Below, one piece after another: positions 1 through 64,000 of a stretch of 64,000 bases of DNA. The stretch is from NCBI GenBank assembly GCA_900316285.1, contig ONCG01000013.1, positions 62,001-126,000 of the forward strand, in the 5' to 3' direction. The translations under genes and the position numbers were made by a program. Each line of letters starts with the position of its first letter. The stretch's first letter is position 1. This DNA comes from an uncultured Prevotellaceae bacterium. Its GTDB lineage: Bacteria; Bacteroidota; Bacteroidia; Bacteroidales; Bacteroidaceae. The notes below the pieces were generated by a model. That model saw only the letters and a list, made by a program, of their open reading frames with translations, did no database searches and was not told where the DNA came from.

Positions 1-710
1 GGCAGGAAGTTGATATCGTGACTCTGGTCGCCGTTCTTGGGCATCTTGGAAAAATAGATGATGAGGAACATCACCACGATGACCAATCCAATGATGAGAT
101 AGGGCGAGATGAGCACACTCAGGTCAGCGTTCTTCAACGCATCGAACTCTGCATCGCCCAGCGTGGCTCGTTCGTCGCTACTCATCGGATTGAGCTTGGC
201 CTGTATGAAGTTCATCGCGACGAACATGCCAATGATAGAGCCGCAGGGGTTGAAGCATTGTGCCATGTTCAGTCGGCGAGTAGCAGTCTCCTCGGGACCC
301 ATCGTAAGGATATAGGGATTGCAACTGGTTTCGAGGAACGACAATCCGCAGGTCATGATGAAATAGGCGATGAGGAAGCACCCATAGATGCCCACGGCCT
401 TTGCCGGGAAGAACAGAAGTGCACCTGCGGCATAGAGTCCCAGTCCCATCAACACACCCGCCTTGTAGGAGAACTTGCGGATGAAGATGGCAGCGGGGAA
501 TGCCATACAGAAATAACCGCCATAGAAAGCCACCTGCACCAAAGCGCCTTCCGTAACGCTCATACGGAAGATCTTCGAGAAGGCTTTCACCATGGGGTTT
601 GTAATGTCGTTGGCAAATCCCCACAGAGCGAAGCAGAACGTAACGAGAATGAACGGGACGAGGAAACTCACGCCATCCTTGGTAATCAATGAAGTTTGTT
701 GCTTTTCCAT
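1..710 (-). CDS. fucP: L-fucose:H+ symporter, N-terminal part (runs off the window)
   Basis: Reading the minus strand from the ATG at 710 gives MEKQQTSLITKDGVSFLVPF, followed by alternating hydrophobic segments with FucP/MFS features such as FALWGFANDITNPMVKAF near the start and TCGLSFLETSCNPYILTMGP further in. The frame is open to the window edge, so the C-terminal half is missing. The family imports L-fucose with protons across the inner membrane. It lies 27 nt downstream of fucI on the same strand, which fits a fucose utilisation operon. Only the N-terminal portion could be judged; a related sugar permease of the same subfamily is the main alternative. Confidence 0.88.
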   Translation of the reverse strand, partial: MEKQQTSLITKDGVSFLVPFILVTFCFALWGFANDITNPMVKAFSKIFRMSVTEGALVQVAFYGGYFCMAFPAAIFIRKFSYKAGVLMGLGLYAAGALLFFPAKAVGIYGCFLIAYFIMTCGLSFLETSCNPYILTMGPEETATRRLNMAQCFNPCGSIIGMFVAMNFIQAKLNPMSSDERATLGDAEFDALKNADLSVLISPYLIIGLVIVVMFLIIYFSKMPKNGDQSHDINFL

Positions 711-737
711 TATTTACTTTCAATTATCCATTTTCAA

Positions 738-2555
738 CTACTTATACATCGGCCCGAAGTTCTTGCAGGCGCGATAGTCGGCACCCTCTTTGTCCATGCC
801 GAACGCATTCCAGGCGGCAGGACGGAAGATGTCCTTGTCCTCGATGTTGTGCATGCAGACGGGGATGCGCAGGATGGAACAGAGCGTCAGCACATCGGCT
901 CCGATGTGGCCATAGGCGATGGCTCCGTGGTTGGCACCCCAGCAGTTCATGACGGAATACACATCCTTGAAGCAGTCCTTCTTCTCGTCGAGGCGTGGCA
1001 CAAACCATGTCGTGGGCCATGTGGGATCGGTGCGGCGGTCGAGGGCATCATGAATCTCGGCGGGCAGTTCCACAGTCCAGCCCTCTGCAAGCTGCAGCAC
1101 GGGACCGAGACCTTCCACCATGTTCATGCGCATCATCGTCATCGGCATACCGCCACGACTCACGAAATGGCTCGAATAGCCACCACCGCGGAAGTAGTCG
1201 CGGTCGGCAGGCATCCAGCTGGTTGCCTTCAGGCAGGCCTCCACATCGGCATTGGTGAGTTCCCAGTGGGGTTTCATCGTGGGATTACCGTCTTTGTCGG
1301 TCATCGCGCCCGTGGCATCGAGCGTCGTGGCACCGCTGTTAATCAGGTGGATGAAGCCGCCAGCAGCCATGCCTTCGGGACGATGGCCCGTGACACGCTC
1401 CACAGCATCGGGACTCCAATAGGTGCGAATGTCGGAGAACATCACGCCACGATTGGTGAGCAGATGACCGAAAAGCATCGTCATGCCGTTGAGAAAGTCA
1501 TTCTCCGTAGCGAGCACATCAGCCTCGCGCGGTCCGTTCCAGTCGAACGACGTGCAGAGCATCGACTCGGGGAAGTCGAAGTTCGGCTTGTAGTCGGTCC
1601 ACTGGCGCTGTCCCTGCACACCGCCAGCGATGGCGTTGTGGCCAAGCGCCTCTTCCTTATAGCCCATCTCGCGCAGCCGCTCGTTGCCATGCATGAGGTC
1701 GCGGATGATCATCATCGTCTTCACGGTGAACTCCCAGTCCTCATCCTTCTCCTGACGGTTCTTACCCTTGCCCTTGCCGTTGAACGTAGTCATAGGTGTG
1801 CCGGGGAAGAGCGGACGATCTTCGTTGTAGTCGTGGCCTTCCTGCGGCTTGCAGTATTTCTCCACCCACTCCATCGCTTTCTTGAACTCCTCGGGGTCGA
1901 AGATGTTGAAGTCCACGCGACGCAGAATCTCCACCAGCGACACATACTCCGTGCGCATGCCGAGGTAGTGCTGCAGGAAGTCGGCATTCACGATGCTTCC
2001 GGCAATGCCCATGCAGGTATTGCCCAACGACAGATACGACTTGCCGCGCATCGTAGCAACAGCCTGGGCGGCGCGGGCAAAGCGCAGTATCTTCTCTGCC
2101 ACATCGGCAGGAATGGTGTTATCGTCGAGGTCCTGCACGTCATGACCGTAGATGCCAAAGGCGGGCAGTCCCTTTTGGGCATGTGCGGCGAGCACGGCAG
2201 CCAGATAGACGGCACCCGGGCGCTCCGTACCGTTGAATCCCCACACAGCCTTCGGGTAGTGCGGGTTCATGTCCATCGTCTCCGAGCCGTAGCACCAGCA
2301 GGAGGTCACAGTGATAGTACTTCCCACGCCCTCGCGCTCGAACTTCTCGGCACAGGCCGCACTCTCTGCCACACGGCCGATAGTGCCGTCGGCAATGACG
2401 CACTCCACCGGTGAGCCGTCACCATTCTTGAGATGGGTCTCAATGAGATTCTTCACAGCATTGGCCAAAGCCATGGTTTTCACTTCCAAACTCTCTCGCA
2501 CACCGCCCTGACGACCGTCGATGGTAGGACGTATGCCAATCTTAGGATATTTCAT
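738..2555 (-). CDS. fucI: L-fucose isomerase
   Basis: This is a 605-residue protein, close to the roughly 590 residues usual for FucI. It starts [18 protein letters not shown] and contains long family-typical stretches such as [40 protein letters not shown] and [20 protein letters not shown]. FucI is a cytoplasmic, metal-dependent enzyme that converts L-fucose to L-fuculose as the first catabolic step after uptake. It is first in the visible operon, with fucP 27 nt downstream. A TATTTTTG element at 2597..2590 (minus) could be the -7 box, but no good -33 is visible. The ATG at 2555 is the natural start; a tandem GTTGATA repeat lies directly upstream. Confidence 0.95.
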
Positions 2556-2580
2556 AGTTGATAGTTGATAGTTGATAGTT
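2556..2580. repeat. AGTTGAT tandem heptamer repeat upstream of fucI
   Basis: About three and a half head-to-tail copies of the heptamer AGTTGAT abut the fucI start codon. It resembles the other heptamer-like intergenic repeats here (for example near 24272, 46540, 53200 and 56490). It occupies the place where the fucI ribosome-binding region should be. Confidence 0.7.
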
Positions 2581-2724
2581 TCTAACTTGCAAAAATAATG
2601 AAATAAATCGAAACTCGTGCAGCCATTTGCACTTTTTAACCCAACAGAATGAAAAACGCCCCTGCCCGACTCTCCCGAGCCAGACAGAGACTGATTATCG
2701 ATGCATCTTTCTTACTAACTAATC

Positions 2725-2748
2725 AAGTGCCAACTAACAGGCACTTTT
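2725..2748 (-). terminator. possible terminator between the receptor operon and fucI
   Basis: An AAGTGCC / GGCACTT inverted repeat with an 8-nt loop lies in the 268-bp gap between fucI and the second receptor gene. The T-rich run follows it on the plus strand, so its direction is uncertain. The rest of the gap holds a CCCTCC/GGAGGG hairpin near 2783-2805 and no gene. Confidence 0.4.
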
Positions 2749-2823
2749 CTTACGTACCTAAATTGAAACGTAGTTTCTGACTTCCCTCCAGAAAGGAGGG
2801 ATAAAGGGGCGGGCCTATTTAGG

Positions 2824-5800
2824 TCAGCGTTTGCCTTGACGCGACCAGTGACAAACCAAATGCAGCATGACGTAGTGGGGCAGCGAGCGATAGCATGTCA
2901 CGGTGCGGCCCATGGCGTTGATGTCGTAGTGGGTGTCAGACAACTGATGCAACAGGTCGAACGCTTCAAGACGGGCAATCAGCTTGCCCTTTAGGAACGG
3001 TTGGCTCATCGAGGCATTGACGACGAAATCGTCAGTGTTGAGTTGCGCGCTACCGTAGCCGCGGCGGCCGTACATCGTAGCATCGGCGGCCAGCGTCAGG
3101 CCACCGATTTTCGTTCCCCAAAGGGCAGGCGTGGTGTAGGTGGCTTCGAGGCCGTAGTGATAGTCGAGGGCACGGAGCGTGGTGAAATCATACATCTTGC
3201 CATCGCTGTGGCGCCAGTTGATGTAGCCCATGGCGCGGATGTTCAACGTCTTGCGGTGGAAGCGTATGTTGCCGCCGCTGTTCAACGAGAGCGTGTTCAC
3301 GGTGTTCACCTGACTCGCCGCCATACCTGCCAGCATGGCGTGGTCCTTGGCATGATTCCAGTCGATGCCCGCATCGGCGTGCCACGTGAAGTAGCGCTTC
3401 GTGCCGATGCTATGGTCGGTGCTGAAATTGGCGTGGGCGTCGTAGGCACCGCTGACATTCATGGGTTTGAAGGTGCTGACGCCCGTGGCGGGGTCGTAGG
3501 TCAGCGACTGCGCGACGTCACGATGATGATAGCTGAACGAGGCCGAGGCGTGGTACATGCCACCACCCGGTTCTTTGCCATCGTAGTAGCTAATGCTGAG
3601 GTTCGTCTGTGCAGAAGGCTTCAGGTCGGGGTTGCCCAACTTCACGACGAGTGGCCGGCTGTCATCGCGATAGCTGATGCGATTCAGTATTTCGGTTTCC
3701 GTCTGCTTGTAGCTGATGCGGACCTGCAGGTCGCGACGTGAGTCTTTCCACACGTTGCGATAGCGGAAGGAAGGATTGGGAAAGATGGCCGTCTGGCGCG
3801 CCAGCGTGTCGAGGCTGCCACGCCGGTAGCGGAGTCTGTAGAAGTGCATGGGCACTTGCAACTCTAAGCGCCAGCGGTCGTAGTTCACCTTCATGTGGGC
3901 AATGCTATGGGTGTAATGTGCCGTTTTGTTCAAGCTGAACGTCATGTCGTTCTGCCGGGTCGTGGCACGGCTCTCATAGGAGTTGGCAGGGTCCAGGGTG
4001 GCTGCGATGGCATCAATCTGCGAAGGAAGGAGCGGGTCGGCAGGTTCTGCCTCTCCCGTGGGACCGACCGTAGAGGCTGGGTGGTAGAGGTTGTCGCGGC
4101 TGTGGATGCGCAGATAGGCCATGAGGTCGGAGATACCGAAGTGCAGGTTGTGCCCCAGCTCCTTGCCGAAGCCCAGGCTGAGGAGGGCTGCAGCATTGCG
4201 TGAGTACAGGCTGTTGGCATTGCGTGTCTCCACATCCGCCGGAGCCGTTGTCACCTTGTTACCTTGGTACTTTGTTACTTTGTCACCTTGGTACCCTGCT
4301 ACTTTGTTACCTTGGTTCTTTGTTACTTTGAAAACTTCGCCCTGCTCGCCTTCGTCGTTGCTGCGTTCCAGATGGGTGTAGAAGTCAAGGTGCTGGTTCT
4401 GCCGCCCCACCCTGACGCTGCCCTGGGCATCGAGACTGGCTGCCCACTTCGTACCGCTACTGATGCCTACGGTGCGCTGTGCGATGCTGAGCGTATCGGT
4501 CGTTTCTTCAAAGGCAGAGTGGGAAGCACCGTTGCGGCGGGTGTGGTTGAAGTCGGCTTCAATGTTCATGTAGGTGGGCAACTTCAATGTCAACGTGTTA
4601 TGCAGCGACCACCGGCGGTTGCCCGTCTTGCTGAACGACTCGGTGAAAGCCGTTGGCGTAAGGGTGCCCACAAACCGCTCCTGGTGCTGGTTCATGGTCT
4701 GTGCGTCGTTGGTAGAGGTGTACTCGCCGCGCAGCGTCTCCTTCAGCTTGTCGCCTTCAGAGTGGTAGCTGAGTTCTGAAGCCGCACTGCGCGTTGTGAT
4801 GATGGAACGAGGCATGCGTGCCGGACTCCATTGCCCCGTCTGCCCTGCATGTCTCGTCTCGTTCACGTTGTTGGCATTGGCCAGCACAGTGAATCGCAGT
4901 TTGTCAGTAAAGCCCAGCAGGAAGCCACGCCCCAGATAAGCCCTCTCGGAAGGAGCCCCCTCCCTACTGGGGAGGGTCGGGGTGGGGCTCGCCGCTGCTT
5001 CCACGTTGGCAATGTAGCCTTGGCTATATTCGTCCTTCAGATTTACATCCATCACGTAGCGACGCGGCTCTACATCGTAGCCCAGCGCCTCACTCCTGTC
5101 TGTCTGCTTCTCATAAACCTTCAAGTTTTTCACCGTGTAATACGGCAGGTTCTCCATCAGCACCTTCTTGTTTCCGCCGAAGAACGAGCGCGAGCCCAGC
5201 AGCAGCTCGTCGACCTTGCGCCCGTTGACGAAGATTTCGCCCTGGTCGTTCAGCGTCACGCCGGGCAGCTGGCGGATGAGGTCGTCGAGCATCGAACCCT
5301 CGGGCAGCTGGAAGGCCGTGGCATCGTAGACGAGGGTGTCGCCGCGATAGAAGAACTTCACGCGAGTGGCCGTCACCACCACTTCGTCGAGGTTCAGGCT
5401 GCGCGTCTTGCGCATCTGCAGTGTTCCTATGTCGATGTCTTCGGTTGCCTGTCGTCCTACCGACACCCGTTTCCACACGTCGTCATAACCCTTCATCTGG
5501 GCATGGACCAGATAGTCGCATCCCGTCCTGACCTTGATTCCAAAGTGTGCCTTGGTGATGCGATTGTCGCCGTTGAGGAAATAGATGATCTGCAACGAGT
5601 CGGCAATGACGACCGAGTCGGCTGTGAGCACCGACACCTTCGCTTTGGGGAGGGGCCGTTTCAGGAAACCATCTTCCACATCACCTGACAGGTCGACGGT
5701 TTGCACCTTCGGCGCTTGCCGTTTCTTCATCTGCACGGCAATGTGTCGCCCACGCACCTTCACCTTCACTGGCAGTCCTTTGCAGAGTCGCTTCACGGCT

Positions 5801-6009
5801 TCGGGTGCCGCGAGTCCCGCGACCTTGGCTGTGGTGTGCAACTTGTCGAGCCCGTCGGAGAGAATGTCGATGGTGTATTCCGGCTGGCTGCGGCCGATGG
5901 TCTGCAGGGCGTCGAGCAACGGCACCTCGCGGAAGGTCTGTGCCACAACGCTGCCGAGCGGGAGCAGCGACACGGCGAGCAGGAAGAGGATGATTCTTGG
6001 TTGCTTCAT
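2824..6009 (-). CDS. STN-domain TonB-dependent outer-membrane receptor (second of a tandem pair)
   Basis: The 1061-residue precursor has a signal peptide (about 1-24). An STN (secretin/TonB N-terminal) domain follows at about 26-95, with DALQTIGRSQPEYTIDILSD. Then come a carboxypeptidase-regulatory-like segment, a plug (GSMLDDLIRQLPGV, VNGRKVDELLLGS) and a long beta-barrel. STN domains link an outer-membrane receptor to a periplasmic anti-sigma factor, and a sigma/anti-sigma pair starts this operon. It overlaps the upstream paralogue by four bases (ATGA). Two repeat-derived stretches interrupt it in frame: a C-rich hairpin (4953-4990, about residues 340-352) and a decamer repeat (4249-4330, about residues 560-587, read as KVTK/YQGNK). 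The ligand is not evident. Confidence 0.85.
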   Translation of the reverse strand: MKQPRIILFLLAVSLLPLGSVVAQTFREVPLLDALQTIGRSQPEYTIDILSDGLDKLHTTAKVAGLAAPEAVKRLCKGLPVKVKVRGRHIAVQMKKRQAPKVQTVDLSGDVEDGFLKRPLPKAKVSVLTADSVVIADSLQIIYFLNGDNRITKAHFGIKVRTGCDYLVHAQMKGYDDVWKRVSVGRQATEDIDIGTLQMRKTRSLNLDEVVVTATRVKFFYRGDTLVYDATAFQLPEGSMLDDLIRQLPGVTLNDQGEIFVNGRKVDELLLGSRSFFGGNKKVLMENLPYYTVKNLKVYEKQTDRSEALGYDVEPRRYVMDVNLKDEYSQGYIANVEAAASPTPTLPSREGAPSERAYLGRGFLLGFTDKLRFTVLANANNVNETRHAGQTGQWSPARMPRSIITTRSAASELSYHSEGDKLKETLRGEYTSTNDAQTMNQHQERFVGTLTPTAFTESFSKTGNRRWSLHNTLTLKLPTYMNIEADFNHTRRNGASHSAFEETTDTLSIAQRTVGISSGTKWAASLDAQGSVRVGRQNQHLDFYTHLERSNDEGEQGEVFKVTKNQGNKVAGYQGDKVTKYQGNKVTTAPADVETRNANSLYSRNAAALLSLGFGKELGHNLHFGISDLMAYLRIHSRDNLYHPASTVGPTGEAEPADPLLPSQIDAIAATLDPANSYESRATTRQNDMTFSLNKTAHYTHSIAHMKVNYDRWRLELQVPMHFYRLRYRRGSLDTLARQTAIFPNPSFRYRNVWKDSRRDLQVRISYKQTETEILNRISYRDDSRPLVVKLGNPDLKPSAQTNLSISYYDGKEPGGGMYHASASFSYHHRDVAQSLTYDPATGVSTFKPMNVSGAYDAHANFSTDHSIGTKRYFTWHADAGIDWNHAKDHAMLAGMAASQVNTVNTLSLNSGGNIRFHRKTLNIRAMGYINWRHSDGKMYDFTTLRALDYHYGLEATYTTPALWGTKIGGLTLAADATMYGRRGYGSAQLNTDDFVVNASMSQPFLKGKLIARLEAFDLLHQLSDTHYDINAMGRTVTCYRSLPHYVMLHLVCHWSRQGKR
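4249..4330. repeat. GTTACTTTGT-type decamer repeat inside a receptor gene
   Basis: About eight imperfect units of TTACTTTG / TCACCTTG / TACCTTGG run through the receptor coding sequence. The same repeat occurs between genes at 10363-10408, 50290-50320 and 51933-51972, and in another gene at 52543-52578. Here the frame stays open and is read as a lysine-, valine-, threonine- and glutamine-rich linker. Confidence 0.85.
4953..4990. repeat. C-rich hairpin repeat inside receptor gene (first copy)
   Basis: A CCCTCCC...GGGAGGG hairpin followed by TCGGGGTGGGGCTC is read in frame on the minus strand as SPTPTLPSREGA. An almost identical copy at 8120-8156 lies at the equivalent place in the paralogous receptor. 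Similar C-rich hairpins occur between genes, for example at 17611-17654. Confidence 0.85.
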
Positions 6010-9000
6010 AGCTTCTTCGGTTGTTTATTCAGTCGGTACACCACGTGCAGCAGGGCGTAGCGGGGCATGACGTTGGTCCAGGTCTCGGTGCGTCCCTGGG
6101 CATTGAGGGTTCGTGTGACGTTGCTGAGCTGGCCAAGCAGGTCGAAGCCGTCGAACAGGACGAGGAGCTTGCCCTTGAAGAAGGGGCGCGAGAGGCGTGC
6201 GTTCCACACCAGGTCGTTGGTGTTCAGCGCCTCGTCGGCATAGCCCGTGCGCGAGTAGAGGGTGAGGTCGGTCGAGAGGTCGAGCTTCCACGGCAGCTTC
6301 AGAATGGCGGCAAGCGAGGTGCGGCAGGTGAAGGCACTGAAATCCTGGAAGTCCTGACGGTCGCTGCTGAGGCGTTCCCACACGGGTTGGCAGATGAGGT
6401 CGAAGTGGTGGCGCCCTATGTCGGCCTTGAACGAAGGCAACATCGAGATGGCGAGGCGCTGGACTTTAGAACGCTGCGGACCAGTCGACATCGCGGCATC
6501 ACTGGCCGCCGTTCCCACGAGGTCGACGCTCTGGCTGTGGGTGACGTGGAAGGGCAGGTCGAGATTCAACTTCTTGGCCGAGTCGAGGGCGCAGTGGAAG
6601 GTGTAGCCGGCATCGGTGGTATAGTTGCCGTTGACGTTCTCCGGACGGTAGGTGCGTGCACCCGTCCGGACGTCGTAGGTGCAGCCCATCGCAATGGCAT
6701 TGAAGGTGCGCTTTTGGTGCCATTCCATGTAGTGATAGCCTCGCTTGAACCTATAGCTGCCACTTACGCCGAAGTCGGGCGTGACAGACGGATGCAGGCG
6801 GGTGTTGCCCAGCCGGACGTTCATCGGGTCGGTGTCGTCGCGCAGGTCGATGCGTTGCTCCAGTGCGGGCAGCACCTGACGAACGCCCATGGTCATCCCT
6901 ATCTGGCCGTTCTTGAAGTCGAGGAAGGTGTTGTCGTCCATGGTGATGCTGACGGCAGTGCGACAGAGCGTGGTGTCGATGCTGCCGCGCTGGTAGTCGA
7001 GGTGCTGTTGGTGGAGGGTGATGTTGCCGTTGAGTAGCGTCCATATCTGGCCGTACCGGGCCTTGTTGAACTTATAGCCGAGGTTGATGTCGAGCCTGTG
7101 GCTGTTCTCGCGCATGCGGCTGTCGAAAGTGTTGGTGCTGTCCATCACCTGCTGGTAGTCGGTCATGGAGGGCAGGTCGTCGATGGCTGCAGACGAGCCT
7201 ACCCCCTGCCCCTCCCCAAGGGAGGGGTGAAGGCGGTCGAGCAGGTAGAGCGACGAGCGGCGGTGGCGCCAGTTGTGGGTGAAGTAGTAGGTGGCGTGGA
7301 TGGAGCGCCAGCCCTCGCCCAGCGGGATGTTGTAGCCTGCGGTGGCTTGGATGGTGCCGTTGCGGTCGGGGTGGTTGTCGGTGAAGTGGTGGAAGGAGGT
7401 GGAGGGGTGCTGTGATACAGCACCATACTCCACCGACTGGCGGTTGAAGAGGTGCTCGTCGCGGTCGCTGTAGCTGAAGGTAGCACCGAGGCGCAGGTTC
7501 TCGTTGGAGTGCGGAATCTTCACCGTGGCTCCAGTGTTGAACGTTCCCTCGAGGGCATGTCCACGACCGAGACCCTGCTGCAGAATGCGGTTGACGAGCG
7601 TGTCGCGCAAGTTGACGCGTGAGGCAGTGGGACTGAACAGCTCGTCGAGCAACCGTCGGCTGACGTCGGCTACGGGTGCACTGAAGGTGGCTGAGGAAAA
7701 GTCGGAGCTGTGGTCGAAGTGGTGGTATTGCAGGTTCGGACTGATGTGCCAGCGCACGCTCTTGTGATTGCGGTAGAAGTCGTGATAGGAGCTCAGGCGC
7801 AGGTCCTCGTTGCGGCTGTTGCTGAAGCTGTGGTCGTAGAGATCGCCCGATGGCAGGAAGTTCTGGCGCACGGTGCGCGTCTCGCCTTCCGTCCGCTGGT
7901 GGTTGACTGAGGCATCGCCATGATACTCCCACCGTTTGTTGCGGTCGCTGACCCAGAAGCTGAGGTCGGCCCGCTCGGTGCGGCGCAGGGCGTCGCCGGC
8001 ACGCTGCCAGTTATCGCTCTCACCCGGCTTGCTGTCGTCGTCGAGGTTGTTGGCGTTGGCAACGATGGCCAGTCGCGAGAAGTCGCTGTGGCGCATGGCG
8101 AAAAGGCGGGCCAGGTAACGAGCCCCCTCCCTACTGGGGAGGGTCGGGGTGGGGCTAGCTCCCACCTCGGCATTGGCTATCCAGCCTATCATGAACTCCT
8201 TCTTCAATCGCACGTCGATGACGTGGTGCTGTGTCTGACGGTCCTTGATGCCGAGCCACTCGTTCTCGTCGGTCTGCTTGTCGTAGATGGCGATGTCCTT
8301 CACGGTGTAGGCGGGCAGGTTTTCGAGCATGAGCTTGCGGTCGTTGCTGAAGAACTGCTTGCCGTTGAGCAGCAGGTCGTCGACGAACTTGCCCTCGTGG
8401 TAGATGCGGCCGTCGCGCTTCAGCTCAACGCCTGGCAGCTGACTGATGAGGGCGTCGAGCATAGAGCCTTCGGCCAGGATGAAGGCATCGGCATTATAGA
8501 TAATGGTGTCACCCTTGTAGTAGAACTTCACACGGGAGGCCGTGACCGGCACTTCGGGCAGCATGGTCGAGACGGGAGCCAGATAGAGCGGAGGCAGCGA
8601 CCGCTCGTGCTCGCGACGGCCTACGCGCTCAAGCTTGTAGTCGACGTAGGCCGTGCGGTGGCCCACGAAGCTGATGCGGAATATGTACTTGGCGGGCAGG
8701 GCGGGCACCGTGAAACTGAATTCGCTGGTGTCCCACTCGTATACCTTCCCATCTTCACCACTGCCCCACCAGTGATGCTTGGCTACAGCCTGCTGCAGCA
8801 CTGTGCTGTCGGCATCGAGCAGCTCGACGGTGGCACCGATGAGCGGCTTGTGGGCGCGGATGTCCTGCACCTCGCCATTCAGCTTCAACTTTCTGACCTC
8901 CCGCCGCTTGTCGTACTGCACGGTGATTTTACGCCCGTGCACCTTCACCTTCACGGGCAGCCCACGGCAAAGCCGCTTCACGGCTTCGGGTGCCGGGAGC

Positions 9001-9206
9001 CCCTTCACATTGGCCGTCGTGCGCAGGTCGCCGAGCCCGTCGGAGAGGATATCGATGGTGTATTCCTGTTGGCTGCGGCTGATGCTCTGCAGGGCTGGGA
9101 GCAGGGAGACAAACCTGTCCTGCTGAGCCAGCGACACTGTCGGAAGCACGGTGTTCAGGGTCGTAATGAATAATAAAAATATAAAAAGGTGCGAACGTTT
9201 CTTCAT
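6006..9206 (-). CDS. STN-domain TonB-dependent outer-membrane receptor (first of a tandem pair)
   Basis: This 1066-residue protein has the same order as its neighbour. A signal peptide covers about 1-27, the STN domain about 30-100 (LQSISRSQQEYTIDILSDGL), and a cysteine-poor plug follows (GSMLDALISQLPGVELKRDG) before a beta-barrel. It sits 23 nt after the anti-sigma gene and overlaps the next receptor by four bases, so all four genes are probably co-transcribed. It carries two repeat-derived in-frame stretches, at 8120-8156 (SPTPTLPSREGA) and 7201-7229 (HPSLGEGQGVGS). The pair looks like a tandem duplication with strong divergence in the barrel, which suggests different ligands. The barrel resembles the 'outer membrane beta-barrel family' rather than classical SusC. 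Confidence 0.85.
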   Translation of the reverse strand: MKKRSHLFIFLLFITTLNTVLPTVSLAQQDRFVSLLPALQSISRSQQEYTIDILSDGLGDLRTTANVKGLPAPEAVKRLCRGLPVKVKVHGRKITVQYDKRREVRKLKLNGEVQDIRAHKPLIGATVELLDADSTVLQQAVAKHHWWGSGEDGKVYEWDTSEFSFTVPALPAKYIFRISFVGHRTAYVDYKLERVGRREHERSLPPLYLAPVSTMLPEVPVTASRVKFYYKGDTIIYNADAFILAEGSMLDALISQLPGVELKRDGRIYHEGKFVDDLLLNGKQFFSNDRKLMLENLPAYTVKDIAIYDKQTDENEWLGIKDRQTQHHVIDVRLKKEFMIGWIANAEVGASPTPTLPSREGARYLARLFAMRHSDFSRLAIVANANNLDDDSKPGESDNWQRAGDALRRTERADLSFWVSDRNKRWEYHGDASVNHQRTEGETRTVRQNFLPSGDLYDHSFSNSRNEDLRLSSYHDFYRNHKSVRWHISPNLQYHHFDHSSDFSSATFSAPVADVSRRLLDELFSPTASRVNLRDTLVNRILQQGLGRGHALEGTFNTGATVKIPHSNENLRLGATFSYSDRDEHLFNRQSVEYGAVSQHPSTSFHHFTDNHPDRNGTIQATAGYNIPLGEGWRSIHATYYFTHNWRHRRSSLYLLDRLHPSLGEGQGVGSSAAIDDLPSMTDYQQVMDSTNTFDSRMRENSHRLDINLGYKFNKARYGQIWTLLNGNITLHQQHLDYQRGSIDTTLCRTAVSITMDDNTFLDFKNGQIGMTMGVRQVLPALEQRIDLRDDTDPMNVRLGNTRLHPSVTPDFGVSGSYRFKRGYHYMEWHQKRTFNAIAMGCTYDVRTGARTYRPENVNGNYTTDAGYTFHCALDSAKKLNLDLPFHVTHSQSVDLVGTAASDAAMSTGPQRSKVQRLAISMLPSFKADIGRHHFDLICQPVWERLSSDRQDFQDFSAFTCRTSLAAILKLPWKLDLSTDLTLYSRTGYADEALNTNDLVWNARLSRPFFKGKLLVLFDGFDLLGQLSNVTRTLNAQGRTETWTNVMPRYALLHVVYRLNKQPKKL
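7201..7229. repeat. C-rich hairpin repeat inside receptor gene
   Basis: ACCCCCTGCCCCTCCCC followed by AAGGGAGGGG matches the C-rich intergenic hairpins (for example 17611-17654 and 55320-55352). It is read in frame inside the barrel region. The paralogous receptor has no matching copy at this point. Confidence 0.8.
8120..8156. repeat. C-rich hairpin repeat inside receptor gene (second copy)
   Basis: This is nearly base-for-base the same element as at 4953-4990, in the same orientation and frame and just after the same conserved residues (an alanine- and valine-rich strand). The shared site suggests insertion before duplication, or a gene-conversion tract. Confidence 0.85.
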
Positions 9207-9229
9207 GTCTTCATCTCCTACAGGTATGA

Positions 9230-9802
9230 TTATTCCTCGTCCGTCGTCTCCTCCTCCACGACAATGGTATCGCTCTGCAAGCTCAAGCTCAGGCCGTCGA
9301 AGGCATTCAGGCGGTCAAGGAAGTCGGCAAGCGATGCATCGGGTTGCCACGTCATGATGAGTTTCATGCCGCGCAGGTCAGCATTGCGGAAGCTGACGGC
9401 CTTGCCATAGTGAGCCGACACCACGGCGAGGATGCTGTCCAGCGGCACGTTGTCGAAGGCGACAGGCAGCTCGTCATGCTGTGTGGGCTTTGCCACTTCC
9501 ACGCTTTGCGCGTCTCGGCTCGTCTCGCCGTTTGGAGGGGTGTTGGGGGTAAGACTCATCCATGCGGCAACCGCAATGCCGGCAAGGAAGAGGGAGCCGA
9601 CAAAGATGGCCGCGATGCGCAGCCAGCGGTGCGACGGCTTCACGGCTGGACCAATGGTCTGCTCAAACCGCTCCCATGCTGCCTGGGCATCGAGGTCGCT
9701 GTCGAGATCGTCCATCATGGCCTCCAACTGCTCGTCGGAATAATTCTCAGGGTGTTCCTGCATGTCGAGAAACAGCCTCTTATGGTCATCATTAGGTATC
9801 AT
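9230..9802 (-). CDS. FecR-like anti-sigma factor with DUF4974 C terminus
   Basis: The protein has 190 residues. An acidic N-terminal cytoplasmic part (about 1-57) is followed by a single membrane segment (about 60-82, LRIAAIFVGSLFLAGIAVAA). The periplasmic tail resembles the DUF4974 domain at the end of Bacteroidetes FecR proteins (FDNVPLDSILAVVSAHYGKA). It is short for the family because the central FecR domain seems reduced or absent. In FecIR systems this protein holds the sigma factor until a loaded STN receptor signals through it. It overlaps the sigma gene by four bases (ATGA at 9799-9802) and precedes two STN receptors, which supports the assignment. Confidence 0.85.
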   Translation of the reverse strand: MIPNDDHKRLFLDMQEHPENYSDEQLEAMMDDLDSDLDAQAAWERFEQTIGPAVKPSHRWLRIAAIFVGSLFLAGIAVAAWMSLTPNTPPNGETSRDAQSVEVAKPTQHDELPVAFDNVPLDSILAVVSAHYGKAVSFRNADLRGMKLIMTWQPDASLADFLDRLNAFDGLSLSLQSDTIVVEEETTDEE

Positions 9803-10329
9803 AGCATTTTCGGATTAAAATGTTTCTTGATTTCGTTGAGTGCGTGCGACAGATGTTTCCACACGGCCACGCGGCTGATGCCTTCGGCCGTGGCTATCTC
9901 GCTGTAGCGGAGGCCGTGGGTGAAGCGTTGATTGAGGATGCGCTGCTCCTGCTCCGACAGATGGCTGGCGGCAAACGCCATGATCTCGGCTATCAGCGCA
10001 TCGTCGTCGTCAGCAGCATCGGCAGCGACGGCAAGCTCAATGCCAGGGGTGCCGAGGGGCTGTCCGCCGCTGGCGATGCCCAGCCACGGCCTGTGCCTGA
10101 GCACCTTCAGGCAGCGGTTGCGGACGCTCGTCAGCAGGTAGCGCTCACAAGCCTCGTCCTGCCAGTCGGCGGTGCCGGCCGAGAGCGCCGTCCGTCCGCG
10201 CAGCAAGCTTTCGAAGATGTCGCTGATCACATCCTCGCCAGCCTGCTCGTCGTATAGTATCGTACGGGCCACACGCTGCATCTTGCCATAGTGCTGCACG
10301 AACAGCCTCGCCAGTGTTTCTTGTTCCAT
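9799..10329 (-). CDS. ECF (RpoE/FecI-type) RNA polymerase sigma factor
   Basis: The protein has region 2 (VRTILYDEQAGEDVISDIFE-like) and a region 4 helix-turn-helix (LRYSEIATAEGISRVAVWKH), the usual two-domain ECF layout in about 176 residues. I chose the ATG at 10329 (MEQETLARLF) over an upstream ATG at 10362, which lies at the edge of an intergenic decamer repeat. GGAAAAG just upstream could be a ribosome-binding site. It heads the operon sigma, anti-sigma, receptor, receptor and probably activates it. A TATTTTTG element at 10465..10458 (minus) could be the -7 box, divergent from the next gene's promoter. Confidence 0.88.
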   Translation of the reverse strand: MEQETLARLFVQHYGKMQRVARTILYDEQAGEDVISDIFESLLRGRTALSAGTADWQDEACERYLLTSVRNRCLKVLRHRPWLGIASGGQPLGTPGIELAVAADAADDDDALIAEIMAFAASHLSEQEQRILNQRFTHGLRYSEIATAEGISRVAVWKHLSHALNEIKKHFNPKML

Positions 10330-10362
10330 GTTCACTTTTCCATTCGCGGCATTGCCGCACAT

Positions 10363-10408
10363 TGTTACTTTGCCACTTTGTTACTTTGTTACCTTGTCAC
10401 TTTGTTAA
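10363..10408. repeat. GTTACTTTGT-type decamer repeat upstream of the sigma gene
   Basis: Several head-to-tail units of GTTACTTTG(T/C)CACTTTG form the 5' leader region of the sigma-factor operon. It belongs to the same family as the in-gene copies at 4249-4330 and 52543-52578. Confidence 0.85.
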
Positions 10409-10485
10409 TAACCCAACAGACACAGAAAATGCTAACCCTCAAGAGGCTTTTTCTTTGCAAAAATACAAAAAAAAGGAATAACATA

Positions 10486-10517
10486 TTTGGTGGTATTGTG
10501 TTTTTTATATAGTTTTG
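10486..10517 (+). promoter_or_regulatory. Bacteroidetes-type promoter abutting the DUF3667 start codon
   Basis: A TTTG -33 element (10486-10489) lies 20 nt before TAGTTTTG (10510-10517), a match to the TAnnTTTG -7 consensus. The ATG at 10525 is only 7 nt beyond the -7 element, so transcription would begin at or within a few bases of the start codon. Confidence 0.65.
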
Positions 10518-10524
10518 CAACAGA

Positions 10525-11616
10525 ATGAAGAAATATCTTACCTATCTGACAAACAAAGAGAAGCGGACAGCATGGCTGCGAGCATTCCGCATGTGGCAGC
10601 GCCGCCCCTACGAGGTGGCACCGCTGAAGAACGAGCGCCACGTGTGCTCGTCGTGCAAGACGGAGTTCACGGGCAACTACTGCCCGCGCTGCGGACAAGC
10701 GGCCGAGGTAGGGCGTTTTTCATTCAAGAAGGCACTGATGCTGTTCCTCGATGTGTGGGCCATCGGCAACCGCAGCATGCTGCGAAGCCTGCGCGACCTG
10801 ATGCTGCGCCCAGGCTACATGATTCGCGACTATCTGAGCGGCATGCGCTCCGCCTACTTCCCACCGTTTAAGATGTTCTTCCTGCTGGCAGCATTCTCGC
10901 TGATTGTTGAGTACGGCTTCGACCTGGGCCTTTCAGATGATAAAAAGGGCACCCCCACCGAGCAGACGACGGCAGTGCCAGCCGACTCACTAAAAGAGAG
11001 CACTGCCAAAGCCGAGCAGACAGCAGCATTGCCGGCAGACTCGCTGAAAGAGACTACAGCCAAAGCCGAACAAACGGCGGCAGTGCCGGCTGACTCGCTG
11101 AAGAAGGACTCTGTCCGGCAGTCGTCAAAGGCTGAAAGGTTGGCTGACAGATTGTTGGAGGTAGGGAAAAAGTTCGAGGAGGCGTCAAAGGACAGCAAGA
11201 AGATGGACACGCCGATAGTAAACGCTTTAGTGTACACTATCAAAGCACTAAACAAACTCTGGGACAAGAACCCCGCCGTCTTCGCCTTGTTGATGCTGAT
11301 GCTGTTCTCGTTGCCGCTGTACCTGTTCCTGCGCCATTCGCCGAACGTCCCCGACCTGCGCTATTCCGAGTTCGTCGTGGTGCTGGTCTACACCGCGAAT
11401 GTCTACAGTATTTACTCCATTATCGGCGACCTGCTGGGGTCTGTCGTCATCCAACTATTCGCGGTGTTCATGATCTTCGTGACGCTCCAGCAATTCTCCG
11501 GCTATTCCAAGAAGCGCCTGCTGGGCTATGTCACGCTGACGCAAATCATCGTCGCCACCGTGCTCATCGCACTGATCGCACTGGTGATCTACCTGCTGTA
11601 CCTTTCTCTGGAATAA
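10525..11616 (+). CDS. DUF3667 family membrane protein with an N-terminal zinc ribbon
   Basis: The 363-residue protein has a CxxC...CxxC zinc ribbon at about 37-55 (CSSCKTEFTGNYCPRCGQAA). The family's conserved block follows (GNRSMLRSLRDLMLRPGYMI and YFPPFKMFFLL). Further membrane segments lie near 245-270 and 330-360. Between about 140 and 195 there are three tandem copies of an 18-residue alanine- and threonine-rich unit (EQTAALPADSLKETTAK type), a likely flexible linker that can vary in copy number. The function of DUF3667 is unknown. It is divergent from the sigma-factor operon. The start lies next to a promoter, so the mRNA may be leaderless. Confidence 0.85.
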   Translation: MKKYLTYLTNKEKRTAWLRAFRMWQRRPYEVAPLKNERHVCSSCKTEFTGNYCPRCGQAAEVGRFSFKKALMLFLDVWAIGNRSMLRSLRDLMLRPGYMIRDYLSGMRSAYFPPFKMFFLLAAFSLIVEYGFDLGLSDDKKGTPTEQTTAVPADSLKESTAKAEQTAALPADSLKETTAKAEQTAAVPADSLKKDSVRQSSKAERLADRLLEVGKKFEEASKDSKKMDTPIVNALVYTIKALNKLWDKNPAVFALLMLMLFSLPLYLFLRHSPNVPDLRYSEFVVVLVYTANVYSIYSIIGDLLGSVVIQLFAVFMIFVTLQQFSGYSKKRLLGYVTLTQIIVATVLIALIALVIYLLYLSLE

Positions 11617-11628
11617 AGACGATGGCAA

Positions 11629-11700
11629 ATAAGATGACTGTACAAGCATCTTATCCCCACAACGCATAGACTTCATAAAGTAAAACATCATGTTTTACTT
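11629..11700 (+). terminator. paired stem-loops after DUF3667
   Basis: Two strong inverted repeats follow the gene: ATAAGATG/CATCTTAT (11629-11654) and AAGTAAAACA/TGTTTTACTT (11678-11700). The second is almost perfectly palindromic, so it could be a bidirectional terminator or an operator. The region 11701-11809 shows nothing else. Confidence 0.5.
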
Positions 11701-11809
11701 CATCACCCCTACGCTTTCGAACCAAAAGGCCATAGCTGGTGATGAACAAGAACAACCATTTCAAATCTTTTATTCCGCAATACTGCTCATAATTTTTTCC
11801 ACCTAAAAC

Positions 11810-11840
11810 TTGGTATTTTAAACAATTCTTTGTATCTTTG
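11810..11840 (+). promoter_or_regulatory. strong Bacteroidetes promoter for the leader RNA
   Basis: TTGG (11810-11813) and TATCTTTG (11833-11840) are separated by exactly 19 nt, the canonical -33/-7 layout. The predicted start of transcription is near 11846. No open reading frame begins for almost 400 nt apart from a doubtful one. Confidence 0.85.
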
Positions 11841-11845
11841 CAACG

Positions 11846-12168
11846 TTCTCTAACCGAAGACTGCCTGCAGGGGTGGGAAAATAGGAAGGGGAATCTATAT
11901 ATAGAAATAAGCGTTTACTTGACGCTTTGTGCTTGACGCATTGGAATCTGGCAGTTTCAAACTGATTGTCAAGAACAGAGCAACGGTAGATGCTCATGGG
12001 TGTGTAATATCCATTTGCAAGTTACGACTACTGTTTATAGCAATTGTTGTAACCGATAGTGTATATCTACATATCGGCGTGGGCTTCGGCGTTGCTCGTT
12101 CAACAATCAGGGCGATGCCAGAGCCTCAATGCGTGGGACGAGTAACAGGTAAGACTCCCACGCTTTTT
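11846..12168 (+). ncRNA. long structured leader RNA ending in a terminator with a competing antiterminator
   Basis: The segment between the promoter and the terminator is about 320 nt. It ends with GCGTGGGA (12131-12138) pairing TCCCACGC (12156-12163), followed by TTTTT. An upstream GCGTGGG (12077-12083) can pair with the same CCCACGC. GTTGCTCGTT (12091-12100) can pair with GACGAGTAAC (12137-12146) over ten positions, allowing G-U pairs, and this overlaps the terminator's left arm and loop. These exclusive pairings are the architecture of an attenuator or riboswitch. A possible 102-residue frame (11929-12237) crosses it but looks like accidental coding. It precedes the DUF2971, BspA and C10 genes. 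The class was not recognised. Confidence 0.6.
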
Positions 12169-12243
12169 GTATATATACGCAAACATCATTATCAACCATC
12201 CAAAAGAGGGAGCAGGCTGGAATATCTAAGATATTAGAAATAT

Positions 12244-13167
12244 ATGGTATACCATTTTACAAATCTAAATAGCTTTGAAAACATATTTAAAAGTATAGCT
12301 AAACCCAAAGGCAGATATCTGACTTTCTGGGCCAGTAGAATATATGAGATGAACGACCCATTAGAGATGGTTTTAGGTGTACCCATAATTAAGGAAGCGA
12401 TCAGTGCTTTCGAGGAGGGAAGAGACATAGAAGAAAAATATAAGTTATCAACATATCAAAACGTTGTAAAAGTTGTTGAGAATACAAAATCTTTGGATGA
12501 TTCTATTCTCATTAAGCATATTGGTAAATATCAGAGGGATCCTTTTATTCTTTCTTTCTGTAGAATTAATGAGGACACCATAAATAATGAGCTACCTCTG
12601 TGGACAACCTACGGAAATTCTGGAGAAGGCATTTGTATGGGGTTTGATGAGGGGATGTTCAGATTTAAAGAGGATGCAGACTTCAAATACTCAGCATATA
12701 ACATTGCTTACCTTGTGGAAAACATGACTGAACGTTTGAATAACCAAGATACCATTTTTCAAATGCGCACCCATTTTCAAAACGAATATGAAAAATATTT
12801 AAAAATTGTTCATGCCATCCATAATGAGGAGGATATATTAGATGCGATGAGAACATCAATAGCTTCAATGGCCTCATTTGTTGGCGCATTTACTAAAGTT
12901 GCAGATTATGAATATGAAAACGAATACAGAATTGCAATATTTCCTAAAGATGATATTATTGAACAAAAGCGTGTTAATTTTCGATTGTCTACATCAAACA
13001 ACCTTATATCATACATTTGCATTCCTTTACCTATCGAAAGTTTAAAAAAAATAATTGTAGGCCCATGCGTATCTGACATGACATTAAATAATCTATATGA
13101 ACAAATGAAGACTCTGGGTATAAATGTTAAACCTAAGAAAACAGATATTTTATTTAGAAATCTATAA
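12244..13167 (+). CDS. DUF2971 family protein
   Basis: The 307-residue protein begins MVYHFTNLNSFENIF and keeps the family's landmarks: a HFTNLN-type opening, an NDPLE motif near 40, and LSFCRINEDTINNELPLWTTYGNSGEGICMGF-type wording around 98-130 (quoted in parts: LSFCRINED, LWTTYGNSGEGICMGF). DUF2971 proteins are cytoplasmic and of unknown function; some are found near mobile or defence genes. The gene is markedly more AT-rich than its neighbours before 11600 and after 16600, which suggests that this gene and the next two arrived together. It starts 80 nt after the leader terminator. Confidence 0.8.
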   Translation: MVYHFTNLNSFENIFKSIAKPKGRYLTFWASRIYEMNDPLEMVLGVPIIKEAISAFEEGRDIEEKYKLSTYQNVVKVVENTKSLDDSILIKHIGKYQRDPFILSFCRINEDTINNELPLWTTYGNSGEGICMGFDEGMFRFKEDADFKYSAYNIAYLVENMTERLNNQDTIFQMRTHFQNEYEKYLKIVHAIHNEEDILDAMRTSIASMASFVGAFTKVADYEYENEYRIAIFPKDDIIEQKRVNFRLSTSNNLISYICIPLPIESLKKIIVGPCVSDMTLNNLYEQMKTLGINVKPKKTDILFRNL

Positions 13168-13179
13168 AACCATATTATT

Positions 13180-14937
13180 ATGAAACAGAAAAAAATCTTA
13201 TTCACGCTGGCATTTTTATGCCTACAGACAACGCAATCTTTATTTGCCTATGATTTCAAGGTAGATGGAATAGGTTATGACATTACTTCTGTTACCAACA
13301 TGGAAGTAGAGGTTGCAGCAATTGAAATTTACGATACAAAAGTTGTTGTTCCGTCAACGGTAACTTTTGATGGCAAAACTTTTTCAGTAACATCATTAAG
13401 AGGCGCTACCAGCATTAATAGCTATACACGTGATAGATGGTCTTTTAGTGGTGGTGCTTTTAATGGTTTAAGCTGGATTGAAGAAATTGTATTGCCAAAC
13501 ACTATTAAAGTAATTCCAAAAGCATGCTTTCCAGGATGTACAAGCCTTATCTCTATTCACCTTCCGCAAAAACTTGAAGTCATTGAAGATCATGCATTTC
13601 ATGGCTGTAAATCTCTTGTAAACATAGAAATTCCCAGTACTGTATCCATGATTGGTTATGAGGCATTTAGACAATGTAGCAGTATAAAGAGTCTTTCTTT
13701 GCCTTCAGACGCAGAAATTGAAGGCTATATGGCATTTGAAGGCTGCAAAAGTCTAGAATCTATTGTCATACCGCAATATTTTGGAAAGAAAGATTCCAAT
13801 AGTAAGGCTTTTAGTGGATGTACTAATCTCGTAAGCGTTATATTTGCAGATTATTATTATAACCGCTCTATTGGGCCAGAAATGTTCCAACAATGTAATA
13901 GTTTAAAGACAATCATATTATCTGATAGTATAAATATAATCGGAGGACAAGCTTTTTGTGGGTGCTCAGAATTGAAAAGCATAAAACTTCCTTTACAACT
14001 AAAACACATTTACGGAACCGAGGTCTTTAAAGACTGTTCTCAACTTAATAATATTACTTCACCCAATAAATATCCACCTCAAATAGATAATGCAAACAAC
14101 TTCTCTGGGGCAACATTACTAAATGGTACATTATATGTTCCAAGAGGCTGCGTGTCTGATTACCGTAATGCAGAAGGATGGAAAGAATTTGTAAACATCC
14201 GCGAAATTGGACAAGAGGAATCTTTCTCTCTAAACGCATATTGCAACAAAGGTGGCAGCCTGAACATCAATGGACAAACTATTAGTAATCAGGTTTTGTC
14301 CGTAGATGTTTCCAGAAACCAGAGTATTACCATCTCCATTACTCCTGATGATGGTTATTATATCAAATCGGTTACACTCAATGGAAGAGATGTAAAGGAC
14401 GATTTGTACAACAATACCTATACAATCGCTCAAATTAAGGAAGATATTGACTTTAGAGTAGAATTTGCTAAGGTAGCGACCTTCCTGAGCCTCAAACAAC
14501 CGACTGGAAGTATGGATATTGTTGTCAAGGAAGGAGAGTCACAAACAATTCGGCTTGTTCCCGAAAGTGGATACACAATACATAGTGTTACTTACAACGG
14601 CAAAGATGTGACCAACCAATTAGCAGAAGATAATACTTTCGTTACCCCTGAAATTACCGATAATTCGGTACTATATGTAATTTATGAGAATGGAGACAAT
14701 CCGCCTGTGAGTCATGCAAAATACCTCACCATCAAACATTCGGAGAATGGTGTCGTGAAGCAGAAAATCACTTTGGGACGCTCTTACACCTATAAAATTT
14801 CGCCCGTTAGTGGTCAAAAACTGACAGCCTTATATTTCAATGGCGTAGACGTTACTTCGGAAATCAAAGGAGACAAGTTCACTACACCTATTCTGAACGA
14901 TAATGCTACATTAGAAGTTGAATTCGAAGATAGATGA
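13180..14937 (+). CDS. BspA-like leucine-rich repeat surface protein
   Basis: The 585-residue protein has a signal peptide (about 1-23). A run of LRR_5/BspA repeats fills about 60-330, with the pattern of LPNTIKVIPKACFPGCTSL and IPSTVSMIGYEAFRQCSSI. Three C-terminal repeats of the type SVTYNGKDVTNQLAEDN end the protein (about 350-585). BspA proteins are exported adhesins of oral and gut Bacteroidales. No sorting domain is evident at the C terminus. It overlaps the C10 protease gene by four bases (ATGA) and shares its C-terminal repeat, so the two are probably co-translated. AT-rich like its neighbours. Confidence 0.85.
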   Translation: MKQKKILFTLAFLCLQTTQSLFAYDFKVDGIGYDITSVTNMEVEVAAIEIYDTKVVVPSTVTFDGKTFSVTSLRGATSINSYTRDRWSFSGGAFNGLSWIEEIVLPNTIKVIPKACFPGCTSLISIHLPQKLEVIEDHAFHGCKSLVNIEIPSTVSMIGYEAFRQCSSIKSLSLPSDAEIEGYMAFEGCKSLESIVIPQYFGKKDSNSKAFSGCTNLVSVIFADYYYNRSIGPEMFQQCNSLKTIILSDSINIIGGQAFCGCSELKSIKLPLQLKHIYGTEVFKDCSQLNNITSPNKYPPQIDNANNFSGATLLNGTLYVPRGCVSDYRNAEGWKEFVNIREIGQEESFSLNAYCNKGGSLNINGQTISNQVLSVDVSRNQSITISITPDDGYYIKSVTLNGRDVKDDLYNNTYTIAQIKEDIDFRVEFAKVATFLSLKQPTGSMDIVVKEGESQTIRLVPESGYTIHSVTYNGKDVTNQLAEDNTFVTPEITDNSVLYVIYENGDNPPVSHAKYLTIKHSENGVVKQKITLGRSYTYKISPVSGQKLTALYFNGVDVTSEIKGDKFTTPILNDNATLEVEFEDR

Positions 14938-16436
14938 GTATGAAAAAGTTTGTAATACTATTAGCTGTTCTTTTTGTGTCTGTTATTTGCAATGCCCAAA
15001 GCCGCACAGATGCAGAAATGGACTCGATTGCTCTCTCCGTATTGGGACAGAACGCTCAGTTCGCAAAAGGAAGAGCCAAAGAGCAGATGATATTTGACAA
15101 AGAGCGATTAGAAAACCTGACTGTTCTAAGTAATGGTTCTGGTGCAGTAATCGTTTCCAACGGCAAGGATGCTGTTCCCGTACTGGGCTATACGTTCGAC
15201 TATCATGCTAAGAAAGAACTGCCATGTGGATATAAGTGGTGGTTGGAGGCTATTAATCAATCTTTGTCGAAAAACAATAACCTCAAAGTTGTCATTGCTC
15301 CTCCTTCAAACTATCCTTCGAAGGTTGAACCGATCTTGACATGTCATTGGCACCAAAACAGCCCGTATAATAGCCTTTGTCCGAAGAACACGATTGCAGG
15401 ATGCGTAGCCATTGCTTTAGCACAGATATTATACACTTATAAGTACCCTGTTCACGGTTTAGGGCAGAAATCTTACATATGGAAAGATCAGACATTATCG
15501 GCAAACTTCGAGAACACCTATTATGACTGGGAACATATGTTAGATAAATATTCAAACAAGTCATACACAGATCAGCAGAAATATGCTGTTTCCGAGTTAG
15601 TATATCATTGTGGTGTTGCTGTGAGTATGTATTATGGATTTAATGCTAGTTCTGCCTCAAATACTAGTATAAGATATGCGCTGATTAATCATTTTGACTA
15701 TCAAACAGAAACTTATAAATACCGATCTTCGTATTCTAATGAAGAATGGATGAAGATGATTTTTTCTGATCTCAGCCAAGGTAAGCCTATAGCATATAAA
15801 GGTGAGAATGAGGAAGGCCAGACTGGACATGCCTTCGTCTTGGATGGTTACGATGCAAAGGGACTGATACATGTTAATTGGGGATGGGGTGGTTCCGAAG
15901 ATGGTTATTACGATTTATCTCTAATATGGTCACATAACCAAGAGATGATTCATGGCATAACCCCACAGGATAATACAATTGACAAGAACACTTATCTTTC
16001 TGTTCAGCACGCCATGAATGGTTCTATTCAAATGGTCGTAGAAAAGGAAGAATCGTACGAGTACAAATTAGAACCAGCTGATGGTTGGCATATCCATTCG
16101 GTGACGTTTAATGGTAAGGATGTGACGAGTGAACTGACAATAGATAATGATTACAAGACTCCTGTTATTACAGCAAATTCATCTTTAAATGTTGCCTACG
16201 AGAAGACTGGCTCGAAGATTGTACTCAACGAAAGCCAACTGCGAGTGAATGCATATGGAAATATCATCAGCATTACTCATGCTGAAAATGGAGAGTTAAT
16301 CACAGTTTACAATGTGGATGGAAAAAACGTGACAAGCATGAAAACTGACAAGCAAGGTTCTGCACGTTTTGTTCTCCCTGAAAACCAGACGTATATCGTG
16401 AAAGGGCAATACAAGACTGTAAAGGTGAGGCTGTAA
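14934..16436 (+). CDS. secreted C10 family (streptopain-like) cysteine protease
   Basis: The protein has a signal peptide (about 1-22) and a prodomain. The C10 catalytic core shows the nucleophile in AGCVAIALAQ (Cys157 from 14934) and the histidine in GHAFVLDGYD (His299), followed by the VNWGWGGSEDGYYDLS block. Streptopain-like proteases cleave host proteins outside the cell. The end carries one SVTFNGKDVTSELTIDN-type repeat, as in the preceding BspA protein, and a tail ending in KTVKVRL. Start codons at 14934 (ATGA overlap) and 14940 (MKKFVILL) are both possible; the second gives the more usual signal peptide. Confidence 0.88.
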   Translation: MSMKKFVILLAVLFVSVICNAQSRTDAEMDSIALSVLGQNAQFAKGRAKEQMIFDKERLENLTVLSNGSGAVIVSNGKDAVPVLGYTFDYHAKKELPCGYKWWLEAINQSLSKNNNLKVVIAPPSNYPSKVEPILTCHWHQNSPYNSLCPKNTIAGCVAIALAQILYTYKYPVHGLGQKSYIWKDQTLSANFENTYYDWEHMLDKYSNKSYTDQQKYAVSELVYHCGVAVSMYYGFNASSASNTSIRYALINHFDYQTETYKYRSSYSNEEWMKMIFSDLSQGKPIAYKGENEEGQTGHAFVLDGYDAKGLIHVNWGWGGSEDGYYDLSLIWSHNQEMIHGITPQDNTIDKNTYLSVQHAMNGSIQMVVEKEESYEYKLEPADGWHIHSVTFNGKDVTSELTIDNDYKTPVITANSSLNVAYEKTGSKIVLNESQLRVNAYGNIISITHAENGELITVYNVDGKNVTSMKTDKQGSARFVLPENQTYIVKGQYKTVKVRL

Positions 16437-16462
16437 CATTTCATCATATAGGAATTATGTCA

Positions 16463-16507
16463 AACGGGCAACCATAGGTTTTAGGCTGATGGTTGCCTGT
16501 TTTAATT
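16463..16507 (+). terminator. rho-independent terminator after the C10 gene
   Basis: ACGGGCAACCAT pairs with ATGGTTGCCTGT (one G-U) around a 13-nt loop, followed by TTTTAATTT. It closes the DUF2971-BspA-C10 unit 30 nt after the stop. Confidence 0.8.
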
Positions 16508-16590
16508 TCCCACAATATTGCTCAGGACTAGGTCTCGTTAAAAATTATTATAAGATGATGATGATAGTGGGATAATTGGTAGATAATCGT

Positions 16591-16598
16591 TACCTTTG
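16591..16598 (+). promoter_or_regulatory. -7 promoter element before the TerB-DnaJ gene
   Basis: TACCTTTG followed by CA is a full -7 match 28 nt before the chosen start at 16626. A -33 element at the normal distance is not clear. Confidence 0.6.
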
Positions 16599-16625
16599 CA
16601 TAGAAACAAAGGGAAAAACAAGCAA

Positions 16626-17444
16626 ATGGCAATAGGAAAATGGATTGGAGGCTTCCTGGGGTTCATCACAGCAGGCCCGTTGGGAGCACTGTTGGGCTAT
16701 GTGTTGGGATCCCTCTTCGATGGGGGACTGGACTTGGTGAACGGCCCCGACCAGAACTACAACAACCGGGAGTATGACGACAGCGACGCCTATCGACGCT
16801 ATCAGGAGTATCGGCAGCGGCAGACGTATGAGGGACAGCGCAACTCGTTCCTGTTCTCGCTGCTGGTGCTGGCAGCTTACATCATTCGCGCCGATGGCAA
16901 GGTGATGCACTCGGAGATGGAGCTGCTGCGCAACTTCCTGCGCCAGAACTTCGGGCCGCAGGCAGTGACGCAGGGTGAGGATATCGTGAAAAAGCTGTTC
17001 GAACGGCAGAAGCAAGAGGGTGCAGCTTATCGTAACACCATTCGCCAGGCCTGCCAACAGATCGCTATGAACATGGACTATTCGCAGCGGCTGCAGCTGG
17101 TGAGTTTCCTGGTGATGATAGCACAGGCCGACGGCAACGTGGTGCAGGCCGAGATACAGGCGCTGCGCGACGTGGCGGCCTCGTTGGGACTGTCGGCTGC
17201 CGATGTAGAGTCGATGTTGAACCTGCGGTCAGGGAAGGACGACCTGGAGGCAGCCTACAAGGTGCTGGGCATCTCGCCCTCGGCTACCGACGACGAGGTG
17301 AAGGCAGCCTATCGCCAAATGGCACTGAAACACCACCCCGACCGTGTAGCGAAGTTGGGCGAGGATGTCAGGAAGGCTGCCGAGAAGAAATTCCAGGAAA
17401 TCAACGACGCAAAGGATAAGATTTATAAGGCGAGAGGGCTGTAG
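16626..17444 (+). CDS. TerB/DnaJ-domain co-chaperone-like protein
   Basis: From MAIGKWIGGF the protein has a glycine-rich hydrophobic N terminus (FLGFITAGPLGALLGYVLGS, about 8-27). A TerB-like helical domain follows (AYIIRADGKVMHSEMELLRN, about 80-200). A C-terminal J domain (about 208-272) has the diagnostic HPD in YRQMALKHHPDRVAKLGED. J domains stimulate the Hsp70 DnaK ATPase, and the layout resembles DjlA-type membrane co-chaperones. A TTG at 16596 in the same frame lies within the promoter element and is not the start; the ATG at 16626 has GGGAAA upstream. The gene is followed directly by a hairpin repeat array. Confidence 0.85.
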   Translation: MAIGKWIGGFLGFITAGPLGALLGYVLGSLFDGGLDLVNGPDQNYNNREYDDSDAYRRYQEYRQRQTYEGQRNSFLFSLLVLAAYIIRADGKVMHSEMELLRNFLRQNFGPQAVTQGEDIVKKLFERQKQEGAAYRNTIRQACQQIAMNMDYSQRLQLVSFLVMIAQADGNVVQAEIQALRDVAASLGLSAADVESMLNLRSGKDDLEAAYKVLGISPSATDDEVKAAYRQMALKHHPDRVAKLGEDVRKAAEKKFQEINDAKDKIYKARGL

Positions 17445-17445
17445 G

Positions 17446-17600
17446 CGGCGAAGCCGCTGGTTCAAAGCTGCTACGCAGCGTTCAAATGCAGCAAAGCCGC
17501 GTTCAATGGCCTGCGGCCTGTTCAATGCGCCAAAGGCGCGGTTCAATGCTGCTACGCAGCGTTCAAAGCCCTACGGGCGTTCAAAAGGTTTAATGCGACT
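17446..17600. repeat. GTTCAA-linked mini-hairpin array (copy 1)
   Basis: Immediately after the stop codon come seven modules, each a small hairpin joined by GTTCAA. The stems differ but are self-complementary: GCTGC-TAC-GCAGC, GGCC-TGC-GGCC, GCGCC-AAA-GGCGC, GCTGC-TAC-GCAGC and GCCC-TAC-GGGC. Linker constancy with stem covariation suggests that the hairpin itself is maintained. The array reads GTTCAA in the direction of the preceding gene. Confidence 0.85.
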
Positions 17601-17610
17601 GTAGCGCGGG

Positions 17611-17654
17611 AGGACCCTCCCCCCTGCCCCTCCTCCCGTGAAGGGAGGGGAGTA
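17611..17654. repeat. C-rich GGGAGGGG hairpin repeat
   Basis: CCCTCCCCCCTGCCCCTCC followed by CGTGAAGGGAGGGGAG is the intergenic version of the element found inside both receptor genes and the histidine phosphatase gene. Confidence 0.75.
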
Positions 17655-17689
17655 GAATGCTTTTGCAATTGAGAAGTCGTAGATATACA

Positions 17690-17762
17690 TGTAGGGACGC
17701 GACGTGTCGCGTTACTTGGTTTGTTTTCCAACTCCAGTAACGCGGCACGCCGCGTCCCTACA
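17690..17762. repeat. TGTAGGGACGCG palindromic element (copy 1)
   Basis: The ends of this 73-bp element are inverted copies of TGTAGGGACGCG(A/G)CGTG. Each arm is itself palindromic (CGCGACGTGTCGCG, CGCGGCACGCCGCG). Other copies are at 25819-25892, 49607-49679 and 54821-54930, with half copies at 31131-31155 and 49715-49741. It resembles a paired REP/BIME-type element. Confidence 0.85.
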
Positions 17763-17769
17763 TTACTTG

Positions 17770-17899
17770 TGCGAAGCGCTTTACACGGCGACGCAGTCGC
17801 GATTGAACAGGCCGAAGGCCATTGAACGCGCGAAGCGCTTTGAACGCCCGAAGGGCTTTTGAACGCTGCGTAGCAGCCTTGAACAGCGACGCAGTCGCC
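17770..17899. repeat. GTTCAA-linked mini-hairpin array (copy 2, opposite orientation)
   Basis: Six modules read TTGAAC plus hairpin on the plus strand (GCGAC-GCA-GTCGC, GGCC-GAA-GGCC, GCGC-GAA-GCGC, GCCC-GAA-GGGC, GCTGC-GTA-GCAGC). The array ends exactly at the stop codon of the minus-strand zinc-ribbon gene. With copy 1 it forms a symmetrical arrangement between two convergent genes. Confidence 0.85.
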
Positions 17900-18757
17900 T
17901 TAGGCCTCTTCTACGGGAGCCTCGGTTTCGGCCTTTTTCTTGGTTGTGGTCTTGCGGATGGCGCGCTTGCGCTTGGGCTTCTCCTCACCCGTAGCGGCGT
18001 CGATCTTCACACCAGCGAGTTCAGGGTCGATCATGATACGTCCGCAGTATTCGCAGACGATGATCTTCTTGTGCATCTTGATATCGAGCTGGCGCTGTGG
18101 CGGAATCTTGTTGAAGCAACCACCACAAGCATCACGCTGCACGTAGACGATGCCCAGACCGTTGCGGGCATTCTTGCGGATGCGCTTGAAGCTGGTGAGC
18201 AGACGGTCTTCAATCTTCGTCTCGTATTCTTTGGCTTTCGCCTTCAGCTTCTCCTCTTCCTCACGCGTCTCCTGCATGATTTCGTCGAGCTCGCTCTTCT
18301 TGTCGGCCAATGCGACCAAGCGGTCTTCCTTCAGAGCAGCAGCCTGCTCCAAGTCGTGGTTACGTTCATCGATGCGAATCAGAGCCTCTTTGATTTTCTT
18401 CTCGCAGAGCTGAATCTCGAGAGACTGGAACTCTATCTCCTTTGTCAGCGTGTCATACTCGCGGTTGTTCTTCACCTCGTCGAGCTGCTTCTGATAGCGG
18501 TCGACATACGACTGGGCCTCGTTGATCTCGCCCTTCTTCATCGTGATAGCGCTCTGGTAGTCCTTGATTTCGTTCTGGATCTTCTCGATACGAGTGTCCA
18601 AACCAGCAATCTCGTCTTCCAGGTCCTGCACTTCGAGCGGCAGCTCGCCACGCATGGCGCGCTTCTCATCGATACTCGAAAGCGTTGTCTGCAACTGATA
18701 CAACGTCTTCAGCTTCTCTTCTACTGAGAGATCGGTAGGGTCTTTCCTTGATGCCAT
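17900..18757 (-). CDS. coiled-coil protein with C-terminal C4 zinc ribbon
   Basis: The 285-residue protein is almost all charged coiled coil from about 10 to 190. A four-cysteine zinc ribbon follows (about 205-240) with CGGC in QRDACGGCFNKIPPQRQ and CEYC in KIIVCEYCGRIMIDPEL. A lysine- and alanine-rich tail ends it. This is the widespread 'zinc ribbon domain-containing' family usually found beside Nif3-like genes; its role is not well established. Here the Nif3-like gene lies 120 nt upstream on the same strand, which supports an operon. A hairpin array begins right at its stop codon. Confidence 0.9.
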   Translation of the reverse strand: MASRKDPTDLSVEEKLKTLYQLQTTLSSIDEKRAMRGELPLEVQDLEDEIAGLDTRIEKIQNEIKDYQSAITMKKGEINEAQSYVDRYQKQLDEVKNNREYDTLTKEIEFQSLEIQLCEKKIKEALIRIDERNHDLEQAAALKEDRLVALADKKSELDEIMQETREEEEKLKAKAKEYETKIEDRLLTSFKRIRKNARNGLGIVYVQRDACGGCFNKIPPQRQLDIKMHKKIIVCEYCGRIMIDPELAGVKIDAATGEEKPKRKRAIRKTTTKKKAETEAPVEEA

Positions 18758-18877
18758 AAATTAAAACCTCCCCCACCCCCTCCAAAGGAGGGGAGGGCCT
18801 GCCGGTTAATGGGGAGTTTGATGGCAGGCACTGATGGTTATTTTTTTGAGTTTCTAGTTTCTAGTTTCGAGTCTCTA
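18758..18877. repeat. repeat-filled spacer between two co-directional genes
   Basis: The spacer holds a C-rich hairpin (CCCCCTCC/GGAGGGG, 18772-18800) and a TTTCTAG tandem repeat (18850-18875). The second resembles the repeat at 56487-56520. Confidence 0.65.
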
Positions 18878-19657
18878 CTACAAGTAGACGATAGGGTTGG
18901 TCTGCGTCTCGGCAATGCAGGTCTTCACCTCAGGACATTCACGGCTGATGATGTCGCGGAAGATTTCCGTGGTGTACTGTTCACTCTCGTAGTGACCGAT
19001 GACGCATATCTGAATGTGCTGCTCGTGGCCGAAGAACTCGTGGTAGCCCATCTCGCCAGTGACAAATGCATCGGCACCAGCACGAAGGGCATCGGCCAGC
19101 ATGAACGAGCCGGCACCACCACACAACGCCACGTGGCAGACCTCACGCCGTAGCAGTTCGTTAGCACGCACCGAAGCCACGCCAAAACGCTCTTTCAGCA
19201 TGCGGATGAAGGCCTCAGCAGGCATGGGAGCAGGCAGCGTGCCCACAACACCACACCACTTGCCGTCGACGACGGGACCCTGCAACGGCTGCAGGTCGGC
19301 GAGTCCCATTTTCTCAGCCATCTTGAAGTTCACGCCATCGAGTGCATTGTCCATGTTCGTATGCATAGCCACGATGACTACATCGTTTTTGATAGCTTTG
19401 ATGACGGCACGCTCCACATAGCTCCCGTCGCTGACATGAGCCAGCTTACGGAAGATGAGCGGATGGTGGGCCACAATGAGATTACACCCCTTCTGGACGG
19501 CCTCGTCGACCACCGCCTCCGTCACGTCTAAACACAACAATGCCCCTGAAATCTCCGCTTCTGTTAGTCCAACCTGCAAGCCAGCATTATCGTAGCTCTC
19601 CTGTAGGGGCAGAGGCGCGAATTGTTCAAGGGCATCAATCACCTTTTTTATTTTCAC
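18878..19657 (-). CDS. Nif3-like dinuclear metal centre protein
   Basis: The 259-residue protein matches the NIF3/DUF34 family, with metal-binding histidines in IVAHHPLIFRKL near 62-73 and the late HYESEQYTTEIF motif near 225. The N-terminal MKIKKVIDALEQFAPLPLQE is family-typical. Members are cytoplasmic and of uncertain biochemical role. The start codon is GTG at 19657, and a TACCTTTG promoter element ends only five bases upstream, so the transcript would begin at or very near the start codon. The zinc-ribbon gene follows on the same strand. Confidence 0.88.
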   Translation of the reverse strand: MKIKKVIDALEQFAPLPLQESYDNAGLQVGLTEAEISGALLCLDVTEAVVDEAVQKGCNLIVAHHPLIFRKLAHVSDGSYVERAVIKAIKNDVVIVAMHTNMDNALDGVNFKMAEKMGLADLQPLQGPVVDGKWCGVVGTLPAPMPAEAFIRMLKERFGVASVRANELLRREVCHVALCGGAGSFMLADALRAGADAFVTGEMGYHEFFGHEQHIQICVIGHYESEQYTTEIFRDIISRECPEVKTCIAETQTNPIVYL

Positions 19658-19661
19658 GCTG

Positions 19662-19669
19662 CAAAGGTA
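19662..19669 (-). promoter_or_regulatory. -7 element directly before the Nif3-like start codon
   Basis: TACCTTTG on the minus strand (19669 to 19662) is followed by CAGC and the GTG start. A -33 element at the expected distance is not clear. Confidence 0.55.
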
Positions 19670-19682
19670 CGCATTTCTATTG

Positions 19683-19702
19683 AAAAACGGGCTACAGACC
19701 CG
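19683..19702 (-). terminator. small terminator after the nuclease gene
   Basis: On the minus strand, CGGGT pairs GCCCG around a five-base loop and is followed by TTTTTC. It lies 30 nt after the nuclease stop codon and overlaps the upstream part of the next gene's promoter. Confidence 0.5.
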
Positions 19703-19733
19703 CTGCGTTTAAACTTTTTTAAAACTTTTTTCC

Positions 19734-20636
19734 TTACCACTCACGCAAACTGGCTTCTGCTTCGATGCGACGTTCCACATCATCGGCAAGCAACGGATAG
19801 AAGTCGATGCCGGTGAGTCGCTCCACATCGTCCACTGTGCACATGCAGTCGCTCATGCGCTGCTGACCACCTCGGTTCTCGTAGATGAAGCCAATAGCCT
19901 TGGGGTCGCGCCCACGACAGAGCACCACCTTGAAGAAGGCATCGGGCACCCACACCTTGTTTCGGCCGATGAAGCGCTGCAGCGACGAAGGTCGCATCTT
20001 GTCATCGGTGCGCGTTGCGGTGCGATAGACGGGACCACAGACAACGTCGACGGCGCCATATTCGCGAGCCCAGTCGCGACACTGAATCTCCAAGTCGTTC
20101 CAGGCATTCTTGTTCAGCCCGTGGTTCTGCGGACAAATATTGGTGAGCAGGAACGTCTGCCGCATGGCCTCTTCGCTCCACTTGTTGTCGCCAGCCGGAC
20201 ACATGTGCCCGCGGTCATAGCGAGAGTTGTAGTAGTCGTCGAGCGTGGCACGCGGAGCCGAGACGCCGGGGTCTTCATCAAAGGCATAGGTCTCGCGCTG
20301 GATGCTACCATAGGTGTGGTTCTTCGTCAGATGCCAGGCCACCCAGTTGGGGGTTTTCGTGGTTTTGTTATACGATATCGTGAAACTCTGCCGATGAAGA
20401 ATCTGCTCGGGACGGTCGGTGAGACGTGCAGGCACCTCATACATTTTAATGTTGCCACCCCTACCCTCTTTCGCAGAAGAAGGGGTCTCGGTCGTCGATG
20501 CCTCGTCAGCAGCTGCGCTGGCAGCCTCCTGGTCGTAGAATTCATCAACTTCCTGGCTGTCGTTGGGTCTGGGTCCTGGGTTGCAAGCCATGAACAGAAG
20601 CATGGCAAACACGAAAAGGAATAGTTTCTTCGTCAT
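19734..20636 (-). CDS. secreted lipoprotein DNA/RNA non-specific endonuclease
   Basis: From the ATG at 20636 the protein starts MTKKLFLFVFAMLLFMACNP, a lipoprotein signal with the cysteine at about 18. The catalytic domain has the DRGH motif (YDRGHMCPAGDNKWSEEAMR) and the metal-ligand asparagine in NHGLNKNAWNDLE, so it belongs to the beta-beta-alpha metal nuclease family. It probably degrades nucleic acid outside the cytoplasm for nutrition. An upstream start at 20705 would add 23 residues before the signal peptide and is unlikely. TATATTTG (20673..20666, minus) is a good -7 element 30 nt upstream. Confidence 0.88.
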   Translation of the reverse strand: MTKKLFLFVFAMLLFMACNPGPRPNDSQEVDEFYDQEAASAAADEASTTETPSSAKEGRGGNIKMYEVPARLTDRPEQILHRQSFTISYNKTTKTPNWVAWHLTKNHTYGSIQRETYAFDEDPGVSAPRATLDDYYNSRYDRGHMCPAGDNKWSEEAMRQTFLLTNICPQNHGLNKNAWNDLEIQCRDWAREYGAVDVVCGPVYRTATRTDDKMRPSSLQRFIGRNKVWVPDAFFKVVLCRGRDPKAIGFIYENRGGQQRMSDCMCTVDDVERLTGIDFYPLLADDVERRIEAEASLREW

Positions 20637-20723
20637 GGGTATATGAACAATTGATGTTTCGAGTGCAAATATACAAAAAAAGCGAACACAACGGAAAGAA
20701 ATCATCAGAAAAAACGCTCGCTG

Positions 20724-22097
20724 CTACTTGATTTTCGCTACAATGACATCATCGATATTGGTGGTGTACTGATGGGAGAGGTATTCGTGTTGCAGGCCGA
20801 AGCGCACGTCGGTGCCCTGTGTGGCGATGCGAACGGTGTCGTGGCCGTTGCGGCGGTTGATTTCGTCGACAGCCTCGAGAAGGGCTTTCTGCTTCGAACG
20901 GTCGACGGTGTCGAAAAGGTCTTGCTGCACCACGCGTGCCGAGGTGATGTTCCAAATGATCACCCCCGCCTTCTTGAAAAGGGGAGCATACCCCGTCGTA
21001 GAACCCGCTCCTGCCTCCACTCGAGAATTGTCCACTTTCTTCCGCCAAGGCAGATGAGGAACGGAGGCAGAAGGCATCTGACTGGCTGACGAGAAGCGCT
21101 CGTGCAGCATCTCGACGGCAGCTCGCACTATTTCGGCCGTGTCCTGTGTAGGCACGGAGAGCTGCACCGACTGCTGGAGGAAGCAGGGCGGCACGTCTTC
21201 GCGGAAGAGACTGGTATAGGCAAACATCGTGATGCCCTGACAGCATGAGTGCTGGCGGCGCAGCTTCGAAGCACAGCGTGCTGCAAAGTTGGCCACGGCC
21301 TCCTCTAAGATGCCAAGGTCGCTAATGCCCTGTCCGGAGAAGCTGCGGCTGGTGCAGATAGACTTCTTCTGACTCATGTCGTCGAGCACGATGCAGCTCT
21401 CGCCATTCAGCTCCTTCCATGTGCGCACGGTGGTCACATTGAACTTCCCACGCACCCAACTTTCCTTCTGGCGGGCAAAGTCGGCAGCCGTGGTGATTCC
21501 ATAATAGGCCAACTGTTTGGCGATGCGGCGGCCGATGCCCCATACATCCTCCACGGGAAACAACTCGAGTGCCTTCCAGCGCCGCTCGTCGGTGTCGATC
21601 AGACAACAGCCGCGGTAACCCTTATACTTCTTTGCGAATTTGCTGCCCATCTTTGCCAGCGTCTTCGTGGGTGCAATGCCCACGGAGATGGGGATGCCCG
21701 TTGCCTTGTGCACACGGCTGGCTATCTGCTCACCATAGCGCTTGATGTAGCTGCTGTCGCCCATATCGCTCAAGTCGAGAAAAGCCTCGTCGATGGAGTA
21801 GACGTCGAGCGTAGGTGTATACTGGCTGAGGAGCGACATCACACGCCCCGACATAGAACCATAGAGGGTGTAGTTGCTGGAAAACACCGCCACGCGTTCG
21901 CGCTCGAGCAGCTCGCGCACTTGGAAGAACGGGTCGCCCATCTTCAACCCGAGCTTCTTGGCCTCCTCCGAGCGCGCAATCACACATCCGTCGTTATTGC
22001 TCAGCACAACGACAGGCTTGCCCACGAGCTCGGGATGGAACACCCGCTCACATGAACAATAGAAATTATTGCAATCGGCTACGGCGAAAAGCTGCAT
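20724..22097 (-). CDS. umuC: Y-family DNA polymerase (UmuC-like)
   Basis: The 457-residue protein has the catalytic aspartate in AVADCNNFYCSCERVFHP and the SIDEAFLDL motif of Y-family polymerases. The C-terminal tail (WNITSARVVQQDLFDTVDRS, then the VRIATQG block) is typical of UmuC rather than DinB. It performs translesion synthesis with processed UmuD. The short macro-like gene is 14 nt upstream and umuD is upstream of that, all on one strand. No LexA box could be identified before umuD, where repeats fill the region. Confidence 0.92.
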   Translation of the reverse strand: MQLFAVADCNNFYCSCERVFHPELVGKPVVVLSNNDGCVIARSEEAKKLGLKMGDPFFQVRELLERERVAVFSSNYTLYGSMSGRVMSLLSQYTPTLDVYSIDEAFLDLSDMGDSSYIKRYGEQIASRVHKATGIPISVGIAPTKTLAKMGSKFAKKYKGYRGCCLIDTDERRWKALELFPVEDVWGIGRRIAKQLAYYGITTAADFARQKESWVRGKFNVTTVRTWKELNGESCIVLDDMSQKKSICTSRSFSGQGISDLGILEEAVANFAARCASKLRRQHSCCQGITMFAYTSLFREDVPPCFLQQSVQLSVPTQDTAEIVRAAVEMLHERFSSASQMPSASVPHLPWRKKVDNSRVEAGAGSTTGYAPLFKKAGVIIWNITSARVVQQDLFDTVDRSKQKALLEAVDEINRRNGHDTVRIATQGTDVRFGLQHEYLSHQYTTNIDDVIVAKIK

Positions 22098-22111
22098 CTC
22101 TGTATTATCGG

Positions 22112-22486
22112 TTACCAGTTTGGCGGCAGCACAACGTTCGACAATTGGTGAGCCTCAGTAAACAACGGGGCAATCTCTTCGTCGCGGAAGCCGGCGATGC
22201 CACATCCGATACGGGTGACGAGGAATGTCAACTCTGGATGCTGGCGGGCAAAGTCGATGAATTCATCGACGTAGGGCTTGATGGTTTCCACGCCGCCCTG
22301 CATGGTAGGTATTGCATAGCTCTGACCCTGCAGGCCTACGCCCTGCCCCATGACGGCACCAAACTTATGATAGGCTGCACGGGCGGCACCGCCTGCATGC
22401 ATGCCTCTGAGGTTGCTGCCAAAGACGAAGATTTCGCCTGGCTGCAATTTGTCAATGTGATTAGGAGTTGTTCGTTTCTGTTCCAT
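22112..22486 (-). CDS. small macro-domain-like protein between umuD and umuC
   Basis: The 124-residue protein has motifs of a small macro-domain-like family: FVFGSNLRGMHAGGAARAA (phosphate-loop-like, about 20-40), the glycine-rich GVGLQGQSYAIPT, and VTRIGCGIAGFRDEEIAPLF near the end. Macro folds bind ADP-ribose or related nucleotides; the substrate here is unknown. Its place inside the umuDC unit suggests a link with the DNA-damage response, but that is inference. It overlaps neither neighbour (14 nt to umuC, 209 nt to umuD). Confidence 0.7.
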   Translation of the reverse strand: MEQKRTTPNHIDKLQPGEIFVFGSNLRGMHAGGAARAAYHKFGAVMGQGVGLQGQSYAIPTMQGGVETIKPYVDEFIDFARQHPELTFLVTRIGCGIAGFRDEEIAPLFTEAHQLSNVVLPPNW

Positions 22487-22583
22487 GGTGGAGTTGATTT
22501 TACTGAAGTTTTCTTCCCAAGGGCATAAAAGGGCCTAAAGGGGAGTGGAAGGGATTAAAAGGGACGAATGCTTTGCAGCCAAC

Positions 22584-22681
22584 TGTAGGGGCAGCCCCCG
22601 TGTCTGACCGCGTATCTGGGGTGAATGGGAGTGCGGGTTGCTCGCTGTTGTTCGGGCAGACACGGGGGTCTGCCCCTACGG
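22584..22681. repeat. GTAGGGGCAG inverted-repeat element
   Basis: GTAGGGGCAGCCCCCGTGTC near 22585 and its inverted counterpart ending TCTGCCCCTAC near 22680 flank an 42-nt centre. A single arm recurs at 54772-54800. It fills the spacer between the macro-like gene and umuD. Confidence 0.75.
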
Positions 22682-22695
22682 CTGTTTGTCGCTCA

Positions 22696-23154
22696 CTACC
22701 CTTTCTTCGCCGGATGAATGACATAGGTGACGACACCCCAGATCATGAAATCGTTGGAGGCATCGACACGGATTGCGGGATAGTGGTCGTTCCAAGGCTG
22801 CAGCCAGCCGAAGGTGCCACTCTTGTCCATACGGAATTGTTTGATGGTGAACTCACCATCGACATAGGCGATGACGAAATCGCCGTCGCCAGCCTCCAGC
22901 TCTTTATCGACGACAGCGAGGTCGCCGTCGAGGATGCCGGCATCGGTCATCGAGTCGCCCGACACCCGCACGTAGAACGTTGCCTCGCGGTGTCGAACGA
23001 TAAGTTTGTTGAGGTCTATCTCCTCTCCCATATAGTCCTGGGCAGGCGAAGGGAATCCTGCCCTCACACTGCTTTGTGCGAGTGGAATGGCCAACTCTGT
23101 ATCGGTGTTAGCCTTATGGAAGGTCAGTCGGATGTTGTTTGGTTCTGGTTTCAT
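22696..23154 (-). CDS. umuD: UmuD-like S24 autoprotease
   Basis: The 152-residue protein has a self-cleavage site at Ala32-Gly33 (SSVRAGFPSPAQDY). The catalytic serine is Ser68 in VSGDSMTDAG and the catalytic lysine is Lys105 in GEFTIKQF, the complete UmuD/LexA S24 dyad. Cleaved UmuD activates UmuC-type polymerase for error-prone repair. There is no DNA-binding domain, which separates it from LexA. It is first in the umuD, macro-like, umuC set. Directly upstream lies an array of mini-hairpins, and no promoter was recognised there. Confidence 0.92.
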   Translation of the reverse strand: MKPEPNNIRLTFHKANTDTELAIPLAQSSVRAGFPSPAQDYMGEEIDLNKLIVRHREATFYVRVSGDSMTDAGILDGDLAVVDKELEAGDGDFVIAYVDGEFTIKQFRMDKSGTFGWLQPWNDHYPAIRVDASNDFMIWGVVTYVIHPAKKG

Positions 23155-23159
23155 AAAAA

Positions 23160-23362
23160 TCTTGAACGCCCGAAGGGCAATTGCGCTCTTGAACCGCGAC
23201 GTAGTCGCATTGAACGGCCGAAGGCCATTGAACGCTGCGAAGCAGCTTTGAACCGAAGGTCATCGACCGAAGCAGTGCTGTCACGCAAAGCGTGGTGCAC
23301 GAAAAAGCGAGGGAGGTAACCGCGACGTAGTCGCTTTGAACCGCTGCGAAGCAGCATTTGAA
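23160..23362. repeat. GTTCAA-linked mini-hairpin array (copy 3) before umuD
   Basis: Modules on the plus strand read TTGAAC with GCCC-GAA-GGGC, GCGAC-GTA-GTCGC, GGCC-GAA-GGCC and GCTGC-GAA-GCAGC hairpins, then a second set near 23318-23362. It stands where the umuD promoter and leader should be, so it may be transcribed with umuD. Confidence 0.85.
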
Positions 23363-23394
23363 AGGGAGCAGCGTCAAAGGAATACAGTTAGCTA

Positions 23395-23527
23395 AGCGGT
23401 AGTGCTACATGCGATATGAATCATGCGACATGCAGTTGTGCTGAACATGCGCCGTGAGTTGGTCGGTCAGACCAAGTCAGCCGTTCCGAGCTGACGATCA
23501 GGATATGAATCTTACGATTCTTTTTTA
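23395..23527 (+). other. unexplained stem-loop-rich segment ending in a T run
   Basis: Successive hairpins GGTC/GACC (near 23460), GTCAGC/GCTGAC (near 23478-23497) and GAATC/GATTC followed by TTTTTT (ending about 23526) look like a small structured RNA with its own terminator. No TAnnTTTG promoter was found upstream, so expression is unproven. No open frame of useful length is present. Confidence 0.35.
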
Positions 23528-23618
23528 GCTCACCCTGCAACCCATGAACACTGCTCCCAGTAAATCAGTATTGGTTGTGTCAATATAGAGAATGATGGAT
23601 GAAAAGTCGCTGCCTGTG

Positions 23619-23744
23619 GTCCCCTCCTCCTGGGAGGAGGGGTGCGGGGTGGTAGAGAAAAACAATGTTCGACATATTTGTTTAATAGGTTTTGACCTTA
23701 TTTGTCTCTACCACCCCTAACCCCTCCTTCCAGAAGGAGGGGAC
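23619..23744. repeat. element of about 126 bp with inverted ends (copy 1)
   Basis: The left arm is GTCCCCTCCTCC-TGGGAGGAGGGG, then GGGGTGGTAGAGA. The right arm is TCTCTACCACCCC, then a CCTCCTTCCAGAAGGAGG hairpin and GGGGAC. A second copy with the same arms and a different centre is at 49307-49443. It looks like a non-autonomous mobile or REP-type element; no target-site duplication was resolved. Confidence 0.8.
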
Positions 23745-23759
23745 TGCAAACTGACTCCA

Positions 23760-24257
23760 TCAGCGACGTCGGCCTGGCGACCCAGTCTGTCTGACCACAC
23801 CTTTCTCCTCGAGGTCGGTGGAGAAGTTCAATGTCTGAATCTCCATGTCGAGCTTCCGCAGTTGCTGCGAATAGGTGTCTATCTGCTTGCGCAGGGCGGG
23901 CACATCGATGGTGGTGACATATCGGATTTCATTGCGACCATAGCGGTCTTGCGACTGCGAGGCACGATCGAAGACCTCACGTAACACCTGCAGACGTTTG
24001 CCCAGCACGTCGCGTTCGGCCATCATCTCGGTGAGCGTTCGGCCATCCTTCACCGTTTTCATGTTGGTAGCATTGATGCGATAAATCATCTCCTCGAGTT
24101 GCACCAAACAGGTGTCGAGTTCCTTCATCAGGTCGGCAGGCTGCTCGGCCGGTTTGTCGCCTTCCTGCACTTTCATGTTGTTCAAAAGGCGCACCTTGAG
24201 TTGTTCGATGCGCATTTGCAAATCCTTACGATTGCTAAGTCCTTCAGCGAGTTTCAT
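23760..24257 (-). CDS. DIP1984 family (septicolysin-like) protein
   Basis: The 165-residue helical protein matches the DIP1984/septicolysin family: MKLAEGLSNRKDLQMRIEQL, RINATNMKTVKDGRTLTEMM, and the late VTTIDVPALRKQIDTYSQQL. Coiled-coil heptads cover most of its length. Function is unknown despite the toxin-like family name; the protein is predicted cytoplasmic, with no signal. The stop codon is 15 nt from the end of a 126-bp repeat element. Confidence 0.85.
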   Translation of the reverse strand: MKLAEGLSNRKDLQMRIEQLKVRLLNNMKVQEGDKPAEQPADLMKELDTCLVQLEEMIYRINATNMKTVKDGRTLTEMMAERDVLGKRLQVLREVFDRASQSQDRYGRNEIRYVTTIDVPALRKQIDTYSQQLRKLDMEIQTLNFSTDLEEKGVVRQTGSPGRRR

Positions 24258-24269
24258 AAGCTATGAGGG

Positions 24270-24342
<73 letters not shown>

Positions 24343-24349
24343 GGAGAGT

Positions 24350-25126
24350 TTAGGGTTTGGGATTCCCTGCTTTCAGGCGGCCATAGCCGTCGAAAGAGTA
24401 GCGGCGGGCAACGAAGAGGGCTACCACCAGCGCCACCACCGATGCGGTGAAGCCAGCCACCAACACGAGTAGTTGCACGGCTACGGCCTCAACGACACTA
24501 CTGCCGCTAAGCAGCATTGCCCATACCACGAGCGGCGACATCGTCAACACAAAGGTCGACATCTGCTTCACGTGGGGAAGCACCGTGGCCTGCAGCGAGC
24601 GGCGCACATACCACGACAGGGCTTCTGCCTGCGAAGCACCGTTACCTATTATATAATAATACAGTTCGTCGTGATGTATGAGGCTGCGGTAATAGACCGA
24701 GAGCGCATGCGAGAGCGTCTGCGTCATACTACCCACGAGGAATCCGGCCACAGGAAGCAGATACTGAGCCTCGAGCGGACGGCGCACGCCCAGCGCGAGC
24801 AACAACAGCCAAGCACCGATGACGATGAGTGCAGCCAGCAAACCGGCACCGATAGGCACAAGCATCTGTTTGCCCAACCGTGCATGGCGCACCACCAGCC
24901 ACATACCCACTACTGCCATCAGGAACACGACAAGCAAGTTCACAGCCCAGTGATTCCAGTGGAACACCAGATACAGGCAGACACCAAGTGCCACAAGCAT
25001 AACTGCTGCACGGCCGAATGCCCGCAACACCTTACCTATCATCGGCACCTGCAACACATGTAGCAGGTAGAGAGGCAAGGCCAAGAGCAGGATGCCCAGC
25101 ATGAAACTAACAATGGTGATGTTCAT
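24350..25126 (-). CDS. fetB: ABC transporter permease, UPF0014/FetB family
   Basis: The 258-residue protein has about seven membrane segments. The family's central conserved block includes PVAGFLVGSMTQTLSHALSV and the cytoplasmic loop GASQAEALSWYVRRSLQATV, followed by VLPHVKQMSTFVLTMSP. FetAB-type pairs have been linked to iron homeostasis or export of other small solutes. A short ABC ATPase gene lies 163 nt upstream on the same strand, separated by a repeat array. The symbol is by family only; the exported substrate is unknown. Confidence 0.78.
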   Translation of the reverse strand: MNITIVSFMLGILLLALPLYLLHVLQVPMIGKVLRAFGRAAVMLVALGVCLYLVFHWNHWAVNLLVVFLMAVVGMWLVVRHARLGKQMLVPIGAGLLAALIVIGAWLLLLALGVRRPLEAQYLLPVAGFLVGSMTQTLSHALSVYYRSLIHHDELYYYIIGNGASQAEALSWYVRRSLQATVLPHVKQMSTFVLTMSPLVVWAMLLSGSSVVEAVAVQLLVLVAGFTASVVALVVALFVARRYSFDGYGRLKAGNPKP

Positions 25127-25139
25127 ATTTTATTTGGTT

Positions 25140-25288
25140 CAATGCGACGAAGTCGCGGTTCAAAGTTCTTTCTCCACTTCGTTACGAAAGCGGCAAAGCC
25201 GAGCGCAAATGTCGCTGCGCGACGTTCAAGGTTCAAAGTTCAATGCGACTACGTCGCGGTTCAAAGCTGCAACGCAGCGGTCCAAGGG
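25140..25288. repeat. mini-hairpin array with TTCTTTCTCC element (copy 4)
   Basis: GTTCAA-linked hairpins GCGAC-GAA-GTCGC, GCGAC-TAC-GTCGC and GCTGC-AAC-GCAGC surround a TTCTTTCTCC/CGAAAGCGG element. It separates the permease and ATPase genes. Unlike other arrays it reads GTTCAA against the direction of the genes. Confidence 0.8.
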
Positions 25289-25289
25289 T

Positions 25290-25778
25290 TTAAGTGCTGA
25301 TTTGATAAGCGAGGGTTTCAGAGGGTGTGAAGCGAACGGCATCGAATGGCGAGCATGTCACGACAACGGTTTTGCCAGCTTCAGCAAGCGTCTGCAGGCG
25401 ATTGGTGAGCAACACTGCCCGCTCGTCATCCATACCGCAGAACGGATCATCGACGATGATACAGCACTTCTCGGGAGTTGGTTCTTGGTCGTCGAGCACC
25501 TCGAGAGCATCGGTGAAAGGTTGCGGTAGTTGCTGGGGCACATAGGTCATCAACCGTCGCAGCCACTTTGCAGAACGCAACGTAACGGGTTCACCCTTGA
25601 GCGAGACATAGCCCCGCTGCAGCGGCCACAGACCCAGCAGCGTCCGCACCAGCAAGGTCTTTCCACTGCCATGCACACCCGTCAGGCAAGTCACCTTGCC
25701 TGCTGGTGCTACGAACGAGAGGTCGTCGATGACCACTTGTCCGCCTGCTTCTATCCGTCCGTTTTTCAGTTCTATCAC
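25290..25778 (-). CDS. short ABC ATPase lacking the signature motif
   Basis: The 162-residue protein has a Walker A (GVHGSGKT, about 36-43), a Q-loop glutamine (MTYVPQQ, about 85) and a Walker B (CCIIVDDPF, about 112). There is no LSGGQ signature: only about 25 residues separate the Q-loop from Walker B, where roughly 70 are usual. The H-loop histidine is replaced (VVTCSPF). It is therefore about 50 residues shorter than a normal ATPase, with the helical subdomain missing. Since it still pairs with a UPF0014 permease, it may be a natural minimal variant or a decayed gene; the intact frame argues against simple decay. Confidence 0.75.
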   Translation of the reverse strand: MIELKNGRIEAGGQVVIDDLSFVAPAGKVTCLTGVHGSGKTLLVRTLLGLWPLQRGYVSLKGEPVTLRSAKWLRRLMTYVPQQLPQPFTDALEVLDDQEPTPEKCCIIVDDPFCGMDDERAVLLTNRLQTLAEAGKTVVVTCSPFDAVRFTPSETLAYQIST

Positions 25779-25818
25779 AACTATAAACTAGGTTGTTATA
25801 TACTTTTTGACCCTCACA

Positions 25819-25892
25819 TGTAGGGACGCGGCGTGCCGCGTTTTTGGAGGGGGAAAGCTATATCCAGTAACGCGACACGTCGCGTCCCTACA
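25819..25892. repeat. TGTAGGGACGCG palindromic element (copy 2)
   Basis: This is a 74-bp element with inverted TGTAGGGACGCG ends; each arm is palindromic (CGCGGCGTGCCGCG, CGCGACACGTCGCG). It fills the spacer between the ABC ATPase start and the agmatine deiminase end. Confidence 0.85.
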
Positions 25893-25923
25893 TTTTCAGG
25901 GCACAAATTCTAGAAACTCTCAA

Positions 25924-27057
25924 CTATTTTGGCACTTGCATCGTCAGACAATGCACGGAGCCATGCTGGCGAATGATTGTGCGGGCATCAATGGGTATCA
26001 TTTCCCTATCCGGGAAAGCCCGCTGCACCACGCGCAAGGCCTCGGCATCCTTCTCCGGCTGATCATAGGTGGGCACGAGCACCGCCCCGTTAATAACCAG
26101 GAAGTTTGCATAGGTTGCAGGCAGCCGCTCCCCTTGCACCTCTTGAACCTTTGAACGTCGCGCAGCGACATTTGAACTTTGAACCGCGACGCAGTCGCCT
26201 TCCACCTCATAGATGCCATCCGGCATCGGCAGGCGGAGCAGCCTATAGGGCTTGCCATCAGCGGTGCGCAGCGCCTTCAGTTGTTCCTCCAATGCATGGA
26301 AGTCGGCATACTGTTCATCCGCAGAATCGTCGCACCCCACATACACCAGCGTGTCGTCGGGGGCACAGCGCACGATGGTGTCGATATGTCCATCGGTGTC
26401 GTCGCCAACGAGATTTCCATAGTCGAGCCACACCACACGACTGACGCGCAGACGACGCTTCAGCTGCTCCTCAATCTGCTCTTTAGTTAGAGGCTGATTG
26501 CGGTGCGGTGCCAGCAGACACTGCGAGGTGGTGAAGAGCGTTCCCTGCCCGTCGGCCTCTATAGACCCGCCTTCGAGCACGAAGTCCTGATGGTCCTCGT
26601 AGTCGGCGTCTTCAAAAAAGCCGTAGAGGGCCCAGAGCTTATAGGGAATCATATTATCCCAAGCAGCCTGGAACTTCTCGCCCCAGCCGTTGAAGCGGAA
26701 GTCGAGCCAAAGGTAGTCCTTTTCCTCTTCCTCGTCGTTGGCAGATGCTCCTCCTTCAGCGGCAGAATCGGCCGGCTGAGTACTCTTCAGTACGATAGGA
26801 CCGAAATCGCGCGCCCAGGTGTCGTTGTTCGGCAGTTCAGCCACATACACGTTCGGCATCTCGCGAAGCTCGTCAGGCACGTCCGTCTTGAACATCGAGA
26901 GAAGCATCACCTCCTCATGCCGGGCGATGGCGCGAACCATCTCGGCAACAGTCTGGCGTATTTCTTCGAGGTAGGGAGCCCAGTCGGTGGTTTCGTTCGG
27001 CCACGTCAGCAGTACAAAGTCCTGCGGTTCCCATTCAGCGGGTAAGCGGTATGTCAT
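25924..27057 (-). CDS. aguA: agmatine deiminase with an in-frame repeat insertion
   Basis: The 377-residue protein has the peptidyl-arginine-deiminase fold. Family motifs include NNDTWARDFGPI (about 78-89), LDFRFNGWGEKF, FVLEGGSIEADGQG and GDDTDGHIDTI. The catalytic cysteine is near the C terminus in GSVHCLTMQ. The enzyme converts agmatine to N-carbamoylputrescine for polyamine synthesis. About residues 286-305 (CVAVQSSNVAARRSKVQEVQ) are translated from a GTTCAA-type hairpin repeat at 26141-26199. They stand between IYEVEGD and GERLPATYANF, where family members run almost directly on. A second acidic low-complexity stretch lies near 97-112. Confidence 0.92.
   Translation of the reverse strand: MTYRLPAEWEPQDFVLLTWPNETTDWAPYLEEIRQTVAEMVRAIARHEEVMLLSMFKTDVPDELREMPNVYVAELPNNDTWARDFGPIVLKSTQPADSAAEGGASANDEEEEKDYLWLDFRFNGWGEKFQAAWDNMIPYKLWALYGFFEDADYEDHQDFVLEGGSIEADGQGTLFTTSQCLLAPHRNQPLTKEQIEEQLKRRLRVSRVVWLDYGNLVGDDTDGHIDTIVRCAPDDTLVYVGCDDSADEQYADFHALEEQLKALRTADGKPYRLLRLPMPDGIYEVEGDCVAVQSSNVAARRSKVQEVQGERLPATYANFLVINGAVLVPTYDQPEKDAEALRVVQRAFPDREMIPIDARTIIRQHGSVHCLTMQVPK
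26141..26199. repeat. GTTCAA-type hairpin repeat inside the agmatine deiminase gene
   Basis: TTGAAC-linked hairpins GTCGC-GCA-GCGAC and GCGAC-GCA-GTCGC, typical of the intergenic arrays, lie within the coding sequence. The reading frame is preserved and no stop is introduced. Confidence 0.9.
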
Positions 27058-27100
27058 GTTTTTAGTTCACTCTTCAATCGTTCTTTTTTTATATCGCTGG

Positions 27101-27131
27101 CAAAGATACGAATAAGTGAGAGAAAAACAAA
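27101..27131 (-). promoter_or_regulatory. promoter of agmatine deiminase
   Basis: On the minus strand, TTTG (27131-27128) and TATCTTTG (27108-27101) are 19 nt apart. The leader would be about 37 nt. Confidence 0.85.
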
Positions 27132-27162
27132 ACAAAAAACAAAAAAAAGATTCTATCAATTA

Positions 27163-27611
27163 TATCTTTTCCTCCATCTTCGTGATCAGCTTGGCGATTC
27201 GTTTGGCCAAGGCCATGATGGTCAACATGGGTGGAAGGCCTAATGCCTGCGGAAGGATGGTGGAAAGAGCCCCCCCTACTGCCCCCGAGGGGGCTTCTAT
27301 AGTATTGGTGGCAACAGACGAGGCATTAGAAGCCCCCTCGGGAAATAGCCCTGCGTGTTGTCGCGGTCGAGCGTCATCACGGTCAGCTCCACGTTGTCGG
27401 TGCCAAGGGCCTCCTCCAGCTGGCGCACCAGTGCCACCACGCGAGCGTCGGCACCCGTGTTGCGAGCGCCGTTATAGCCCACGAGGAGCAGTTTGAGCTT
27501 CTCACCCTTGTGCCATTCCTCATAACGGCAAAGGCCAATCCGTGAGAGTGGCTTTGCAAATCCTGCCAGCCATACCATCAGACGGACGATGTACGACAAA
27601 TATCTATCCAC
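27163..27611 (-). pseudogene. remnants: pyruvyl-transferase-like N terminus joined to another gene's C terminus
   Basis: On the minus strand, 27611-27297 encodes KLKLLLVGYNGARNTGADAR and ELTVMTLDRDNTQGYFPRG. This resembles the first part of polysaccharide pyruvyl transferase family proteins, which are several hundred residues longer. It stops inside a GAGGGGGCTTCTA/TAGAAGCCCCCTC inverted repeat (27274-27340). One frame over, the strand continues as STILPQALGLPPMLTIMALA and ends at 27163-27165. That tail is reminiscent of the end of a GMC-type oxidoreductase, but this is a weak call. The two fragments probably joined by deletion at the repeat. Confidence 0.45.
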
Positions 27612-27669
27612 GCGAAGTCTATTTTAGTTGTATTGTTATTGGAGTTGCCCGGCGCACTTGGCGCGCGCT

Positions 27670-28656
27670 TCAGGCCTTGTTGAACTTTTCCTTGCCTTGC
27701 TTGCAACGCGGGCAGCGCCAGTCGTCGGGAAGGTCTTCGAAGGCTACGCCGTCGTGCTCGGCAGGGTCGTAGACATAGCCACAGATGGAGCACACATACT
27801 TGCCGGAAGCCTTCTGCTCAGTGAAGTCCACCTCGGCCAAGACCGTCGGTACGGGGTTGTCGAGGTCCATCACGCGTTTAGCCTCGAGGTTCTCATAGCC
27901 CTGCGGGGTGTGCGTTCCACAATACACTGTGGGATGCTTGCGGATGAACTCACGAATGCGGTCCTGCGTCTCGCGGGCTGCTGGGAGGTCGTCGAACACC
28001 ACCGACAGTTTGTCCTCATAGAGGGCTTCGTCGACGTAGGTGATGTCGCCGTGAATCATGTAGAACAGTCGCGGTTGCGCCCCTAATATAGGGGAGCTGT
28101 CCGAAGGACTGAGGGGTTCCTCCACCACGATGATGCTGTTTCCCTTCGTGTGGCCCTTGGCCTTGATGAGATAGACGCCGTCGGCAATCTTCTGGCTCTC
28201 AGGGAAGTTGTAATAGGCGCCGTCGGTGAAGCTGACGGGAACAAGGTTCGTGAGTCCCTGCAGCTCGGCAGCGTCCATCTCTTCCTGGTTCACATACACC
28301 TTCGCCTCAGGGAAGCTTTTCAGCTCGCCCGAGTGGTCGGCGTGGCGGTGGGTGAGCAGAATCTTCGTCACCTGCTTGGGCTTGTAGCCGAGAGCTGCGA
28401 AGGCCTCCATATAGGAGCAGATGTCGTGACCAGTGAAAGCCAGCGAGTTCTCGTCGGGAGCCTCTTCGGGTGTTCCTGCAGGCAGACCGGTATCCACTAG
28501 AATCACCTCGCTACCGGTGTCGATGAGATAGTTCTGCAGGCTGCCGCGATAGCGTACGTTCTTGTCGAACTTCTCCATGCCCTCTTCACCGCCGAAAGCA
28601 AAGGGCTGGGTGTAGAAGCCGTCTCTTCTGAATTTTACCGCTTTGATTTCCATCAT
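27670..28656 (-). CDS. MBL-fold hydrolase with C-terminal rubredoxin domain
   Basis: The 328-residue protein has the metallo-beta-lactamase motif [11 protein letters not shown] (about 95-105). Further metal ligands are in KGHTKGNS and [10 protein letters not shown] rubredoxin domain (about 280-325) has the iron-binding pairs [10 protein letters not shown] and CPRCKQG. Such fusions suggest a redox or oxygen-defence role, but the substrate is unknown. About residues 179-194 ([16 protein letters not shown]) are translated from a palindromic repeat at 28074-28119. The small winged-helix gene lies 19 nt upstream, and a good promoter before it would serve both. Confidence 0.85.
28074..28119. repeat. 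palindromic repeat inside the MBL-rubredoxin gene
   Basis: The segment contains CCCCTAATATAGGGG and GTCCGAAGGAC, two nested palindromes. It is read in frame on the minus strand, between VVEE and LFYMIHGD, which would otherwise be adjacent. Confidence 0.75.
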
Positions 28657-28675
28657 GCAAACGTTTTAAATGATT

Positions 28676-28849
28676 CTACTGAGCCGGAGCCCACTTGCAA
28701 CGCACGGGCGACACGATGGCGCCTTCTTTCTTCAACTCGGCAAATGCCTTGTCCACTTCCTTACGATCGGCACCCAGCGCCTTCGTCACTTCACCTGCCG
28801 AGACGGGCTTGCCAGCCTCGCGCATGCACTGTAAAACTTGTTCTTTCAT
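28676..28849 (-). CDS. 57-residue winged-helix DNA-binding protein
   Basis: From the ATG at 28849 the small frame reads MKEQVLQCMREAGKPVSAGE, then VTKALGADRKEVDKAFAELK, and ends KWAPAQ. The pattern of helix, turn, recognition helix (VTKALGADRKEVDKAFAEL) and beta-hairpin (GAIVSPVRCKWAP) is that of a minimal winged helix (MarR-like or Dus-type). It probably binds DNA, but its target is unknown. A perfect -33/-7 promoter lies 70 nt upstream, and the MBL-rubredoxin gene starts 19 nt after its stop, so the pair is likely an operon. Confidence 0.75.
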   Translation of the reverse strand: MKEQVLQCMREAGKPVSAGEVTKALGADRKEVDKAFAELKKEGAIVSPVRCKWAPAQ

Positions 28850-28917
28850 TGTTTCAAATTGTTTTGGGTTATAGCTAATGATAATTCTTTTTCGCGTTCA
28901 AACGACCTTTCTGCCTA

Positions 28918-28948
28918 CAAAGATACGAAAAAGTGAGGGAAATACAAA
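28918..28948 (-). promoter_or_regulatory. promoter of the winged-helix/MBL-rubredoxin operon
   Basis: On the minus strand, TTTG (28948-28945) is 19 nt before TATCTTTG (28925-28918). The leader to the winged-helix ATG is about 60 nt. Confidence 0.85.
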
Positions 28949-28999
28949 AGGAAAACTCATTTTTCTTTTGTTTTTCCAATCAAGAAAGAAGAGCAACTC

Positions 29000-29452
29000 G
29001 TGGATTTTGACATCCTGCTGGCATTCCGCTTCATGCGCATGCAGATCAACATCGATATTGAAAAATTAGCGTCAGTGACAAAAAGTGACGTCATGCCTTT
29101 CATAGAAAAAGAAAATGAAAAAGAAATAGAAAATGAAAAAGAAATAGAAAATGAAAAAGAAATAGAAAATGAAAATGAAAAAGAAAATGAAAAAGAAAGC
29201 AGCAGCATAGCTGCTGTTGACATTAGAGATCCAGTCGCTAATGCAGAGGAAGCGGCGGCAGCGGCGGCAAGTTTTAATATAGAAGAAGCAAAGGAATACT
29301 GCCTAAAGAACGTCTTGCCGTGGTTTAACAGCATTCTTAAGAACGCAGATAGCAAGACACCGCGAATCCAGGATTTTAACGACCAAAGAACGGAAAGATA
29401 TGTTGCGGCACACAAGAAATACGGAATCGGGAAGGAGGGGACAACAGGTTGA
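29000..29452 (+). CDS. uncharacterised protein, possibly the tail of a replication initiator
   Basis: The frame is open from 28937, with GTG at 29000 or ATG at 29033 as possible starts. The N terminus (FRFMRMQINIDIEKL) is followed by a lysine/glutamate repeat region encoded by an 18-bp tandem (29113-29200). Then comes a more ordinary helical part (EEAKEYCLKNVLPWFNSILK, TPRIQDFNDQRTERY, ending KYGIGKEG). This tail has the flavour of phage or plasmid replisome-organiser C termini, which would suit the 22-bp repeats that follow, but I do not recognise it firmly. The start overlaps the divergent winged-helix promoter region, so the gene may be truncated or inactive. Confidence 0.4.
   Translation: MDFDILLAFRFMRMQINIDIEKLASVTKSDVMPFIEKENEKEIENEKEIENEKEIENENEKENEKESSSIAAVDIRDPVANAEEAAAAAASFNIEEAKEYCLKNVLPWFNSILKNADSKTPRIQDFNDQRTERYVAAHKKYGIGKEGTTG
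29113..29200. repeat. in-frame 18-bp tandem repeat
   Basis: Head-to-tail GAAAAAGAAATAGAAAAT units encode repeats of KEIENE. Being a multiple of three, a change in copy number would keep the frame. Confidence 0.85.
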
Positions 29453-29486
29453 CATCCAGCCGCAGGGGCAAATGGTAGTGGTGCCA

Positions 29487-29640
29487 AAAGCATTGCTTTC
29501 GGACACCGGAAGCATTGACTTTGCATCGCTACCTCATTGACTTTAGACGCTGGGAGCTATGCTTTTGCAGTCTGAAAGCAATGCTTTTGCAATCTGAAAG
29601 CTATGCTTCTGCTGGCTGAAAGCTATGCTCCGACACTCTG
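29487..29640. repeat. seven 22-bp direct repeats, iteron-like
   Basis: Seven units of exactly 22 bp follow one another. The last four are closest to AAAGC(A/T)ATGCTTTTGCAATCTG, with a small palindrome AAAGCAATGCTTT inside the unit; the first three are more degenerate. Fixed spacing of about two helical turns is typical of initiator-binding iterons. No replication gene is certain nearby. Between 29641 and 29789 there is a C-rich hairpin (29660-29685) and nothing else. Confidence 0.85.
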
Positions 29641-29789
29641 GAATGATTGCAACGGGAACCTCCCCTGTCGCCTCCAAAGGAGGGGACTACGCTGGGTGCT
29701 AAGCTTTTGAACCTGCGGGCAGGTTTGCCCCCTGCAAACTTTTGCGCACTCCTTTTCCCCTTGCTGCGAATTATTGCAAACCAAAATGC

Positions 29790-29820
29790 TTGCAGGGGTG
29801 ACGGAAAAGCATTACCTTTG
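29790..29820 (+). promoter_or_regulatory. promoter of the exported protein at 29866
   Basis: TTGC (29790-29793) and TACCTTTG (29813-29820) are 19 nt apart. The leader would be about 40 nt. Confidence 0.85.
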
Positions 29821-29865
29821 CCGACGAAATTCATTCACAAACATTCATAACAAAAAGCAAAAACA

Positions 29866-30777
29866 ATGAAAAAAACAATGATGACACTGGCGCTCCTGCT
29901 CACAGCCATCGTGATGAGCGCACAAGTAGCAAGCGTGAAGATCGCGCCGAAGTATCAAAAAGGTGACAACATGCTCTATCGTTCCGTTGGTACGATGACC
30001 GTCGGGGGTGAGATTGTCAATCTGACGTCGCTGAACCGTTATTACATCGCCGAGGCAAACAAAGACGGATACGTCATCGAAACCGTGCTGGAGAAGATGG
30101 ACAACGATGCGAAGGACCTCACGGGAAAAATTTTGCAGCTCATGCAAGGAGGTCTGAAGGGCGTGAAGACGGTGTTCACGGCCGATGCCGACGGTAAGAT
30201 TACGGGCATCAAGAACTTCGACGAGGTGAGGGAACAAGCCACGAAAATGGTTGAAGAACTGATGAAGGCGCTTATTGAGGAGATGCCTGAAGCCGCTGGC
30301 GTGCTGCCTACCGACATGCTGAAGAACCAGATAACCAGCAGGATCACCGAGGAGGCGGTCGTCGCACAGGTTGCCAACTCGCCTGGTCCGTTCTCGCTCA
30401 ACGGAAAGACCATCAGCACAGGCACGATGGATGAGTCGAAGGATGTTAACGGCCGTAAGGTGAAGAATATGTACTTCCTCTCTGCCCCCGACGGTAGCAA
30501 GGTAAAGTCGACGACGACCCTCAACATGTCGAAGGAGGACATGAAGAAGATGGTTGTGGAACAGGTAAAGGCCATGATGCCCGACCAGGCAGAGATGGTG
30601 GAGCAGAACATCGATCAGCTCATGGAGAGCGGCATGATGAAGATGGAGTCCACCGTGACCGCCGACTACGAGTTCCTGCCCAATGGCTGGCTGAAGAGCC
30701 TGCGCGTCGTGCAGAAGCAGGAGAACATGGGACAGTTCACTGAGATGAACATGAAGACCGAGCTCGTCGAAGAGTAA
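29866..30777 (+). CDS. exported protein of unknown function
   Basis: The 303-residue protein has a clear signal peptide (MKKTMMTLALLLTAIVMSAQ, cleavage about 20). The mature part is rich in methionine, lysine and glutamate, with alternating strands and helices (TMTVGGEIVNLTSLNRYYIA, TVTADYEFLPNGWLKSLRVV). No lipobox or catalytic motif is visible. The family was not recognised. The gene has its own promoter, and a mini-hairpin array begins right after its stop. Confidence 0.75.
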   Translation: MKKTMMTLALLLTAIVMSAQVASVKIAPKYQKGDNMLYRSVGTMTVGGEIVNLTSLNRYYIAEANKDGYVIETVLEKMDNDAKDLTGKILQLMQGGLKGVKTVFTADADGKITGIKNFDEVREQATKMVEELMKALIEEMPEAAGVLPTDMLKNQITSRITEEAVVAQVANSPGPFSLNGKTISTGTMDESKDVNGRKVKNMYFLSAPDGSKVKSTTTLNMSKEDMKKMVVEQVKAMMPDQAEMVEQNIDQLMESGMMKMESTVTADYEFLPNGWLKSLRVVQKQENMGQFTEMNMKTELVEE

Positions 30778-30862
30778 CAAGGGCAGCAAAGCTGCGTTCA
30801 ATGCCCTGCGGGCGTTCAAAGCAGCAGAGCTGCGTGTAAACCCCGAAGGGGTGTAAAGAATA
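30778..30862. repeat. GTTCAA-linked mini-hairpin array (copy 5)
   Basis: Directly after the stop come GCAGC-AAA-GCTGC, GCCC-TGC-GGGC and GCAGC-AGA-GCTGC hairpins, then CCCC-GAA-GGGG. They are joined by GTTCAA and finally GTGTAAA, reading in the direction of the gene. A TTCTTTCTCC-type element follows at 30905-30936. Confidence 0.85.
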
Positions 30863-30964
30863 CAGGCAGGTGGTGGAGTGCGTAGCACGACGCTCGGCGA
30901 CGAAGGAGACGCTTTCGTAGCACAGCGGAGAAAGAACCCCTGCTTATTGTGTCAACAACAAATC

Positions 30965-31022
30965 AAACCCCGAAGGGGTGACAGAATTCTCACCACCGTA
31001 TTCTGTCACCCCTTCGGGGTTT
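30965..31022. repeat. perfect 23-bp inverted repeat
   Basis: AAACCCCGAAGGGGTGACAG plus AAT (30965-30987) is exactly complementary to ATTCTGTCACCCCTTCGGGG plus TTT (31000-31022) around a 12-nt loop. Each arm contains the CCCCGAAGGGG mini-hairpin. The stretch 31023-31130 holds only C-rich repeat debris, and a half TGTAGGGACGCG element sits at 31131-31155. Confidence 0.9.
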
Positions 31023-31130
31023 AAAATCCCCCCTCACCTTCAAGCAGGGGTTTCGCTTCGCTCCACCGCCTGCCTGTATTCTGCCGCACCTTCGGCGCTC
31101 GTGCAGCGATTCCCTCGCTTTTCCCCTCCA

Positions 31131-31155
31131 GTACGCGGCACGCCGCGTCCCTACA
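31131..31155. repeat. half of a TGTAGGGACGCG element
   Basis: GTACGCGGCACGCCGCG plus TCCCTACA is a single arm of the palindromic element found entire at 17690, 25819, 49607 and 54821. No partner arm is present. Confidence 0.75.
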
Positions 31156-31159
31156 TTGC

Positions 31160-31177
31160 AAAAAGGTGGCCGACCAC
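31160..31177 (-). terminator. terminator of the tmRNA gene
   Basis: On the minus strand GTGG-TCGG-CCAC is followed by CTTTTT, 50 nt past the tmRNA 3' end. Confidence 0.6.
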
Positions 31178-31226
31178 GTGCGGAGGGAAGGGGAATGCAT
31201 CGTGGCCGGCCGGGGGAAGGAGGAGG

Positions 31227-31622
31227 TGGAGCTGGTGGGAGTCGAACCCACGTCCGAACAAGGAAACCGCACGCTTTCTACACGCTTATTCCAGACTTCA
31301 TTTTCGAGCGACGGCAAGACCTGGACCACCAACCGGCGCCTTATCCTCTAAAATTTCATCAAGATGGCGAGGCACACCCTGACTATTTCCGATTTTCCTG
31401 CGCCGCCGGTTCCTCAGATTCGGAACAACATCCTTGGGGCGACGTCTCGTTCCCCCACCTAGTGAAGGAATTAAGCTAGTAATCTACTGTGCTTCGATTA
31501 AGCAGCGAGAGCATACTGTGTGTTGCCAATTAATTTGTTGAAAACTCAGATTTAGGTGGAAGCCCTCGAGCCACCGCGTGCTTACGTACCATTTCATCTC
31601 GCCGTCAAATCCAGTCAACCCC
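31227..31622 (-). ncRNA. ssrA: transfer-messenger RNA (tmRNA)
   Basis: The minus strand begins GGGGTTGACTGGATTTGACG and ends with a T-arm and acceptor strand (GTGGGTTCGACTCCCACC, then AGCTCCA). Its first seven bases pair with CAGCTCC, and CCA is not fully encoded. The tag frame lies at 31528-31502, encoding GNTQYALAA, with a TAA stop at 31501-31499; with the resident alanine the tag is AGNTQYALAA. The tmRNA rescues stalled ribosomes and tags the products for proteolysis. The promoter is about 40 nt upstream. Confidence 0.97.
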
Positions 31623-31658
31623 ATGACAAAGAAAAGACCGCTTGGTCGTTTGCGGCTG

Positions 31659-31688
31659 CAAAGATAGTAATAAGTTTTGAAACGCAAA
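31659..31688 (-). promoter_or_regulatory. ssrA promoter
   Basis: On the minus strand, TTTG (31688-31685) and TATCTTTG (31666-31659) are 18 nt apart. Transcription would start about 30 nt before the mature 5' end, leaving a short leader for RNase P. Confidence 0.8.
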
Positions 31689-31801
31689 AAGAAAACGGCG
31701 TTTTTTTTCATTTCCTTGAAAAGTTTCATCGAGTGACGACAAGACATGCGTGACAAAGGTACATTTTTCGCCATACATGCTTTTTTTCAATAAAAATTGC
31801 T

Positions 31802-31884
31802 TACCTTTGCAACAATTTAGCGTTTTTTGAGTTATTATATATAATAATGTCGGAAGTTAATGAAGTTAAAGGAAGTTCTTTAAC
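31802..31884 (+). promoter_or_regulatory. capsule operon promoter and leader
   Basis: TACCTTTG (31802-31809), followed by CA, is the -7 element; the -33 is weak. The leader contains a 16-bp palindrome TTATTATATATAATAA (31832-31847) and a GTTAAAG/CTTTAAC stem-loop (31865-31884). No UpxY-type antiterminator gene or flanking inverted repeats for promoter inversion are present. Confidence 0.6.
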
Positions 31885-31911
31885 TCCCTAAACTATAGTA
31901 GATACCAGAAT

Positions 31912-34467
31912 ATGAAGAAAACTCTGATATACATCCTCATCGGGCTGCTGTTGCCACTGGCGGCGGCTGCCCAGTCGTCGATGACCGACGACCAGGTGAT
32001 GCGCTTCGTGCTGAAGGAGCATGAGGCCGGTACGACACAAGAACAGATTGTGACGAAGCTCATGCAGCGTGGTGTTGACATTCAGCAGATTCGCCGTGTG
32101 AAGAAAATTGCTGAACGCCAGAAGAACGAGTCTGGACTGGGCATGGTGCAGGACGAGACCATGAGCAAGGCCAACGACCGCACTCGCAAGACCGAGACGG
32201 AGAAGAAGGCTGCTGAGATGACGAACTTGCGCATGCAGGGTGAGCGCAACCAGAAACACACCTACGATGAAGAAGACGACGACTTCCTGCAGATGCAACT
32301 GGAGCTGGGTGGGCTGATGCCTGTGGACTCCATCGCCTTGCTGGAGAAGATTCTTGCCGACCGCGAGAAGGAGAAGCAGAAGGTGTTCGGTCGCGACATC
32401 TTCGACAACGAGGAACTGACGTTTGAACCCAGTGTGAACATCCCTACCCCACAGAACTACGTGCTTGGCCCTGGCGATGCCGTCTACATCGACGTCTACG
32501 GAGCTTCGGCACGCCAGATTGAAACCACCGTAAGCCCCGATGGCTACATCAACATCGAAGGCTTCGGCCCCGTGCAGGTGAGCGGCCTCACGGTGTCGCA
32601 GGCCAATGCCCGTGTGCGGTCGACGCTTGGTGCCCGCTACCAGAGCAGCCAGATTAAGCTCACGCTGGGCGAGACGCGCTCCATCACCGTGAACGTGATG
32701 GGTGAGGTAAAGGCGCCTGGCACCTATACGCTGTCGGCATTCTCCACCGTGTTCCACGCCCTCTACATGGCGAAGGGCATCAGCGATATTGGTACGCTGC
32801 GTAACATCAAGGTGTACCGCCGCAACAAGCTCATCTCGACGGTCGACATCTACGACTATATCCTCAACGGCAAACAGACGGGCAACATCCGCCTGGCCGA
32901 CAACGACTTCATCGTGGTCGAGGCCTACGACTGCCTGGTGAACCTCACAGGTAAGGTGAAGCGCCCGATGTTCTACGAAATGCGTAAGGACGAGAGCGTG
33001 GGGACGCTGCTGAAATACTCCGGCGGCTTCACCGGCGACGCCTATAAGAAGTCGGTGCGCGTGTTCCGCAAGACGGGCCGCCAGTTCTCCGTATTCAACG
33101 TGGGCGAGTTCGACATGTCGACGTTCCATGTGGCCGATGGCGACTCGGTGAGCGTGGACAGCATCCTCGACCGCTATGAGAACACCGTCGAACTGAAGGG
33201 TGCCGTGTTCCGTCAGGGCATGTACCAGCTGGGCGGCAACATCACCACCGTACGCACGCTCATCGAGGCTGCCGAAGGAGTGACCGAGGAGGCGTTCTTG
33301 AACCGTGCCGTGATGCACCGCATGAAGCCCGACCGCACGCTGGAAGTGCTGAGCGTAGACCTGAAGGGCGTGCTGGATGGCACTGTAGCCGACATTCCGC
33401 TGCGCGAGAACGATGTGCTCTTCGTACCCACGAAGCAGGAAGCACAGATTGAGCGCACCATCACCATTCATGGTGAGGTGATGTATCCCGGCATCTACCA
33501 GTATGCCGACAACGAGACGCTTGAAGACTTCATCCTGCAGGCCGGTGGTCTGAAGGAGAGCGCCTCGACGGTGAAGGTCGATGTGGCACGCCGCATTGTT
33601 GACCCACAGGCCTTAGTGGCCGACACCGTCATCGCCCATACCTATAGCTTCGCGCTGAAGGACGGTTTTGTTGTAGATGGTGAAACGGGCTTCACGCTCA
33701 TGCCCTTCGACGAAGTGTATGTGCGCCAGAGCCCAGGCTACAACAAGCAGCAGAATGTCACCATCGAAGGTGAGGTGATGTTTGCCGGTACTTACACGCT
33801 CTCGAGGAAGAACCAGCGCCTGAGCGACCTCATCAAGATGGCTGGCGGCGTGAACGACCGCGCCTTTGCACAGGGTGCCCGTCTGGAACGCAAATACACC
33901 CAGCAGGAACGCCAGCGTGCCGAGGCTGTGTTGAAGAAGACGCGTGAGGACTTGGAGGCCAGCATGCAGGAGCAGGCTGCCCGCACGGGTAATGCCAACC
34001 TTGCCAACCTGAGCAACACCGAGCAGCTGAAGAAATACCAGGTGGGCGAGACCTACCCCGTAGGTATCGAGCTCGACAAGGCACTTGCCAACCCCGGCGG
34101 CACCGAGGACATCGTGCTGCGTGAGGGCGACCGCATCTACGTGCCGCAGTATGAGGCCACGGTGAAGATCAATGGTGAGGTGCTCTACCCGAACACCGTC
34201 GGTTACGTGAAAGGCAAGTCGGTGGGCTACTACATCGACCAGGCCGGTGGATTCTCCAGCAAGGCGAAGAAGCGCCAGACATACATCATCTATATGAATG
34301 GTACGGTGGCAAAGGTGGGACACAACGCCAAGCCCATGCCGGGCTGCGAAATCGTCGTGCCTTCGAAGTCGATCAACAAGACATCCATCGCCGAGACCCT
34401 GAGCATCGCAACGGGTGTGGGCTCGCTGGCTGCCATCATCGCCACGCTGGCTAACCTGCTGAAGTAA
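31912..34467 (+). CDS. SLBB-domain polysaccharide export protein (Wza-like)
   Basis: The 851-residue precursor has a signal peptide (MKKTLIYILIGLLLPLAAAA, about 1-21), a charged coiled region (about 40-140) and the polysaccharide export domain (NYVLGPGDAVYIDVYGASAR, about 182-260). Several SLBB repeats follow to the end, each with the pattern GEVKAPGTYTLS, GEVMYPGIYQYAD or GEVMFAGTYTLS. A glycine-rich C-terminal membrane segment ends it (ATGVGSLAAIIATLANLL). Proteins of this type form the outer-membrane exit channel for capsule or exopolysaccharide. It is the first gene of the long capsule operon. Confidence 0.92.
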   Translation: MKKTLIYILIGLLLPLAAAAQSSMTDDQVMRFVLKEHEAGTTQEQIVTKLMQRGVDIQQIRRVKKIAERQKNESGLGMVQDETMSKANDRTRKTETEKKAAEMTNLRMQGERNQKHTYDEEDDDFLQMQLELGGLMPVDSIALLEKILADREKEKQKVFGRDIFDNEELTFEPSVNIPTPQNYVLGPGDAVYIDVYGASARQIETTVSPDGYINIEGFGPVQVSGLTVSQANARVRSTLGARYQSSQIKLTLGETRSITVNVMGEVKAPGTYTLSAFSTVFHALYMAKGISDIGTLRNIKVYRRNKLISTVDIYDYILNGKQTGNIRLADNDFIVVEAYDCLVNLTGKVKRPMFYEMRKDESVGTLLKYSGGFTGDAYKKSVRVFRKTGRQFSVFNVGEFDMSTFHVADGDSVSVDSILDRYENTVELKGAVFRQGMYQLGGNITTVRTLIEAAEGVTEEAFLNRAVMHRMKPDRTLEVLSVDLKGVLDGTVADIPLRENDVLFVPTKQEAQIERTITIHGEVMYPGIYQYADNETLEDFILQAGGLKESASTVKVDVARRIVDPQALVADTVIAHTYSFALKDGFVVDGETGFTLMPFDEVYVRQSPGYNKQQNVTIEGEVMFAGTYTLSRKNQRLSDLIKMAGGVNDRAFAQGARLERKYTQQERQRAEAVLKKTREDLEASMQEQAARTGNANLANLSNTEQLKKYQVGETYPVGIELDKALANPGGTEDIVLREGDRIYVPQYEATVKINGEVLYPNTVGYVKGKSVGYYIDQAGGFSSKAKKRQTYIIYMNGTVAKVGHNAKPMPGCEIVVPSKSINKTSIAETLSIATGVGSLAAIIATLANLLK

Positions 34468-34619
34468 AGACCCACCCCCTGCCTGCTCTCCGTCGCGAAT
34501 GGGGATTCGCTCCCCTTTGTGGGGCCGCAGCCACACCGGTGGCTGCTCTGAAGACCCCAGTCGCCCGTAAGGGAGGAGAGTCGCACCCCATGCGAAACTA
34601 AAAATAATTCATTTGCAAT

Positions 34620-36170
34620 TTGGGAACAGAAGAACTGACAAAGTCGAAGCGCATTGCGTCGAACACCATGATACTTTTCGTGCGCGTAGTGGTGACAATG
34701 GTCATCAACCTCTATGCCGTACGCGTAGTAGTGAAAGCCCTAGGAGTAGAGGACTACGGCATTCTGAATGCCATCGCCGGTGTAGTGCTTACGAGCACAT
34801 TCCTCAGCTCAACGCTTACCGTAGCCATCCAGCGTTTCTACTCGTATGCCATCGGCAAGCACGAGGAGCGACGCATGCGGGAGATATTCTCGAGCAGCGT
34901 GAACATCGTGCTGCTGCTCTCGGTGCTAGTGCTGGTGCTGTTTGAAACCATTGGCGTGTGGTTTGTCACCACGCACATGATGGAGCCTGCAGGCAAGATT
35001 CCGTTGGAACGACTCGACGCAACGCTCTGGATATTCCACTTCACGCTGCTCTCGTTCGTGTTCACGCTGTTGCAGATACCCTACACCGCAGCCATCTTCG
35101 CCCACGAGGACATGAAGCACTACACGGTGATTTCCATCCTCGACTACACCGGGCGACTCATCGTGGCCTGCCTCATCGGAAAGGCACTGGCCGACGGACT
35201 CATCTTCTACGGTGCCGGACTGCTCGTCGTGGCAGCGCTGGTGTATCTGCTCTACGTCATTGTGGCCCGCAGCCGCTATGCCGAATGCCACTATCAGCGC
35301 GTGACGACGAAGGAGCTCTATCGCGACTTGCTATCGTTCTCCGGCTGGACGATGTATGGAGCGATGGCGGGCGTAGGCATCGTGCAAGGCACGAACATCC
35401 TGCTCACCATCTTCTACGGACCGCTGGCCGTTGCCTCGTATGCCATCGCCAACCTGGTCTACAACTCAGCCAACTCGCTCTGCAACTGCGTGGTGCTGGC
35501 GTTCCGACCTGCGATGGTGAAGTCGTATGCACAGCGGCAGGACAACTATCTGTGGCGGCTGTTCAATGCCAACAACAAGCTTATCATGTATCTGCTCATG
35601 AGCGTCGCCGTACCCCTGATGGCCGAGATGCGCACGCTGCTGCATTGGTGGCTGGGCGACATCAGCGAAGACGCCATTCTGTTTGCCCGCCTGATGATGA
35701 TTATGATGGTGGTGCTCGCCATGCATCATCCCATCACCACGCTCATCGAGTCGACAGGCCGCGTGAAGCGCTATCATGTGGTGGTCGACACACTTACGTT
35801 GAGCACACTCATCATCACCTGGACCATGTTCCGACTGGGCATGCCTGCCTATGGTGCTTTTGTGTCGATGATCTTCGTGTGCATCATGGCACATGTGGTC
35901 AGACTCATCAGCCTGAAGAAGGTCTATCCCGCCTTCTCCTATGCCACCTACGCCAAGACCGTTGTCCTGCCGGGACTGTTCATCACCGTCTGCACCGCTG
36001 CCGTCGCCCTGCTGCTGCACCTGACCATTGCGAACACCGTGCTGCGCTTCATCGCGGTGATGGTTGCCTCGCCGCTTATCACCCTGCAGCTGGTATGGCT
36101 GGCAGGCCTCAACGGCAACGAACGCACGATGTTCGGCCAATTCATCAGAAATTACAAACATAAACAATAA
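34620..36170 (+). CDS. Wzx-type polysaccharide flippase 1
   Basis: The 516-residue protein has about twelve to fourteen membrane helices and the MATE/Wzx-like opening ALGVEDYGILNAIAGVVLTS. Flippases move undecaprenyl-linked repeat units across the inner membrane. The start is unusual: the frame has no upstream ATG and begins with TTG at 34620, followed by GGAACAGAAGAACTG. The first ATG in frame (34668) would remove part of the first conserved region, so TTG is preferred. The Wzz gene starts 9 nt after its stop. The 152-nt gap from wza holds C-rich repeats. Confidence 0.88.
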   Translation: MGTEELTKSKRIASNTMILFVRVVVTMVINLYAVRVVVKALGVEDYGILNAIAGVVLTSTFLSSTLTVAIQRFYSYAIGKHEERRMREIFSSSVNIVLLLSVLVLVLFETIGVWFVTTHMMEPAGKIPLERLDATLWIFHFTLLSFVFTLLQIPYTAAIFAHEDMKHYTVISILDYTGRLIVACLIGKALADGLIFYGAGLLVVAALVYLLYVIVARSRYAECHYQRVTTKELYRDLLSFSGWTMYGAMAGVGIVQGTNILLTIFYGPLAVASYAIANLVYNSANSLCNCVVLAFRPAMVKSYAQRQDNYLWRLFNANNKLIMYLLMSVAVPLMAEMRTLLHWWLGDISEDAILFARLMMIMMVVLAMHHPITTLIESTGRVKRYHVVVDTLTLSTLIITWTMFRLGMPAYGAFVSMIFVCIMAHVVRLISLKKVYPAFSYATYAKTVVLPGLFITVCTAAVALLLHLTIANTVLRFIAVMVASPLITLQLVWLAGLNGNERTMFGQFIRNYKHKQ

Positions 36171-36179
36171 AACAGAGAG

Positions 36180-37238
36180 ATGGAAGAAAACAAAAATAAG
36201 GACGTCATTGACTTGAGACAACTGTTCAAGAAAATCAAGGATCGGAAACGGCTGTTCTTCATTACGCTGCCCGCCACGTTTGTGTTGTCGTGTCTCTACA
36301 TCATCTGCTTCCCCCGTTACTACGACACCGACGTGCGACTGGCACCAGAGATGGAGAACTCGATGTCGGGTGGAGCTCTCGGCTCGATTGCCGCCTCGTT
36401 CGGCTTTGACCTGTCGAACATGGAGTCGGCGGATGCCATCTCGCCCATGCTCTATCCCGACCTGATGTCCGATAATGGCTTCGTGTCGAAGTTCTTCAAT
36501 TTCAAGGTGGTGAGCGCCGACGGCGAAATCAACACCAACTACCACGACTACCTGCAGAAGATGCAGAAGCATCCGTGGTGGGACGACGTGTTCGAGTGGA
36601 TGCGCAATCTGCTGCCGAAGAAGCAGGAAGAGACCATTGCCGGAGCCGGCGGCGACGGGAAGTACAATCCCTATGTCCTGTCGCGGCGCGAAGACGGCCT
36701 GATCCACAAGATTCAGGACAACGTGCAGTTCAGCATGGACAAGAAGACGGGCGTCATCACTATTATGGTGCGCGACCAAGACAAGCTCATCTGCAAGACC
36801 GTGGCCGACTCCGTTTGCTCGCTGCTGCAGCAGTTCATCACCGACTACCGCACGAACAAAGCCCGCAACGACCTGAAATACTACACGAAGCTCGCCGCCG
36901 ATGCCAAGCACGACTATGAGCGTGCCCGCCAGCTCTACGGCAGTTACTCCGACCGCAATATGGATGTAGTGCTCGAGAGCTACCGCGCCAAGCAGGAAGA
37001 CCTGGAGAACGACATGCAACTGAAGTTCAACACCTACACCGCCATGCAGACACAGCTGCAGCAGGCCAAGGCGAAGGTGCAGGAGCGCACACCCGCCTTC
37101 ACGTTGCTGAAGGGAGCCTCCGTGCCCATCAAGCCAACGGGTCCGAAGCGCATGATCTTCGTCATTGGTATGGTGATTCTCGCCTTCTTCGGCACCATCG
37201 GCTGGATTCTGAAGGATGAACTGAAGAAAACCGTATGA
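36180..37238 (+). CDS. Wzz-type chain-length determinant
   Basis: The 352-residue protein has the Wzz layout: a membrane segment at about 30-50 (LFFITLPATFVLSCLYIICF), a long periplasmic coiled region, and a second membrane segment near 325-345 preceded by the proline-rich ASVPIKPTGPKRM motif. No tyrosine-kinase domain is present, so it is not a full Wzc. It would set polymer length together with Wzy and Wza. It overlaps the second flippase gene by four bases (ATGA). Confidence 0.9.
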   Translation: MEENKNKDVIDLRQLFKKIKDRKRLFFITLPATFVLSCLYIICFPRYYDTDVRLAPEMENSMSGGALGSIAASFGFDLSNMESADAISPMLYPDLMSDNGFVSKFFNFKVVSADGEINTNYHDYLQKMQKHPWWDDVFEWMRNLLPKKQEETIAGAGGDGKYNPYVLSRREDGLIHKIQDNVQFSMDKKTGVITIMVRDQDKLICKTVADSVCSLLQQFITDYRTNKARNDLKYYTKLAADAKHDYERARQLYGSYSDRNMDVVLESYRAKQEDLENDMQLKFNTYTAMQTQLQQAKAKVQERTPAFTLLKGASVPIKPTGPKRMIFVIGMVILAFFGTIGWILKDELKKTV

Positions 37239-38770
37239 ACCCAACGAAGCGCATCATAGTCAACACATTAGCCCAATATACCAGAGCCATCCTGAATATT
37301 GGGCTTTCGCTCTATTCCACCCGCTTGGTGCTCGAAGCACTCAGCGTTGACAACTACGGCATCTACTCCCTCGTTGCCAGCGTGGTTGGAATCTTGGGCT
37401 ATCTGACGAATGCGCTGGTGGTGACGACGCAACGGTATATGTCCTACTATCACGGTGTAGGAAAGATTGACAATGTCAGGAAGATTTTCGCCAACAGCCT
37501 CCTCATTCATTTTGGTGTTGCCCTCCTGATTGGAATCGTGCTTTTTGCCTTAAGAGGGCTGTTTATGAATGGCAGCACGCTCAATATTGATGCCAGCCGA
37601 CTCGATGCAGCCAAGTATGTGTATGACATTACGGTGTTAATGCTGCTCGTGACCATCATCACTTCGCCGCTGAAGGCAATGCTCATCGCCCGCGAAAACA
37701 TTGTCTACATCTCAATCGTCGAACTTGCCGACGGCTTCCTGAGACTTTTCCTGGCTATCTCGCTTCTGTTCTTTGCCGGCGACCGACTGATTGCATACGC
37801 CGTTGGAATGGGGTTGATACTGGCCATCAATCTGATTGCCTACATTGCCTATGCCGGCATCAAGTATGAAGAAAGCCACTTTCCCTTGAGACGCTCTACA
37901 TTCGACATGCCAAGCATCAAAAAGCTGCTGGGATTTGCCGGATGGACCACCTACGGAATGTTCTCGACAATCTGTCAGACACAAGGCCTCTCCATCTTGC
38001 TGAACCAATTCTTCGGCACGATTGTCAATGCTGCCTTCGGACTCGCCACACAGGTGAACGGTGCCGTGCGCTTTGTCTCCACGTCGGTCCTCAATGCCAT
38101 GAACCCACAAATCATGAAGGCCGAAGGCAATGGTGACCGCGAGAAGATGTTGAAACTGGCCGGCAAGGAGAGCAAGTTCTCGGCTGCGCTGATGATGGTG
38201 CTTTCCATTCCTATCATCGTTGAGATGCCTGACATCCTGGACTTCTGGCTGCGTGGCAAAAACGTTCCGCCAAACACCTGCCTGTTCTGTCGTGCCATGA
38301 TGATTGCGTTCATCATCGACCAGCTGACGCTCGGTCTTCACGCCGCCAATCAGGCTATCGGCATCATCCGCAACTACTCGCTGCTGATGTATACGCCAAA
38401 AGTGCTGATAGTTCCTATTTCGTGGGCCATGCTTGCTTGTGGCATGTCGGTCAGAAGCGTAATGTGGCTTTTTGTGGCCATTGAGCTGGCTGTCGCTATT
38501 GCACGCATCCCGTTCTTAAAAGTCACTGCCGGCCTTCGTGTCAGAAACTACATGAAGCATGTCATCCTGCCACTGCTGCCTTTAGCCCTGACCGCCTGTC
38601 TGTCCTCGTTCATCTGCATCACGTTATTCCACTTCCCTCTGCGTTTCTTCGTGACGATTGCAGTGTCTGTCGTCTGCAGCCTTACTGCCCTTTGGACATT
38701 CACACTCAGCCATAACGAACGGCTTTACATCACACAATCCATCAAAAATCGCCTGAGACATGACCCTTGA
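37235..38770 (+). CDS. Wzx-type polysaccharide flippase 2
   Basis: The 511-residue multi-pass protein shows the same family opening (VDNYGIYSLVASVVGILGYL) and the LLGFAGWTTYGMFSTICQTQ block, but its sequence is clearly different from flippase 1. Two flippases in one locus may handle different repeat units, or one may be left from an earlier cluster. It overlaps the Wzz gene by four bases and the next gene by eleven, which suggests translational coupling. Confidence 0.88.
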   Translation: MNPTKRIIVNTLAQYTRAILNIGLSLYSTRLVLEALSVDNYGIYSLVASVVGILGYLTNALVVTTQRYMSYYHGVGKIDNVRKIFANSLLIHFGVALLIGIVLFALRGLFMNGSTLNIDASRLDAAKYVYDITVLMLLVTIITSPLKAMLIARENIVYISIVELADGFLRLFLAISLLFFAGDRLIAYAVGMGLILAINLIAYIAYAGIKYEESHFPLRRSTFDMPSIKKLLGFAGWTTYGMFSTICQTQGLSILLNQFFGTIVNAAFGLATQVNGAVRFVSTSVLNAMNPQIMKAEGNGDREKMLKLAGKESKFSAALMMVLSIPIIVEMPDILDFWLRGKNVPPNTCLFCRAMMIAFIIDQLTLGLHAANQAIGIIRNYSLLMYTPKVLIVPISWAMLACGMSVRSVMWLFVAIELAVAIARIPFLKVTAGLRVRNYMKHVILPLLPLALTACLSSFICITLFHFPLRFFVTIAVSVVCSLTALWTFTLSHNERLYITQSIKNRLRHDP

Positions 38771-39998
38771 CCTGAGTAAAATCTATCTGATTGAGAAGAG
38801 CTCGCTGGTCAAAGGTCTCTTCTATGCAGGGGTGTTAATAGCATACATAACATCCCTCAACCCATGGTTTCTCTGGTGGTTCTTTCCATACTATCCAATC
38901 GTAAGCAGTCTTTTTTTCATAGCTGCGATGGCTTTGTCAAATACAATGACAAAGCCCGTCTTCACGCGCAACGACTTTCTTCTTCCATTGTTAGTCTACA
39001 TCGTATTGGGTTTTTACCAGCGTCTTGTCAATGCCGACAATTTCAATGGCTACATTACTACTGTTTTCCATATATTCATCTTCTTCTCCCTCTTCCGATA
39101 CGACTCGAAGCTGCTATTCCGGCTATCCACCTTCATGGCAAAGTCAATGGCATGCCTGCTGGCGGTGTCTATTCCTTTCTTCATCCTCTACATCTTAGGA
39201 TTCCCACTGCCGTCTAAGGATTTACAATACCGCGACGCTTTCTACACGTTCTCTAACTACTATTTCTTCCTCATCGACGACCGCCAGCTGTTGCTGTTTT
39301 TCCCACGTTTCCAGTCGGTCTTTCTTGAACCGGCTCACCTTGGTACGGCCTTAGCCGTGCTCCTACAAGCCCAGCGCGGCCATTGGCGCAAATGGTATAA
39401 CATGGTTTTACTGGCGGGACTGCTCATTTCGTTCTCTCTTGGTGCCTACGTTTACTTGGTGATTATCATCATTCTGAATCTATGGACGAAAGGACGACGG
39501 ATATTCATCAATCTGATAATCGCTGTCATTGTTGTTGCATCCATCGTTGTTGGGTCATTTTATTATAATGACGGCGAAAACCTTATTCACAACCTCATTG
39601 TCCTACGATTAGAGATAGATGACGGTGAAATGGTCGGAAACCAACGCACATCAGAAGGATTTGATGCTGACTTTGAGAATTTCCTGCAATCATCCGACAT
39701 CCTATTCGGTCGAGAGAAAGAAAATGTCTTCGGTGACTCTGGCTACAAGGTCTTTATCTACGACCATGGCTTTGTCGGAGCCTTCCTACTCTTCGCTTTC
39801 TACATTTCTTCTTTCTATAGGGCTCGTAACAAACGTGCCATGCTTTCAGCATTGATCATTGCCTTACTCATTTTCGGCGTTGATGCTTTTGTGCTATGGT
39901 ATAACCGTTTTATTCCCCTTTTCTGTGCCGCATATTCCGATGAGGGCACACCCCACGACCTTTCCCCGACTGATCAACCTCAAACACCCAACAACTGA
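38760..39998 (+). CDS. Wzy-type polysaccharide polymerase-like membrane protein
   Basis: The 412-residue protein has about ten hydrophobic segments and a large extracytoplasmic loop near 165-195 (FYTFSNYYFFLIDDRQLLLF, FQSVFLEPAHLGTALA), which is the usual signature of Wzy/O-antigen polymerases. Sequence conservation in this family is low, so the call rests on topology and on position between flippase and glycosyltransferase genes. It overlaps both neighbours. Base composition is more AT-rich than in the wza-wzz part. Confidence 0.7.
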   Translation: MTLDLSKIYLIEKSSLVKGLFYAGVLIAYITSLNPWFLWWFFPYYPIVSSLFFIAAMALSNTMTKPVFTRNDFLLPLLVYIVLGFYQRLVNADNFNGYITTVFHIFIFFSLFRYDSKLLFRLSTFMAKSMACLLAVSIPFFILYILGFPLPSKDLQYRDAFYTFSNYYFFLIDDRQLLLFFPRFQSVFLEPAHLGTALAVLLQAQRGHWRKWYNMVLLAGLLISFSLGAYVYLVIIIILNLWTKGRRIFINLIIAVIVVASIVVGSFYYNDGENLIHNLIVLRLEIDDGEMVGNQRTSEGFDADFENFLQSSDILFGREKENVFGDSGYKVFIYDHGFVGAFLLFAFYISSFYRARNKRAMLSALIIALLIFGVDAFVLWYNRFIPLFCAAYSDEGTPHDLSPTDQPQTPNN

Positions 39999-41173
39999 TG
40001 AACTTACTATTCGACTTCATACCGTTCCAAGATGCCGGTGGCATAGGTGGCGCCGCAGGCTTTACGAAAGCAGTCCTTGACGAAATCGTCCGTCGCAAAA
40101 ACGACAAGGTGCAACTATTTGCCATTTACGACGGTAGCGTGCCTGTCGGACGACTCTACGACTATCGGATCTTAGCGGAGCAATACCACATAACCTTGCT
40201 AAACATATCGCAGAAGCCAATATCAGAGATGATTGCAGAGCATCACATCGATGTCGTCTTCATCAGTGTCGGTCAGTTCTATGGCCGCTACAATCTGACT
40301 GGCATCACCTGCAAAACAATCATGTTCATTCATGATATTTTCGACATTGAAGCTGCTGACAACCGCATAGAACTTGCCATCCATGACGCGAACATTGAAA
40401 GCAACTGGCAATGGACAAAACGATTGGTAAACGTCTTGTCTGGCCGATGGAACAGGCAACGCACCAAGAACTATCGGAACATCATGTCGCTTTATGCTGC
40501 TCAGAACACCATACCTTATACTGTTTCAGAATACACAGCAGCGGCCTTACGATACTATTTCCCTGAAATCAACAGCATTCGAGTCTGCTATTCGCCTGCA
40601 CGCAAAGTTACCATGGAAGAACACATACACGACACGAAACTACGGCAACTCATAGAGCAGGGCAGCCCCTACCTGCTATTACTGGCAGCTAACCGCCGAT
40701 TTAAGAATGCCCACGTGCTGACAAAAGTTTTCAAGCGTCTGCAAAGCGAATACCCTGAACTGCATCTACTCACGCTGAAATACGGGAAAAGCATTGGCTC
40801 GCATCACATAGACATACCGTTACTTTCTGAGTCTGACCTGCAATATGCCTACATTCACGCCAAGGCATTGGTCTTTGCGTCCTTCTTTGAAGGATTCGGG
40901 TATCCTCCCATTGAAGCCCTAAGATATGGCACACAGGTAGTGGCATCCAACACGACAAGCATTCCCGAAATTCTTGGCAATGCAGGTATCTACTTTTCTC
41001 CATTCTATCCTGCCGGCTTATATCAAGCACTGAAGAAAGTACTTTCCACAGATTGTACTTGCAGCACGGCTATGCAAGAACGCTATACTGCCGTCAGCCA
41101 ACGCCAGGAAGAAGACCTGCGTAAGCTCGTCAATGAACTTTTAACTTACAACGGTTGTCTGTATATACAATAA
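39998..41173 (+). CDS. glycosyltransferase, GT4-like
   Basis: The 391-residue protein has a GT-B fold pattern. The C-terminal nucleotide-sugar site is recognisable as VFASFFEGFGYPPIEALRYG (about 288-307), followed by ASNTTSIPEILGNAGIYFSP. The N-terminal half (IPFQDAGGIGGAAGFTKAVL) has the usual glycine-rich acceptor loop. It would add a sugar to the lipid-linked capsule unit on the cytoplasmic face. Start and preceding stop share one base (TGATG). Confidence 0.85.
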   Translation: MNLLFDFIPFQDAGGIGGAAGFTKAVLDEIVRRKNDKVQLFAIYDGSVPVGRLYDYRILAEQYHITLLNISQKPISEMIAEHHIDVVFISVGQFYGRYNLTGITCKTIMFIHDIFDIEAADNRIELAIHDANIESNWQWTKRLVNVLSGRWNRQRTKNYRNIMSLYAAQNTIPYTVSEYTAAALRYYFPEINSIRVCYSPARKVTMEEHIHDTKLRQLIEQGSPYLLLLAANRRFKNAHVLTKVFKRLQSEYPELHLLTLKYGKSIGSHHIDIPLLSESDLQYAYIHAKALVFASFFEGFGYPPIEALRYGTQVVASNTTSIPEILGNAGIYFSPFYPAGLYQALKKVLSTDCTCSTAMQERYTAVSQRQEEDLRKLVNELLTYNGCLYIQ

Positions 41174-41227
41174 ACCATGAACCTTTCACGTTATCAGAAT
41201 GAATAACGAAAGATTCATGAATGTTTT

Positions 41228-42370
41228 ATGAAAGCAAGAATCATAGCATATTACCTGCCTCAATTTCACCCAATTCCCGAGAATGACGATGCATGGGGAA
41301 AAGGGTTCACCGAATGGACGAATGTGGCTCAAGCCCGTCCGTTATTCCGCGGTCACTACCAGCCACGCATCCCTGCCGACTTAGGATTCTACGACCTGCG
41401 CTTGCCCGAAACACGCGAGCAGCAGGCACAAATGGCACGCGAAGCCGGCATCGAGGGGTTCTGCTATTATCACTACTGGATGGGTGGCGGCAAGCAACTG
41501 CTGCAACGGCCGTTCGAAGAAGTGCTGCAAAGTGGAAAACCAGACTTTCCTTTCTGTCTGGCGTGGGCCAACCATGAGTGGACTACCCGCACATGGCAAA
41601 ACGGAGGCAAGGTAAAAATGATTGCACCGATGCTCTATCCCGGTGACGATGACTACATAGCCCACTTCAACTACGTGCTGCCCGCCCTGCGCGACAAACG
41701 CTATATCACCGTTGATGGTAACCCCATCTTCTCCATCTACGATCCCTATCGCTTTGCCGACGTGGCTCACTTCATTGAGCTATGGCGCGAACTGGCCGAC
41801 AAGGCTGGCCTGCCCGGCATTCATTTCAGTGCCATGATAAGTAGCACTACCACCGTCAAACGAACTGTCGACGGCAGCCGACAGCGTGTTATTCCGAACC
41901 TTGAGAGCAGTGCTGAGGTCTACAACGACATTCTTACGTTGGGTTTCGACAGCATCACGTCCTACGGAAAGTCGCGGGCCGAAATGATTTACATGGGCAA
42001 ATATCGCCGTAACATCAGCAAACTATTGCATAAATATCTGCCCTTGCCAACACTGAAGTATAACTATCCGAAAGTAGTGCCACACTTCTTTGCACCCGAG
42101 GACAAGTGGGAGAACGTATTCCCCACCATCCTTCCGCAATGGGACCGCACGCCACGCGCTGGCAACAACGAGGGAATCTATGTCAATGCCACACCAGAGA
42201 ACTTCCTAAAGCACATTGAAGATGCCCTGCAAGTGATTAAAGAAAAACAACCAGAACACCAGCTGTTGTTTCTGAAATCATGGAATGAATGGGGTGAAGG
42301 TAATTATGTTGAGCCTGATCAGAAATACGGTCATGGCTATTTAAATGCACTTCAAAAAGCTTTATTATGA
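41228..42370 (+). CDS. WbsX-type glycoside hydrolase family 99-like protein
   Basis: The 380-residue protein begins [20 protein letters not shown] and keeps the WbsX/GH99-like landmarks: [20 protein letters not shown] (about 22-41), [35 protein letters not shown], and [15 protein letters not shown] at the end. Such proteins are common in capsule and O-antigen clusters and may trim or transfer glycans; the exact activity is uncertain. There is no signal peptide, so it works in the cytoplasm. It overlaps wecB by four bases. Confidence 0.88.
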
Positions 42371-43569
42371 AAAGAAAAGTAATGCTTGTTTTCGGCACAC
42401 GACCCGAAGCTATCAAGATGGCTCCACTCGTGCTGGAACTTAAAAAATACAATACGTTCGAGACATGTGTCTGCGTGACAGGCCAACATCGCGAGATGCT
42501 TGACCAAGTGCTTCAGATATTCAGCATCACCCCTGATTACGATTTGAATATTATGAAGCCAGGACAAGATCTCTACGACGTGACTAGCCGTGTGCTCCTG
42601 GGCATGCGCGACGTGCTCAGAGAGGTCAAACCCGACGTGGTGCTCGTGCATGGCGACACGACAACGTCGACGGCAGCCGCACTGGCAGCTTTCTATCAAC
42701 AGATTCCAGTAGGCCACGTGGAGGCAGGTCTGCGCACCCACAACATCTACAGTCCGTGGCCGGAAGAAATGAATCGACAGCTTACAGGTCGCATTGCCTC
42801 CTACAACTTCTCGCCCACTGAACTAAGCCGCAGCAATTTGCTCAACGAGGGCATCGATGCCGAGAAGATCACTGTCACTGGCAACACGGTGATTGATGCT
42901 CTTCATCTTGTCGTCGACAAGATTTCCTCTAACACATCGCTTCGCCAGGAACTTGCTGAAGTGCTGAGACAGAGCGGCTACGACATTAACCGTCTCAACG
43001 ACACGCAACGACGACTTGTCCTCATCACTGGACATCGACGTGAGAACTTTGGTGAGGGTTTCTTGCATATCTGCACAGCTATCAAAGATCTCTCCATGAA
43101 GTATCCGAATGTAGACTTTGTATACCCCATGCATCTCAATCCCAATGTGCGCCGACCTATTGCCAAGATCTTTGAAGGAAACGAGCAACTTACCATAAAC
43201 AGTCAATCTGTCAACGAGAAATATCCTAACATGTTCTTCGCAGAGCCTCTTGAGTATCTAAGTTTTGTTTATCTCATGGAGAAAGCCTATATAGTCCTTA
43301 CCGACAGTGGCGGCATTCAGGAAGAGGCCCCAGGATTGGGGAAGCCCGTTCTCGTGATGCGCGACACCACTGAACGTCCAGAGGCTGTTGCTGCCGGCAC
43401 CGTGAAACTTGTTGGCACTGATTACGACGCCATCGTAAGCAATGTGTCGGAACTGCTCGACTCGTTGCACACCTACGAGCAAATGAGCAAAGCCGTGAAT
43501 CCCTATGGCGACGGCAAGGCTTGCCAACGCATCATCAACGTTCTTAAATCCAAACATACATGCGAATAG
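42367..43569 (+). CDS. wecB: UDP-N-acetylglucosamine 2-epimerase
   Basis: The 400-residue enzyme opens [20 protein letters not shown] and has [48 protein letters not shown] and the late [20 protein letters not shown] block of non-hydrolysing epimerases. It interconverts UDP-GlcNAc and UDP-ManNAc, so the polymer probably contains ManNAc or a derivative. It overlaps the previous gene by four bases and the next by ten. Confidence 0.95.
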
Positions 43570-44636
43570 GACTACTTTTACCCCTGAATCCTTCATATGC
43601 CCCCTATCTAAGCATCTACACCAACATCCTCGACAAAATAGAGGGGGTGGAATACGACATCATCTACCCTGACAAGAAAGGTCTCAGAGAACCGGCCAAA
43701 CACCGTTTCGACGTGAGAACAGAAGATCGGGTGAGCAATCTTAATAAGGTTGTCTATTACCTGCGCTACTCACACTTTCTGGTACGTGTTCTCAAACAGG
43801 AGAAATACGACAAGCTGATCGTTTTCGGCCAGCAAGTGGCGGTGTTCATTTATCGATACCTGTCACGACATTACCGCGGACGTTTCATCATGGACTATCG
43901 CGACCTTGGCCTCGACCAGAAATTCAAGGGATTTTTCCGACAGATTCTTGACTCGTGTGCACATATTATCATATCATCACCAGGGTTCAAAAAGTATCTG
44001 CCAGAACGTAGCGACTACATTCTCAGCCACAATTTCGACATCAACATCCTGCGAAAAGCTATCGCCGATGTACGGACAGAACCATATAACCTCACGTTCA
44101 AAGACGGAAAAATGGATGTCCTAACTATTGGGAGCATTCGCGACTACGTGCAAAATTCTGCTGTCATACAAGCTCTGGCCAACGACGACCGCTTCCACAT
44201 CACATTTACTGGCCGTGGCTATGCAGCCGCCGACCTCCAGCATTTCGCCGAGGACCACCATGTAAGAAACATTGTCTTTACAGGTTACTATGAGAAAAGC
44301 ACTGAACCTGACATCATCAGCCAGACTACATTTCTCAATATCTTCTACCCAAGACGTCCCACACATGAGACAGCCATCTCGAACCGTTTCTACAACTCTC
44401 TCATTTTCCGCAAACCCATGATTACGACCATCGGCACCATACAAGGTGACTACGCGCAACATTATGGTCTCGGATTGGCCATCGCCGATACGGAAGATCT
44501 TGCCACAAAGCTCGACAACTACTTCCGCAATTTCGACTCAATAGAATTCGAACGGCAACGACAGGTTCTACTCAACGAGTTCAAGAACGACTACGATCTA
44601 TTTGAGAAAACCGTAACTGCTTTTGCGTCATGTTAA
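43560..44636 (+). CDS. glycosyltransferase-like protein
   Basis: The 358-residue protein resembles GT-B transferases loosely. The N terminus is [20 protein letters not shown], a DYRDLGLDQ motif is near 117, and the C-terminal half has the [17 protein letters not shown] and [20 protein letters not shown] pattern. The usual E-x7-E motif is not obvious, so its donor is unclear. It overlaps wecB by ten bases and the CapA-like gene by seven, consistent with a tight operon. Confidence 0.7.
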
Positions 44637-45643
44637 GAATCACTGGCGACATCAACTTCTCCGACGGATATTTCGACACAGGGATAGGAACCGGCAGCCG
44701 CATCAGGATGGGAATGAATCCATTCCGCCACCTGAAACGCGATTCCGACGATTACTGGATTGGCAACTTCGAATGTGTTTGCGCTGACACTTCCGATCAA
44801 CAAGGGCTGAAGGCACGACAGTTTCTGATTACTCCAGAAGCACTTCAGCATGTTAGCCATCTGAACTGCTATGGTGTAGCCAACAACCACGTCAGCCAGC
44901 ACGGACCTGAAGCTTTCCGCAGACTTATTGACTACCTCGGGTCAAAAGGTGTAGCCTATGCTGGGACCCGCGAAAAGCGTACACATGTGCTGCAGCATCA
45001 GGGAAAGCAAGTTTCGCTGACAGCGTTTAGCTTGCGTCCAGACAACTTCACCGATGCACCAGCCTACTGGCATCTGCCCGAACTGAGTGATGTTCAGAGC
45101 GAACTCTCCCGTCATGCCGACAGCGATTACCGCATTGTCTTTGTGCATTGGGGAAATGAATTCATCAATTATCCTTACATTGACCAAAAACATGTCGCCC
45201 ACTTCCTCATTGACAGCGGGGCCGATCTAGTCGTAGGCATGCATCCCCACGTCATGCAAGGCAGCGAGCAGTACAAAAACGGATGGATATTCTACTCGTT
45301 GGGTAACTTTGTTTTCAATATGCCTTGGGAGCCTGCACAATACGGACTTATAGTCAACGTCGATCTCAGCAAGACACAACCTGCTATCAGCTTCAACTAT
45401 GTACGCATCGGAGAAGACGCCTGCCCAGTCATCACCAACGACGTACCTGCCGACTACAGCATGTCTCGGCTGAACAAACTGCTCGGCATTCAGGAGGAAA
45501 ATGAGAAATACTATGCTCACGTAAGGAAATGCTGCAAGAACTACCGTCGGGTGAATCGCCGGAAGATTCTCAGCAATTTCATGCAGATGAAGCCACACGA
45601 CTCATGGGGCATCATCATGGAGTTCGTCAGGAAAAGAATTTAA
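44630..45643 (+). CDS. CapA/PgsA-type metallophosphatase-fold capsule protein
   Basis: The 337-residue protein has the CapA pattern: GDINFSDG (about 5), IGNFECVC (about 45), VANNHVSQHGPEAFRRLIDY (about 84), FVHWGNEFINYP, and VVGMHPHVMQGSEQYKNGWI with FYSLGNFVF. These residues ligate the metal pair in calcineurin-like enzymes. CapA relatives occur in poly-glutamate and polysaccharide capsule systems, but there is no membrane anchor here. It ends the plus-strand operon and converges with the GH16 gene, overlapping it by four bases. Confidence 0.88.
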   Translation: MLRITGDINFSDGYFDTGIGTGSRIRMGMNPFRHLKRDSDDYWIGNFECVCADTSDQQGLKARQFLITPEALQHVSHLNCYGVANNHVSQHGPEAFRRLIDYLGSKGVAYAGTREKRTHVLQHQGKQVSLTAFSLRPDNFTDAPAYWHLPELSDVQSELSRHADSDYRIVFVHWGNEFINYPYIDQKHVAHFLIDSGADLVVGMHPHVMQGSEQYKNGWIFYSLGNFVFNMPWEPAQYGLIVNVDLSKTQPAISFNYVRIGEDACPVITNDVPADYSMSRLNKLLGIQEENEKYYAHVRKCCKNYRRVNRRKILSNFMQMKPHDSWGIIMEFVRKRI

Positions 45644-46446
45644 TTGCGCTGATACACGCGTATCCAGTCGAACTGCGTCTCGTAGGTCTTCCGCACATGA
45701 GGCGCGAAATAGCCATACACACCATTGCCCACACTTTGGTTCAGCAGCAAATATAGCGGCTGATCAAACGACCATTGTCCCTGCTTAAGTAAATTCTTGT
45801 TGCCCGACTTCCTGTAAACGGCAACAGTAACTCCGTCAATAGTCCATATCACCTCTGTTTCTGACCACTCCACACCATACACATGCCATTGCGTGATATC
45901 CAGATCTTGGCGGAAAGAATTCTTCTCGCCATGTTTTGCCTTTGTAAAAGTCAGCTGCGAATGGATATTTTGGTGGGCCTGCCGTCGGTCGCCAAACATT
46001 TCGACAATGTCAATTTCTGCATACGGGTCGCCTGGTTTCTTCGCTTTGCGTCCCATCCACGCCGCAGGGAAATTGCCCTGCCGCAGGTTGGTCTTCATGC
46101 GCACCTCCACACGGCCATATTGGAACTCAAACTTATCCTTCGTGTAGATGGCGCCAGTGAACATGCGAGCCGTGTCGGTTTTTTCTGTCTTGTTTGGTAT
46201 GGCTCGGCACACCAAAGCACCGTTCTTTATATAGATGGTCTTCGGCGTATTCTTAATCCAGCGGCTCCAGATAGAGGTTCCTCGTGGCGGCTGACTCCAC
46301 TTTGTTGCGTCGGGCTGCGAACCATTCGGACCATTAAACTCATCGCTGAACACCAGCTGCCACTGCGGCTGCTGGGCTTTCAGCTGTGTGCTGTCGGCAG
46401 TCATCACAAACAGCATCGCTATGAGAAACATTCCATTTTTCATCAT
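45640..46446 (-). CDS. secreted glycoside hydrolase family 16 enzyme
   Basis: The 268-residue protein has a signal peptide (about 1-24). The GH16 active-site motif is EIDIVEMFGD (about 142-151), with the two catalytic glutamates in EIDxxE. WQLVFSDEFNG near the N terminus and HVYGVEWSETEVIWTIDG further on are also typical. GH16 enzymes cleave beta-1,3/1,4 glucans or galactans; here it may trim the polymer made by this cluster. It is transcribed against the capsule operon. Confidence 0.92.
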   Translation of the reverse strand: MMKNGMFLIAMLFVMTADSTQLKAQQPQWQLVFSDEFNGPNGSQPDATKWSQPPRGTSIWSRWIKNTPKTIYIKNGALVCRAIPNKTEKTDTARMFTGAIYTKDKFEFQYGRVEVRMKTNLRQGNFPAAWMGRKAKKPGDPYAEIDIVEMFGDRRQAHQNIHSQLTFTKAKHGEKNSFRQDLDITQWHVYGVEWSETEVIWTIDGVTVAVYRKSGNKNLLKQGQWSFDQPLYLLLNQSVGNGVYGYFAPHVRKTYETQFDWIRVYQRN

Positions 46447-46459
46447 TACAAGATTAAGA

Positions 46460-46600
46460 ATTGGACTTTGAACCTTGAACGCTGCGCAGCAGCATTTGCG
46501 CTCGCCTATGCCGCTTTCGTAGCGAAGCGGAGAAAGAACTCTAAACTCTCAACTGACTCTAAACACTAAACTCTCCACTCTAAACTCTCAACTACCCTCT
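46460..46600. repeat. mixed repeat block between GH16 and TupA-like genes
   Basis: It holds a TTGAAC-linked hairpin GCTGC-GCA-GCAGC (near 46475), a TTCTTTCTCC-type element (46500-46537) and CTCTAAA/CTCAACT heptamers (46538-46597). The heptamers run into the last codons of the TupA-like gene, which ends at 46566. Confidence 0.75.
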
Positions 46601-47489
46601 CTCCCATCTCCAGGAGATACTCTGGCGTGTAGTAGTTCATCATTCCGCAGAGCGACGTAAATGTCAGTTCACCAAACCACACACGGCCTTGCGACTCATA
46701 CAAATCGACGCGTACTTCGGGAAAACCTTCCGACAGCGTCCGAGCAACACGAATCATCTCTTCCAGACACTGCGGACGGGGCAGTGGCTCTGGCTCCTGC
46801 GGATAACGGGCAGAGACCACCATGTTCTCTGGATGATAACCCCAGTCAAGGTCGTAGCAGCCTAAGCAAGTATCGTGACCGTTCTCCTTGCGATTGGAAC
46901 ACACCAGGAAGGAATGCGGCTCACCATGGAAGCACCACAACTTGTAGTCGACCAACGACGACTGTCCTGCGTCCACAGGCAACAGCTGCTCAGCAATAAT
47001 CATCGGGCGAATGCCGCGATACTGCGGTTCGCCAGCCAGTGCTCCGATATGCCGCAACGACAGCCAACGCTGCAGTTCTTTCTTCAAGTCTGCCCAGTCG
47101 GCATCGCTCATCTGCGTTTTGTCTACGACCCGATTTGTTCCCTTCCCGTCACCATTGTTTGCTTTTAGGATAAAGCGGTCGGGCAACTCCTCGAAAGGAA
47201 TGTCCTCCACCCGTTCCCAAGCGCCATAGAGGGGTATCAGAATGTCTGCCAAACCCTTCTCGGCCACATACTGTCGCACCTGATACTTATCGGCCAGGCG
47301 CGTCCATGCCGTAGTATCCGTGAAGAGTTTCAAATAGAGTATCTTCTCGTTCAGATCCTTCGGGTGCTTCAGATCGGGCAAACGGTGAAAGCGAGCCAGA
47401 TAGCGCAACCTCACCATCGTGACGGGTGAATGCTCTCCCAACCACGACAACGGCTTTGCAACAATATGTTTCAAACGATCAGCAAACAT
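46566..47489 (-). CDS. TupA-like ATP-grasp glycosyltransferase-associated protein
   Basis: The 307-residue protein matches the TupA-like ATP-grasp family: HPKDLNEKILYLKLFTDT, DKYQVRQYVAEKGLADILIP, FILKANNGDGKG (the ATP-binding loop) and VDLYESQGRVWFGELTFTS near the end. These are cytoplasmic proteins in polysaccharide clusters that probably ligate or transfer. The -7 element TACCTTTG (47518..47511, minus) lies about 25 nt upstream. The stop codon lies within a heptamer repeat, so the last few residues may come from the repeat. Confidence 0.82.
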   Translation of the reverse strand: MFADRLKHIVAKPLSWLGEHSPVTMVRLRYLARFHRLPDLKHPKDLNEKILYLKLFTDTTAWTRLADKYQVRQYVAEKGLADILIPLYGAWERVEDIPFEELPDRFILKANNGDGKGTNRVVDKTQMSDADWADLKKELQRWLSLRHIGALAGEPQYRGIRPMIIAEQLLPVDAGQSSLVDYKLWCFHGEPHSFLVCSNRKENGHDTCLGCYDLDWGYHPENMVVSARYPQEPEPLPRPQCLEEMIRVARTLSEGFPEVRVDLYESQGRVWFGELTFTSLCGMMNYYTPEYLLEMGERVVESLEWRV

Positions 47490-47510
47490 GATTTATCTCT
47501 ATTTCCGTTG

Positions 47511-47518
47511 CAAAGGTA
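47511..47518 (-). promoter_or_regulatory. -7 element for the TupA-like gene
   Basis: TACCTTTG followed by CAACGG on the minus strand; no clear -33. It faces away from the plus-strand promoter at 47638-47668. Confidence 0.6.
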
Positions 47519-47637
47519 CAAAAAACTTTAGAGTTTATCACATAATTTCAACTTTTCTTTGTACCTTTGGCTCATCTTTGGCTTCGCCAAGGGTATTTCC
47601 ACTCGGAAATGAAAAACCAAAAAACTTCGTATTTTGT

Positions 47638-47668
47638 TTTGCAATTCGCTCGTTTATTCGTACCTTTG
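47638..47668 (+). promoter_or_regulatory. promoter of the GT2 glycosyltransferase
   Basis: TTTG (47638-47641) and TACCTTTG (47661-47668) are 19 nt apart; the leader is about 15 nt. A second TACCTTTG at 47562-47569 has no partner. Confidence 0.85.
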
Positions 47669-47686
47669 CAGCCGCTATCTCAAAAA

Positions 47687-48514
47687 ATGAGTAATATGAA
47701 CAAGGAATTAGTGTCTGTCATCATGCCAACTTACAATGCCGGGAAGTACCTTTCCGACAGCATCGACAGCATCCTTGCACAGACCTACGAGAACCTGGAA
47801 TTGCTCATCACCGACGATGGTTCAACTGAGGAACGCACGCTGCAACTGCTGAAGGAATTCTGCGAGAAAGACCCTCGCGTAAAAGTGGTTTATCTGAAGG
47901 AGAACCTCGGCTCGGGTCATTCGCGCAACAATGCCATTGAGCGTGCCGAAGGTCGCTACATCGCCTTCTGCGACTGCGATGACCGCTGGATGCCAGAGAA
48001 GCTGGAGCGACAGATTGCCTACATGCAGGAGAAGGACTGCGCGCTGGTCAGCTCGTCGTACCTCATCTGCAACGAAGATAGCGAAATCACCGGCATCAAC
48101 ATCTCGCCCGACAAGGTGACGTTCGGTATGGAGAAGCGCGACAACAAGATTGGTTGTCTGACAGCCGTCTACGACACCCGTCGCCTGGGCCGAAAATTCC
48201 TGATGCCCTCCATCCGCAAGCGCCAGGACTGGGGATTGTTCCTGAACATCTTGAAAGAATGCGGCGTATGCTATGCCATCACCGAGCCGCTGGCCGTCTA
48301 CCGAAACCGCACGGGTTCCATCTCCAGCCGCAAGTTCCCGCTGGTGAAATACAATGTACGCATCTACCACGATATTCTAGGCTACAGCTGGCCGCAATCG
48401 CTCTTCTACTTTTTGTTCTTCTTCCTGCCTACCTATGGAACAAAAGTACTCAAGCGCAAGGTTGACAGCTATCGCCTGATGAAGCAAATCAAGCAGGGCA
48501 AAAAGCCTTTTTAA
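47687..48514 (+). CDS. family 2 glycosyltransferase
   Basis: The protein from MSNMNKELVSVIMPTYNAGK has the GT-A fold signature: VIMPTYNAGKYLSDSIDSIL, LLITDDGSTEERTLQLL and the metal-binding aspartates in FCDCDDRWMPEKLERQ. It would transfer a sugar onto the capsule lipid intermediate. The frame is open upstream to 47567, but that stretch contains the promoter and cannot be translated from this transcript. ATG at 47687 or 47696 is therefore the start. The sugar transferase gene follows 92 nt later. Confidence 0.92.
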   Translation: MSNMNKELVSVIMPTYNAGKYLSDSIDSILAQTYENLELLITDDGSTEERTLQLLKEFCEKDPRVKVVYLKENLGSGHSRNNAIERAEGRYIAFCDCDDRWMPEKLERQIAYMQEKDCALVSSSYLICNEDSEITGINISPDKVTFGMEKRDNKIGCLTAVYDTRRLGRKFLMPSIRKRQDWGLFLNILKECGVCYAITEPLAVYRNRTGSISSRKFPLVKYNVRIYHDILGYSWPQSLFYFLFFFLPTYGTKVLKRKVDSYRLMKQIKQGKKPF

Positions 48515-48606
48515 CCCCAAGCTAAAATCTCGAAACTTTTTTGCTTTTTCATGCAATAAATATCGTATGGATACGTTTATAAGATATAAAACGTAGAATA
48601 CGACGC

Positions 48607-49236
48607 ATGACAACACTCGAAAACGGATATGTGCTTGACGGAATGAATGAGCTAGAACGCAACACGAAGCGTATCTTCGACTTCTTCATTGCCTTGTTTT
48701 GCCTTATCATATTTTCCCCTCTCTTCCTGATTTGCTACATTGCGGTGAAGCGTGAGGATGGCGGACCGGCCATCTTCAAGCAGGAACGCATCGGACGCTT
48801 CGGCAGACCGTTCAACATCTACAAGTTCCGCTCCATGCGCATGGATGCCGAGAAAGACGGACCCGCACTCTATCAGCACGAGAACGAGACACGCATGACG
48901 AAGATTGGAAAGTTCCTGCGTGCCCATCACCTCGACGAGCTGCCACAGTTGTGGAATGTGCTAAAGGGTGAGATGTCGTTCGTTGGTCCGCGTCCCGAGC
49001 GCGAATACTTCATCAAGCAAATCATGGAACACGACCACCGCTACACCTACCTTTATCAGGTACGGCCGGGCGTGACGTCGTATGCTACACTTTATAACGG
49101 CTATACCGACACGATGGAGAAGATGCTGCGCCGCCTCGAACTCGACCTCTACTATCTGGAGCATCGCTCGTGGTGGTTCGACATCAAGATTCTTTTCAAC
49201 ACCTTCACGAACATCGCCATCGGCAAGAAGTTCTAA
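48607..49236 (+). CDS. initiating phosphosugar (undecaprenyl-phosphate) transferase
   Basis: The 209-residue protein is a monotopic PglC/WcaJ-type transferase: a re-entrant hydrophobic segment (FDFFIALFCLIIFSPLFLIC, about 24-43), then FKQERIGRFGRPFNIYKFRS, HLDELPQLWNVLKGEMSFVG with the Asp-Glu dyad, and PRPEREYF. It transfers the first sugar-1-phosphate to undecaprenyl phosphate and so starts each repeat unit. It lacks the extra N-terminal membrane helices of large WcaJ proteins. An inverted repeat TACGTTTATA/TATAAAACGTA lies 10 nt before the start. Confidence 0.93.
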   Translation: MTTLENGYVLDGMNELERNTKRIFDFFIALFCLIIFSPLFLICYIAVKREDGGPAIFKQERIGRFGRPFNIYKFRSMRMDAEKDGPALYQHENETRMTKIGKFLRAHHLDELPQLWNVLKGEMSFVGPRPEREYFIKQIMEHDHRYTYLYQVRPGVTSYATLYNGYTDTMEKMLRRLELDLYYLEHRSWWFDIKILFNTFTNIAIGKKF

Positions 49237-49306
49237 TACCCACACTCTCCTCCTTCAATCCGTGTCTTATTTGGAGTCTCCTCATTTGGGGCGACTGGGG
49301 CTTGTT

Positions 49307-49443
49307 GTCCCCTCCTCTTGGGAGGAAGGGTTGGGGGTGGTAGAGAAAAACACGGTCATAACCTATTATATACCAATTACCTAAAATTGGTCATGCATTA
49401 TTTGTCACTACCACCCCTAGCCTCTCCTTCCCGAAGGAGTGCC
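49307..49443. repeat. element of about 137 bp with inverted ends (copy 2)
   Basis: The left arm is GTCCCCTCCTCTTGGGAGGA with GGGGGTGGTAGAGA. The right arm is CACTACCACCCC with CTTCCCGAAGGAG and GCCCC. The arms match the element at 23619-23744 and the centre differs. The adjacent 49444-49606 contains small palindromes GACTCTTTCAGAGTC, GTAGGTGCGCCTAC and GACGCTTTCAGCGTC and no gene. Confidence 0.8.
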
Positions 49444-49606
49444 CCTACTGGCTGTTGGGCGACTCTTTCAGAGTCGACTACGGGTGTACGCACAAAAATC
49501 CGTAGGTGCGCCTACGGCGTACCCACGGCTATTGAGCGGTGACGCTTTCAGCGTCCTTGTGCCACCTGCGATATTATTCCACAATACTTTTTGGGCTTTC
49601 ATGGGA

Positions 49607-49679
49607 TGTAGGGACGCGGCGTGCCGCGTTCTTGGATTTAGCTTTTCCCCTCCACAACGCGGCACGCCGCGTCCCTACA
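49607..49679. repeat. TGTAGGGACGCG palindromic element (copy 3)
   Basis: This is a 73-bp element with inverted palindromic arms. An extra single arm follows at 49715-49741 directly before the lipocalin-like gene's stop codon. Confidence 0.85.
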
Positions 49680-49745
49680 TTTAGTTGCCTTAACTTGATT
49701 TGCTTTCTGTACCCAAGAACGCGGCACGCCGCGTCCCTACATATA

Positions 49746-50219
49746 TCAATGTCTCTTGAACACGAGGCGAAGCTCTTCGCCGCTGAGCGTCATGCCGCCG
49801 CCGGTGAGTTCCTCGATATCGTACGATTCACCAGCCAACTTGTTGATGCCGAAGGGCTGCAGCAAATCTACCTTTTCAAGAATAGGATCGCCTTCCGCGC
49901 GTTGGTCGTAGTAGAACTGCTGGAAAGAGAGTTTCTCGTTTTCATAAGAGAAATGGCTGACATAGCGTTGACCAAAGGAGAGATCGGGGGAGTAGAGCTG
50001 GAACACTGTGCCCTGAACGATCCAGAAGAAACGCTCCTGTCGCAGGTCGAGCGAACCACCCGTCGAGAGTGTATCTACTTGCACGAGATGCCAGTAGCCA
50101 TCGAGTTTCCCGTTTTCCGAATGCTCAATATCCACCAATCCGCACGAGGCCAGCAATGCCACCATGCTCAGTAGTAACATCCGCCTCACCTTATTATATA
50201 ATATAGATATCTTTTTCAT
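49746..50219 (-). CDS. lipocalin-like lipoprotein
   Basis: The 157-residue protein has a lipoprotein signal with the lipobox LLASCG (cysteine about 26). Its small beta-rich domain resembles the lipocalin-like DUF families of Bacteroidetes: GKLDGYWHLVQVDTLSTGGS (about 37-56) and, near the end, GGMTLSGEELRLVFKRH. The role is unknown; it may assist surface polysaccharide assembly since it lies after wzi-like and aminotransferase genes on the same strand. A start at 50180 (MLLLSMVALL) is also possible. Confidence 0.7.
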   Translation of the reverse strand: MKKISILYNKVRRMLLLSMVALLASCGLVDIEHSENGKLDGYWHLVQVDTLSTGGSLDLRQERFFWIVQGTVFQLYSPDLSFGQRYVSHFSYENEKLSFQQFYYDQRAEGDPILEKVDLLQPFGINKLAGESYDIEELTGGGMTLSGEELRLVFKRH

Positions 50220-50289
50220 TTCTCTTTTGTCACTTTGTTCTTTCTCCGCTATGCTACGAAAGCGAGCAGAGCTCGTAATCCCTTGTTAT

Positions 50290-50320
50290 TTTGTCACCTT
50301 GTTACTTTGTTACTTTGAAC
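50290..50320. repeat. GTTACTTTGT decamer repeat at the end of the Wzi-like gene
   Basis: Three units of TTACTTTG or TCACCTTG. Read on the minus strand, they supply the last codons and the stop of the Wzi-like gene (KVTK then TAA). Confidence 0.8.
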
Positions 50321-51912
50321 AGTCCGCTCTTACTCACGGTGAGCTGTGCACCGTAGTTATGCCCGAGCAACCCACCCATGTCCATTCCGTAAGCGCCCTT
50401 GATGAGCCATCCTTGTGGCAATCGGTAGGCAGCCTCCAGCATCGCACTCACGTTGTGATGCTTCTTGGTGTAAGGCTGGTCGTAAGTGCCGAGGCCTTCC
50501 TGATAGGTTGCCATGAGGCGATAGGACAGGCGCGTGGAAGGCTGACCGCTCACGCCCAGATGCAATGCCATGAAGCGATTATCCTTGAAGTCGATGACAC
50601 CATCGGTGTTGTAGATGGGCGACCGATAGAGCGGATTGCCCATGGTCTGCCCCCAGTGCTGCCAACCCGTGTAGATGTAGTGGTTGTAGAAGTTGTCCTT
50701 ACCGCTGATGTGGTCGGACAGAGAGGGTGTGTGGTCGTGATAGACGGGGCCGCTCTGGTACTTCGTGTAGATGTACTCGAACACCACGTCGCGCAGCCAG
50801 GTGCCATACTTCATGTTTAGTTCTAAGCCAAGCAACATGTCCTTCAGGTCATAGAGGAAGTAGCGGCGCTTCTTCCTGACGTTCCACTCATCGCCAGTGC
50901 CATAGCCGTTGTAGTCGAGTTGCAGCATCGACGAGTGATCCTCGAAGTATTTCTCAGCATAGAAACCCACCTTCCATGAGTCTTCGTCGTAGTTCACACG
51001 CATCGTGTAAGAGCCCAACTGGTTTCCCTCAGCATTCTGATACTCCGTTCCCGTCTCCGGCACATCGGCTCCACCGGGCATGAAGGCATGCCACATGCCG
51101 CTCAACCCGTTGTTGCCCTTGTATACTCGCATCTCATGGCCATAGGGCACATGGGCTGTTCCACCAAACTGGGCAGCCATCTCGAGTCCCAACTCCACCG
51201 ACAACGGGAAGAAACGCTCGGGATAGCCAATCATCAGATAGCCGGCTTTCGAATGAAAGAGGGCTCCATCGGTATATTTCTGCGTGCGATTCGTAAAGTC
51301 GTGCTGCCAGTTTTGGTCGGTGGTTTTTCCGTAGGCCACATGACCTTTTAGCCTCAGCCAACCATTGGCGACGGGTAGCACCCAATACTCGGGCAGCGCC
51401 AGACGCACCTGCGGCACAGGACGGGCATTGATGCCCAGCAACTGCGAGCCGCTGCTCAGCTGGTTGTTCTTCAGCTGCATGGGAAATTCCTTCGCACCCA
51501 CCGTCAGCACACCATGCAACCAACGCATCTCACCAAACGCCTGCTGCACCACCAACCGACTGGTGTAGTGATGGGCAACGGCCACATCCAAACCATAGCC
51601 GAATCCCCAATGGCGCAGCGAGTCCTCTGCCAAGGGACGAACTAGACTCCCACGCAGATAGCCATTTGTGCTCTCTAGCGAACTCAGTCCGTGTTTGTTG
51701 GCATTCAGCCAGAGCGGCGTCTTTCCATCCGACAGCGAGGCTTGTGCCTCCAGCTTATATTCCAGTCCTTTCAGCAATAGCAACGGCTCTTTCTCGTTAT
51801 ATTGCTGCTGAGCCCACACTCCTTGTGTGAGCAGACCACCAAACAGCACGGCAATCAGTTTTGCCACACCGCCTCGGTTCCTGAAATATTGTTTCGTTAT
51901 TCTTTTCAACAT
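50302..51912 (-). CDS. Wzi-family capsule assembly outer-membrane protein
   Basis: From the ATG at 51912 (MLKRITKQYFRN) the protein has a signal peptide ending about QGVWAQ. A long barrel follows with strands typical of the capsule-assembly Wzi family: TPLWLNANKHGLSSLESTNG, RWLHGVLTVGAKEFP, YMIGYPERFFPLSVELGLEM. Wzi proteins help attach or organise capsule on the outer membrane. The frame stays open upstream to 51951, but this extension is translated from a decamer repeat and is unlikely to be used. The C terminus KVTK also comes from a repeat. Confidence 0.85.
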   Translation of the reverse strand: MLKRITKQYFRNRGGVAKLIAVLFGGLLTQGVWAQQQYNEKEPLLLLKGLEYKLEAQASLSDGKTPLWLNANKHGLSSLESTNGYLRGSLVRPLAEDSLRHWGFGYGLDVAVAHHYTSRLVVQQAFGEMRWLHGVLTVGAKEFPMQLKNNQLSSGSQLLGINARPVPQVRLALPEYWVLPVANGWLRLKGHVAYGKTTDQNWQHDFTNRTQKYTDGALFHSKAGYLMIGYPERFFPLSVELGLEMAAQFGGTAHVPYGHEMRVYKGNNGLSGMWHAFMPGGADVPETGTEYQNAEGNQLGSYTMRVNYDEDSWKVGFYAEKYFEDHSSMLQLDYNGYGTGDEWNVRKKRRYFLYDLKDMLLGLELNMKYGTWLRDVVFEYIYTKYQSGPVYHDHTPSLSDHISGKDNFYNHYIYTGWQHWGQTMGNPLYRSPIYNTDGVIDFKDNRFMALHLGVSGQPSTRLSYRLMATYQEGLGTYDQPYTKKHHNVSAMLEAAYRLPQGWLIKGAYGMDMGGLLGHNYGAQLTVSKSGLFKVTK

Positions 51913-51932
51913 GAGTTTCGAATATTCTTGAT

Positions 51933-51972
51933 CTCCTTGTGACTTTGTCACCTTGTTACTTTGTTACTTTGA
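51933..51972. repeat. GTTACTTTGT decamer repeat between DegT and Wzi-like genes
   Basis: Four units of the decamer cover the end of the aminotransferase gene and the spacer. The aminotransferase frame ends within it (FKVTK then TAA). Confidence 0.85.
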
Positions 51973-53077
51973 ACTCGTTGACGAGCCTGATGACCTCGCT
52001 CACTTCTTCATCCGTCAGAACGGGACTCATGGGCAACGACAGTTCTTCGCGACTGAGTTGCTCGGTGATGGGCAGCGACAGGTTGTTCCATTCGCAGTAG
52101 CACTTCTGCCGATGAGGTGGAACAGGATAGTGAACCAGTGTCTCTACTCCATGTTCCATGAGGTATTGTTGCAGCGCATCGCGCTCTGCCGAGAAAACCG
52201 GGAACAGATGGTAGACATTCTCACCATCGCCCATCGGCCGCGGCAGCCAGATGAGTGGATTGCAGATTTCCTGCTCATAGCGGCGACCGATTTGTTGCCG
52301 GCGGGCATTGTCTTCGTTAAGGTACTTCAACTTCACCTGCAAAAAGGCTGCCTGCAGTTCGTCGATACGCGAATTGCGGCCCTTGTAGTCGCTGACGTAT
52401 TTCTCACTCGAACCATAGTTTCCCAAAGCCCGTATCACAGCAGCAAGCTCGTCGTCGTCGGTGGTAACGGCTCCGCAGTCACCCATCGAACCAAGGTTCT
52501 TACCCGGATAGAAGCTATGTCCAGCCGCATGACCCAACGCCCCCGTTACTTTGTCACTCTGGTACTTTGTTACTTTGCACCCATGTGCCTGGGCATTGTC
52601 TTCAACGAGCAGAAGATTGTGATCGCGGCAGAAAGCAGCGATGCGCTCCGTCCATGCACAACGACCATAGAGGTGGACAAGCATGAGCGAACGCGTGCGG
52701 GAAGTGACATGTTGTTCCAACAACTCCTCGTCAATCTCCAGCGTGTCTTTGTTCGGTTCCACCAGCACTGGGCGCAGTCCGTTCTCGGTGATGGCGAGGA
52801 TGGAGGCAATGAACGTATTGGCGGGCACCAGCACTTCGTCGCCAGGTTGCATCCTGCCCATCTCTATATAGGCACGATAGATCAGCGTGAGTGCATCGAG
52901 TCCGTTGCCGACTCCGATGCAATGACGGGTGCCGATAAACGACGCATAAGCCGACTCGAACGCCCGCGTCTGCTCACCTTGCAGAAACCAGCCCGAGTCG
53001 ACCACCTGCCTCATTGCCTCGTGATATTCCTCGGCGTGACAGGCCGTCACCTTCTGTAAATCCAGAAATCTGATCAC
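51956..53077 (-). CDS. DegT/DnrJ-type sugar aminotransferase with an in-frame repeat
   Basis: The 373-residue protein has the fold of PLP-dependent nucleotide-sugar 3-aminotransferases: FIGTRHCIGVGNGLDALTLI, VPANTFIASILAITENGLRP, VEDNAQAHG and the PLP lysine in HSFYPGKNLGSMGDCGAVTT. It would make an amino sugar for the capsule. About residues 166-178 (CKVTKYQSDKVTG) are translated from a decamer repeat (52543-52578). They replace the short loop that normally follows EDNAQAHG. The C terminus FKVTK also comes from a repeat. Confidence 0.92.
   Translation of the reverse strand: MIRFLDLQKVTACHAEEYHEAMRQVVDSGWFLQGEQTRAFESAYASFIGTRHCIGVGNGLDALTLIYRAYIEMGRMQPGDEVLVPANTFIASILAITENGLRPVLVEPNKDTLEIDEELLEQHVTSRTRSLMLVHLYGRCAWTERIAAFCRDHNLLLVEDNAQAHGCKVTKYQSDKVTGALGHAAGHSFYPGKNLGSMGDCGAVTTDDDELAAVIRALGNYGSSEKYVSDYKGRNSRIDELQAAFLQVKLKYLNEDNARRQQIGRRYEQEICNPLIWLPRPMGDGENVYHLFPVFSAERDALQQYLMEHGVETLVHYPVPPHRQKCYCEWNNLSLPITEQLSREELSLPMSPVLTDEEVSEVIRLVNEFKVTK
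52543..52578. repeat. GTTACTTTGT decamer repeat inside the aminotransferase gene
   Basis: The repeat lies between the EDNAQAHG motif and the PLP-lysine motif, in frame and without a stop. Confidence 0.9.
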
Positions 53078-53287
53078 TTTCTATGATTAATAACGCGCGC
53101 AAACATTAATTATTGCATAGGGTCAAGAAAAACTCTCCGCTCTCCATTCTAAACTATCCGCTCAGTTCTGCCGCTTTCATAGCGCAGCGGAGAAAGAACT
53201 ATAAACTCTATACTCTCAACTGACTCTAAACACTAAACTCTCAACTGACTCTAAACTCTACACTATCAACTATTAACTTTCAACTAT
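53078..53287. repeat. heptamer-repeat intergenic region
   Basis: After about 50 nt without recognisable signal, a TTCTTTCTCC-type element (53160-53195) is embedded in about twenty CTCTAAA/CTCAACT/CTATCAA heptamers. No gene is seen. Confidence 0.75.
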
Positions 53288-53289
53288 AG

Positions 53290-53352
53290 GGATTTTCCCC
53301 TCTCACTTTAGGGAAAATCCTTTTGGAGGCTTGATTATTCGTCGTATCTTTG
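53290..53352 (+). promoter_or_regulatory. hairpin and promoter for the Gly/Arg/Asn-rich protein
   Basis: A perfect GGATTTTCCC/GGGAAAATCC inverted repeat (53290-53320), possibly a terminator or operator, is followed by TTTG (53322-53325) and TATCTTTG (53345-53352) with a 19-nt spacer. The leader is about 75 nt. Confidence 0.8.
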
Positions 53353-53433
53353 CAACGTGAAAAGGTCTATAAAGCCAATTTACAACCGAGAACAACGAAA
53401 ATAAATAATAAACAACTTAAAACAAACAAGAAT

Positions 53434-54573
53434 ATGAAGAAGATGATGACCGCCCTTGTGGCACTGTTCGCATTCGTAGCATCGGCAAGCGCCATGAGCT
53501 ACGAGCAGGCCCGCCAGCAGGCTCTGTTCCTGACCGACAAGATGGCCTATGAGCTCAACCTTACGGAAGAGCAGTATGAAGCAGCCTACGAGGTAAACCT
53601 CGATTACCTCATGGGCGTAAACACACAGGACGACCTCTATGGCATCTATTGGGAGCGCCGTAATCTCGACCTGAGCTATATCCTCCTCGATTGGCAGTAT
53701 CGTCTGTATCTGGATGCCACGTACTTCTATCGCCCCCTCTACTGGAGCGCAGGCTACTGGCACTTCGGCATCTACGCCCGCTATCCGCACCGCGACTACT
53801 TCTATTTCGGAATGCCTCGCTTCTATAGCGTTTATCGCGGTGGCCACGCATGGCACATGAACGGCGGTCGCTCGTGGTATCACGGACGCTCCTTCGCTCC
53901 CACCGGACGCGGACGCAACGAGCACTTCGGCATGCACAACCGCTTCGAGCGTGGTGACTACGGACGCGGCTCGCGCGGCCTCGACAATCGCGGCAACAAC
54001 CGTGGCTACAACAACGGCAATCGCGGCAACGACAACCGTACATTCGGAAACCGTGGCACAAACCGCGGCAACAACAATCGCAGCTTCGACCAGGGCCGTG
54101 GACAGCGCAACGTTGGCTCGTCCGTACAGAGCAGACCTAACAACGTACAGCCCGGCCGTTCCTCACAGCCTGGCTACAGCAACCAGAATGGCAACTTCGG
54201 AGGCTCGCGCCAAAGCAGCACCCGCACCACTGTTGGTCGCCAATACAACGGCTCCAACCATAGCGAGGGCACAACGCCGCGCAGCACCTTCACTCCCACT
54301 CCGCAGCGTTCCGTCCAGGGTGCTTCGCCCTCACGCTCCATCAACCGCTCCGGCAGTTCATCGGTGAACCGTTCTACCACCCACTCAGCTCCCACTCGCA
54401 GCTATAGCACGCCCAGCCGCGGCAGCTCCATGAGCTCGCACTCCTCGGCTCCCACACGTTCTATCAGCGGTGGTTCGCGCGGTGGTTCCAGCCACAGCAG
54501 TGGTATGAGTGGCGGCAGCCGTGGCGGTGGCTCGCGCGGCGGTGGCGGTGGACACTTCGGTGGTCGTCGCTAA
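53434..54573 (+). CDS. exported Gly/Arg/Asn/Ser-rich low-complexity protein
   Basis: From MKKMMTALVALFAFVASASA (signal peptide, about 20) the mature protein has a helical N-terminal region: EQARQQALFLTDKMAYELNL, EEQYEAAYEVNLDYL, GIYWERRNLDLSYILLDWQY. A tyrosine-rich stretch follows, then from about 160 a long disordered tail of NRGNNRGYNNGNRGN and SRGGGSRGGG type. It is paralogous to the protein at 55721-56482. The N-terminal part probably forms a small alpha-helical domain; the tail may bind polysaccharide or nucleic acid. The frame upstream to 53350 precedes the signal and is unlikely to be used. Confidence 0.8.
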   Translation: MKKMMTALVALFAFVASASAMSYEQARQQALFLTDKMAYELNLTEEQYEAAYEVNLDYLMGVNTQDDLYGIYWERRNLDLSYILLDWQYRLYLDATYFYRPLYWSAGYWHFGIYARYPHRDYFYFGMPRFYSVYRGGHAWHMNGGRSWYHGRSFAPTGRGRNEHFGMHNRFERGDYGRGSRGLDNRGNNRGYNNGNRGNDNRTFGNRGTNRGNNNRSFDQGRGQRNVGSSVQSRPNNVQPGRSSQPGYSNQNGNFGGSRQSSTRTTVGRQYNGSNHSEGTTPRSTFTPTPQRSVQGASPSRSINRSGSSSVNRSTTHSAPTRSYSTPSRGSSMSSHSSAPTRSISGGSRGGSSHSSGMSGGSRGGGSRGGGGGHFGGRR

Positions 54574-54644
54574 CCAAGAGGAACGATGATAATACATTCT
54601 CTCTACATTCATACATTTACACACAATCCATTGCGAAAGAAAAA

Positions 54645-54676
54645 TCCCAGGCCGTGACGGTCTGGGATTTCTTCGT
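54645..54676 (+). terminator. terminator after the low-complexity protein
   Basis: AAATCCCAG(G)CC / GGTCTGGGATTT, with G-U pairs, forms a strong stem followed by CTTCTT. Confidence 0.7.
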
Positions 54677-54679
54677 ATA

Positions 54680-54800
54680 AGGGATGAGAGTTTAGTGTTG
54701 AGAGTTTAGTGTTTAGAGTCAGTTGAGAGTGGAGAGTGGAGAGTGGAGAAAGGTTGAGAACGCCGCCAACCGTAGGGGCAGCCCCCCGTGTCTGACCGCT
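54680..54800. repeat. heptamer tract plus one GTAGGGGCAG arm
   Basis: GAGAGTT/TTTAGTG heptamers (54684-54755) precede a GTAGGGGCAGCCCCCCGTGT arm (54772-54797), like that at 22584. Confidence 0.7.
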
Positions 54801-54820
54801 CCGTGAGAGAATCATGCAAA

Positions 54821-54930
54821 TGTAGGGACGCGGCGTGCCGCGTTTATGGAGCAAGTCGGGCAAACCAAACATACCACATTACTTGATTTTGCCTTTCCCC
54901 ACCAAAAACGCGGCACGCCGCGTCCCTACA
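54821..54930. repeat. TGTAGGGACGCG palindromic element (copy 4)
   Basis: The palindromic arms are as in other copies, but with a longer 60-nt centre. It fills the spacer before the histidine phosphatase. Confidence 0.85.
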
Positions 54931-54976
54931 TCAACAAACATTGGGCAAATGACCAACAGTAATCGAAAAAATAAAA

Positions 54977-55642
54977 CTACAACTCCAACACGCGAACCTC
55001 GCAATTTGCCATCTTCTGTATCTCGTTCATTGGCTTGCCTAAGTATACGCTTTGAATGGCTTTATTGATGATGCCATGCCCCACCGCGAGCACGGTCTTT
55101 CCCGGATAGTTGTCGCGCACGAAGTCTAGGAACTGGCGAGCGCGAGCCTTCATCGCGTCGAGGGTTTCAATATCGTCGGGCCACACCTCGTTCTGCAAGT
55201 CGGGGATATAGCGACCCGTGAACGATCCCCAGTCGCGTTCGCGCAACAAGAGACCCACCCCCTGGTCCCTACCAGAAGGAAGAAGGCCCACCCCCCTGCC
55301 CCTCTCAGAAGGGAGAAGACCCACCCCCCTGCCCCTCCCGTAAGGGAGGGGAGTAGATACCTTTTCAGATTGGGAACTACTACCTCCCAAAGGCATTTCA
55401 CTCCCCTCCCTAACGGGAGGGGTTTGGGGGTGGGTCTCCTTCTTAATAATCTCCAGCGTCTCAACGGCCCTCGCCAAATCGCTCGACAGAAAAACATCGA
55501 TGTGTTCCCCTCGCAACTGGCGACCCAACTCGTGAGCCTGCTCTATACCATTCAGGGTCAGACGTCCGTGCGTCTGACCCTGCATGATCTTGTTTACGTT
55601 GTCCACGGTCTCGCCGTGACGAACCAGCAACAACCTAGTCAT
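54977..55642 (-). CDS. histidine phosphatase (phosphoglycerate-mutase family) with a large repeat insertion
   Basis: The 221-residue protein has the catalytic LVRHGETVDN at about 6-15, GIEQAHELGRQL, a second half with LRERDWGSFTG and PDLQNEVWPDD, and the late histidine in AVGHGIINKAIQ. The family removes phosphate from sugars or small metabolites. About residues 68-129 are translated from four successive C-rich hairpin repeats (55254-55438), read as THPQTPPVREG, STPLPYGRGRGVG, LLPSERGRGVG and LLPSGRDQGVG. They lie between TLEIIKKE and LLRERDWG, which are normally close together. Without the insert the protein would be the usual size of about 160 residues. Confidence 0.9.
   Translation of the reverse strand: MTRLLLVRHGETVDNVNKIMQGQTHGRLTLNGIEQAHELGRQLRGEHIDVFLSSDLARAVETLEIIKKETHPQTPPVREGSEMPLGGSSSQSEKVSTPLPYGRGRGVGLLPSERGRGVGLLPSGRDQGVGLLLRERDWGSFTGRYIPDLQNEVWPDDIETLDAMKARARQFLDFVRDNYPGKTVLAVGHGIINKAIQSVYLGKPMNEIQKMANCEVRVLEL
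55254..55438. repeat. C-rich hairpin repeats, four copies inside the phosphatase gene
   Basis: Units of (A)CCCCCCTGCCCCTC, some with a CCTCCC/GGGAGG hairpin, occur in tandem. The same sequence type fills intergenic spaces at 17611 and 29660. All are in frame on the minus strand. Confidence 0.9.
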
Positions 55643-55654
55643 TACTTAACCTTT

Positions 55655-55720
55655 GAACGCTGCGTAGCAGCTTTTAAACTTTGAACGTAGCGAAGCTACC
55701 TTGAACGCAACGAAGTTGCC
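55655..55720. repeat. GTTCAA-linked mini-hairpin array (copy 6)
   Basis: TTGAAC-linked GCTGC-GTA-GCAGC, GTAGC-GAA-GCTAC and GCAAC-GAA-GTTGC hairpins end at the stop of the next minus-strand gene. Confidence 0.85.
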
Positions 55721-56482
55721 TTATCGCTTTCCTCCGAAGTGGCCACTGCTGTTCGACGTACCTGCCGGCCGTGTCGACTGCTGAGTGGGCGTCTGCTGCG
55801 GAGCGCGGTTGGTGTTCTGACGGTTCACGCCAGCTGGCTGCCCGTTGTTCGGCGAGCTTGTGCCTAAGCGACGCGTACCCGTGTTCGAATTGTTCTGACG
55901 GTTGTTCGTGCCGGGCTGGTAGCCATTGCCACTTGGGCGACCGTTATTGGGCTGGCTGAAGTGGGTGTTACCTTTTCCAGACGGCTGCGTGTTCCACGAG
56001 CGACCCGTGCCCACATGGCGGTCGGCAGGCTTCGCAATGGTGCGACCCTCGTAGAAGCTAATCGTGCCACGGTTGCGGCCTCCACGATAAGTGCCATAGA
56101 CCATAGGCGGCTGGCGGAAGTGGTTACCACGGTCGTAGCGTGTATAGATGCTGAACACCCACGAGCCCCGGCGCCACATGGCGGGCTGATAGAAGTCAAC
56201 CGTTGTGATATACTTGCGATACTGCCACGTGTTGAGCACGAAGCGCAGGTCGGTGTTACGACGGTTCCAATAGATGCCGAACACATCCTCCTCGTAGCGG
56301 ATGGAGAGGAAGTAGTCGAGGTTGATCTCGTAGACTGCCTCATACTGATCCATCGTCAGGTGCAGTTCGTACGCCATCTTGTCGGAGAGGAACAGAGCTT
56401 CTTGCCGTGCCTGCGTAAAGCTCATTGCCTGGGCGGCTACGACTATCGTCGTCAGCACTGCCGTCATCATCATCTTCTTCAT
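55721..56482 (-). CDS. exported Arg/Asn/Gln-rich protein, paralogue of the gene at 53434
   Basis: The 253-residue protein has a signal peptide (about 1-19) and the same helical opening as its paralogue (TQARQEALFLSDKMAYELHL, MDQYEAVYEINLDYFLSIRY), then GIYWNRRNTDLRFVLNTWQY. A shorter polar tail is rich in N, Q, R, G and T (NNRQNNSNTGTRRLGTSS). Function is unknown. It faces the plus-strand paralogue with the phosphatase between them. TATATTTG at 56639..56632 (minus) may be its promoter, which would leave a leader of about 145 nt containing TTTCTAG repeats. Confidence 0.8.
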   Translation of the reverse strand: MKKMMMTAVLTTIVVAAQAMSFTQARQEALFLSDKMAYELHLTMDQYEAVYEINLDYFLSIRYEEDVFGIYWNRRNTDLRFVLNTWQYRKYITTVDFYQPAMWRRGSWVFSIYTRYDRGNHFRQPPMVYGTYRGGRNRGTISFYEGRTIAKPADRHVGTGRSWNTQPSGKGNTHFSQPNNGRPSGNGYQPGTNNRQNNSNTGTRRLGTSSPNNGQPAGVNRQNTNRAPQQTPTQQSTRPAGTSNSSGHFGGKR

Positions 56483-56486
56483 ATCA

Positions 56487-56520
56487 GTTTCAAGTTTCTA
56501 GTTTCTAGTTTCTAGTTTCA
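56487..56520. repeat. TTTCTAG tandem repeat in a leader
   Basis: Five head-to-tail TTTCTAG units lie immediately upstream of the start codon of the gene at 56482. Confidence 0.8.
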
Positions 56521-56648
56521 AGGATATCAAGGAGCCAAAACATTGTCCTTTATGCCCTTTTACTCCCCTTTAATCCTTTTATGCTCTTTCTTTTTGCATG
56601 CTGCTTCGGCAGCCTTACACTCTTTTGACTGCAAATATACAAAAAAGT

Positions 56649-58307
56649 TTAGAAATCGCCATCAGTATTCGTCATTTTTTTCATTCTTGAGAGCATAGTC
56701 CTCCAAGCGCCCTCGCTCATTCCCATGATTGTTCGTATCTCCTCATCGCTCTTCCCCAAGTGGCTCATGATCAAGGTGAAACGCTGCTGGGGCGTGAGCA
56801 GCGAATAGCCATCCTGCAGCACCACCGAGAACGGAATGTCGCGTATGCAGTAGTAAGTCTCGAAGTCTTGATAGTCGCGCTTATACCAGTTCTTCGTGTT
56901 GCCTCCTGCCATGAACTGCTCGAAGAGCACGCAGCCATGCGACAGCTGCTGCACGTAGTTTTTCTTCATTCGCTCGAGGGTGTCCTCCTGCGCCTGCTCC
57001 AGTTGTGTGAGCCGTTCGTTGGCATACTGCAACTGCCCTCGCGACTTGCGATTGTCGGAAGCCATCGAGTCCATGAGCTGCTGGGTGCGGGCGGCCTCTT
57101 CCTTCACCTTCTCAATGGCCTGGGCATTCTCAGCCATCTGCCGCTGCAGCGCCTGCAGCCTGTTTTCGCTATGTCGCTTCCGCTGGTAGGCAAGCACGGC
57201 TCCTACCGCCAGCACGGCGAGCAATCCCCCACTCCACAGCCACGCCGTGCGCCTGCCCGTCTCCAGTTGCTCGTGCTCAATGCGCTTGTCGAACTGCTGT
57301 TGCTGTCGCTCCACGTTGTCCTCCCGCCGTTGCCGGTCTACGGAGTCTTTCAGCTGCGCTATCTCCGAGGCCAGGTCGTTGGCGCGGCGGTAGTCGCCCT
57401 GCTGCATCTTCAGCTCCCTAAATGCCTGCAACGTGCTGATGCGCGTATCAGAACGGCGGGCCACCTCCAGCGCCTTCACATACATCTCCTCAGCCTGCTT
57501 CATGTCGCCACGGTCGGCATACAGTCCTGCCAACGACCTGTAGGCAAATCCGTGTGGCTCTATGTCCAGTGAACGTCGCAGCAGTTCCTCGGCCTTCTGC
57601 ACACTGCCCAGGTTTTTATAGTACACACCCAGATTGGCCAGCACGTGTGCCTGCTCCTCCTTGCTCACCGATGCGATGAGCGGAATGCACTGTTCGAAGT
57701 AGTAGAGCGCGCTGTCGGTTTTACCCACATGATGATAGGCCACAGCCAGCACCTCGTAGTCCTCCACCAGCAGCTTCGGGTTGTTCAACCCCCGACAGCA
57801 GGCCACGGCCTCCTTGGCATAGCGCAACGCCGTCGGATAGTCGCCTGCCGTGAAGTTGATGTCCTCCAGCCGGTTGCATATCTTACTGCGCAGCAGTTGG
57901 TCGCCCACATCGGCCGCCAGCAGTTCTGCCTGCTTCAGGTTCTCCACCGCCTCGCGCGTCTTGCCTTTCTCGCTCTGCACCGCTCCTTTATAATAATAGG
58001 TGCGAGCCAACAGGTTGCTCGGGCCGTGCGCTTTGTAGAAAGCTAGGCTGAAGTCGAGCAGCGAGTCCGATGCCACTGGCACGTAGGCCTTCCACATCGC
58101 CTGCACGCGCAGCAACTGGTAGTAGGCACGCTCCTCGTCGGTCATTGCCGCCGTGTCCACACGCTGCACTTCTCTCCACGCCGAGTCAGAGAGTTCCTTG
58201 TTCAGCAGCGAGTCTATCTGCACCAACTGTTGCCTTGTCGGCTGGTTGCCTTGTCTGCATCCTGCCAATAGGGGCAGCACCAGAAGCAAAGGGAATAGTC
58301 TTTTCAT
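56649..58307 (-). CDS. TPR-containing lipoprotein with C-terminal helix-turn-helix
   Basis: From MKRLFPLLLVLPLLAGCRQG (lipobox cysteine about 17) the protein has TPR repeats at about 60-300, a membrane segment near 360-380 (TAWLWSGGLLAVLAVGAVLA) and a long coiled coil. It ends in a DNA-binding-like domain (LTPQQRFTLIMSHLGKSDEE, then IRTIMGMSEGAWRTMLSRMK). This 'sensor TPR, membrane, cytoplasmic HTH' layout occurs in Bacteroidales one-component regulators. Its place beside, and divergent from, a lipoprotein operon suggests that it regulates that operon. The TTG at 58322 is not a likely start. Confidence 0.82.
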   Translation of the reverse strand: MKRLFPLLLVLPLLAGCRQGNQPTRQQLVQIDSLLNKELSDSAWREVQRVDTAAMTDEERAYYQLLRVQAMWKAYVPVASDSLLDFSLAFYKAHGPSNLLARTYYYKGAVQSEKGKTREAVENLKQAELLAADVGDQLLRSKICNRLEDINFTAGDYPTALRYAKEAVACCRGLNNPKLLVEDYEVLAVAYHHVGKTDSALYYFEQCIPLIASVSKEEQAHVLANLGVYYKNLGSVQKAEELLRRSLDIEPHGFAYRSLAGLYADRGDMKQAEEMYVKALEVARRSDTRISTLQAFRELKMQQGDYRRANDLASEIAQLKDSVDRQRREDNVERQQQQFDKRIEHEQLETGRRTAWLWSGGLLAVLAVGAVLAYQRKRHSENRLQALQRQMAENAQAIEKVKEEAARTQQLMDSMASDNRKSRGQLQYANERLTQLEQAQEDTLERMKKNYVQQLSHGCVLFEQFMAGGNTKNWYKRDYQDFETYYCIRDIPFSVVLQDGYSLLTPQQRFTLIMSHLGKSDEEIRTIMGMSEGAWRTMLSRMKKMTNTDGDF

Positions 58308-58332
58308 ATCGCTTATACTCAAAAATACGATG

Positions 58333-58363
58333 CAAAATTACGAGAAAAAAGTCACATTTCAAA
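58333..58363 (-). promoter_or_regulatory. promoter of the TPR/HTH gene
   Basis: On the minus strand, TTTG (58363-58360) and TAATTTTG (58340-58333) are 19 nt apart, leaving a 20-nt leader. Confidence 0.75.
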
Positions 58364-58382
58364 GCAAAAGCCCCCGTGGGAG

Positions 58383-58479
58383 TGTTACAATTTTTTCGCC
58401 CTTTTTCGGGGGTAAAACCGCGACAAACGCCCTAAACATGGGGATTCTTGATTCTTACCCCCCGGAAAAAACTGTAACA
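58383..58479. promoter_or_regulatory. large dyad upstream of the lipoprotein operon (copy 1)
   Basis: TGTTACAATTTTTTCGCCC...GGGGGTAA (58383-58414) is an inverted counterpart of TTACCCCCC...GAAAAAACTGTAACA (58455-58479). The same dyad with near-identical sequence occurs at 63120-63216. It lies upstream of a TTGC...TAACTTTG promoter in both places. Confidence 0.7.
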
Positions 58480-58507
58480 ATGTTAAAGCGATTTAACACT
58501 AAAATGC

Positions 58508-58538
58508 TTGCAAGGAATCTTTTTTCATCCTAACTTTG
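58508..58538 (+). promoter_or_regulatory. promoter of the lipoprotein operon
   Basis: TTGC (58508-58511) and TAACTTTG (58531-58538) are 19 nt apart. The same promoter recurs at 63245-63275. Confidence 0.8.
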
Positions 58539-58612
58539 CCTACGGAAAGCCGCAAACGCCGGCTCCCACGCGATAAGAAAAAATAATGTGTAAACCTAAA
58601 AACAATACGACA

Positions 58613-59950
58613 ATGAAGAAACTGGTTTATCTCCTCAGCTGTCTGTTCCTGCTCTCTGCAGGTTTCGCAGCCTGCTCCAGCGACTACGATGATCCGCCAG
58701 AACAGCCCGAATCGCATCAGAACGAGACACCTATGGACAGCACTACAGTTGATAAAGACACGACGGAGGTTGATTCTGTAGATGTGGATACAGTCATTTA
58801 TAATGATGGTGACAGTTTGCCAATGCTAGAGGTGGGGCGCAGTTGGAACTACGTGCGCACTCATGCCAATGGTATGACCGACAAAGTTTCGCTAAAGCTG
58901 ACAGAATCCTTAATCATAGGCTCTGATACAGCATATAAACTTGCCTACTGCACACCAGAAGACACTATGGTCAGATATGCGATTTCACTGCCTGCCTTCT
59001 ACATGAAGAAACTGTTGTTCAGCTACGACCTTGAGAACGGAAAGGAGAAGAAGGGATTCCTGCCCTTCTTGCTCGGATGGGGCGCCTCTACGTTCAAGTG
59101 GAATTTCGGTGGAGGACCAGCCTACGAGCAACATCTTCCCGGTAAGTTGCGAGTGATGGATGAGATAGCCGTCGGTAGAACCAAGTACAAACGGTATGCA
59201 CTCTTTGATGATAATAATAAGACCGTCGATCTATGGATAAGTGGTATCGGTTCCATGAAGACGGGCATTTTAGTCGGTGAGAGGTATCAGGATATTGTTG
59301 GAACCGATGTACTGACCTTCGAGTCGCTGACCGACGGCGAAGGGAGTTTACTGTGTCGTGCCACCGACTTCACTGCCTCCTCGATTGTTGATGCCAACTA
59401 TCGCCCGCTGGTAGAGGACAAGAAGGTTTGGTATTGTGCCGAATTCAATGGTGCAGGAACCGCAGGCTGGCAGTTCCAGTATTTCACAGATGGCGATACT
59501 ATCGTCGGCGGTCAGCAGTGCCTCAGGCTCTATGGGCAGAACCACTACAAGAGCGGCCTCACGGAATATCTTTGTGCGCTTTACGAGAAAGACCGTCAGG
59601 TGTGGTTTGCTGAGGCTGGTTCTGAAGAGTTCCGTCTGCTGTACGACTTTTCGATGAGCTATGACGAGACGATGACGCTGATGTTTGAGAACATCCGCGG
59701 CCGTAGCGGAACGATGACAAAACGGGGCGACAACTATTACATACACGACGGCCAGGCTTGGCATGCACACATTTTCAACGGCCCTTGCATCTTGGAGGGT
59801 GTTGGGGCCGATAGTGGATTGCTAATGCCGCTACTTGTGAATATTACGGGTGGCTACTATTCGCTGCTGCTCTGCACGGTTGACGGCAAGGTCATCTACG
59901 ACAGCCATGAGATGAATCGTGAGGATATTCTGCCTGTAACACTGCAATAG
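58613..59950 (+). CDS. lipoprotein with shared leader, unknown mature domain
   Basis: From MKKLVYLLSCLFLLSAGFAA the protein has a lipobox AACSS and the leader sequence CSSDYDDPPEQPESHQNETP that recurs in three further genes. The mature part (about 60-446) is largely beta (YDLENGKEKKGFLPFLLGW, RYALFDDNNKTVDLWISGIG) and was not recognised. The promoter and spacer are duplicated before the gene at 63353. It is first in the operon through about 61856, divergent from the TPR/HTH regulator. Confidence 0.8.
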   Translation: MKKLVYLLSCLFLLSAGFAACSSDYDDPPEQPESHQNETPMDSTTVDKDTTEVDSVDVDTVIYNDGDSLPMLEVGRSWNYVRTHANGMTDKVSLKLTESLIIGSDTAYKLAYCTPEDTMVRYAISLPAFYMKKLLFSYDLENGKEKKGFLPFLLGWGASTFKWNFGGGPAYEQHLPGKLRVMDEIAVGRTKYKRYALFDDNNKTVDLWISGIGSMKTGILVGERYQDIVGTDVLTFESLTDGEGSLLCRATDFTASSIVDANYRPLVEDKKVWYCAEFNGAGTAGWQFQYFTDGDTIVGGQQCLRLYGQNHYKSGLTEYLCALYEKDRQVWFAEAGSEEFRLLYDFSMSYDETMTLMFENIRGRSGTMTKRGDNYYIHDGQAWHAHIFNGPCILEGVGADSGLLMPLLVNITGGYYSLLLCTVDGKVIYDSHEMNREDILPVTLQ

Positions 59951-59983
59951 TCATCGAAAGGAAACCTCAAAAACAATACAACA

Positions 59984-60772
59984 ATGAAAAAACTGGTTTA
60001 TCTCCTCAGCAGTCTGTTTCTGCTCTCTTCAGGTTTCACCGCCTGCTCCAGCGACTACGATGATCCGCCTGAGCAGCCTGGCTCACATCAGAACGAGACG
60101 CCTACGGATAGCATCGGAGGTTTCGAAGAAGATTCTGCTCAGTTGGAACCAGAGTTTTCTGAAGAGATGGGAAATAACCCAAGGTATGCAGATAACCATC
60201 AAACCACAACGGAGGAAAACGGCGTGGTGATAACCCGTGACGCTTTTGGAGGAATCAAATGGATCATCTTCTCAAACGACATCAGGCCTACGACGGCTGC
60301 AGAATTGTTTTCCCAATATATGGGGCTTTCACCAGATGACTACCAACTTTATTATAAGGAGGAAAATACCTGGATGACCAATCCACTGACCGTTGAACGC
60401 TATCAACAGCTATATAGGGGAGTCACAGTCTATGAGGGTTGCTACGTCGTGAGATTCCAGAATGGGAGTGTAACCGATGCAAACGGCTGCTACATCAAAG
60501 TAGAAAATCTCGATATCACGCCATCTTTCGATGAGCAGACAGCTAAGAAAATCTATGCAAAGTATTTGAACGTGCCCATTGATAGAGTGGGTACAGGACA
60601 AAATGAAGATGCTCTGATGATTGCAGAGTTTCCTGTAAAGAAAGGCTCCACAGAATGGGCACCTCGGTTGGTCTATCGCTTGAATGACCGTTATATAAAT
60701 GATGAGGGATCTTGCTTCATCGATGCTCACACTGGCCGCATTCTCCAAACGTGGCGCAACTACGTAGATTAA
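59984..60772 (+). CDS. lipoprotein with shared leader and thermolysin-propeptide-like domain
   Basis: It shares the leader (SSGFTACSSDYDDPPEQPGS) with its neighbours. The mature region has the FTP/PepSY pattern of thermolysin-type propeptides: YQQLYRGVTVYEGCYVVRFQ (about 142-161), VTDANGCYIKVENLDITPSF and the late APRLVYRLNDRYINDEG. No protease domain follows, so it may be a stand-alone inhibitor or chaperone-like propeptide. It starts 33 nt after the previous gene and is probably co-transcribed. Confidence 0.72.
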   Translation: MKKLVYLLSSLFLLSSGFTACSSDYDDPPEQPGSHQNETPTDSIGGFEEDSAQLEPEFSEEMGNNPRYADNHQTTTEENGVVITRDAFGGIKWIIFSNDIRPTTAAELFSQYMGLSPDDYQLYYKEENTWMTNPLTVERYQQLYRGVTVYEGCYVVRFQNGSVTDANGCYIKVENLDITPSFDEQTAKKIYAKYLNVPIDRVGTGQNEDALMIAEFPVKKGSTEWAPRLVYRLNDRYINDEGSCFIDAHTGRILQTWRNYVD

Positions 60773-60804
60773 TGGAATAGATCTCATTCAAATAATCAAA
60801 CAAT

Positions 60805-61452
60805 ATGAAAAAGCTTGTCTATCTCTTCGGCCTATTGGCCTGCGGCCTTCGATGCTCACGCTCGGGAAAGCAAAGGCCTTTGCTTTCCTCTCGCTTACTC
60901 GCATTGTTCCTGCTCACCGCAGCCCTTGCCGCCTGCTCCAGCGACTACGACAATCCGCCCGAGCAGCCCGATTCGCATCAGAACGAAACACCTACTGACA
61001 GCGTTGAGATCACCCCGGATGAAGGAGCCTCAAAAGACTACACCGTCATCTCCTCCGTCCCCGTCAGCGACGAGGTGAAGGCTTTCTTCGATGAGGCGCT
61101 GCCAAATGAAAACAGGACACCTGCTTTCTCTTTTTCAACAGAAAACAAGGCTGAGTTTTTTGTGATTAACTCACAGGACGAGTTAGAAAGCAGATACAAA
61201 GGCGAGAGTATTTTGCCTGAGATTGATTTTGCCAAATTCACATTAATAATTGGCAAAGCCTATATGCTTGGAATGACCTACCATGTTAATTCGTTAGAGA
61301 TTCACAAATATGAGAATGATCAAACTTTATGCGTCTTTACCGACGACCCAGAAGGATTGTTTTGGATGGCCTACAACATGTACTTCTGGGGAATGTTCCC
61401 AAAGATTGAGCAAGAAATATCTAGTATTAACATAATTACGGAAGAGGATTGA
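60805..61452 (+). CDS. lipoprotein with repeat-lengthened signal peptide
   Basis: Between MKKLVYLFG and the shared lipobox-leader (AACSSDYDNPPEQPDSHQNE) about 25 extra residues are translated from a palindromic repeat (60833-60905). The signal peptide is therefore unusually long (about 50 residues), with two hydrophobic parts. The mature domain (FFVINSQDELESRYKGESIL, DFAKFTLIIGKAYMLGM) is like that of the gene at 63353 and has a weak resemblance to PrcB-type domains. Whether the lengthened signal still works is doubtful; the mature frame is intact. Confidence 0.75.
   Translation: MKKLVYLFGLLACGLRCSRSGKQRPLLSSRLLALFLLTAALAACSSDYDNPPEQPDSHQNETPTDSVEITPDEGASKDYTVISSVPVSDEVKAFFDEALPNENRTPAFSFSTENKAEFFVINSQDELESRYKGESILPEIDFAKFTLIIGKAYMLGMTYHVNSLEIHKYENDQTLCVFTDDPEGLFWMAYNMYFWGMFPKIEQEISSINIITEED
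60833..60905. repeat. palindromic repeat inside a signal peptide
   Basis: GGCC-TGC-GGCC and a GGAAAGCAAAGGCCTTTGCT palindrome followed by TTCCTC lie in the signal-peptide codons. The sibling genes lack it. Confidence 0.85.
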
Positions 61453-61454
61453 TT

Positions 61455-61856
61455 ATGAAAACTATTAAACTATGGCTAATACTTATTGCTATAATCGCAA
61501 GTTTATAATCAGTGGCTCAATCTATCACGAGTGATGAGGAACTAAGGTACTTGGGAAACGAATTATACATCCAGAAAAATGGGGAATCCCATAGAATTGA
61601 ACAAGGTACTATTATTGTAAAACCAAAATCAGATAGTGTAACTAGAAAAACACAACTCGGAACTAGCATCCTCGGTTATTATTGTATTACCGTACCAAAA
61701 GGAATTTGTATTGAAGATTATGCAAAAGAATTGCAAGATTCAGGTGACTTTGAATCTGTTGAATATAACTCCTATGCTGATTTGTTTATGACTCCAAATG
61801 ATACCAAAATAGGTTATCAGTGGTATTTAGAGAAAATAAATGCTTATTTGTGGTGA
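61455..61856 (+). pseudogene. subtilase (S8) pseudogene, signal peptide and prodomain only
   Basis: From the ATG at 61455 the frame reads MKTIKLWLILIAIIASL, meets TAA at 61506-61508, then continues as SVAQSITSDEELRYLGNELY. The rest resembles the inhibitory prodomain of Bacteroidetes subtilases (GTSILGYYCITVPKG), ending at the junction to the missing catalytic domain (YQWYLEKINAYLW), where a stop occurs. So it has both a nonsense change in the signal peptide and a loss of the protease domain. Translation could restart at GTG 61512, giving a cytoplasmic fragment. It lies 2 nt after the previous lipoprotein gene. Confidence 0.6.
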
Positions 61857-62004
61857 AGTGAGCGATATCATTTAACTCTCAAAACAATGATATGATGACG
61901 GGAGGGGCGCAGGCCGCCTGCGTCCTTCCTTGATTCCACTCTTCCCTAGAGATAGAGTGACAAGGAGTGCAACGAACCTCTTTCTTGATAATCTTTCCTT
62001 TTTC

Positions 62005-62036
62005 TTTGTCGTTTCCAGAATTATTGCCTATATTTG
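62005..62036 (+). promoter_or_regulatory. promoter directly before the RhuM-Fic gene
   Basis: TTTG (62005-62008) and TATATTTG (62029-62036) are 20 nt apart. The ATG at 62041 is four bases beyond the -7 element, so transcription would begin at or near it. Confidence 0.7.
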
Positions 62037-62040
62037 CACC

Positions 62041-63054
62041 ATGAAACAGCGTGAAGAAATGGACGAGAACAAGATTGTCATATACCAGACTGAAGACGGA
62101 CAGACCCAGATCGATGTGCGTCTGGAGAAAGAAACCGTGTGGCTGACGCAAGCCCAAATGGCTGAATTGTTCCAGAAAGACAGAACTGTAATAACTCGTC
62201 ATATTAACAATGTGTTTAAGGAAGGTGAGTTAGAGAAAGAACAGGTATGTGCAAAATTTGCACATACCACTCAACATGGAGCAATGGTAGGAAGAATGCA
62301 AACCCAAGAAACGGTTTTGTATAACCTAGACGTCATCATTTCTGTAGGCTACCGCGTCAAAAGCAAGCGAGGCACAGCATTTCGCATTTGGGCGCGCAAT
62401 GTCCTCAAGCAGTATCTCGTCAAAGGCTACGCTGTCAATGAGCGCATGCGGCGTGAACAGATTGGCGAGTTGCGACAACTGGTGGGGATGCTGGGACGCA
62501 CCATCCAAAACCAACCCGTGCTCTCCACCGATGAAAGCAACGCCCTGTTTGAGGTGGTGACAGACTACACCTATGCCCTCGACACCCTTGACAACTACGA
62601 TTATCAACGGCTGACCATACAGGGAACCACCCAAGAGGAACCCTTCCATGCGACGTACGAGAACGCGATGAAGGAGATAAACCTATTGCGGGAGAAATTC
62701 GGCGGCTCGGTGCTCTTTGGCAATGAGAAGGACGACTCTTTTAAGAGCAGCATCGGGCAAATCTACCAGACCTTCGGAGGCAAAGAACTATATCCCAGCG
62801 TAGAGGAGAAAGCCGCCATGCTGCTTTATCTGGTCACGAAGAATCATTCTTTCAGCGACGGAAACAAACGTATTGCCGCCACGCTGTTTCTGTGGTTCCT
62901 CAACAACAATCGCATTCTCTATCATGCCGACGGATCAAAGCGTATTCCTGACAACACGCTTGTTGCCCTCACGCTGATGATTGCCGAAAGCCGAACAGAG
63001 GAAAAGGACGTGATGGTAAAGGTTGTGGTAAACCTCATTAACCACAACAACTGA
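62041..63054 (+). CDS. RhuM-type protein with C-terminal Fic/DOC domain
   Basis: The N-terminal half is RhuM-like: VIYQTEDGQTQIDVRLEKET, VWLTQAQMAELFQKDRTVIT (a helix-turn-helix-like stretch), HTTQHGAMVG and NLDVIISVGYRVKSKRGTAF. The C-terminal half has a Fic/DOC core with HSFSDGNKRIAATLFLWFL (catalytic histidine about 268). Fic domains transfer AMP or similar groups onto proteins; RhuM families occur in mobile regions. Starts at 62041 or at the ATG at 62059 (MDENKIVIY, closer to family length) are possible. With the promoter abutting 62041 the mRNA may be leaderless. Confidence 0.88.
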   Translation: MKQREEMDENKIVIYQTEDGQTQIDVRLEKETVWLTQAQMAELFQKDRTVITRHINNVFKEGELEKEQVCAKFAHTTQHGAMVGRMQTQETVLYNLDVIISVGYRVKSKRGTAFRIWARNVLKQYLVKGYAVNERMRREQIGELRQLVGMLGRTIQNQPVLSTDESNALFEVVTDYTYALDTLDNYDYQRLTIQGTTQEEPFHATYENAMKEINLLREKFGGSVLFGNEKDDSFKSSIGQIYQTFGGKELYPSVEEKAAMLLYLVTKNHSFSDGNKRIAATLFLWFLNNNRILYHADGSKRIPDNTLVALTLMIAESRTEEKDVMVKVVVNLINHNN

Positions 63055-63082
63055 ACACGATCATATTATCAATTTACACCTA

Positions 63083-63118
63083 CGCCCGCCTGGCTTTCAT
63101 GGCCTGGCGGGCGCTTTT
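63083..63118 (+). terminator. terminator after the RhuM-Fic gene
   Basis: CGCCCGCC and GGCGGGCG form an eight-base stem around a 15-nt loop, followed by CTTTT. Confidence 0.85.
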
Positions 63119-63119
63119 G

Positions 63120-63216
63120 TGTTACAATTTTTTCGCCCTTTTTCGGGGGTAGAACCGCTGCAAACGCCCTAAACATCGGGATTCTTGATTCTTACCCCCC
63201 GGAAAAAACTGTAACA
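63120..63216. promoter_or_regulatory. large dyad upstream of the last lipoprotein (copy 2)
   Basis: This is a near-identical copy of the region at 58383-58479, with the same TGTTACA...TGTAACA inverted arms. Confidence 0.7.
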
Positions 63217-63244
63217 ATGTTAAAGCGATTTAACACTAAAATGC

Positions 63245-63275
63245 TTGCAAGGAATCTTTTTTCACTCTAACTTTG
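63245..63275 (+). promoter_or_regulatory. promoter of the last lipoprotein
   Basis: TTGC (63245-63248) and TAACTTTG (63268-63275) are 19 nt apart, as at 58508-58538. Confidence 0.8.
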
Positions 63276-63352
63276 CCTACGAAAAGCCGACAACAACGGC
63301 TACCACACGATAGAAAAAACAATATAATGTAGAACTCAAAAACAATACAACG

Positions 63353-63943
63353 ATGAAAAAACTGTTTTACCTCCTCAATGGCTTGCTGCTCACCGCATCC
63401 CTTGCCGCCTGCTCCAGCGACTACGACGATCCGCCCGAGCAGCCCAACTCGCATCAGAACGAAGTGTCTGTGGACAGCGTTGACATCACCCAGGATGAAG
63501 GAGCCTCAAAGGACTACACCGTCATCTCCACCGTACCCGTCAGCGAGGAAGTGAAGGCTTTCTTCGATGAGGCGCTGCCTTATTTGCCAGATTTGCCTAT
63601 AGAGCTATCTCCATTCTCATTCCAAGCAAATGCGAATAACGAATTTTTTGTCATTAACAACGAAAAAGAACTCCAGAACATATATAAAGGGGAAAAAATT
63701 CTCCCTCAACTGGATTTTGAGAATAACACATTGATTATAGGTCAGTTGCTCATGCCGAGAGAGTCATTTCATTTGGAGGCTATTTACATACGGGTCTATG
63801 GCGATGGAAACGTACTGACAATTCAAACCTGGGAACCGCCATATCAATACTCGGCTTTATATCACATGTACTTTTGGGGGATTTTTCCCAAGATGTTAGA
63901 AGAAATCGACAATAAAATCTTATGGCTTAATACAAAAATGTAG
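63353..63943 (+). CDS. lipoprotein with shared leader and PrcB-like mature domain
   Basis: MKKLFYLLNGLLLTASLAAC is the signal with lipobox LAACSS, then the shared leader CSSDYDDPPEQPNSHQNE. The mature part (FFVINNEKELQNIYKGEKIL, DFENNTLIIGQLLMPRESFH) is related to that of the gene at 60805. A weak likeness to PrcB-type domains (a strand, a helix, then a DF-containing strand) was noted; function is unknown. It has its own copy of the promoter and dyad. Confidence 0.8.
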   Translation: MKKLFYLLNGLLLTASLAACSSDYDDPPEQPNSHQNEVSVDSVDITQDEGASKDYTVISTVPVSEEVKAFFDEALPYLPDLPIELSPFSFQANANNEFFVINNEKELQNIYKGEKILPQLDFENNTLIIGQLLMPRESFHLEAIYIRVYGDGNVLTIQTWEPPYQYSALYHMYFWGIFPKMLEEIDNKILWLNTKM

Positions 63944-64000
63944 AACTAGGAATAAAACAATAATTTCTGTTTTCATTCTTTTACCTTCTCTAACCTGATT

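Follow-up and report, generated by a model that had tools for sequence, protein, structure and literature searches.

Tiny GTTCAA-linked hairpin modules in a Prevotellaceae genome as candidate dispersing DNA repeats

What kind of element consists of a constant six-letter linker and a tiny hairpin whose stem changes from copy to copy while its two arms go on matching? The question is raised by a stretch of 64,000 nucleotides from an uncultured Prevotellaceae bacterium (hereafter the window), in which an earlier note, made from the sequence alone, had listed six places with such modules and had suggested mRNA 3' end protection, a protein-binding signal, or a REP-like replicating element as their role. 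Modules are present at all six places, the copy that the note had mentioned inside a gene lies in an agmatine deiminase gene, and a further single module was found (Table 1); three arrays begin right at a stop codon, as had been noticed for several, and a fourth starts just after one. Each unit joins the 6-nt linker GTTCAA to a hairpin with a perfect stem of 4-5 bp and, in most cases, a loop of 3 nt, giving a length of 18-21 nt, with GTGTAA and GTTTAA as minor variants of the otherwise constant GTTCAA flank. GTTCAA is twice as frequent in the window as in shuffled sequence (75 occurrences versus 37.3, sd 6.5), and the genome of the window holds more than 100 modules made of the fixed six-letter linker and a tiny, mostly perfect hairpin. 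A whole-genome search with the pattern GTTCAANGCNNCNNAGNNGC gave 24 matches, versus 0 for the backward control. Identities of 45% to an uncultured Prevotella MAG and 46% to Bacteroides nordii suggest that the bacterium is Prevotella-like.

Table 1. Positions of GTTCAA-linked modules, and of the gene that carries modules in frame, in the window.
Feature	Position	Strand	Context
Array of linker-hairpin modules	17445..17600	+	Begins at stop codon of TerB/DnaJ-domain gene
Module array	17770..17899	-	Begins at stop codon of Zn_ribbon_9 gene 17900-18757
Module array	23160..23362	-	Upstream of Peptidase_S24 gene
Module array	25137..25288	+	Between UPF0014 gene and ABC-transporter gene, sense opposite to both
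In-frame modules	26143..26198	-	Inside agmatine deiminase gene
PAD_porph / agmatine deiminase gene carrying insert	25924..27057	-	Insert is protein residues about 285-307
Module array	30783..30860	+	Just after stop codon; includes one GTGTAA-linked module
Two linkers and one hairpin (GCTGC stem), single module	46468..46493	-	Intergenic; additional to the six places listed earlier
Array of three modules	55653..55720	-	At stop codon

The association of linker and hairpin holds well beyond the window. Our sample of the genome to which the window belongs covered 1.53 Mb (eight contigs, each in full or for the most part; about 39% of 3.89 Mb), and in it neighbouring same-strand GTTCAA words that lie close are mostly spaced by 1-3 nt or 12-16 nt. 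A mini-hairpin of at least 4 bp occupies 115 of the 125 same-strand GTTCAA spacers of 10-17 nt, where shuffling predicts 8.1, and 85 of the 95 distinct spacers among them; about five of the ten distinct spacers lacking a hairpin resemble, by eye, decayed ones. The same sample contains 131 perfect and 20 one-mismatch modules, with five control words giving 1-10 perfect and 0-21 one-mismatch cases. When each of 180 permutations of GTTCAA was scored for a hairpin following it (0.79 Mb sample), the two most often followed were TTGAAC, the complement of GTTCAA (123 of 664), and GTTCAA itself (96 of 664); the third, CTTGAA, overlaps TTGAAC (46 of 619), and the median over all 180 was 1.6%. The 115 hairpin spacers contain 20 distinct stems, nine of which (GCTGC, GCGC, GCAGC, GGCC, GCGAC, GTCGC, GCCC, GCGCC, and GCGGC) make up 101 of the units. 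Loops read TNC in 80 of the 115, equivalent to C(GNA)G when the opposite strand is read. In DNA, mini-hairpins with a GNA loop have exceptional stability (for example, GCGAAGC hairpins); the energy model of the folding tool gave the GNA strand no advantage.

The two arms nearly always match in the window's genome, and the stems covary. For 42 of the 53 distinct 14-nt modules in a fixed register (the other 11, with the hairpin out of register by about one base, were left out), the covariation score was 0.544 versus 0.145 after shuffling, a value that none of 500 shuffles reached and that also exceeded slid controls. Of five covariation measures, two did not rise above the shuffles: how many pairs show a double change and how many pair types occur. 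Across all 53 modules, 197 of 265 cells pair, versus 118.6 when shuffled and 135 in the largest of 1000 shuffles. Covariation and hairpin excess together support the earlier proposal that it is the ability to form a hairpin, and not a particular sequence, that is maintained. Covariation is usually read as a sign of functional RNA, and the modules appear to be a natural case in which it stems from spread at the DNA level.

The functional-RNA reading would have tandem hairpins in transcripts under selection to stabilise 3' ends or to bind protein, and much of what bears on it concerns the placement of modules relative to genes. A simple purpose-made gene caller placed 129 of the 131 perfect modules of the 1.53 Mb sample, at densities per kb of 0.67 in tandem gaps (81 modules), 0.45 in convergent gaps (18), 0.18 in divergent gaps (8), and 0.017 in called genes (22). 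The minimum in divergent gaps favours some transcript role, as do the arrays that follow stop codons, the terminator-like hairpin flanked by an array on each side in two relatives, G499 and G467 (read by eye), and the RNA folds of eight typed modules, at -6.5 to -9.4 kcal/mol. However, the stop codon is the nearer gene end for just 28 of 80 modules in tandem gaps, and some modules lie upstream of genes, such as the Peptidase_S24 gene. Among the 55 arrays, single modules included, those whose two flanking genes agree in direction run with them in 9 cases and against them in 20 (p = 0.06); a further 12 are flanked by genes that disagree, and 14 fall within called genes, some of which may be miscalls (9 with, 5 against). 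The earlier generalisation that GTTCAA reads in the sense of the flanking gene therefore holds for five of the six arrays in the window but not for the larger sample, and neither orientation nor position supports an mRNA 3' end role with a fixed sense. One-mismatch modules, G-U pairs included, are no commoner than background, a comparison with little power at just 20 modules. Arrays are, moreover, absent or replaced at orthologous genes, and copies sit in coding frames. On this balance, we regard selection for an RNA function as improbable. The arrays show no strand bias relative to GC skew at three window sizes, and thus no link to replication strand.

Modules have a patchy distribution among related genomes. 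A double-module pattern matches 7 of 150 genomes of the genus, five of them at least nine times (G000 123, G344 50, G378 13, G430 11, and G307 9); the single matches in G354 and G390 are at background, since the backward control of the pattern gives six single matches over 150 genomes. Closer relatives, found through the DNA of the first array locus, carry 94 (G467), 35 (G495), and 19 (G499) double modules. A stricter pattern matches 5 of 301 genomes of the family, four of them in other genera, and G235, from another genus, has a real-looking array on a 5 kb contig. The earlier note had treated stems elsewhere that are self-complementary no more often than chance as telling against its idea; where the sample is large enough the opposite is found, with hairpins in 44 of 61 spacers in G467 versus 3.7 expected. 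Counts point the same way in G499 (9 of 13, 0.9 expected), G495 (1 of 2, 0.2), G344 (5 of 8, 0.4), G378 (8 of 8, 0.4), and G307 (3 of 4, 0.4), in a set of six samples of which four hold fewer than 10 spacers. Stems are less perfect in G467, G499, G344, and G495 than in the window's genome, and each species seems to prefer its own. A viral origin was considered and rejected: 28 viral stretches match the double-module pattern, the matched place has a stem of at least 5 bp in 4 of the 28, no locus has more than two hairpin modules, and we take these matches as chance or near it.

Arrays at matching gaps are not the same from species to species, and some differ by no more than one unit, in a comparison that does not polarise gain against loss. 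Synteny with the window extends over much of its length in G499, G467, and G344 and over the first 27 kb in G495. In place of the array at 17445-17600, G499 and G467 have different arrays and G495 and G344 none. At 17770-17899, the order GCTGC, GCCC, GGCC, GCGAC is kept in G499, where two of these four modules have altered middle loop bases, the GCGC module is missing, and the first module is a different one; the arrangement is not the same in G495 and G467, and G344 has no array. The array at 23160-23362 corresponds to other modules in G467 and to none in G495 and G499 (G344 lies outside this comparison). At 25137-25288, the stems in G467 are different ones, G499 and G495 carry other tandem repeats instead, and G344 has no array. 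Directly after the stop codon that precedes 30783-30860, none of G467, G499, and G344 has an array, with a lone reversed module in G467 about 190 nt beyond; the place of 55653-55720 is taken in G467 by a single module of reversed orientation and is without modules in G499 and G344. In a wider survey, 52 linker clusters gave 34 cluster-relative pairs, from which examples were read by eye and not counted. For example, C22:114050 and its counterpart in G467 have their first module in common and differ in the second, C22:185728 has its end module in common with G467 and differs in the rest, and other repeats replace the array at C22:30243 in G499 and at C22:184723 in G467. Syntenic gaps that are empty, differently filled, or changed by one unit are not what simple descent of shared positions, the other outcome that the earlier note had set against its idea, would leave.

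Modules also occur in frame in three conserved proteins: agmatine deiminase, RsgA (two sites), and TopB (one site). For agmatine deiminase, 41 of 60 genus genomes give a match that is interrupted at residues 282-287 and 304-311, ten align through, and eight besides G000 have a partial, weak, or no match; GTTCAA modules occur at the site in none of the 17 other readable sequences (the search motif missed 14 more). The loop is filled instead by GGGGCAAG repeats in G495, a CCCCTCC-type palindrome in G467, another filler in G499, and purine repeats in G312 and G320, with nothing in G344. Matches to RsgA and TopB break at the inserts in most of 14 other genomes. RsgA is readable at site A in 12 of these 14 (G150 and G312 not found) and at site B in 13 (G639 not found), and among the readable ones G467 alone has GTTCAA modules, at both sites; CCCCTCC-type or other repeats stand at one or both sites in G495, G499, G344, G467, and G430, and more distant members are short. 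Site A of the RsgA of G430 (L262) holds an in-frame tract of about 90 bases built on AAC/GTT words, another filler family. TopB is readable in 11 others (G378 and G150 not found, no ortholog in G430): G467 has one hairpin unit and the next linker in common with G000, nine lack both, and G495 has a hairpin-free GTTCARGGA tract. The common segment of G467 and G000 reads GTTCAA-GCCC-TRC-GGGC-GTTCAA-GAR-GTTCAA, and G000 has further units. Most of the relatives that could be read lack units at the three proteins, and the in-gene units are therefore gains. Two GCGAC-GAT-GTCRC units in the TopB of G000 resemble the uninterrupted text GGCGACGATG of G344, the 3' arm being the new part, a single case that is suggestive of a host stretch having become one hairpin arm. 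At each of these loops in TopB, RsgA, and agmatine deiminase, sister species thus carry differing repeat families, and such loops may record repeat activity over time.

How could units of such varied stems come to occupy so many sites? The stems of neighbouring units look as if drawn at random from one shared pool of 20. The same stem occurs in 3 of 70 adjacent pairs, versus 6.4 expected by permutation, and we therefore reject growth of the arrays mainly by tandem duplication of neighbours; the deficit is non-significant (P for 3 or fewer 0.10) and excludes no more than that. A common pool implies that units are copied between sites and does not say by what. Purely local growth, in which short-repeat slippage and palindrome-making errors act at each site without copying between sites, would account for the heptamer periodicity of gaps, for the different tandem fillers that occur locally at these sites, and for the presence of both GCGAC-GAT units within one TopB array. 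It does not sit well with the dominance of nine stems, several of which recur in G467 and G499, or with the finding that adjacent units do not generally duplicate one another, and we consider it quite improbable.

Copying between sites could be the work of a transposase. The modules would then be REP-like elements mobilised in trans, with an HUH enzyme or another transposase recognising a short tag next to a hairpin in single-stranded DNA, a reading in keeping with their tag-and-hairpin anatomy, their one-strand loop bias, their dispersal, and the Y1_Tnp matches in G000, G495, G499, G467, and G378. However, there is no Y1_Tnp match in three genomes that carry arrays, G344 (50 double modules, 92% complete), G307 (9, 90%), and G430 (11, 78%). 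Conversely, Y1_Tnp is present in 35 of 60 genus genomes, yet 143 of 150 lack the double-module pattern (the two samples overlap and are not identical), and stem variety within a genome is greater than expected of a transposase that reads sequence. The Y1_Tnp counts do not support RAYT-type mobilisation as a requirement, and mobilisation by a transposase is possible but, to us, rather unlikely. Our search of the Y1_Tnp family found no dedicated enzyme.

We instead give about an even chance to the reading that the modules are a family of very small dispersing DNA repeats copied by template switching that is triggered by the hairpin and guided by the linker. Template switching is our preferred mechanism and is unproven; what the comparisons show are the differences between species and the gains within genes, whereas the copying route is what we infer, and propagation would take place on DNA, with hairpin formation as a condition of being copied. 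A polymerase would stall at the mini-hairpin, the nascent end would re-anneal at another GTTCAA tract, copy one unit, and switch back, and fold-back copying of one arm onto the other would renew the stem and occasionally make a new one. The linker would stay constant because it is the annealing site, and its slippage as a 7-mer would account for the hairpin-free GTTCAA tracts. The seven-base period of gaps and the preference for TNC loops also speak for this reading; the less perfect stems of relatives, the lack of strand bias relative to GC skew, the lack of a stability gain for the GNA strand in the energy model, and the stronger 22-base period of gaps speak against it. More tentatively, we suggest that the repeat may propagate itself without any transposase, the hairpin stalling the polymerase, the linker landing it at another copy, and fold-back keeping the arms matched. 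If this is true, the element is defined by structure and linker rather than by stem sequence and feeds new in-frame peptides into conserved enzymes. How tiny hairpin repeats spread without an obvious transposase becomes a question testable by strain comparison.

Among the three roles first suggested, a REP-like replicating element fits best and mRNA 3' end protection in the gene direction is not supported, and the comparison can be extended to other known systems. The modules belong to the broad kind of repetitive hairpin-forming elements, with many dispersed hairpin-capable copies that are patchy between relatives, and lack tested features of REPs and of Rickettsia palindromic elements. A partial literature search, not all of it aimed at this question, found no published description of GTTCAA-linked hairpin arrays. 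Nostoc small dispersed repeats are tiny mobile hairpins and resemble the modules by description, and GTTCAA does not fit GTTRRRY, the core of integron attC sites. Intrinsic terminators were rejected by reading, the hairpins being followed by GTTCAA or its complement and not by a T run. In the portions of the sources available to us, GTAG/CGTC REP elements and REPINs likewise have a short unpaired tag by a hairpin, many copies that are mainly intergenic with some in genes, and complementary stem changes, and REPs favour unidirectional and convergent gaps (PMC3733652, PMC3116915). Here, however, the flank is GTTCAA rather than GTAG or CGTC at the foot of the hairpin, stems are 4-5 bp, units run head to tail (as in the 125 same-strand spacers) rather than as inverted pairs, and a tyrosine transposase (Y1_Tnp, PF01797) is not consistently present. 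Rickettsia palindromic elements, in the available part of their description, also place palindromic DNA in frame in unrelated conserved genes; they are about 150 bp long and form ten families (PMC10969869), whereas the modules are units of 18-21 nt with 20 variable stems, in arrays, and mostly intergenic. The repetitive and double hairpin-forming elements of sponge mitochondria are often tandem, patchy by species, and found in gaps and, without frameshift, in genes (PMC2800124), but they are organellar, have conserved stems and variable loops, and show no constant 6-nt linker in the part of the description available. Heptamer direct repeats of Beggiatoaceae, Cyanobacteria, and Bacteroidetes are seven-base repeats in gaps, and heptamers are said to favour polymerase slippage; the likeness is by description, and the excerpted account gives the TAACTGA repeats without inserted hairpins (PMC4679880).

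Gaps of the window's genome do show lag-7 periodicity (55.2 per 10,000, versus 5.2 in genes), and GTTCAAA, in any rotation or strand, is their second commonest exact tandem heptamer. At 46520-46600 of the window lies a tract of degenerate CTCTAAA / CTCTCAA heptamers, which represent one family among several of this length in gaps. The strongest gap periodicity is 22, not 7, and comes from another repeat type: tandem arrays with a 22-bp period occur at L105:434-536 and at 20 other places in the 1.53 Mb, with about four or more copies each, differing sequences, and several palindromic cases.

Several other sequence features were noticed as well. Palindromes of the form CCCCTCC..GGAGGGG with varying stems lie at 7209-7227, 17610-17650, 18777-18793, and 23620-23650 of the window, in frame in the same RsgA and agmatine deiminase loops of some relatives, and at a second TopB site in G000. 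A block at 23390-23600, beside the S24 gene, is conserved in G495, G499, and G467 and is possibly an undescribed structured RNA; Rfam gives no match to it at the gathering threshold, and with E relaxed to 1 the matches fall only on the neighbouring palindrome at 23603-23753. An inverted repeat, GTAGGGACGCG...CGCGTCCCTAC, lies at 17690-17765 and at the same place in G495. Finally, a varying phrase of up to about 45 bases, GTTCTTTCTCC...CGAAAGCGGCAAAGCCGAGCGCAAA, recurs on either strand beside arrays, at 25164-25210, 30915-30945, and 46494-46539.
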